DNA from: a virus
Reading direction: 5' to 3' (one strand)
IMG/VR virus record: IMGVR_UViG_3300032294_001929
Coordinates: 1-22,312 of that record
DNA: 22,312 nucleotides
The position numbers were made by a program, and so were the translations under genes. Shown here in pieces: positions 1 through 22,312 of this stretch. Every line of letters starts with the position of its first letter. The first letter of the stretch is position 1. The notes beneath the pieces were generated by a model, which saw nothing but the letters and a program-made list of their open reading frames with translations, searched no databases and was not told the DNA's origin.

Positions 1-1
1 T

Positions 2-1414
2 GTTCTTAGTAGTATTGCAGCGTGGTATAGTATAGTAGGATTGACTGCAATTTTTGCAGCAGCAGTTATACCCATTATCATTATGGGTGCTAGTTTAGAA
101 CTAGCAAAGGTAGTTACAACAATCTGGCTACACCGCTATTGGGAAAAATGTAAAACTTCAATGAAAGTATACTTATGTTCGGCTGTTGCTGTATTAGCGA
201 TAGTAACAAGCATGGGTATTTTTGGTTTTTTAAGTAAGGCACACCTAGACCAAAGCATACCTTCTGGTGATGTAGAATCACAATTACGACTTATTGATGA
301 AAAAATTACTATTCAAAAAGACCTCATAGTAAGTGAACGAGAAAACATACAATCAGCAAGAAATGCTTTAGCACAACTTGATAATCAGGTAAATGCAAGA
401 CTGGACAGAGGTACAACCGAAGCCAGTGCAGAGCGCAGTGTTCAAATTAGAAATCAGCAACGCCGTGAACGACAGGCGTTGACTAAAGAGATAAGCGATA
501 GTCAAAGTAGAATCGAACAAATCAATAATACTATACAGCAAATAAACCTTGAAAAGGCACCCATTGCTGCAAGTTATAGAAAAATCGAAGCAGAAGTTGG
601 TCCTATCAAGTATATTGCCGCGTTGCTATACGGGGACGATCCAGATAAAAACACACTAGAACGAGCAGTACGCTGGGTAATCATACTTCTTATATTTGTT
701 TTTGACCCACTGGCACTGGTATTAGTATTGGCTGCAATAAGCAGTTATCGTTGGGAATTTGATAAAAGTGACACAAGCACTGAAAATATAACAAATCAAA
801 ATATCGATAACAATCCAAAACAACCCATTGAAGAGAAAGTTGTAACTGATGTTGTCGTAAATGAAGAAATATTACCTGTAAAAAAAAAGAAAGTAACTAA
901 AAAACCTACCGATGTTAAATATAAAAAGGTAGAGTATAAACCCAAACGCACTAAAGATAAACCTAAAAAAATTAAATCAGAAGACAAAAAAACAACTCAG
1001 GATATAGTTACTGAGGGTGTTACTCCTGTACATGATAAAGGCAACGGTTATGTAGAATTTGAAGGTAAACTTTTTCAAAGCAACGCATTAAAAGAAATAA
1101 GACCTGATTTGTTTTCTGCAAAAAATGATGTGCTATCGGGAAATAATATCGGTAGTAACTTTGGAACATCATTTCCCAAAATAGCAAGTAAAGGATTTAT
1201 ATTCGTTAGAGTAGATGTAAGCCCCAATAAAGTTTATAAATTTGACGGGCAAAAATGGATAGAAATCAATAAAGAAGCAACTCAAAGTTACTTATATGAT
1301 GCAGATTATATGAATTTTTTAGCCAATAAGGTTTATTCAAAAGAATATGATATTGAATTGCTCACAGAGCATGAGCGAAGTGAGTTAGAAATTTTCTTAA
1401 AAAACAAAAAATAA
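2..1414 (+). CDS. membrane-anchored coiled-coil protein, 5' end missing
   Basis: The reading frame is open from base 2, so the true start lies before the window; the TTG at 41 is only the first start-like codon inside it. Counting from that TTG, hydrophobic segments lie at about residues 1-20, 43-64 and 210-234. Between the second and third is a charged, Gln/Glu/Arg-rich stretch (about 80-185) that looks like a long coiled coil. A lysine-rich linker (about 275-320) follows, then a small C-terminal domain. The third membrane segment contains the motif FDPLALVLVLAA, which I associate with membrane proteins of marine T4-like phages. The function is unknown; the layout suggests an envelope-associated or virion scaffold protein. 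It is followed by clpX after 35 bases. Confidence 0.8.
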   Translation, partial: VLSSIAAWYSIVGLTAIFAAAVIPIIIMGASLELAKVVTTIWLHRYWEKCKTSMKVYLCSAVAVLAIVTSMGIFGFLSKAHLDQSIPSGDVESQLRLIDEKITIQKDLIVSERENIQSARNALAQLDNQVNARLDRGTTEASAERSVQIRNQQRRERQALTKEISDSQSRIEQINNTIQQINLEKAPIAASYRKIEAEVGPIKYIAALLYGDDPDKNTLERAVRWVIILLIFVFDPLALVLVLAAISSYRWEFDKSDTSTENITNQNIDNNPKQPIEEKVVTDVVVNEEILPVKKKKVTKKPTDVKYKKVEYKPKRTKDKPKKIKSEDKKTTQDIVTEGVTPVHDKGNGYVEFEGKLFQSNALKEIRPDLFSAKNDVLSGNNIGSNFGTSFPKIASKGFIFVRVDVSPNKVYKFDGQKWIEINKEATQSYLYDADYMNFLANKVYSKEYDIELLTEHERSELEIFLKNKK

Positions 1415-1449
1415 TTTATTAGATATTAAAAACTACTAAGTAATACATT

Positions 1450-2670
1450 ATGAGTGAAAATCAAATAGACATTTGCAGTTTTTGCAATACACATAAAGAC
1501 CATCGTAAAAAACTTATAGTATCTGGCACAGTAGCAATATGTGATTATTGTAGTAATCTGTGTCACGACCTAATAAAAAACGATGCTAAACCAGAAGAAC
1601 TTGAGATTTTGCAACAAGACTCTATAGAAAAAAGATTGCAAGATGTAGACGCTATAAAAATTAAAAAGCATTTGGATGAATATATTGTTGGTCAAGATAA
1701 AGCAAAAAAGGTTTTGTCAGTTGCAATCGCCAACCATTACAAGAGAATTTGTCATCCTAGCACAGATATTAGTATACAAAAGGGTAATGTCTTATTGTTA
1801 GGACCAACGGGGTCTGGTAAAACCTTACTTGCAAAAACTGCTGCTAAATTTTTAGATGTACCGTTCATTATTGCAGATGCTACTAGCCTCACAGAAGCAG
1901 GCTATGTAGGAGACGATGTAGAAAGCATGATAAGTATGTTGTTAAATGCAGCAAACGGAGACATAAATGCAGCAGAAAAAGGTATAGTGTTTATCGATGA
2001 AATTGATAAGATTGCAAGAAAAAGTGAAGGTTCTAGTATAACAAGAGATGTATCGGGCGAAGGTGTCCAGCAAGCCTTATTAAAGTTGATTGAAGGTACT
2101 AAATGCCGCATTCCTGCCAATGGTGGAAGAAAGCATCCAGAGACTGCTATGAATACAATTGACACTAAAAATATTCTTTTTATTGTGGGTGGTGCGTTCG
2201 TGGGTCTTGAAGATATTATTAAAAGAAGAGAAAAGGGCAGCGCAATAGGATTCGGCGCTGATGTTAAAACGAACAATTATAAACCAGATTTGGACTCTGT
2301 TACACCCGAAGATTTAACAAAATTTGGTATGATACCTGAATTTGTGGGTAGATTTGCTACTACTATTTCAATACAAGAATTGGATAAAGTGCAACTCAAG
2401 AAGGTATTGACTGGAGTAAAAAATAACTATATAGCACAATATCAATATTTGCTAAGTTTAGACAATATTGACTTAACTTTTGACGATAGTGCTATAGAAC
2501 AAATAGTATCAAACTGCTTGACTTTAAAGACAGGTGCAAGAGGTCTTCAAACTGAGGTCGAAAGAACACTTATGCCTCATATGTTTAATGTCAGCAAATA
2601 TAAGAAAAAGGGAATAAAAAAGATAAATATTAGTCAAGAATTAGTAAAGGAACCCAAAGAACTATTATGA
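1450..2670 (+). CDS. clpX: ATP-dependent unfoldase ClpX
   Basis: The product is a full-length 406-residue ClpX, close to the 424 residues of the E. coli protein. It has the N-terminal Cys4 zinc-binding domain (C9, C12, C31, C34), Walker A GPTGSGKT (118-125), pore-1 loop GYVG (151-154), Walker B with E184 (FIDEID), the RKH pore loop, the ClpP-docking IGF loop (266-268, followed by GA) and the sensor-2 GARGLQ motif. Family knowledge: a hexameric ring that unfolds tagged proteins and feeds them to ClpP. The kept IGF loop and the clpP gene about 2.8 kb downstream imply a working phage ClpXP, or docking onto host ClpP. No clear ribosome-binding site precedes the ATG; a CTAAGTA box lies 7 bases upstream. 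The last 4 bases overlap the bS21 gene. Confidence 0.97.
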
Positions 2671-2885
2671 ATTTAAATGGTAGAAGAGTAATCGTAAAAG
2701 ACGGCAATGTAGATAAAGCACTACGAAAGTTTAAGAAAAAAATATCAGACAGCGGTATGCTGTTTGAATTACAGCAAAGAGAAAGATATACAAAGCCCAG
2801 TGTAGAAAGAAAAATGGCTAAAAGCATGGCTAAAAAACGCTGGCAAAAGTATCTACAACAGAACAATTTCCCGAACAGCAATTAA
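2667..2885 (+). CDS. rpsU: 30S ribosomal protein bS21
   Basis: The 72-residue protein matches bS21 along its length: an N-terminal VIVKDG strand, the helix [13 protein letters not shown], the segment [16 protein letters not shown], and a basic C-terminal helix ending near KKRWQKY. In bacteria bS21 sits at the 30S platform next to the anti-Shine-Dalgarno end of 16S rRNA and helps mRNA initiation. Phage-encoded bS21 is known from marine phages; it could replace host bS21 on ribosomes and bias them towards phage mRNAs. The start overlaps the clpX stop (ATGA), so the two are translationally coupled; an AAGGA lies about 15 bases upstream. IF-1 and an L7/L12-like protein elsewhere in the window strengthen the translation theme. 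Confidence 0.95.
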
Positions 2886-2895
2886 CCCTAAAATA

Positions 2896-2921
2896 CTAGA
2901 ATTTTTTGCGAAATTCGCTAG
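2896..2921 (+). other. weak hairpin after rpsU
   Basis: CTAG at both ends plus an inner AATTT/AAATT pairing can form a 4+5 bp stem with a small bulge. It is AT-rich and has no T-run behind it. It separates rpsU from the late promoter of hsp20 and could be a weak terminator or an RNA 3'-end stabiliser. Confidence 0.3.
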
Positions 2922-2929
2922 AATAAATA
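2922..2929 (+). promoter_or_regulatory. T4-late-type promoter box for hsp20
   Basis: AATAAATA matches the T4 late consensus TATAAATA at 7 of 8 positions. Transcription would start about 5-6 bases downstream, near 2935, exactly where the structured hsp20 leader begins. The box is short and AT-rich, so the call rests on its position. Confidence 0.55.
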
Positions 2930-2934
2930 CTTAG

Positions 2935-2990
2935 ATAATGATGCCGATTGTCGGGTCATTATAGTCATAACTTGCTTATAAAGGAGAAAT
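2935..2990 (+). promoter_or_regulatory. ROSE-like RNA thermometer in the hsp20 leader
   Basis: The leader starts with a hairpin of 7 bp (2935-2941 with 2956-2962) plus 4 bp (CCGA 2944-2947 with TCGG 2951-2954) around a TTG loop. It is followed by CTTGCTT (2971-2977) facing AAAGGAG (2980-2986, the ribosome-binding site). UUGCU is the conserved anti-Shine-Dalgarno box of ROSE elements, which control ibpA-type small heat-shock genes in alpha- and gammaproteobacteria and pair imperfectly with AGGA through G-G and pyrimidine contacts. The order (leader hairpin, UUGCU, short loop, AGGAG, ATG) fits. The pairing is weak on paper, as expected for a thermometer. I could not fold it by computation. Confidence 0.6.
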
Positions 2991-2993
2991 AAT

Positions 2994-3452
2994 ATGACAA
3001 ACAACACATTAACTTTGCGTTCCTTTGACATTCCGTCAATTAATAAATTCGGCATTGGGTTCGACAACATCTTTGACGAACTGCAACGAATTTCCCTACA
3101 ACAGGGTAATCAGAATTACCCTCCATACAATGTAGTCAAATATGACGAAAATACTTCCGTCATTGAGTTGGCTGTTGCTGGGTTCCGTGAGGGTGATATT
3201 ACGGTAACTGTTGGAAAGAACCAACTTACTATTGTGGGTGAAAAGGTTGAAAATCTAGATGAACTAGACAAGAATGTAGAATATATACATCGTGGTATTA
3301 GTTCACGCAGTTTCAATCGAACATTTGCAATTGCTAACTATGTCGAAGTTACTGGTGCAGATGTAAGTAATGGCATATTGTCTATCAAACTTGAGCGTAA
3401 GATTCCAGAAGAATTGAAGCCAAGGACTATTGCTATTTCTTTCAATAAATAA
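2994..3452 (+). CDS. small heat-shock protein, Hsp20/IbpA type
   Basis: The product is a 152-residue alpha-crystallin-domain protein. It carries the IbpA-like entry motif YPPYNVVKYDE (about residue 43), a conserved AVAGF, the Hsp20 core GILSIKLERKIPEELKPR, and the C-terminal I-x-I anchor (IAI) that locks oligomers. Family role: an ATP-independent holdase that binds unfolding proteins and hands them to refolding or proteolytic machines. Small heat-shock proteins are common in T4-like cyanophages and related marine phages, where a role in virion or scaffold folding is assumed. Here it lies among clp genes, so it may act with phage ClpXP. A strong AAGGAG lies 8 bases before the ATG inside the predicted thermometer. 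Confidence 0.96.
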   Translation: MTNNTLTLRSFDIPSINKFGIGFDNIFDELQRISLQQGNQNYPPYNVVKYDENTSVIELAVAGFREGDITVTVGKNQLTIVGEKVENLDELDKNVEYIHRGISSRSFNRTFAIANYVEVTGADVSNGILSIKLERKIPEELKPRTIAISFNK

Positions 3453-3468
3453 TACAATAGTGACTAAT

Positions 3469-3498
3469 GTGTTCGCAGTCAATCGTGGCTGCGAACAC
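3469..3498 (+). other. perfect 10-bp hairpin between hsp20 and clpS
   Basis: GTGTTCGCAG (3469-3478) and CTGCGAACAC (3489-3498) are exact reverse complements around a 10-base loop. No T-run follows, so it is not a classical intrinsic terminator. It ends 6 bases before the AAAGGA of clpS and may be an RNA-processing, stability or translation-control element. Confidence 0.75.
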
Positions 3499-3520
3499 TC
3501 ACAACAAAGGAACTAATTTT

Positions 3521-3826
3521 ATGGGCACAAAATCAGAAACAATGATTAAAATCAAGACAGATTTGAAGGAACCACCTCTTTACCGTATCATTTATGTAAA
3601 TGATAATGTAACAACAGTTGAGTTTGTGATTGGTTCTTTAATCAACTATTTTGATTATGGATTTGATACTGCAACTGAAATCACAAAGAACATCCATGAA
3701 CAAGGAAGTGCTGTGGTTGCGGTTTTGCCCTATGAACTTGCCGAACAAAAAGGTGTAGAAGTGATTCTTGATGCTAGAAATCAAGGATATCCTTTAGAGG
3801 TTCGGGTAGAAGCAGAAAAAAATTAA
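3521..3826 (+). CDS. clpS: ClpS-type N-degron adaptor
   Basis: The 101-residue product has the ClpS core: PLYRIIYVNDN, TTVEFVIGSL, the helix ending NIHEQG, and the QGYPLEVRVE C-terminus. ClpS binds proteins with bulky N-terminal residues and delivers them to ClpA or ClpC for ClpP. Relative to E. coli ClpS the pocket keeps Asn34, Asp35, Thr38 and His66 (N27, D28, T31, H59 here), but Asp36 is Asn (N29) and the gatekeeper Met40 is Val (V33), which may change N-degron preference. An in-frame ATG at 3467 lies inside the upstream hairpin; ATG 3521 has AAAGGAAC at good spacing, so I chose it. No ClpA or ClpC is in the window, so the partner would be host-encoded or ClpS acts as an inhibitor. The 3' end meets the opposing gene with a 4-base overlap. 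Confidence 0.95.
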   Translation: MGTKSETMIKIKTDLKEPPLYRIIYVNDNVTTVEFVIGSLINYFDYGFDTATEITKNIHEQGSAVVAVLPYELAEQKGVEVILDARNQGYPLEVRVEAEKN

Positions 3827-4515
3827 AGCGTGATATTGATTCTTTTTGGCCAATATACTGAATTTTTCTTATAAGGGTTACTTACATATTTGACGCCTTT
3901 GACAACTGTATCAACAGTTTGTTCATTGCATCCAAACGCCCAGTGTGTAATTTTCATTTCAGTATCATTGCTTAGACAATACCCGGGATATATATGGTCA
4001 TCCACATGTTTTGGCAGTTGTCCAAAATAAAGGTCTTTTTCGGGTATACATGCAGTAATCAATAATATTCTTTTAACATCTAAGTGTCGTTGCAATTTAG
4101 AAACAGAATCACCTAAATATGCTATGTCTTCTAGTCTAGATTTTATTAATCTAGCATCAATGTCATCTAACTTATCAGCACTCCAGCCATTAGCACCTAG
4201 TATAGCAATACCGTCAATAATGACTACATGATGGTATAAAAAAGCAACTTTTGGTAATTTTTTAATAAGTGCTGCTATTTCTTTTGTTCGTGTTTCGTGG
4301 TCAAGTGCTGTTTTATATTCCAGTAGTCCCGGAACATAAAAAACACCTTGGTAAAACTTACTTAAATGAGATAGGACTTGATATAAAGTCCTTAAATCTT
4401 CGCTGACATTGCCTGCAACAATACAATAAAGGCTGGTGCTTTTACCTTCCCAATCAAATTCTTCATTGGGACCTATATTGATATCGTTGATTAAGTCAAA
4501 TCCTATCTCAAGCAC
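3823..4515 (-). CDS. metallophosphoesterase-fold protein without metal ligands (pseudoenzyme)
   Basis: The 230-residue product aligns end to end with the intact phosphoesterase at 11805-12635. CIVAGNV matches LVLSGDI, FYQGVFYVPGLLEY matches HYKHVIYVAGNHEF, VVIIDGIAILGANGW matches KTIDGVTFVGCTLW, ILLITACIP matches IVVCTHMAP, and KGVKYVSNP matches GDTRVVCNP. At the metal sites DLH becomes DLI, GD becomes GN (35-36), GNHE becomes GLLE (63-66), TH becomes TA (154-155), and GHVH becomes FGCN. Only the first Asp survives. It is therefore probably catalytically dead and may bind a partner or ligand. The start is GTG with a weak ribosome-binding site, 2 bases after the upstream minus-strand gene. Confidence 0.75.
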   Translation of the reverse strand: MLEIGFDLINDINIGPNEEFDWEGKSTSLYCIVAGNVSEDLRTLYQVLSHLSKFYQGVFYVPGLLEYKTALDHETRTKEIAALIKKLPKVAFLYHHVVIIDGIAILGANGWSADKLDDIDARLIKSRLEDIAYLGDSVSKLQRHLDVKRILLITACIPEKDLYFGQLPKHVDDHIYPGYCLSNDTEMKITHWAFGCNEQTVDTVVKGVKYVSNPYKKNSVYWPKRINITL

Positions 4516-4517
4516 AA

Positions 4518-4796
4518 TTACTTAGCGACTTTAAGTTTTGGAGTCTTTGCTTTCTTAGCCTTTCCAGCAGCCTTTTTGGCGACTTTCTTTACTTTTTCAG
4601 CGACTTCGACTACATCGGCGGCATTTACCTTACCGTCCTTATTTACATCTAAAACCTCAACTACTTCGGTTTTAACTGTTTCTAGAACGGGTTCAGTATT
4701 AGTAGAGCCCAATTCCTTGTCTACGCTTCTATTTATCAAACGGTAAACAACGAAACCGACAACTAAAACTGCTAATAATCCTAATAACCATGTCAT
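4518..4796 (-). CDS. single-pass membrane protein with one EF-hand (dockerin-like) loop and Lys/Ala-rich tail
   Basis: The 92-residue product starts with a membrane helix (about 3-18), then a short acidic linker, then DVNKDGKVNAAD (about residues 50-61). That is a canonical calcium-binding loop with ligands at positions 1, 3, 5, 9 and 12, as in EF-hands and dockerin repeats. The C-terminus is a Lys/Ala-rich, histone-H1-like tail (KKAAGKAKKAK). Only one loop is present, whereas dockerins normally have two. It may be a calcium-dependent tether at the host membrane with a nucleic-acid-binding tail; this is inference. It has AGGAG upstream and a late-type promoter on the minus strand, and is followed by the pseudoenzyme gene. 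Confidence 0.8.
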   Translation of the reverse strand: MTWLLGLLAVLVVGFVVYRLINRSVDKELGSTNTEPVLETVKTEVVEVLDVNKDGKVNAADVVEVAEKVKKVAKKAAGKAKKAKTPKLKVAK

Positions 4797-4815
4797 ATAA
4801 CTTCTCCTAAAAAAG

Positions 4816-4823
4816 TATTTATT
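4816..4823 (-). promoter_or_regulatory. T4-late-type promoter box, minus strand
   Basis: Read on the minus strand this is AATAAATA followed by C, 19 bases before the start codon at 4796, with AGGAG in between. It would drive the two minus-strand genes and is divergent from the plus-strand box at 4862. Confidence 0.5.
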
Positions 4824-4861
4824 TCTTGGTTAGGGCTTTAATTTTTTTCTTAGAATTGACG

Positions 4862-4868
4862 ATAAATA
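4862..4868 (+). promoter_or_regulatory. T4-late-type promoter box for the SprT-like gene
   Basis: ATAAATA lies 23 bases before the ATG at 4892. With the minus-strand box at 4816-4823 it makes a divergent late promoter pair about 40 bases apart. Confidence 0.45.
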
Positions 4869-4891
4869 TAAGAAACTAACAGGGTATCGGT

Positions 4892-5383
4892 ATGTACCAT
4901 AAAACCACACTTAAAAAGTTGATGAGTGAGGAATTGCCAAGTTTAACTTTTCAGAGAAAGTTGTCATATGTCACCAGTGTAAGAGAAGTCAAAGCACTAT
5001 ACAGACTTATAAATAAAGAGGTTTTTGGAAATAGATTATGTATGCCCCATATAGAAGTTAGACCCAGATTACAGGGTACATGGGGCTTTTGTTTGGGGTT
5101 GGAAGGTCCATATTCTAGAAAAAGAAGTCGTTGTGCCATAGTAATGTCTAGTAGATGGTATTGTAAACAATGGTTAATAATGGCAATAGCACATGAAATG
5201 TGTCATCAATATGAATGGGACATCATAAGTAAGGGCAGAGAAAGAATGGGCTTACCCCCAGTTATGGCGCATGGGCCTACATTTTACATATGGCGCGATA
5301 AATTAAAATCTAAAGGGATTCCCCTAAAAAGACATACATGCCACGAAAAATGGTTTACTAAACAAAGTCTTTTCAAATGCTAG
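4892..5383 (+). CDS. SprT-like zinc metalloprotease
   Basis: The 163-residue product has HEMCH (H101, E102, H105) as the HExxH zinc and catalytic motif and a third ligand candidate in MAHGPTF (H127). The leading segment ALYRLINKEVFGNRL is typical of SprT/Spartan-type domains. Family role: Spartan and Wss1 degrade DNA-protein crosslinks, while bacterial SprT is poorly known. SprT-like proteins are common in phages. No separate zinc-ribbon tail is obvious, though a CHEKW segment with Cys and His lies near the C-terminus. It sits between ClpS and ClpP, so it joins a block rich in protein-degradation genes. A weak AGGG lies upstream. Confidence 0.85.
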   Translation: MYHKTTLKKLMSEELPSLTFQRKLSYVTSVREVKALYRLINKEVFGNRLCMPHIEVRPRLQGTWGFCLGLEGPYSRKRSRCAIVMSSRWYCKQWLIMAIAHEMCHQYEWDIISKGRERMGLPPVMAHGPTFYIWRDKLKSKGIPLKRHTCHEKWFTKQSLFKC

Positions 5384-5400
5384 TAACATAACCATAACAT

Positions 5401-5429
5401 TTGATTTAATAAATCACAATAGTTATACT
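5401..5429 (+). promoter_or_regulatory. sigma70-type promoter of clpP
   Basis: TTGATT (5401-5406), a 17-base spacer, and TATACT (5424-5429). The predicted start near 5436 gives an approximately 18-base leader carrying AGGAG before the ATG at 5454. This implies that clpP can be expressed by unmodified host RNA polymerase, unlike genes with late boxes. Confidence 0.75.
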
Positions 5430-5453
5430 TGATTTTTATTTACAGGAGTTACT

Positions 5454-6047
5454 ATGAGCCTTGTACCTATTGTTTTGGAACAGACTAGCCGCGGCGAACG
5501 CAGTTATGATATCTACAGTCGTTTATTGCGTGACCGTGTAATCTTGCTTGAAGGCGAGGTTCATGACCAGATGGCAAATCTGATTGTTGCACAATTGCTT
5601 TATCTTGAAAGTGAAAATCCTGAAAAGGATATTAGCCTTTACATCAACAGCCCAGGTGGTAGCGTAACTGCTGGTATGGCGATATATGATGCTATGCAAT
5701 TCATTCAGCCTGATGTAAACACTATTGTCATGGGTCAAGCATGTTCAATGGGCAGTTTGCTTGCGCAATCTGGAGCAAAGGGCAAGCGTATGATTCTACC
5801 CAACGCACGACACATGATTCACCAGCCAAGCGGTGGTGCTAGAGGTCAGGCAACTGACATGGAAATTCAGGTTCGTGAAATCATGGAAATGAAAAAGAAT
5901 CTTACTAACATCTATGTAAAGCACAATAGTGCTAGCAAAACATATGAAGAATTGTCAAGAGATATGGAACGAGATTATTTCATGAGTGCTACACAAGCAC
6001 TGCAATATGGTCTAGTAGACAAGATTATTGAAAAAAGACCCAGTTAA
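5454..6047 (+). CDS. clpP: ATP-dependent Clp protease proteolytic subunit ClpP
   Basis: The 197-residue serine peptidase has the catalytic triad S98 (in CSMGS), H123 (in MIHQP) and D174 (in DMERD), with the N-terminal [15 protein letters not shown] and the [15 protein letters not shown] strand/oxyanion region. The protein begins [16 protein letters not shown], which lines up with the mature N-terminus of E. coli ClpP ([15 protein letters not shown]). It therefore lacks the usual 14-residue propeptide and should not need autoprocessing. Two residues are inserted between His and Asp relative to E. coli. It likely forms the 14-mer chamber for the phage ClpX in this window. AGGAG lies 8 bases before the ATG, and a sigma70-type promoter drives the gene. 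Confidence 0.97.
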
Positions 6048-6060
6048 TTAGAATAAAAGC

Positions 6061-6089
6061 TTGACAATTGTACCAATATTGTATATAGT
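6061..6089 (+). promoter_or_regulatory. sigma70-type promoter, leaderless gene downstream
   Basis: TTGACA (6061-6066, perfect), a 17-base spacer, TATAGT (6084-6089), then 6 bases to an ATG at 6096. The expected transcription start is 7 bases after the -10 hexamer, which is the A of the ATG. Confidence 0.8.
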
Positions 6090-6095
6090 CTGAAC

Positions 6096-6215
6096 ATGAA
6101 CTTTTGTGTAAGTTGTAACATTACTACTACGGACAAATGTAAGTTTTATCTATGTCCGAAGTGTAAAAAAGAGTTTGAAGAGTTTTTACAACAGTTAAGT
6201 AAAGGTGAATTATGA
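6096..6215 (+). CDS. 39-residue Cys4 zinc-ribbon microprotein
   Basis: A short open frame encodes MNFCVSCNITTTDKC..., with two C-x2-C pairs (C4/C7 and C20/C23, plus C15) and then an acidic helix. This is the layout of a minimal zinc ribbon. Support for coding: the ATG is 6 bases from a very good -10, the frame runs to an ATGA overlap with the next gene at 6212, and two similar microproteins occur in the window. There is no ribosome-binding site because the mRNA is predicted to be leaderless. Function unknown; small zinc ribbons in phages often bind nucleic acid or host polymerase. Confidence 0.7.
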   Translation: MNFCVSCNITTTDKCKFYLCPKCKKEFEEFLQQLSKGEL

Positions 6216-6556
6216 GTAATTTGGATACTAAGTTGCTAGATTATGTTGTTAGAGGTATTGACCTAACAAGTTCTGAAAGGTCGTATGCTCCGACCTTTCG
6301 AAAGGAAATGATTGCCAGAACGGTAATGGTTGAACTTATTAAGGCAGGTCGTAGTGAATTTTTGTTGCTCGGTAATGACGAGGTCGCCAAGTGGTGGAAC
6401 GGAATCGTTACCAGTGTGCGCAACACTATGGAAAAGTACGAACAGGAACTTGAAGAATACAAGGTCAAGATGGATGCATTTAACAAGTTGACAGAGGAAG
6501 AAAGAAAGTTGTTGAAGATTCGTGCTCCTAGGAAGCCACGACGAGCCAAGTTGTAA
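6212..6556 (+). CDS. hypothetical protein with helical middle and basic tail
   Basis: I do not recognise this 114-residue protein. It has a charged, probably helical body, a coiled-coil-prone stretch at about 70-95 (MEKYEQELEEYKVKMDAF) and a strongly basic C-terminus (RAPRKPRRAKL) that could bind nucleic acid. It overlaps the zinc-ribbon microprotein by 4 bases and has AAAGGTG as ribosome-binding site, so it is translated from the same transcript. A terminator follows at 6599. Confidence 0.8.
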   Translation: MSNLDTKLLDYVVRGIDLTSSERSYAPTFRKEMIARTVMVELIKAGRSEFLLLGNDEVAKWWNGIVTSVRNTMEKYEQELEEYKVKMDAFNKLTEEERKLLKIRAPRKPRRAKL

Positions 6557-6598
6557 GTTATTGATTTATATAGAATTATAAATCTTGACTTTTACATG

Positions 6599-6643
6599 CC
6601 CTTGCATTAATATTACATTATTGGTGCAAGGGTTTTAGTTTTT
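6599..6643 (+). terminator. intrinsic terminator
   Basis: CCCTTGCA (6599-6606) pairs with TGCAAGGG (6625-6632), an 8-bp stem around an AT-rich loop, followed by TTTTAGTTTTT. It ends the transcript of the gene at 6212-6556. A late-type box lies only 3 bases beyond the T-rich tail. Confidence 0.8.
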
Positions 6644-6645
6644 AC

Positions 6646-6652
6646 ATAAATA
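6646..6652 (+). promoter_or_regulatory. T4-late-type promoter box, leaderless gene downstream
   Basis: ATAAATA ends 5 bases before the ATG at 6658. T4 late transcripts start about 5-6 bases after the box, so the mRNA should begin at the start codon. It sits directly behind a terminator. Confidence 0.55.
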
Positions 6653-6657
6653 AGTGT

Positions 6658-6891
6658 ATGCAACACGAACAAGATTCAACTAGTGAGTTTGATGAAAACT
6701 ATTCACAACTGTTACATGCCTTATATACCTATATAAGTGAACACGCTGCCAATTATATAAGCGACAGAGATATCAGAGTAATCAAAGGATTGGTAGAATT
6801 GTATGATTACGATTCCAACGATGAATATATCCGTGACATTTTAGATGATGTTGGACATTATGCCAAACATTTAAGAAAGAAAAGTCACTAA
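6658..6891 (+). CDS. small acidic hypothetical protein
   Basis: I do not recognise this 77-residue, acidic, Tyr/Asp-rich, probably all-helical protein. There is no Shine-Dalgarno sequence before the ATG, only the late-type box 5 bases upstream, so it is predicted to be leaderless. Acidic small phage proteins can be DNA mimics or host-enzyme inhibitors, but nothing in the sequence shows that here. Confidence 0.7.
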   Translation: MQHEQDSTSEFDENYSQLLHALYTYISEHAANYISDRDIRVIKGLVELYDYDSNDEYIRDILDDVGHYAKHLRKKSH

Positions 6892-6894
6892 CAC

Positions 6895-6923
6895 TTTACT
6901 TTACCACAAACCACAGATATAAT
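6895..6923 (+). promoter_or_regulatory. sigma70-type promoter, leaderless gene downstream
   Basis: TTTACT (6895-6900), a 17-base spacer, perfect TATAAT (6918-6923), then 6 bases to the ATG at 6930. The geometry matches the promoter at 6061-6089. The -35 lies just after the stop of the preceding gene. Confidence 0.75.
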
Positions 6924-6929
6924 ACAAAT

Positions 6930-7349
6930 ATGACTATGCACATGATTAAGGGCGTTACTAGCCTTAACACCTGTAAGCCTACCTTCAAACTTACAAAGAA
7001 GAAGAGGGCTGAATGGGAGATTGACTGGATGGCTGATAATAAATCACGCAAGTCGCAGGGCATGCCTAAAATTTCTTTCGATGAATATTGTCTTAACCGT
7101 TTGGGTAAGGTTAAATTGCCTAAGCCCGAATTCAAGCCTCTTGCTACCAATATTTACCAGTCTAGACAGAATAGTATTGCTAATATTCCTAGCCTCAGTG
7201 CTAATGTTGGTAATACCAACCGTCGTGAAAATATGAAGTATGACGGTGAACGCCAACTGTTGGGTATTGCAGTTTTGCACAAGTCTTGTTTGCAGCCTGT
7301 CTTTTCTCAGAAGGACGCAGAAGAAATCGCTAAGATGCGTAGAGGGTAA
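6930..7349 (+). CDS. conserved phage hypothetical protein
   Basis: The product has 139 residues and a C-terminal segment ERQLLGIAVLHKSCLQPVFS followed by DAEEIAKMRR, a pattern I associate with an uncharacterised family of T4-like marine phages. The N-terminal part has a basic stretch (KLTKKKRAEW). Starts at 6930, 6936 and 6942 are all in frame; 6930 fits the predicted transcription start exactly and would be leaderless. It is followed after one base by a GTG-start repeat protein, so the two are one operon. Confidence 0.8.
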   Translation: MTMHMIKGVTSLNTCKPTFKLTKKKRAEWEIDWMADNKSRKSQGMPKISFDEYCLNRLGKVKLPKPEFKPLATNIYQSRQNSIANIPSLSANVGNTNRRENMKYDGERQLLGIAVLHKSCLQPVFSQKDAEEIAKMRRG

Positions 7350-7350
7350 A

Positions 7351-7917
7351 GTGAATACCGAAGAACTAAAAACTTACGCTGGTTTGTTTGGTAGTATGAA
7401 TGATATACTCCGTTACTTAGCACAAGGCAACGACGATGATTTGCTGGTTAAATATTTGTCTACTTCTCAGGAATATGCATATTATTGTGCAAGATATGTC
7501 ATTAAAGGTAGATGGCCAGAAGGCGAAAAAGCGATTGCCAAAGATCCAATGTGTGCATATCGTTATTCAAGTCTAGTCATCAACGATAGATTTCCAGAAG
7601 GTGAAAGTGCAATTTCCAAAGTTCCAGCAATTGCATATCAATATGCAAGATTTGTCATCGGGGGTAGATGGCCACCAGGCGAAAAGGCAATTGCTAGAGA
7701 TCCACATCATGCATATTATTATGCAAAAGATGTCATTTATAGCAGATTTCCAGAAGGCGAAAAGGCGATTGCCAAAGATTCATGTTATGCATATCTTTAT
7801 GCAACAAAGGTCATCAAAGGAAGATTTGCAAGGTATAAGTTTTTGTGTATGGCATCATTTTACAAGCATTACATAATAAGGTACCCCGCTACTTACAAGT
7901 TTAGGAATAAAGTATGA
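7351..7917 (+). CDS. 26-residue-repeat protein (short form)
   Basis: I chose GTG 7351 because AGAGGG lies just before it; an upstream in-frame ATG at 7240 would overlap the preceding gene by over 100 bases. The 188-residue protein has four full 26-residue repeats and one broken one, from about residue 43, with consensus AYxYAxxVIxGRWPEGEKAIAKDPxx. The same repeat forms the C-terminal half of the 565-residue protein at 20579-22276. The pattern (two short amphipathic helices per unit) suggests an alpha-solenoid like TPR or Sel1 arrays, a binding scaffold. The fifth unit runs only to GRF and then changes to an unrelated, hydrophobic 22-residue end, suggesting truncation by recombination or frameshift. 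Confidence 0.85.
   Translation: MNTEELKTYAGLFGSMNDILRYLAQGNDDDLLVKYLSTSQEYAYYCARYVIKGRWPEGEKAIAKDPMCAYRYSSLVINDRFPEGESAISKVPAIAYQYARFVIGGRWPPGEKAIARDPHHAYYYAKDVIYSRFPEGEKAIAKDSCYAYLYATKVIKGRFARYKFLCMASFYKHYIIRYPATYKFRNKV
7477..7830 (+). repeat. in-gene 78-bp tandem repeats
   Basis: About 4.5 units of a 26-codon repeat. A 17-base segment at 7653-7669 is identical to segments at 21583-21599 and 21661-21677 in the distant paralogue, so sequence has been exchanged or recently duplicated. Confidence 0.85.
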
Positions 7918-8381
7918 GCAAAACTAAAACTACTTTTTATAAGAAAGAGGGCAGGAAATATGTTCCGGTATATGAATATGACCAGGAACTAATGGACAGT
8001 TTTCCTAAGGGCAACCATCTAGTCATGTGTTATCTTCATGGACAAAGCCGTCGTTTCAATGTTGACCCTGCACTTGCACCCATGATTGCTGCTGGTCGCT
8101 ATGCCGAAGATAAAATGCTTGAGGCTATCAATCAAGCAAGCAAGGGTCATCTTACTGAAAGAGTACTGACTAAAGAAGAAAAAGAAGCTTGGGAAAACCT
8201 ACAAAAGGTTTTCGGTAATAGACTTCTTACAATTACTTATCCTAGTAATTATAGTGTAGTGCAGGCAGGGTTGCAGGCACTACAGCAAGAAGCAGAAAAA
8301 TTGTTGCAAAACCATAGTGTGCGTGAGCAATACGAAAAGTTTTTGATGGTTTGTAAGTTGACGCAAGAAGAGGAGAGATAA
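7914..8381 (+). CDS. conserved phage hypothetical protein
   Basis: This 155-residue protein is not assignable to a function. The N-terminal half has a beta-strand pattern ending in VMCYLHGQSRRFNVDPALAP, and the rest is helical with a coiled-coil-like end. Its ATG overlaps the stop of the repeat protein (ATGA) and TAGGA lies upstream. It is followed after one base by the L7/L12-domain gene, so translation is coupled. Confidence 0.8.
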   Translation: MSKTKTTFYKKEGRKYVPVYEYDQELMDSFPKGNHLVMCYLHGQSRRFNVDPALAPMIAAGRYAEDKMLEAINQASKGHLTERVLTKEEKEAWENLQKVFGNRLLTITYPSNYSVVQAGLQALQQEAEKLLQNHSVREQYEKFLMVCKLTQEEER

Positions 8382-8382
8382 T

Positions 8383-8766
8383 ATGATTCCCGAACAACAC
8401 AAAGAAGATATCCTTCAGCATGGTATCAACTTTATCCGTAGTATCACAGAAGCCTATGGTGGTGATGAAGGCATGAAATTGTGGGATAGCATCGCAAGTG
8501 TCCTTGACCCTGATGTCAAGGGTCAAATCTTCTTTGCACTATTGACTGGTGATTTCAACGGGCAGATTACGATTAGCGATTACAAAACGAATAGTGACCG
8601 AATTTTTCGCATCAAGGCTATTCGTTTTGTTGCTAGTCTTGGTTTGAAGGAAGCAAAAGACCTCGATGATGCATTAGTGTCTGGTCGCACTATCAAGTTG
8701 AATGTCAACCCACAGAAACGCAACGAAATGTTGAGTGAATTGCGTAATGCGGGGTTTTGTGTATGA
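8383..8766 (+). CDS. protein with ribosomal L7/L12 C-terminal domain
   Basis: Residues about 65-127 match the globular C-terminal domain of bL12. [21 protein letters not shown] aligns with [21 protein letters not shown] of E. coli, and the end ([12 protein letters not shown]) aligns with LKKALEEAGAEVEVK. The residues known to contact EF-Tu, EF-G and IF2 (Ile69, Lys70, Arg73, Leu80, Glu82, Lys84 in E. coli numbering) are all kept. The first 60 residues are unrelated to the L12 dimerisation domain, so it may not sit on the stalk but could bind translational GTPases as a free decoy or recruiter. GAGGAGAG gives a very strong ribosome-binding site. With bS21 and IF-1 this is the third translation homologue here. 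Confidence 0.8.
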   Translation: [127 protein letters not shown]

Positions 8767-8799
8767 AATACTTTTAAAAGACTTAATACGGAGAATAAA

Positions 8800-9165
8800 A
8801 TGGGACTTGACCAATATGCATATGTAGCCAGCAAGGTCGGTACTTACTATAATGATAGTAGCCGACAGAACATTGCTTACTGGCGCAAGCATAATAATCT
8901 TCAAGGGTGGATGGAGAAACTTGCACAAGAAAAAAATCTACAGTTTGATACCTTCAATGGGGTCGAGGTTGAATTGACTTGGGAAGATATTGATAAACTT
9001 GAGAAAGATATCAAAGCAAATCAAGGGTCCGAATCAGGCACTATTGGATTCTGTTACGGTAATCCACGCGATGATTATTATCGTGAGCAAGATTTAGAAT
9101 TCTGCGAGAATGCTAAAGTAGAATTGTTTTTCAAGCGTAAAGTGTTTTATAATTCAAGTTGGTGA
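8800..9165 (+). CDS. conserved phage hypothetical protein (MGLDQYAY family)
   Basis: The 121-residue protein starts MGLDQYAYVA and has IAYWRKHNNLQGWM followed by an acidic helical region and a Cys-containing beta end. I recognise this opening and the YWRKHxxLxGWM motif from an uncharacterised family frequent in phages and phage-derived bacterial genes; no function is known to me. ACGGAG precedes the ATG. Confidence 0.85.
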   Translation: MGLDQYAYVASKVGTYYNDSSRQNIAYWRKHNNLQGWMEKLAQEKNLQFDTFNGVEVELTWEDIDKLEKDIKANQGSESGTIGFCYGNPRDDYYREQDLEFCENAKVELFFKRKVFYNSSW

Positions 9166-9208
9166 TATGGTTAATTACCGTTTTATAGGCTGATGCAAAG
9201 AGATAATC

Positions 9209-9358
9209 ATGATGGTTAGTAAAGAAACAATTTGGCACTTTGTCTGTACTGATTGCAAGAATTGGTGGAGTATTGCTAGTACAGATAATTGGCAACCCAA
9301 AAAACTTTACTGTCCACACTGTGGTGTAGTAAACTACTATTCAGATACACAATCATAG
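9209..9358 (+). CDS. 49-residue Cys4 zinc-ribbon microprotein
   Basis: A short frame with two adjacent ATGs (9209, 9212) encodes a protein with VCTDC (C13/C16) and YCPHC (C35/C38), a canonical zinc ribbon with a WW-rich strand between. AAGAGA lies upstream, and TAGGA follows for the next small gene. It resembles the microproteins at 6096 and 10813 in layout but not in sequence. Likely nucleic-acid or protein binding. Confidence 0.75.
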   Translation: MMVSKETIWHFVCTDCKNWWSIASTDNWQPKKLYCPHCGVVNYYSDTQS

Positions 9359-9367
9359 GATATTAAC

Positions 9368-9451
9368 ATGAAAGAATTTATTAAAGATGTAGTTGTTTCT
9401 TTTTTGATTTTTGCCATACTGATTGGCTGTTATTGGACTTTTGTAGAGTAA
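9368..9451 (+). CDS. 27-residue single-pass membrane peptide
   Basis: The ATG at 9368 has TAGGA at 7-8 bases and opens a frame for a peptide with a short charged head (MKEFIKD) and one membrane helix (VVVSFLIFAILIGCYWTFV). It lies tightly between the zinc-ribbon gene and the gene at 9455 (3-base gap), fitting an operon. The LIGC sequence resembles a lipobox but the segment is too short to be confident. Function unknown. Confidence 0.6.
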   Translation: MKEFIKDVVVSFLIFAILIGCYWTFVE

Positions 9452-9454
9452 TAT

Positions 9455-9685
9455 ATGAGTAAGGTAACAGTAGAACTTGAATGGGATACGGTATATAGTA
9501 TTGTTATTTCTCAATTGAAAGACAATCTCACTTTCCTAACCACAGAACTTGAAAACAAAAAGTCAGAAAATCCTGAAATTGAAAATGCAATCTTTTCTAC
9601 CGACATGTCAGAAGATATTGCTATGATTGAAGAACATATCAATGCTGTAAAAACTGTGTTGAACTATTATGGAGAAGACCTATGA
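9455..9685 (+). CDS. small hypothetical protein
   Basis: I do not recognise this 76-residue, acidic, probably helical protein with heptad-like spacing in the last 30 residues. GTAGAG precedes the ATG and its last 4 bases overlap the next start, so the two are translated together. Confidence 0.75.
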   Translation: MSKVTVELEWDTVYSIVISQLKDNLTFLTTELENKKSENPEIENAIFSTDMSEDIAMIEEHINAVKTVLNYYGEDL

Positions 9686-9999
9686 CTACTAGATTTGATT
9701 TAGAACAAGCAATCATGGAATGCTGGAATGTCACAACTGACATTCGCAGAGTAAGTGAGTACTTGCTAGACGCTCCACTAGAAATTGGTAGAGAAGATAA
9801 GATTGCTAATATGTTGATTGGTATGAGCGATTTGTATGAAGTAAAATTCAACAATTGCTTTAGACTTTTTGAAAAGCATCTGGCAGAGTTACACGCAGAA
9901 AAACTAGCAAGAGAAAATCAACAGTTACCCGTGCAACCTGTTAAGCCTAATCCTCCCGCACGCCGTCACATCAAAGAACATAGCAAGCCCAAAAAGTAA
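9682..9999 (+). CDS. hypothetical helical protein with Pro/Lys tail
   Basis: The 105-residue product has a helical body of about 80 residues (several amphipathic helices) and a basic, proline-rich tail (PVKPNPPARRHIKEHSKPKK) that is probably disordered and could bind nucleic acid. The start overlaps the previous gene (ATGA) with GGAGA upstream. No family recognised. Confidence 0.75.
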   Translation: MTTRFDLEQAIMECWNVTTDIRRVSEYLLDAPLEIGREDKIANMLIGMSDLYEVKFNNCFRLFEKHLAELHAEKLARENQQLPVQPVKPNPPARRHIKEHSKPKK

Positions 10000-10000
10000 A

Positions 10001-10417
10001 ATGAAATACAAGTACCTTCGCTTATGCCAGTGGCACAGCGAAAAAACAAAAACAGATCATATTTGGGGTATTTTACAAATAGGATTTGATTATGATAATT
10101 GGGAAAAAGAGTACACCGAACGAAAACTCATGGGTATAGGTCCTCTGCTACAAAATTACTTGAACCAGCAGGACACAGAGAACAAGTATGTGACTTTTTG
10201 GGGAATAAAGGGCAAAAAGTTACAGAAACGAGTTTGGTCAGGTTATCCTTATCATGTTGAACATAAATTTTATGACAAGGTAGGACGACATTGGACTGTA
10301 GGGAAATACACGGAATATACACCGTTTTCAAAGAAACGAAAAAACTTAAAATCAATTTATCCAACCTTTCAGCAAGACCTTGATAAGATTGCATTATGGG
10401 CAATGTTGTCATCATAA
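10001..10417 (+). CDS. WGR-like domain protein, copy 1
   Basis: The 138-residue protein is a clear paralogue of the next gene. Shared blocks are HIWGILQIGFD, NKYVTFWGIKGKKLQKRVWSGYPY and LKSIYPTFQQDLDKIALWAML. The YVTFWGxxxKKLQ strand and the order of blocks resemble the WGR domain, a nucleic-acid or partner-binding module of PARPs and MolR proteins, though the exact WGR triplet is WGI here. The identification is tentative. It has a longer middle insert than copy 2. Confidence 0.75.
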   Translation: MKYKYLRLCQWHSEKTKTDHIWGILQIGFDYDNWEKEYTERKLMGIGPLLQNYLNQQDTENKYVTFWGIKGKKLQKRVWSGYPYHVEHKFYDKVGRHWTVGKYTEYTPFSKKRKNLKSIYPTFQQDLDKIALWAMLSS

Positions 10418-10452
10418 TGAAACTCACATAAAGAAAATTTAGGAGTAAAACT

Positions 10453-10812
10453 ATGAATATCGTTTATATTTGTAAGATGTATGACGAAGAAGCCAATATA
10501 GACAAAATTTGGGGTATCATACAGATAGGATTCGATAATGATACATACAATAAGAAGCAGCCTTGGCTAGCACCCCGCACAATGATTTATCCTGAGCCTA
10601 CTAATAAATATGTGACTTTTTGGGGTAGACGAAGTAAAAAATTACAAACAAAGATTTGGGATGGTTATCCCTACGATCCAGAAATAGAGTTCGACAAAAA
10701 GAAAGAGAAAGGCTACAAGAAAGTCAACAACAATCATTTGAATTCAATCTATCCAGAGTTTAAGCAAGACATAGAAAAGATTGTATCTTGGTCAACCTTA
10801 AAGGCATTGTAA
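10453..10812 (+). CDS. WGR-like domain protein, copy 2
   Basis: The 119-residue tandem paralogue of the preceding gene has DKIWGIIQIGFD, NKYVTFWGRRSKKLQTKIW and LNSIYPEFKQDIEKIVSWSTL. This copy keeps the WGR triplet exactly. TAGGAG gives a strong ribosome-binding site. The two copies are diverged, so this is an old duplication and each copy probably has its own partner. The next ATG follows the stop without a gap. Confidence 0.8.
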   Translation: MNIVYICKMYDEEANIDKIWGIIQIGFDNDTYNKKQPWLAPRTMIYPEPTNKYVTFWGRRSKKLQTKIWDGYPYDPEIEFDKKKEKGYKKVNNNHLNSIYPEFKQDIEKIVSWSTLKAL

Positions 10813-10986
10813 ATGACTCTGACCTGCGATATATGTGATAGCGAATTTGATTTAGAAGCAGAGGGCGGTATTGCTGGAAATTTTGGTATTATGCCAGTTC
10901 AATTTTGTCCATGGTGTTTATCGTGTATGATTGATATGGTAAATCGACTGCAAGTTCAAGACGATAATTATGATGATTACCATTAG
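10813..10986 (+). CDS. 57-residue Cys-rich zinc-ribbon microprotein
   Basis: The ATG abuts the stop of the WGR-like gene. The protein has C5-x2-C8 and C32-x2-C35-x2-C38 separated by a Gly-rich turn (EAEGGIAGNFG) and ends in an acidic DDNYDDY tail. The layout fits a treble-clef or zinc-ribbon fold. It is the third such microprotein in the window. Function unknown; host RNA polymerase or translation targets would be worth testing. Confidence 0.75.
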   Translation: MTLTCDICDSEFDLEAEGGIAGNFGIMPVQFCPWCLSCMIDMVNRLQVQDDNYDDYH

Positions 10987-10989
10987 TGC

Positions 10990-10996
10990 ATAAATA
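10990..10996 (+). promoter_or_regulatory. T4-late-type promoter box
   Basis: ATAAATA lies 20 bases before the ATG at 11017, with AAAGGAAA between. It starts 4 bases after the previous stop. Confidence 0.5.
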
Positions 10997-11016
10997 ATCT
11001 AAAGGAAAGATATACC

Positions 11017-11325
11017 ATGAAAAATAAAGACTTTATTGTTGATTCATCTGCGTCTGCAAAGCGCATGAATTATGTAACACCCAAATATGATATTACATGG
11101 TATGTTAAGTGGGCGGTAAGCATCATACTATTGTTTGGTCTTGCTATTGGACCCAGAGGTGCAGGTCTTGTTGGGTGGGAATGGGTAGATGCTGTATGCA
11201 GTTGGATTGGTGCCGCGGGCTGGTGGTGGGTAGGATATAGATGGAATGACCGTGCTATGCAATTGGTCAACGGTGTCTTTCTGTTTGTGATTACTATTGG
11301 ATTAATCAGAATTTGGATGGGGTAA
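11017..11325 (+). CDS. small polytopic membrane protein
   Basis: The 102-residue protein has a polar N-terminus, then about three membrane segments (around 33-52, 58-74 and 82-100) rich in Gly and Trp (GAAGWWWVGYRW). The segment KYDITWYVKWA is a feature I associate with membrane proteins of T4-like marine phages. It is expressed from a late-type box and is followed after 3 bases by a secreted protein gene, so both act at the envelope late in infection. Confidence 0.8.
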   Translation: MKNKDFIVDSSASAKRMNYVTPKYDITWYVKWAVSIILLFGLAIGPRGAGLVGWEWVDAVCSWIGAAGWWWVGYRWNDRAMQLVNGVFLFVITIGLIRIWMG

Positions 11326-11328
11326 TCT

Positions 11329-11682
11329 ATGAAAAATATTATTGTACTTTGTATGTTGTTTGCTACAACCATGGCATCAGCACAGACCGATGAAAGAAAT
11401 AGAATTAAAGGCGCAATCATAGGCGGCGTGATTGGTCATCAAATAGACCATGATGTAGGTGCTCCTGTTGGCGCAGTTATAGGTTATCTGTGGAACACAG
11501 ACACACATGACTATAACAAAGAGTTTAGAAAGCACTGCAAAAGAAATGTGCCCGGTGAATTCTATGATGTAAAGGATGCTTGGATTGAAGGTTGTGTGCG
11601 CAGGCTTGAAAGAGAAAAAGCTGAAAGAGAACGACGAGCATATCAAGATGGCTACCAAATGCCGGAATATCAGAGACAATAA
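11329..11682 (+). CDS. exported glycine-zipper protein
   Basis: The 117-residue protein has a clear signal peptide (MKNIIVLCMLFATTMASA, cut before Q19). A glycine-zipper hairpin follows (GAIIGGVIGHQ and GAPVGAVIGYLW), as in 17-kDa-antigen and SlyB-like outer-membrane proteins. The C-terminal half has two cysteines (C49 and C73, counted from the sequence by eye) and a charged helix. The periplasm or outer membrane is the likely site, with possible roles in superinfection exclusion or envelope stress. There is no lipobox cysteine at the cleavage site. Confidence 0.8.
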   Translation: MKNIIVLCMLFATTMASAQTDERNRIKGAIIGGVIGHQIDHDVGAPVGAVIGYLWNTDTHDYNKEFRKHCKRNVPGEFYDVKDAWIEGCVRRLEREKAERERRAYQDGYQMPEYQRQ

Positions 11683-11721
11683 ACTTTCGGGTAACAATGA
11701 TATCTTACTGTTAACTAGGTC

Positions 11722-11750
11722 TTGACTTTGGGTATAAGGTAGAGTATACT
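11722..11750 (+). promoter_or_regulatory. sigma70-type promoter of the metallophosphoesterase gene
   Basis: TTGACT (11722-11727), a 17-base spacer, TATACT (11745-11750). The predicted start near 11757 gives a leader of about 48 bases with ACGGAG before the ATG. Confidence 0.75.
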
Positions 11751-11804
11751 AAACAATATTAGAATCTACCTATAAAACGGTAGTTTTACGGAGTTATATT
11801 GTTT
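11751..11804 (+). repeat. 9-bp inverted repeat flanking a leader hairpin
   Basis: AAACAATAT (11751-11759) directly follows the -10, and its exact reverse complement ATATTGTTT (11796-11804) directly precedes the ATG. Inside is CTACC (11766-11770) with GGTAG (11779-11783). Since transcription should start within the left arm, the repeat is more likely an operator pair than an RNA stem; both remain possible. Confidence 0.55.
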
Positions 11805-12635
11805 ATGAAAATCAGAGTAGTTAGCGATTTGCACCTAGAGTTTCTTCCTCTAGAAATCCCCAACAATCATGATATCGATGTTCTCGTATTGAGCGGGGAC
11901 ATCATGACTGCTATCGACCTTCATGACCACAGTTATGAAGACTATAGATACCGAACAAACATGCCAAGACCTAAACTTAGTGATAGATACCGTGATTTTT
12001 TGCATCACTGTAGCAAACACTACAAGCATGTCATTTATGTTGCGGGCAATCACGAATTCTACAATGGATACTGGAATCGTTCTATCGAACACTTGAAGGA
12101 AGAGTGCGAAAACTATAGTAACATTTATTTCCTTGAGAAGGATTACAAGACCATTGATGGTGTGACTTTTGTTGGTTGCACTCTTTGGACCAACATGAAC
12201 AAAAGAAATCCTATGACTATTCATAGCATTGCCACTATGTTCAATGATTTTAGACTGATTCGTGACGATAAGAACAACTATCGTAAAATCACTACAAATC
12301 AAATCCTTGACCGTCATGATGAACACATGAAGTTTTTGTCTGATAGTGTCAAAATGTTTGACAATATCGTTGTGTGTACACACATGGCACCTTGTGTCAA
12401 AAGTATTCATGAACATTTCAAGCATGATTTTCATGGCAATGGTTTTTATCATAGTGAACTTAGTGAGTTCATACTTGATAATCCAAAGATTAAACTTTGG
12501 ACGCACGGGCATGTTCATAATAGTTTTGACTATATGATTGGTGATACTAGAGTTGTGTGCAACCCAAGAGGCTATGCTGTTTATGAGCCTAACACTGGGT
12601 TCGATAGCAACCACTGTATTGAATTGGGTAACTGA
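11805..12635 (+). CDS. calcineurin-like metallophosphoesterase
   Basis: The 276-residue protein has the complete ligand set: D8-L-H10, GD (31-32), GNHE (81-84), TH (192-193) and GHVH (235-238). These coordinate a two-metal centre that hydrolyses phosphomonoesters or diesters (nucleotides, cyclic nucleotides or RNA ends in relatives). The substrate cannot be read from the sequence. I chose ATG 11805 because the motif-bearing N-terminus MKIRVVSDLH starts there and ACGGAG lies 11 bases before it; a TTG six bases upstream is less likely. It is the active counterpart of the ligand-less protein at 3823-4515. Confidence 0.9.
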   Translation: MKIRVVSDLHLEFLPLEIPNNHDIDVLVLSGDIMTAIDLHDHSYEDYRYRTNMPRPKLSDRYRDFLHHCSKHYKHVIYVAGNHEFYNGYWNRSIEHLKEECENYSNIYFLEKDYKTIDGVTFVGCTLWTNMNKRNPMTIHSIATMFNDFRLIRDDKNNYRKITTNQILDRHDEHMKFLSDSVKMFDNIVVCTHMAPCVKSIHEHFKHDFHGNGFYHSELSEFILDNPKIKLWTHGHVHNSFDYMIGDTRVVCNPRGYAVYEPNTGFDSNHCIELGN

Positions 12636-12695
12636 CTTAAGAGTTGATGCCCATTTGTCTTGCAATACAAATAGTATTTCTATAGACTACATTTA

Positions 12696-12709
12696 CACTG
12701 TTTACAGTG
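12696..12709 (+). promoter_or_regulatory. CACTG/CAGTG inverted repeat, possible operator
   Basis: CACTG (12696-12700), TTTA, CAGTG (12705-12709), flanked by TTT and AAA that extend the symmetry. It lies 22 bases before the start of a small HTH-protein gene, so autoregulation is possible. Confidence 0.4.
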
Positions 12710-12731
12710 CAAACATAAAGAGGTAAATACG

Positions 12732-12998
12732 ATGAATACAAATACAACTAAGCAGGGTCGTCTTCTTGAGGCTCTACGCAACGGTGAAGAGTTGACAGCA
12801 AAGCAGATTCGCGCTCGTTTTGGCATTGCCAATCCGACTGCAACTGTTTCGGATTTGCGTTTTAGCGGATTCGCTATCTATGCAAATTCAAAGACTGACA
12901 CTAAGGGCCGCACTACAACTAAGTATCGCATTGGCAACCCACGCCGTGCTGTTGTAGCCGCAGGTTATCGTGCTTTGTCTTCTGCTGGTCTTGTTTAA
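12732..12998 (+). CDS. small winged-helix/HTH protein
   Basis: The 88-residue protein has GRLLEALRNGEELTAKQIRA, then RFGIANPTATVSDLRFSG, then a basic wing (TDTKGRTTTKYRIG), which is a helix-turn-helix with a beta wing. Similar small HTH proteins are frequent in T4-like phages. It could control nearby genes, with the inverted repeat just upstream as a candidate site. AGAGG precedes the ATG. Local base composition is more GC-rich than the neighbours, with codons such as CGC and CGT, suggesting high expression. Two hairpins follow. Confidence 0.8.
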   Translation: MNTNTTKQGRLLEALRNGEELTAKQIRARFGIANPTATVSDLRFSGFAIYANSKTDTKGRTTTKYRIGNPRRAVVAAGYRALSSAGLV

Positions 12999-13010
12999 TT
13001 GATGAATGGG

Positions 13011-13034
13011 TTGCGGGCGCCCAAAGTCCCGCAA
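13011..13034 (+). terminator. GC-rich hairpin after the HTH gene
   Basis: TTGCGGG (13011-13017) pairs with CCCGCAA (13028-13034) around a 10-base loop. No T-run follows, so it may be a Rho-type or processing hairpin working with the strong terminator 60 bases on. Confidence 0.5.
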
Positions 13035-13091
13035 ACTATAATATTCAATAATTCTAATACATTGGCAATATATCTAAATTTATGCCCCGAT

Positions 13092-13127
13092 AGTACCCAT
13101 ACGATTGTATGGGTACTTTTTCTTTTT
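13092..13127 (+). terminator. strong intrinsic terminator
   Basis: AGTACCCATAC (13092-13102) and GTATGGGTACT (13107-13117) form a perfect 11-bp stem with a GATT loop, followed by TTTTCTTTTT. It isolates the upstream HTH gene from the late-promoter gene at 13154. Confidence 0.92.
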
Positions 13128-13141
13128 ACTAAAGGTATCAC

Positions 13142-13148
13142 ATAAATA
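13142..13148 (+). promoter_or_regulatory. T4-late-type promoter box, leaderless gene downstream
   Basis: ATAAATA ends exactly 5 bases before the ATG at 13154, the same spacing as at 6646, 14910 and 18742. It follows a strong terminator and there is no Shine-Dalgarno sequence. Confidence 0.6.
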
Positions 13149-13153
13149 CATAT

Positions 13154-13483
13154 ATGATTGAATTTTTACATTACGCAGCAATTTTCTTTTTTGGATACTA
13201 TACTCATAAAATACTTTTTATGATTAAGTTAGCCGTTGCAATGAAAAATCATTTTGCGATGGAAACAGAAACAACTGACAGTAAAGAAATACCTTCTTTT
13301 TACACTGAAAATCTAAAAGACAGCATTTTGTTATACGATGTAAATAACACTTTTATAGCGCAAGCAAATACATTAGAGCAATTAATTAAAATTGCACATG
13401 AAAAGTCTAATCTTCAAGAATTGTATATCAAACACAACGATAAAATTTTGTATATCAATAACGGTAAAATATTAACACAATGA
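13154..13483 (+). CDS. membrane-anchored hypothetical protein
   Basis: The 109-residue protein has an N-terminal hydrophobic segment (about 1-32, HYAAIFFFGYYTHKILFMIKLAV) and a soluble C-terminal domain with alternating strands and helices (DSILLYDVNNTFIAQANTLEQ). No family recognised. No ribosome-binding site; the start lies 5 bases after a late-type box. It overlaps the next gene by 4 bases. Confidence 0.75.
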   Translation: MIEFLHYAAIFFFGYYTHKILFMIKLAVAMKNHFAMETETTDSKEIPSFYTENLKDSILLYDVNNTFIAQANTLEQLIKIAHEKSNLQELYIKHNDKILYINNGKILTQ

Positions 13484-13947
13484 AAGTAAAAATGTCACCA
13501 TATCGTGACTCTGGTCGCAATATATCTGTAGAAATAGATTCACATGATACCTTCAGCGTAGATAGTACGCTTGCATATATAGTATTACCTTTGTTGATTC
13601 AACTTAAGCAAACACAAATGGGTGTACCCCATGAGTTTGCAGAGGTAGGCGGAGAAGATTATCATTTACAACTTTCTTTTGATTTTTATACAGAAACACA
13701 AGAAGAGGCTTTTAAATTAGGAGTTGCTAGATGGAATATCATTTTAGACAAAATGATATGGAGTTGGCAGCAACTATGTGAGGATGATTATGAAAATCAA
13801 TATTATCATGGAGAATATAAACCATGGCATGCTGATGAAAGTGCAAAACCTTTTTGGGTAGATGATATTGGGTTAGAATTACATAATGCTAGGATACAAG
13901 AAGGATTAGATTTATTTGGCAAATATATGAGACATTTGTGGGACTGA
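13480..13947 (+). CDS. conserved phage hypothetical protein
   Basis: The 155-residue protein begins with a beta-rich segment and has a helical centre (ILDKMIWSWQQL) and many acidic and aromatic residues. I associate it with an uncharacterised family of T4-like phages, sometimes near nucleotide-metabolism genes as here. The start overlaps the previous stop (ATGA); no clear ribosome-binding site, so translation is probably by re-initiation. The next gene starts one base after its stop. Confidence 0.8.
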   Translation: MKVKMSPYRDSGRNISVEIDSHDTFSVDSTLAYIVLPLLIQLKQTQMGVPHEFAEVGGEDYHLQLSFDFYTETQEEAFKLGVARWNIILDKMIWSWQQLCEDDYENQYYHGEYKPWHADESAKPFWVDDIGLELHNARIQEGLDLFGKYMRHLWD

Positions 13948-13948
13948 T

Positions 13949-14467
13949 ATGAAACAGAAATTCATAGATTACTACATGGACATTGCAGAAAGAACAGCCA
14001 AACTAAGCCATGCTAAAAGGTTGCAAGTAGGTTCTGTAATAGTCAAGGAACACAAGATACTAGCCACAGGATATAATGGTACACCTACTGGCTGGGATAA
14101 CAACTGTGAAGATAAAGTTTGGGATAGTGGTGCAGGTGGCTGGCTTGACTCTCTTGAAATAGAACAACTGTATCCATATGAAGAATATCATGAGCAAGCC
14201 GAACGAATGGTTCGTTACAAGTTGAGAACTAAACCAGAAGTCTTGCATTCTGAAATGAATAGTCTTATGAAAGTTGCTAAAAGCAATGAATCAACCGACG
14301 GTGCTGTTTTATTTTGTACTCATGCTCCATGCTTAGATTGCGCCAAAGCAATTTATCAATCAGGCATAAAAGTTGTATACTATAAAAATAGTTACAGAAA
14401 TGATGATGGCTTGAATTTTTTACAAATATGTGGTGTAGATGTCTATAAACTTTCCAACAGCTTATAA
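13949..14467 (+). CDS. dCMP deaminase
   Basis: The 172-residue deoxycytidylate deaminase has the zinc and catalytic motif HSEMNS (H100, E102) and PCLDCAK (C128, C131), with the substrate-side GYNGTPTGWDNNC loop. It converts dCMP to dUMP, feeding dTTP synthesis, as the T4 cd gene product does. The family consensus HAE is HSE here, a conservative change. Residues about 53-95 form an insert rich in Tyr/Glu before the zinc motif, in the place where T4-type enzymes carry an extra metal or regulatory segment. AT-rich host-like dTTP demand fits the base composition. Confidence 0.93.
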   Translation: MKQKFIDYYMDIAERTAKLSHAKRLQVGSVIVKEHKILATGYNGTPTGWDNNCEDKVWDSGAGGWLDSLEIEQLYPYEEYHEQAERMVRYKLRTKPEVLHSEMNSLMKVAKSNESTDGAVLFCTHAPCLDCAKAIYQSGIKVVYYKNSYRNDDGLNFLQICGVDVYKLSNSL

Positions 14468-14468
14468 A

Positions 14469-14645
14469 GTGAAAATCAACATACCATTTGGGGAATTAAA
14501 AGAGCATGTCAATTGGTGTGAGAATAACTTGAAGGGAGTCTGGAAGTTTACTGAGGATCATAATTCTGATTTTCCCTATAGCAATTACATATTTTTATTT
14601 GAACTAGAACGAGACTATGTAGCGTTTACATTATGGAAAAAATAA
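14469..14645 (+). CDS. small hypothetical protein (PFGELKEHVxW)
   Basis: I place the start at GTG 14469, one base after the deaminase stop, giving a 58-residue protein that opens KINIPFGELKEHVNWCENN. An ATG at 14439 in the same frame would add 10 residues and overlap the deaminase by 29 bases. The opening pattern and the end (ERDYVAFTLWKK) look like an uncharacterised small phage family. No function assigned. The 3' end overlaps the next gene by 13 bases. Confidence 0.65.
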   Translation: MKINIPFGELKEHVNWCENNLKGVWKFTEDHNSDFPYSNYIFLFELERDYVAFTLWKK

Positions 14646-14917
14646 CATATATCTTTTTTAGACGAAACAATGATTTTGAAGATATTTTGAAAGATAAAAA
14701 CTTAATCAAATACTTCAATGTTAAATTGTCTTGGTACCAACATTTAATGTTAACAAGTTTTAAACTACCCCCGGATGTTTCTACATATATCTTGTTAAAA
14801 TATGGCGATTCTGTGATAAATTCAGATAGAATAATTGCTGACAGAACCCCTAAACCCTCTGTAGATTATTATCCTAGTAGTAAAAGACCAAAGGCGTTTG
14901 AAAATATCTATAAATAA
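14633..14917 (+). CDS. small hypothetical protein
   Basis: This 94-residue protein has mixed beta strands and helices and an aromatic core (SWYQHLMLTSFKLPPDVSTYILLKYGD). I do not recognise it. It starts within the previous gene and ends 4 bases before the likely ATG of the nucleotidase, so this is a compact operon end. Confidence 0.65.
   Translation: MEKITYIFFRRNNDFEDILKDKNLIKYFNVKLSWYQHLMLTSFKLPPDVSTYILLKYGDSVINSDRIIADRTPKPSVDYYPSSKRPKAFENIYK
14909..14916 (+). promoter_or_regulatory. perfect T4-late promoter box (TATAAATA)
   Basis: This is the exact T4 late consensus. Five bases separate it from the ATG at 14922 (a second ATG, at 14919, is 2 bases from it). It overlaps the end of the preceding gene. 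The spacing matches the other leaderless late genes in the window. Confidence 0.65.
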
Positions 14918-14921
14918 TATG

Positions 14922-15476
14922 ATGCGAATCAATGAAGTTACAAACAACGATATTCCACACCTTTACCTAGATATGGATGGTGTTCAGGCTGATTTTTTTA
15001 CTGCATGGGCTAATCTAAACGGGGTAAACCGTTATAAAGAAATAGGTAACAAAGAAGCCCGTGAACAAAGCATTACTGACTTGACTAGTCGTGGACCAGA
15101 GTTCATTGAAAACTTCTTTGCTAACCTAGAAGTTTTGCCCAATTTTCATGTATTATTAGACTACCTACAGACTAGGGGTATACCCTATACTATATTGAGT
15201 GCACCTTTGCGTGATAATCATGAAGCAAGCATAAAGGGCAAAAAAAGATGGTTAGATAAGCATCATCCCGGTGTCAGCAATAATGCTATATTTAGGGGTG
15301 ATAAGGAACGATATGCTGTAACAAACGGTAGACCCAATGTATTGGTTGACGACCATAAAAAGTATATCACACGCTGGGAAGAAAAGGGCGGTATAGGGGT
15401 ACTACATAGAGACAACAATCCTCAACTTACAATCGACAGACTAGAGGAAATATATTCACCCTATCTAGATAAATAA
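14922..15476 (+). CDS. HAD-type 5'(3')-deoxyribonucleotidase-like phosphatase
   Basis: The 184-residue protein has the HAD nucleophile motif LDMDG (D17, D19), a motif-II-like ILSAPLRDN, a motif-III lysine region (KGKKRWLDKH) and the acidic motif NVLVDDHKKY. These match 5'-nucleotidases of the NT5C/YfbR-like phage group that dephosphorylate deoxynucleoside monophosphates. Next to dCMP deaminase it could tune nucleotide pools. I chose ATG 14922 because it lies 5 bases after a perfect late box; 14919 is equally open and 14898 would overlap the previous gene. The N-terminus MRINEVTNN slightly resembles the leaders of later genes but lacks an IxE site. Confidence 0.85.
   Translation: MRINEVTNNDIPHLYLDMDGVQADFFTAWANLNGVNRYKEIGNKEAREQSITDLTSRGPEFIENFFANLEVLPNFHVLLDYLQTRGIPYTILSAPLRDNHEASIKGKKRWLDKHHPGVSNNAIFRGDKERYAVTNGRPNVLVDDHKKYITRWEEKGGIGVLHRDNNPQLTIDRLEEIYSPYLDK
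15469..15475 (+). promoter_or_regulatory. T4-late-type promoter box
   Basis: ATAAATA overlaps the stop of the nucleotidase gene and lies 22 bases before the ATG at 15498. Confidence 0.45.
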
Positions 15477-15497
15477 GTTATAATATGGGATATTTTT

Positions 15498-17249
15498 ATG
15501 ACTGATTTCAGAAAACTTCTAAACATTATACAAGATAATAGCAGCGAAGGAATTGAGCAATATGACTGCTTTGATATTGAGTTGGGTGAAGATTTATTGA
15601 TTGAGACCGGAGTACTAGATGTCACAGAAGACAGTATCCTATTAGAAGCCGATGATAAAGCATTAGAATTGTTGTCTAAACACGGCGTAAAATTAAACGA
15701 AATCAGTAAAGCAAGGCAGTTATTTCCAAATTGGAATGACCCAGAAACAAAAGAATTTTACGATAAGCCAACTTTTCAGCGTATAAAGAGCGGGGAAACA
15801 GAACCAGTAGTCACTACTGATTATGATACATCTCCTAAATTGCGTCAGCCACAGCGTACCAGTTTTAAAAACTATGAAGACTGGCGCAGATATCAGATAG
15901 CACAGTTAAAAAAAGCAACTGAAAGTATGTCAGAAGGCCAGTTAGTGTCTGGTCCGTGGTTGGGTTCGGGCGAGGAAGGGGTAAGTGTTGATGAACTAAC
16001 TAATAAATTTTTAAAATCATCTTTTAATCATAGTTATTTTGCTAATGACCAAAAAGCATTAGATGAGATTACACACGATGTAAGAAGATTTTTACTTAAT
16101 TTAGAAACTACCAATAAAGCCTTTAAATTGCCAAGTGGCAAGTCAATCGAAGATTTAGTTAAGTCAATTTCGCATAAAGTTCATAATTCACTAACTAGCG
16201 AAACGAACCCTGATTTAAACGAAAATCGCCGTAAAAAATCACCATTTAATAACCCAGATGAATTAGCACGCCGTGCAGAATTGAAAGCTAGAGATCCCAA
16301 TAGATCACTTTTAGGTAAAGACGGTATATATGGTAACGAGTATAAACAGAAAGATCGTTATGGAGATATGTACAAGATTGCAGGTCCAAAGGGAGAGTTG
16401 CCTGAGAATACAGACAATGATGATTTAGACGAAGCAAAGTCAGGTAATACTCATGAAGACTATATCAAACTATTGGCTAAGTATGGAATTAAGCGCGTTC
16501 AACATGATAATGATTCGGAATTTGAATTTATCGACCAAGAATCTTGGTTACAAGGACCTCTTCAAAAAGAGTTCTCAAAAAAAGAAAGACATGCTATAGC
16601 AAAATCATTAGGAATGCGACCACAGTATTCTGGCAGCTCTTGCCATTTTTCAAAAGATAATCATTTATTATGGTTTGATGAAAAAATAAATCCAGTGACT
16701 ATGCAACATGATGTTGCTCTTCGCACAGAGAAAGACAGACAGATGGATGAAGCCAAATATCGTGGTCGTTCTGTTGAAGAAATCGAAGCCGACCTTGCGG
16801 CAGCATGGCTTGAGGTGTTCAATGTAAATATAAAGACCATGCAGAGAGCATTGGGAAAGAAGGCAACGGGGACCGGAACATGGAAGGCTGCGCGAGGGGC
16901 GTGGGATGAGGTAACAGGAGAAACGGCAAAGCGTATCGATGACCTCAAAGCCGAACTCAAGCAGGCAAAACAGGCAAAGAAAAACAAAAAGTCAGAGTTG
17001 GATGAAGCCAAATATCGTGGTCGCACAGTACCACTAGGAAAACCATTTTTGACACCAGATGGACCAAAAAAACGAGCTGTTTATGTAAAAAAACCAAACG
17101 GCAATGTAGTCAAAGTAAACTTTGGCGATAAGAAAATGCGCATTAAGAAGTCTAATCCAAAAAGACGCAAAAGTTTCCGTGCAAGACATAACTGCAAAAA
17201 CCCGGGGCCGAGATGGAAAGCAAGATATTGGTCATGTAGAAGTTGGTAA
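15498..17249 (+). CDS. large modular phage protein with repeated LDE-A sites and basic Cys C-terminal domain
   Basis: The 583-residue protein appears modular. Sites of the form (L/M)xE-A occur at LLE50-A, LDE312-A, MDE418-A and LDE503-A; the last three share DEAK and two share DEAKYRGR. (L/I)xE is the cleavage consensus of the T4 prohead protease gp21, so this may be a head polyprotein or scaffold cut into modules. Module 313-415 is a small mixed domain, 419-500 a coiled coil, and 504-583 a basic domain ending RARHNCKNPGPRWKARYWSC, a pattern I have seen in structural-region proteins of marine phages. The coiled-coil module lies between 25-bp direct repeats and is more GC-rich, suggesting insertion. 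The function is not established. Confidence 0.75.
   Translation: MTDFRKLLNIIQDNSSEGIEQYDCFDIELGEDLLIETGVLDVTEDSILLEADDKALELLSKHGVKLNEISKARQLFPNWNDPETKEFYDKPTFQRIKSGETEPVVTTDYDTSPKLRQPQRTSFKNYEDWRRYQIAQLKKATESMSEGQLVSGPWLGSGEEGVSVDELTNKFLKSSFNHSYFANDQKALDEITHDVRRFLLNLETTNKAFKLPSGKSIEDLVKSISHKVHNSLTSETNPDLNENRRKKSPFNNPDELARRAELKARDPNRSLLGKDGIYGNEYKQKDRYGDMYKIAGPKGELPENTDNDDLDEAKSGNTHEDYIKLLAKYGIKRVQHDNDSEFEFIDQESWLQGPLQKEFSKKERHAIAKSLGMRPQYSGSSCHFSKDNHLLWFDEKINPVTMQHDVALRTEKDRQMDEAKYRGRSVEEIEADLAAAWLEVFNVNIKTMQRALGKKATGTGTWKAARGAWDEVTGETAKRIDDLKAELKQAKQAKKNKKSELDEAKYRGRTVPLGKPFLTPDGPKKRAVYVKKPNGNVVKVNFGDKKMRIKKSNPKRRKSFRARHNCKNPGPRWKARYWSCRSW
16744..17023 (+). repeat. 25-bp direct repeats bounding an in-frame module
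   Basis: Bases 16744-16768 and 16999-17023 are identical and lie 255 bases (85 codons) apart, in frame, both encoding DEAKYRGR. The DNA between is visibly more GC-rich than the flanks. Loss or gain of the module by recombination between the repeats would keep the frame. Confidence 0.9.
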
Positions 17250-17271
17250 CAATACTAATTAAATTTTATTC

Positions 17272-17898
17272 ATGATTGTCTATAAAATTACAAATTTACT
17301 AACAAATTTATCCTATATCGGATATACAAAATTTAGTGTAAGTTCTCGTTGGTCATCTCATTGTACATCAGCTCTAAAAAGTACAAAAAATAGAAAATTT
17401 TATAATGCGATAAGAAAATATGGATTTGATTGCTGGACTAAAGAAATCATATGTACAGTAAAGACGGCCAGTGAGGCAAAAGAAAAAGAAATATATTATA
17501 TAAATTTTTTCAACTCTTATTATAATGGGTATAACGCTACAAAAGGCGGTGACGGAAATAATGGTATACAGATGAGCAAAGAGTCCAATGAGGCGCGAAG
17601 TAAAAAACTTAAAGGCATAAAAAAATCAGCCGAAACAATAGAAAAATTTAAACAAAAGATTGTTACCAAAAAAACTAAAGAAAAAATATCATTCAGTCAT
17701 AAAGGAATGAAAAAACCTTGGGTAAAATGGACAAAAGAGCAATGTCAGCGTCGAGGAATGTCTAGGCGCACTATAACAAAGGAGCAATATGATTTAATGC
17801 ATGAGTTAAGGATAAAAGGATACCTCATTAAGGATATTTCTAAACAAGTTTCTTTATCTAACGATATGGTAAAAAAATGGTTAAAACGAGTTTGGTAA
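17272..17898 (+). CDS. free-standing GIY-YIG homing endonuclease
   Basis: The 208-residue protein has a GIY-YIG catalytic domain: VYKITN, then SYIGYT, the catalytic Arg in SRWSSH, the metal-binding Glu in KEKEIYYI, and YNATKGGDG. NUMOD3-like basic DNA-binding repeats follow (KLKGIKKSAETIEKFK, ISFSHKGMKKPW) and a C-terminal HTH (ISKQVSLSNDMVKKWL). This is the layout of phage Seg-type enzymes that spread by cutting alleles lacking them. The gene is more AT-rich than its neighbours and has no obvious ribosome-binding site, fitting a selfish insertion between the 583-residue gene and the AbrB-like gene. Confidence 0.92.
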   Translation: MIVYKITNLLTNLSYIGYTKFSVSSRWSSHCTSALKSTKNRKFYNAIRKYGFDCWTKEIICTVKTASEAKEKEIYYINFFNSYYNGYNATKGGDGNNGIQMSKESNEARSKKLKGIKKSAETIEKFKQKIVTKKTKEKISFSHKGMKKPWVKWTKEQCQRRGMSRRTITKEQYDLMHELRIKGYLIKDISKQVSLSNDMVKKWLKRVW

Positions 17899-17912
17899 TT
17901 TGCCCTTTTATA

Positions 17913-17941
17913 TTGTAGTCGTGTGTTAAAATCATTACAAT
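17913..17941 (+). promoter_or_regulatory. sigma70-type promoter, start at or next to ATG
   Basis: TTGTAG (17913-17918), a 17-base spacer, TACAAT (17936-17941), then 5 bases to the ATG at 17947. Weaker than the two promoters at 6061 and 6895 but with the same geometry. Confidence 0.6.
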
Positions 17942-17946
17942 AAACT

Positions 17947-18132
17947 ATGTCGAAAAATAACCCTGCCAAATATAACACTCGTTATGAAGTCATCACACAA
18001 GAAGACCCAGAATACGGGGACATCATTCTTCCTATCCCAGAAGAAGTACTAAGACAAATGGGCTGGAAAGAAGGCGATGAAATTGATGTTGGTGTCAATG
18101 AAGACGGTAGCATATTCTTAAAGAAAAAGTAA
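17947..18132 (+). CDS. AbrB/SpoVT-like small DNA-binding protein
   Basis: The 61-residue protein has the swapped-hairpin AbrB/MazE pattern: DIILPIPEEVLRQMGWKEGDEIDVGVNEDGSIFLKKK. Family role: dimeric DNA binding, as transition-state regulators or antitoxins. No toxin gene follows, so an antitoxin role is not supported here; a phage regulator is more likely. It is predicted to be transcribed by host sigma70 polymerase as a leaderless mRNA. The next gene starts one base after its stop. Confidence 0.85.
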   Translation: MSKNNPAKYNTRYEVITQEDPEYGDIILPIPEEVLRQMGWKEGDEIDVGVNEDGSIFLKKK

Positions 18133-18133
18133 T

Positions 18134-18484
18134 ATGGCAACTTTGAACCCAACTGGGGACTACCCATACCCAAATATAACAGTTACTAATGGTACAATTA
18201 CTAGTGGTACATCTATTTCCTGGACTCCATATGTTACTAATACTACCAATATTGGGCAAAGTCTGAAGGTTAGTGGTCCAGCATCTTTTGAAGATGACAT
18301 ACTACTACGAGGAAAAAGTTTATCTGACACCATAGAAAAAATTGAAGAAAGATTGGCTATACTTCATCCTAATAAAGAATTAGAAAGTAGATGGGAAGAA
18401 CTAAAAGAACTCAGAAAGCGTTATCAAGAGTTAGAGAAAGAAATAATCGAAAAAGAAAAGATGTGGGATATTATTAACAAATAG
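18134..18484 (+). CDS. conserved phage protein with C-terminal coiled coil
   Basis: The 116-residue protein has an N-terminal Thr/Asn/Gly-rich beta region ([21 protein letters not shown]) and then a charged coiled coil ([19 protein letters not shown] and beyond). I associate the [13 protein letters not shown] segment with small virion-region proteins in marine T4-like phages, possibly fibre or capsid decoration. It is cotranscribed with the AbrB-like gene and ends 19 bases before IF-1. Confidence 0.75.
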
Positions 18485-18503
18485 GAGAAAAACACAAACA
18501 CAT

Positions 18504-18719
18504 ATGGCTAAAACAGATAGTATTAAGATGGAAGGAGAGATTGTAGATGTATTGCCCAACGCTACTTTCAAAGTTCAGTTACAATCAGGGCAAACCGTGC
18601 TAGGATATATATCGGGTAAGATGCGTCAAAACGAGATACGCATACTAGACGGGGATAGAGTTGAAATGGAACTAAGCCCATATGACCTAACTAAGGGTAG
18701 AATTACCAGACGAATGTAA
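18504..18719 (+). CDS. infA: translation initiation factor IF-1
   Basis: The 71-residue single OB-fold protein matches bacterial IF-1 along its full length: [22 protein letters not shown], a [17 protein letters not shown] core, and [21 protein letters not shown]. coli IF-1 has ISGKMRKNYIRIL and VELTPYDLSKGRI at the same places. IF-1 binds the 30S A site, helps IF2 and IF3 and affects start-site choice. A phage copy could change initiation on host ribosomes together with phage bS21. AGGAG lies 14 bases upstream, slightly far. Viral infA is rare in my knowledge, but the identification is strong. Confidence 0.95.
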
Positions 18720-18727
18720 ATCAAATA

Positions 18728-18760
18728 CTCGCATTTATTGACTAAATACATAAATGCGAG
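18728..18760 (+). promoter_or_regulatory. 11-bp hairpin hiding the start codon of the superoxide dismutase gene, with a late box in its loop
   Basis: CTCGCATTTAT (18728-18738) and ATAAATGCGAG (18750-18760) are perfect reverse complements around an 11-base loop that contains CTAAATA (18742-18748). The right arm includes the ATG at 18754. RNA reading through from infA forms the stem and hides the start; RNA started at the CTAAATA box (start near 18754) lacks the left arm and exposes it. Confidence 0.8.
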
Positions 18761-19308
18761 ATATAATCAACCTAATAGAAAGTCAAAACCGTAGTCAAGA
18801 TATAGAGATAATACCTCTTAACTTTGACTACAAAGAAGTCAGTCCTGTATTATCCAAAGATACACTAGACTTACACTACGAAAAACTAGCCAAAGGCTAC
18901 GCAACTCGTTATAACAAAAACGAGGGCGATAAAGATTTCAATTATGCAGGAGTCTTCTTGCATAACTTATTGTTCACTCAATACCGAGAAGTTCGTAATA
19001 CCAATAATCCCAATGGACCTATGAAGGGCTTTATAGCAAAGCATTTTGATTCTTTAGAAGATATGAAACTTGCTTTTGAAGAAGAAGCCATGAAGTTACA
19101 GGGTAGTAATTGGATATATCTAGCATACGACGGCAAGATAAAGACCATACACAACCACGAAGTTCGTGATGACATACTACTATTAGTAGACTGGTGGGAA
19201 CATGCGTGGATATTAGATTATGGTTCTGATAAGAAAAAATATCTCAGAGAGCAGTGGAAAATAATCAACTGGAATGTGATAAACACCAGGTGGGGAAAAA
19301 GTCTATGA
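18754..19308 (+). CDS. Fe/Mn superoxide dismutase with a capsid-targeting-like leader
   Basis: The 184-residue protein matches the Fe/Mn superoxide dismutase family: IIPLNFDYKEVSPVLS, LHYEKLAKGY, FNYAGVFLHNLLF, MKLQGSNWIYLAYDG and the signature DWWEHAWILDYG. All four metal ligands are present (H41, H70, D146, H150). The distance from H41 to H70 is 29 residues against 47 in E. coli SodB, so the helical hairpin is shortened. It converts superoxide to peroxide and oxygen. The first nine residues (MRDIINLIE) precede the normal dismutase start and end in LIE, like a prohead-protease site. The start codon lies in a hairpin, 5 bases after a CTAAATA box. It overlaps the next gene by 4 bases. Confidence 0.88.
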   Translation: MRDIINLIESQNRSQDIEIIPLNFDYKEVSPVLSKDTLDLHYEKLAKGYATRYNKNEGDKDFNYAGVFLHNLLFTQYREVRNTNNPNGPMKGFIAKHFDSLEDMKLAFEEEAMKLQGSNWIYLAYDGKIKTIHNHEVRDDILLLVDWWEHAWILDYGSDKKKYLREQWKIINWNVINTRWGKSL

Positions 19309-19637
19309 AGATAAACGAAATCAAAATAGTTACAGAGGCAAAAGATACCTATATAGAGGGTACTAATTGTCTTAACTGCAAATGGGCATTACAAGAAAAG
19401 ACTAAAGTAGACCCTAAAGAATTAGACCCAAACGGCGGACTAAAGATTACAAATAAAGAAGATTTGAAACATGCAGCCGAGGGTGATTTAGTCACTCTTC
19501 CTGGAAAGAAACACAGCAAGTATAAGTTTTATTGTGAGCATAACAAAATAAAACAATTTGTAACAGAAAGAATGTGCTGCTTGTATTGGGACGCAGAAGG
19601 TGTGTATAGAGCATTTGGTAAATCAAGGTTAGATTAA
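19305..19637 (+). CDS. Cys-rich protein with capsid-targeting-like leader
   Basis: I chose ATG 19305 (ATGA overlap with the dismutase stop, GGGG upstream) rather than the in-frame ATG at 19254. The 110-residue protein starts MKINEIKIVTE-A, a leader ending in VTE before Ala, and has five cysteines: C22-x2-C25, C77, C91 and C92, with VTLPGKK and VTERMCCLYWDAEGVYR. The spacing recalls small iron-sulfur proteins such as HiPIP, but I cannot confirm that; a zinc site is also possible. Following a superoxide dismutase, a redox function would make sense (inference). Confidence 0.8.
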   Translation: MKINEIKIVTEAKDTYIEGTNCLNCKWALQEKTKVDPKELDPNGGLKITNKEDLKHAAEGDLVTLPGKKHSKYKFYCEHNKIKQFVTERMCCLYWDAEGVYRAFGKSRLD

Positions 19638-20327
19638 ATGAAATCAATTGAATTCATAGATGAAGCACCTCTTCCCGTTGATTGGGATAAAGAAAAACTA
19701 AGTCTAAATCAAACTTTCAAAGACAGACTTAGATATGCGCTTGACCGTGCCAAACGAATTGGGGGCGGTAGCAGTCGTGTTGCTATGATTATAGAATATG
19801 AAGGGAGACCAACCGTATTAAAAGTGGCTAAGAATAAAAAAGGTCTAGCACAGAATGAAGCAGAAATCGATATATTAAAAGACGGATACATTGGAAGATT
19901 GCCTATTGTTATTCCACTGATTGACTATGATAAAACTAACAGACAACCTGTTTGGCTACAGACAGAACTCGCTAGAAAAGTATCTTCACATACACTACGA
20001 AAACTATTACATACACCTAGTATGTGGTTACTTGCTGATAAGGTTAAAAATATATTAGGGTTCAAAAATCCTAGTTATAGCGATGAATATATAAGGCAAC
20101 ACTACTTTACTAGTTATAACAACTTATGGAAACCTACAGAAGAAGATTGGAATATTTTCAATAAATACGCCAGCGAATTTGCTGATTTGGTGAACTCTAG
20201 CGGGGTGGACATATACGATTTAGAAAGGGCTACAAATTGGGGAGTTTATAATGGTAGACCAGTAGTTATTGATTTGGGCTTCACTGATGTAACAAAGGCT
20301 TTATATCACGCCTGGCGCCCCTGGTGA
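19638..20327 (+). CDS. protein-kinase-fold protein with capsid-targeting-like leader
   Basis: The 229-residue protein opens MKSIEFIDE-A, close to T4 internal-protein leaders. The rest fits a small kinase fold: Gly-rich loop IGGGSSRVA (about 41-49), a strand with Lys (VLKVAK, K62), a helix Glu (NEAEID, E74), a hinge-like VWLQTELA, a catalytic-loop-like DLERATNWG (D194, N200) and a DFG-like VIDLG (D212). D to N spacing is 6 rather than the usual 5, so activity is uncertain; it could be a pseudokinase. It would modify or bind host proteins if injected. It starts directly after the previous stop. Confidence 0.7.
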   Translation: MKSIEFIDEAPLPVDWDKEKLSLNQTFKDRLRYALDRAKRIGGGSSRVAMIIEYEGRPTVLKVAKNKKGLAQNEAEIDILKDGYIGRLPIVIPLIDYDKTNRQPVWLQTELARKVSSHTLRKLLHTPSMWLLADKVKNILGFKNPSYSDEYIRQHYFTSYNNLWKPTEEDWNIFNKYASEFADLVNSSGVDIYDLERATNWGVYNGRPVVIDLGFTDVTKALYHAWRPW

Positions 20328-20357
20328 TGTTGAAAATTTCGTCAAAGGTAGCATAAA

Positions 20358-20582
20358 ATGAATTGGGAAAATGAATTAGCACAATGGAAAGTAATAGCAG
20401 GTATTACTAATAACAAAGGTGAACCTGCCTTTTATCCTGCAGAACCTGAAAACATATCCCAACTTATAAAAGACAAGAATATTAAATATGGTAGCCGTGA
20501 ATATATAGATAATGTATTTGCTAGAAATCCCAGCGACATAAGCATGCCTGCAGGCTTTAGGGGTAGGAAGAAATCAAGATGA
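20358..20582 (+). CDS. small hypothetical protein
   Basis: I do not recognise this 74-residue protein: a Trp-rich helical start (MNWENELAQWKVIAG), a middle with Pro and Asn, and a basic end (GFRGRKKSR). It has AAAGG as ribosome-binding site, overlaps the 565-residue gene by 4 bases (ATGA) and so is translationally coupled to it. It lacks the MKSxEF leader of its neighbours, so it may be a partner or chaperone rather than cargo. Confidence 0.75.
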   Translation: MNWENELAQWKVIAGITNNKGEPAFYPAEPENISQLIKDKNIKYGSREYIDNVFARNPSDISMPAGFRGRKKSR

Positions 20583-22276
20583 AATCAGTTGAATTCTTGT
20601 TTGAATACCGTAGAGATGTAACTGCTCAGAAACTGGGAGATAAATTACTTGCCAGTGCTAAAAGAGAAAACATCACCGATATAGACAAGATTCTTGCTAC
20701 TTTAGAGGACATGGACCCAACCCCAAACAAGCAATACACATTATGGATTGCTAATCAATATAACAAAGGTCAGTTCAGACTTGAAGACAAACCACGAATC
20801 AAGACCGCACTTGAAAGATTCATGCAAGCAAAATCTAGATTACCAGAAAAAGACATAGGCAGATATGACTTTTATCAACTAGAAAATGCTATGGAGAAAA
20901 TCTTTAATCCAGATGTGGGTAAGCCAGAACCTCAAACAGTTGATACATTTGAGATACCTAATGAAATCAAAGACGAAGTAGAAGTGTTATATAATGGACC
21001 ATTGGGGTTACTTGTTGTACCAAAAACAAAGAAAGCCAGTTGTGTGTTAGGTAGCGGTACTCGTTGGTGTACTGCAGGAAGAGAAGACAACATGTTTTCT
21101 ACTTATAATCGTAGAGGTCCATTATATATATGGCGTGATAAGAACGGAGAGAAATATCAGTTTCATTTCTCTAGCAATCAATATATGGACAAACAAGATA
21201 GACCAATACCAAACAAATTGATGAGTTATTTCAGCAACAAGCATCCTGTACTGAAAAAACTATTTGATTTAAGATTAAAGTATATATTTGAAAAAAAGAG
21301 ACCTATGTATACTATAATAGAGTTTGTTAAAAATACACAAAAAATATTACCTAAAGAACTAGAAGACATCATATTAAAAAATCCTGAACGCGCATTGATA
21401 TATTATTCGTATGTTAAGAAAGATAGATGGCCTAAACTAGAAAAGATTATTCTTGATAAATCAAATGTTAAGTTAGCATTTCGTTATGCAAAAAATATGA
21501 GTAGTAAAGTAGCAGGGAGATTTTTAAAAGGAGAAAGTCTAATTGCTAAATATGGAGGTTGGGCACTTGAATATGCAACGAGTGTCATCGGGGGTAGATT
21601 CCCTGAAGGTGAAAAAGAAATTGCCAAAGATCCATTTTTTGCCTACGAGTATGCAAGAAGTGTCATCGGGGGTAGATTCCCTGAGGGCGAAAAGGCACTT
21701 GTTGAAAATCCATATTTAGCAATTGAGTATGCACAAAATGTTATTAAAGGCAGATTTCTAGAAGCAGAAGATAATATCGCTAATGATGCTAACACTTCGA
21801 TACGATATGTTGATGCAATAAGACGCAGATTTCCAAAAGGAGAAAAATTATTTGCCAAAAATGCAGAGTTAGCAATTAAGTATGCTTTACTTGGCCTAAA
21901 AGGTCGTAGATTCGAACAAGGAGAAAATGTAATCGCTAAAGATCCAAGAGTTGCATATTTCTATGCAAAAGGGGTTGTCAAAGGCAGATGGCCAGAAGGA
22001 GAAAAAGCAATTGCTACAGATCCGGACTATGCGTATAGATATGCAAGAGATGTAATCGACGGCAGATGGCCAGAAGGAGAAAAAGCAATTGCTAAAGATG
22101 CAAAATCTGCGTTTCACTATGCATTACATGTGATTGAAGGCAGATTCCCTAAAGGCGAAAAAGCAATCGCAAACACCATAGGTTTTAAGAATGACTATAA
22201 AAACTTTTTGGCACGGCTAAAAAGAAAAAAGAAATCAAGCAAGAGTAAAAATGAAGTCAGTCGAATTTATAAGTGA
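20579..22276 (+). CDS. 565-residue protein: leader, WCT domain and 26-residue repeat array
   Basis: Layout: leader MKSVEFLFE (1-9), a helical region (10-110), a beta domain with SCVLGSGTRWCTAG (154-167) followed by PLYIWRDKNGEKYQFHF and DKQDRPIP, then about ten 26-residue repeats (270-532; consensus AYxYAxxVIxGRWPEGEKAIAKDPxx) and a Lys/Arg/Ser-rich tail. I have seen the GTRWCTA plus YQFHF module in other phage and marine sequences without known function; the conserved W-C-T and His suggest an active or binding site. The repeat array resembles an alpha-solenoid scaffold. If the leader is cut, the protein would be head cargo. The 3' end overlaps the next gene by 26 bases. Confidence 0.8.
   Translation: MKSVEFLFEYRRDVTAQKLGDKLLASAKRENITDIDKILATLEDMDPTPNKQYTLWIANQYNKGQFRLEDKPRIKTALERFMQAKSRLPEKDIGRYDFYQLENAMEKIFNPDVGKPEPQTVDTFEIPNEIKDEVEVLYNGPLGLLVVPKTKKASCVLGSGTRWCTAGREDNMFSTYNRRGPLYIWRDKNGEKYQFHFSSNQYMDKQDRPIPNKLMSYFSNKHPVLKKLFDLRLKYIFEKKRPMYTIIEFVKNTQKILPKELEDIILKNPERALIYYSYVKKDRWPKLEKIILDKSNVKLAFRYAKNMSSKVAGRFLKGESLIAKYGGWALEYATSVIGGRFPEGEKEIAKDPFFAYEYARSVIGGRFPEGEKALVENPYLAIEYAQNVIKGRFLEAEDNIANDANTSIRYVDAIRRRFPKGEKLFAKNAELAIKYALLGLKGRRFEQGENVIAKDPRVAYFYAKGVVKGRWPEGEKAIATDPDYAYRYARDVIDGRWPEGEKAIAKDAKSAFHYALHVIEGRFPKGEKAIANTIGFKNDYKNFLARLKRKKKSSKSKNEVSRIYK
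21386..22174 (+). repeat. in-gene 78-bp tandem repeats, about ten units
   Basis: The 26-codon repeat degrades towards the 5' side and is best kept in the last units. The segments around 21984 and 22062, one period (78 bases) apart, share more than 30 identical bases, and 21583-21599 and 21661-21677 are identical to 7653-7669, pointing to recent duplication or gene conversion. Confidence 0.88.
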
Positions 22277-22312
22277 GCAAAGCCCAAACACCATTTTTGG
22301 TAGTTTTACTAA
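22251..22312 (+). CDS. start of another gene with the MKSVEFISE leader, cut by the window end
   Basis: ATG 22251 opens a frame that runs to the window end and begins MKSVEFISEQSPNTIFGSFT. The first nine residues match the leaders at 19638 (MKSIEFIDE) and 20579 (MKSVEFLFE). GAGTAAA precedes it, within the tail of the 565-residue gene. Only 20 residues are visible, so nothing can be said of the body. Confidence 0.7.
   Translation, partial: MKSVEFISEQSPNTIFGSFT

Follow-up and report, generated by a model that had tools for sequence, protein, structure and literature searches.

A portable T4-like leader peptide points to head-packaged enzymes and candidate cargo polyproteins in very large freshwater phages

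A short N-terminal leader that resembles the capsid targeting sequence of phage T4 looks like a portable tag, carried by dozens of unrelated enzymes in a group of very large phages from fresh water. The analysis centers on a 22,312-nucleotide stretch of viral DNA (IMG/VR record IMGVR_UViG_3300032294_001929; hereafter, the window), a genome fragment in which genes for leader-bearing proteins are clustered (Table 1). We consider it likely that these proteins are T4-like head cargo, tagged by the leader, subject to gp21-type cleavage, in part assembled as modular chains, and delivered with the DNA. The model builds on what can be read from sequence, namely the leader, the modularity of the tagged proteins, constraint at the protein level, a prohead protease encoded by relatives, the sites where modules begin and the folds of a superoxide dismutase (SOD) and a kinase; from these we infer packaging, cleavage, injection and roles for the enzymes in the host.

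The initial annotation had called attention to five genes (18754-22312) whose products start with leaders ending in hydrophobic-x-Glu. All five lie where it placed them, and the pattern is wider than it had seen. Present are the traits of a capsid targeting sequence: a short N-terminal leader with a hydrophobic-x-Glu end followed by a small or varied residue, and one leader type on unrelated proteins within one genome. The claim that all five are T4-like holds for the kinase-fold, 565-aa and partial proteins, which have the E-F targeting core; because the leaders of the dismutase and the Cys-rich protein lack it, only the former three are classed as EF-type. IPI-IPIII of T4 had all been said to start MKTYQEFIxE, which is true of IPII and IPIII, but IPI starts MKTFKEFTSTTTPVSTITEA. 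PHROGs gave no functional name for any of the five leader-bearing proteins.

Defined as M-K/R-x-x-E-F-I/L/V-x-E, the EF-type leader is found at the N-terminus of 22 of the 1,815 proteins of the window and five related phages of 267-367 kb, where 0.027 would be expected from shuffling and 0.013 from internal positions. Each sequence has two to six, and the 38 called proteins of the window include two (p = 4e-8). At the DNA level, the scan returned 113 hits, with 105 ATG, 8 GTG and no TTG starts, of which 111 are open, while the reversed control gave 2 hits, neither of them open; 67 lie no more than 3 kb downstream of an SOD gene on the same strand, and none on the opposite strand. The search for further M(K/R)xxEFxxE genes, which had been suggested as a check, gives at this level 88 distinct proteins whose bodies fall into 24 clusters; among their domains are ADP-ribosyltransferase, GNAT, GH19, transglycosylase and kinase. 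T4, scanned as a control, yielded ipII and ipIII. Under a loose rule that asks for hydrophobic-x-Glu near residue 9, the enrichment is no more than about 2-fold, and counts made with this rule were dropped as evidence because the background is too high.

Table 1. Features of the window relevant to the leader-protein cluster (a hyphen within a motif marks the predicted cut)
Feature	Coordinates	Strand	Basis or remark
583-aa candidate polyprotein, upstream of cluster	15498..17249	+	conserved ends, variable middle
Candidate site LDE-AKSGN, residue 312 of 583-aa protein	16425..16433	+	
Candidate site MDE-AKYRGR, residue 418 of 583-aa protein	16743..16751	+	
Candidate site LDE-AKYRGR, residue 503 of 583-aa protein, before basic C-terminal module	16998..17006	+	
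TAAATA, late-promoter-like	18743..18748	+	5 nt upstream of dismutase start
Dismutase leader MRDIINLIE-S, divergent type without E-F core	18754..18780	+	I5, E9 conservation
Fe/Mn superoxide dismutase, 184 aa	18754..19308	+	Pfam and metal ligands
Cys-rich protein, 110 aa, leader-like MKINEIKIVTE-A	19305..19637	+	ORF
Kinase-protein leader MKSIEFIDE-A, cut predicted after E9	19638..19664	+	homologues share leader type
Kinase-fold protein, 229 aa	19638..20327	+	AlphaFold2 model, Foldseek, invariant residues
74-aa protein, leaderless, within cluster	20358..20582	+	ORF; 2 weak relatives
Leader MKSVEFLFE-Y of 565-aa protein	20579..20605	+	fits EF motif
565-aa protein, N-terminal domain and GRFPEGE-type repeats	20579..22276	+	PA5oct homologue
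Fifth leader gene (start only), MKSVEFISE-Q, MKSVEFISEQSPNTIFGSFT	22251..22312	+	runs off window end

The cluster is headed by the SOD gene, whose product, judged by fold match and four ligands, is a real Fe/Mn superoxide dismutase: Sod_Fe_C (PF02777, 5e-21) and Sod_Fe_N (PF00081, 3e-6) are matched, and the metal ligands H41, H70, D146 and H150 are kept in 62 of 62 distinct relatives. The fold begins near residue 17, so that the leader and its linker are an N-terminal addition, as had been proposed. Given the low enrichment of the loose rule, the case for the SOD leader comes from conservation and not from the motif, I5 and E9 being invariant, and position 7 L or I, in all 62 relatives; position 6 is Q/T/N/K/S/E, hence no E-F core. 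Of 61 distinct sequences upstream of the SOD gene, 37 have TAAATA 4-7 nt before the start, where chance would give about 0.9 over the entire 30-nt stretch; in relatives, NATAAATA is found ahead of many genes that look structural. From its position, the late-promoter-like element and the invariant Glu, the SOD leader may be a packaging tag, which is a weaker claim than that for the EF-type leaders. That the enzyme is instead an ordinary late intracellular stress protein, with an extension unrelated to packaging and neighbors that are the actual cargo, is possible though somewhat doubtful. The missing E-F core favors this explanation, as do a degree of conservation in the leader about equal to that elsewhere in the protein and the SOD of Vibrio phage 2.275.O, which has no such addition; the pairing of E9 with L/I7 throughout and the place of the gene at the head of a cargo cluster speak against it. 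Phages PA5oct and MIJ3 bear on both sides, since their homologous SOD (37% identity to that of the window; near ClpX, Hsp20 and ClpS genes) carries an independent extension of its own, MNDSIKKYISIAE-A, ending IAE-A, but its annotated ESI-MS/MS detection in PA5oct may be carry-over.

The proteome of PA5oct gives partial backing only for packaging. Both the SOD and the 565-aa protein have homologues there that carry an MS-detected annotation, in a list that also names ribonucleotide reductase (RNR), thymidylate synthase and FtsH, enzymes whose presence is likely carry-over. Leader-like starts show no significant enrichment among MS-detected proteins (6 of 93, against 6 of 218; p = 0.11), and this comparison was dropped as leader evidence for that reason and for the contamination; the EF-type leader was found nowhere in the PA5oct genome. 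The virion proteomes of CBB and RaK2 were likewise unusable as a test of the leader, as both phages encode an S77 protease but no EF leader was found in either. The N-terminal domain of the 565-aa protein is 39% identical to PA5oct EST35_0205 (annotated as a structural protein, ESI-MS/MS), and no relatives of it were found in viral contigs; nothing came to light in favor of the earlier suggestion that this protein is a scaffold. A search for relatives of the Cys-rich protein that included viral contigs found none, leaving its leader without comparative support.

For the kinase-like protein, the fold that had been proposed is borne out by an AlphaFold2 model built from 38 sequences (pLDDT 88.5), which Foldseek matched to protein kinases (E 3e-5, probability 1.00); an earlier model from 11 sequences reached pLDDT 60 and had no usable match, and the sequence itself, searched against solved structures, gave nothing meaningful. 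Residues G42, G44, K62, E76, D194, N200 and D212 are invariant, and the kinase hallmarks are present (a Gly-rich loop, the Lys and Glu, the catalytic Asp/Asn and a DxG motif). In the model, residues 1-4 score below 50 and there is no secondary structure before residue 18; the leader is by this measure outside the kinase fold, and not, as the initial annotation had allowed might be the case, part of a folded domain. The leader type is shared by 12 of 12 first homologues, and the same mature kinase has lineage-specific leaders, as in XacN1 and Slicko01, each with a hydrophobic-x-Glu end. Slicko01 has nine leader genes, at 85888-91558 and 97101, and its kinase would start APLPDDWD once cut after the leader Glu. 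The family was not found in cellular genomes. The window kinase has no Pfam match to Kinase-PolyVal (PF18762), for which the best cargo protein scored 21.1 bits, below the curated cut-off of 27.

Modules that directly follow the leader in one protein recur internally in others, and this modularity exposes sites that the initial annotation missed. Hydrophobic-x-Glu falls exactly at the module start at 32 of 59 boundaries, which are not mutually independent, against a local-shuffle mean of 1.8; in the kinase family it does so in 44 of 45. The 583-aa protein has a conserved N-terminal 66 aa and a conserved, basic C-terminal 80 aa, its middle is unrelated among relatives, and its site at residue 503 is present in both relatives. 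The module-start sites, new here, suggest likely polyproteins, cargo that would be cleaved apart by the prohead protease; an embedded peptidase was sought in 40 cargo proteins, and none scored above cut-off. It is rather unlikely that the leader is real but these sites merely reflect linker composition or recombination scars, multi-module cargo remaining uncut. The linkers do contain many acidic and hydrophobic residues, the boundaries are interdependent and 27 of the 59 lack the exact site, but against this stand an exact-position peak across some ten unrelated modules and a P1 Glu (leader E9) invariant in 38 kinase sequences; nor are P5-P4 of the internal sites E-F, for which reason their origin as leader remnants was also discarded. 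The fuller proposal is that in large T4-lineage phages the injected effectors are synthesized as polyproteins bearing the leader, that their modules are swapped between relatives as cassettes and separated by the prohead protease within the head as it assembles, and that the SOD is conserved among the injected proteins; in our estimate it stands at an even chance.

The protease that such a scheme calls for lies outside the window fragment; a gp21-type enzyme (Peptidase_S77), which it had been suggested to look for, is encoded by 8 of 8 relatives larger than 200 kb and also by 7 of 7 isolates tested. The capsid protein propeptide ends LLAE-S, and a core-like protein adjoins. We picture a T4-lineage group that has this protease as well as a T4-like core, and in which a leader some 9-13 residues long, with a sequence particular to each lineage but a hydrophobic-x-Glu end, would mark proteins for co-assembly with the core in the prohead. 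The protease would cut after the leader Glu, and the mature protein would be left in the head; the tagged proteins would be unrelated enzymes, many of them from the SOD-headed cluster. Chain-type cargo would probably be cut by the same protease at its module-start sites into separate pieces, and all would enter the host along with the DNA, by analogy with T4 Alt and internal proteins. That the leader is instead a prohead-protease propeptide of proteins that are packaged but stay in the head, in core or DNA-condensing roles, is improbable. Consistent with residence are the very basic C-terminal module of the 583-aa protein and the structural annotation of the PA5oct counterpart of one leader- or site-bearing family, but enzymatic bodies (SOD, ADP-ribosyltransferase, GNAT, kinase, transglycosylase) have no obvious structural use, and the T4 precedent is ejection. 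That the leader is a DNA or RNA element placed where genes begin, serving recombination or translation instead of acting as a peptide, is scarcely credible and was rejected on codon use: AGA at codon 2 in 80 of 88 leaders exceeds its share in bodies (42% of Arg codons), but leaders differ by lineage and keep their hydrophobic-x-Glu end, and codons 5, 6 and 9 follow body synonym frequencies (E 0.81/0.19 vs 0.80/0.20; F 0.68/0.32 in leaders and bodies alike), which places the constraint on the peptide.

Leader-tagged head cargo has its closest parallel in T4, where IPII, IPIII and Alt have a capsid targeting sequence cut by gp21 (PMC9026906). Shared are a short N-terminal EF(I/L)xE leader common to unrelated proteins, a hydrophobic-x-Glu cut (here predicted), a gp21-type protease and a T4-type capsid protein; the T4 IPs are single small proteins, whereas the present cargo is far more numerous and varied, with an SOD-headed cluster and modules bearing internal sites. 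The polyvalent proteins of phages and conjugative elements are multi-domain enzymes of the conflict type, have been proposed to be packaged and injected, and were compared with polyproteins by their describers (PMC5512222). Their repertoire of ART, kinase, GNAT and peptidoglycan-degrading domains overlaps that of the present cargo, but release was proposed to occur through embedded peptidase domains (PMC5512222), whereas the cargo here has a leader and prohead-protease-type sites. The N-terminal 30 residues of P1 DarB are enough to send a reporter into the capsid, although DarB is a single very large protein of another phage lineage and sequence (PMC9024508). A viral SOD that is late and packaged, as packaging is proposed here, is A245R of chlorovirus PBCV-1, linked to lower superoxide in infected cells; it is of the Cu/Zn type, from a eukaryotic algal virus, and the sections of the source drawn on here describe no capsid-targeting leader for it (PMC7019647).

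If the model is correct, the leader would name the cargo and the hydrophobic-x-Glu sites its mature pieces, making the head-packaged effectors of huge phages readable from sequence and opening a route to listing unknown early anti-host and anti-defense enzymes. These phages would also offer a natural means of protein delivery whose tag is very permissive, along with a candidate phage superoxide dismutase delivered with DNA, and the prohead protease would have a part in effector polyprotein processing beyond its role in capsid maturation. What large phages inject, a long-standing question, would then be directly testable in the cultured Alishewanella phage Slicko01.

The five short leaders ending in hydrophobic-x-Glu that the initial annotation described at the 3' end of the window, a virus contig of 22.3 kb, are confirmed, and the search that it proposed for further genes of this type has extended the set well beyond the window. 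At the protein level, 22 of 1,815 proteins obtained with a simple gene caller from six sequences (the window and five related phages of 267-367 kb) start with the motif M-K/R-x(2,3)-E-F-I/L/V-x-E, where 0.027 would be expected by chance with residues 2-16 shuffled and 0.013 from internal positions; as a positive control, the motif recovers T4 ipII and ipIII. A scan of 3.0 Mb of DNA with a slightly wider motif, independent of the gene caller, gave 113 matches (105 ATG, 8 GTG and no TTG starts), 111 of them open for at least 60 codons, and the reversed sequences gave two, neither open. Removal of duplicates leaves 88 leader proteins in 24 body clusters. Within 3 kb downstream of the dismutase lie 67 matches, with none on the opposite strand, although the counts include near-duplicate loci and so are not independent of one another. 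At E5, F6 and E9, synonymous codons occur at the same frequencies as in the bodies, so that selection acts on the peptide, and by these sequence measures the leader is real and portable between proteins. T4 gene 61.1 (54 aa, hypothetical) begins MKTFKEFIKE-D, an ipII/ipIII-type leader, and is possibly an overlooked internal protein.

In T4, the first 10 residues of the capsid targeting sequence suffice, with residues 4 and 7 directing targeting and residues 8 and 10 processing (PMC9026906). By sequence-level criteria, the EF-type leaders are predicted signals of this kind; the dismutase leader, for which the same likeness was claimed, lacks the E-F core and is divergent, but retains hydrophobic-x-Glu without exception. 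The enzyme itself is a genuine Fe/Mn superoxide dismutase (SOD); its four metal ligands are invariant in 62 of 62 distinct relatives. Public viral contigs of up to 524 kb yielded 107 relatives, and in all 80 that were kept the match begins at residue 1 of the leader, MRDIIxLLE, which is conserved to no greater degree than the remainder of the protein. Support for it as a leader comes from its position, a late-promoter-like TAAATA 4-7 nt 5' of the start (37 of 61 distinct upstream sequences), and an N-terminal extension of the PA5oct phage dismutase that ends IAE-A. The short distance from TAAATA to the start codon, found at the same place in relatives, suggests that the transcript may be nearly leaderless. 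The sole relative found in cellular genomes (59% identical; 3.9-kb Polaromonas contig JAPLPS010000046.1, from a lake MAG) is possibly a mis-binned phage fragment.

Table. Coordinates of leader genes and associated features
Feature	Sequence	Coordinates	Remark
SOD	window	18754 (start)	leader
TAAATA to SOD start	window	18743-18756
Cys-rich protein	window	19305 (start)	leader; no relatives found
Kinase-fold protein	window	19638 (start)	leader
74-aa protein	window	20358-20582	without leader
565-aa repeat protein	window	20579-22276	leader; GRFPEGE-type repeats
Partial gene	window	22251 (start)	leader; continues past window end
Leaderless protein	window	7351-7917	GRFPEGE-type repeats also
ClpX-, Hsp20-, ClpS-, ClpP-like genes	window	1450-6047	identified by reading translations
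5'-nucleotidase-like protein	window	14931-15476	begins MRINEVTNND
5'-nucleotidase-like homologue	G008 (related phage)	6103	begins MKIKELFE-N
583-aa protein	window	15498-17249
ClpX, Hsp20, ClpS	PA5oct	169742-173527	immediately before SOD
Eight neighbouring genes + one more	Slicko01, OQ508956.1	85888-91558, 97101-97559	MKIDxLYESLLxE-type leaders
Likely core protein	Slicko01	139259-140068	starts MKEDLKQLFESVVLNEES
Gene 61.1	T4, NC_000866.4	18966-19130 (-)

The gp21-type protease anticipated by the initial annotation is encoded in 8 of 8 dismutase relatives larger than 200 kb, as a Peptidase_S77 prohead protease alignable with T4 gp21; in the related sequence G001 it adjoins a capsid protein of the gp23 type and a coiled, core-like one. 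The capsid propeptide of five genomes contains LLAE-S, a probable cut site by analogy with FLTE-A of T4 gp23. Capsid proteins are 58-67% identical in isolates including PA5oct, 121Q, GAP32, CBB, RaK2 and Atu_ph07, and the S77 protease is encoded by both Slicko01, a cultured Alishewanella phage, and XacN1. The EF motif is absent from CBB, RaK2 and PA5oct; CBB and RaK2 have the same capsid protein and protease types yet lack the EF leader, which is therefore a trait of only part of the lineage. The start of the likely Slicko01 core protein resembles the Slicko01 leader, which may mimic the N-terminus of the core.

The suggested kinase fold of the third gene is borne out by a structural model that draws on 38 phage sequences (mean pLDDT 88.5) and whose best solved-structure matches are protein kinases (probability 1.00). 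The first-found homologues all occur in leader proteins (12 of 12), in several of which other modules intervene between leader and kinase. When each module found directly behind a leader was sought inside other proteins, hydrophobic-x-Glu stood exactly at the boundary in 32 of 59 distinct internal boundaries (background 1.7% per position; local-shuffle mean 1.8, maximum 9); the boundaries stem from some ten unrelated modules, and not all are independent of one another. That these sites are fossil leaders is ruled out, since P5-P4 is not E-F. A larger test drew on 59 kinase-family loci in viral contigs, some of them seen before, with none in 84,980 cellular genomes: hydrophobic-x-Glu directly precedes (M/V/A)PLPxxWD in 44 of 45 readable kinase starts, both where it is the leader's own end and where other modules, spanning as many as about 540 residues, come first. 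Among isolates, Slicko01 has MKIYNLYSTLLE ahead of the mature kinase, and XacN1 has MKQVRLSQFLSE ahead of the same kinase. The 583-aa window protein, with conserved ends, unrelated middles and (L/M)DE-A preceding the conserved basic end, has by its sequence the build of multi-module leader proteins, which are probable polyproteins.

Pfam matches among leader bodies include ADP-ribosyltransferase, GNAT acetyltransferases, GH19 with LysM, SLT transglycosylase and amidoligase, with weak matches to ASCH and Kinase-PolyVal, a repertoire overlapping that of the "polyvalent proteins", for which packaging and injection have been proposed (PMC5512222). Several Slicko01 bodies begin with YHST/FHAT-like motifs and look like ADP-ribosyltransferases, with no Pfam match. 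The differing N-termini of the 5'-nucleotidase-like enzyme in the window and G008 suggest that it may be cargo in only some of the phages. In PA5oct, annotation records the dismutase and a counterpart of the 565-aa protein as detected by mass spectrometry; that list also includes ribonucleotide reductase, thymidylate synthase and FtsH. Its proteins show no significant enrichment of leader-like starts (p = 0.11).

An N-terminal packaging signal is present in P1 DarB (PMC9024508). Titles and abstracts of literature since 2017 naming the capsid targeting sequence, with subscription papers mostly outside their scope, describe no such cargo set. The newest element is the predicted polyprotein processing. 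Injection of the cargo is argued from T4 precedent; by analogy with PBCV-1, which packages a SOD in its virion, albeit of Cu/Zn rather than Fe/Mn type (PMC7019647), an injected dismutase would detoxify superoxide at the start of infection.
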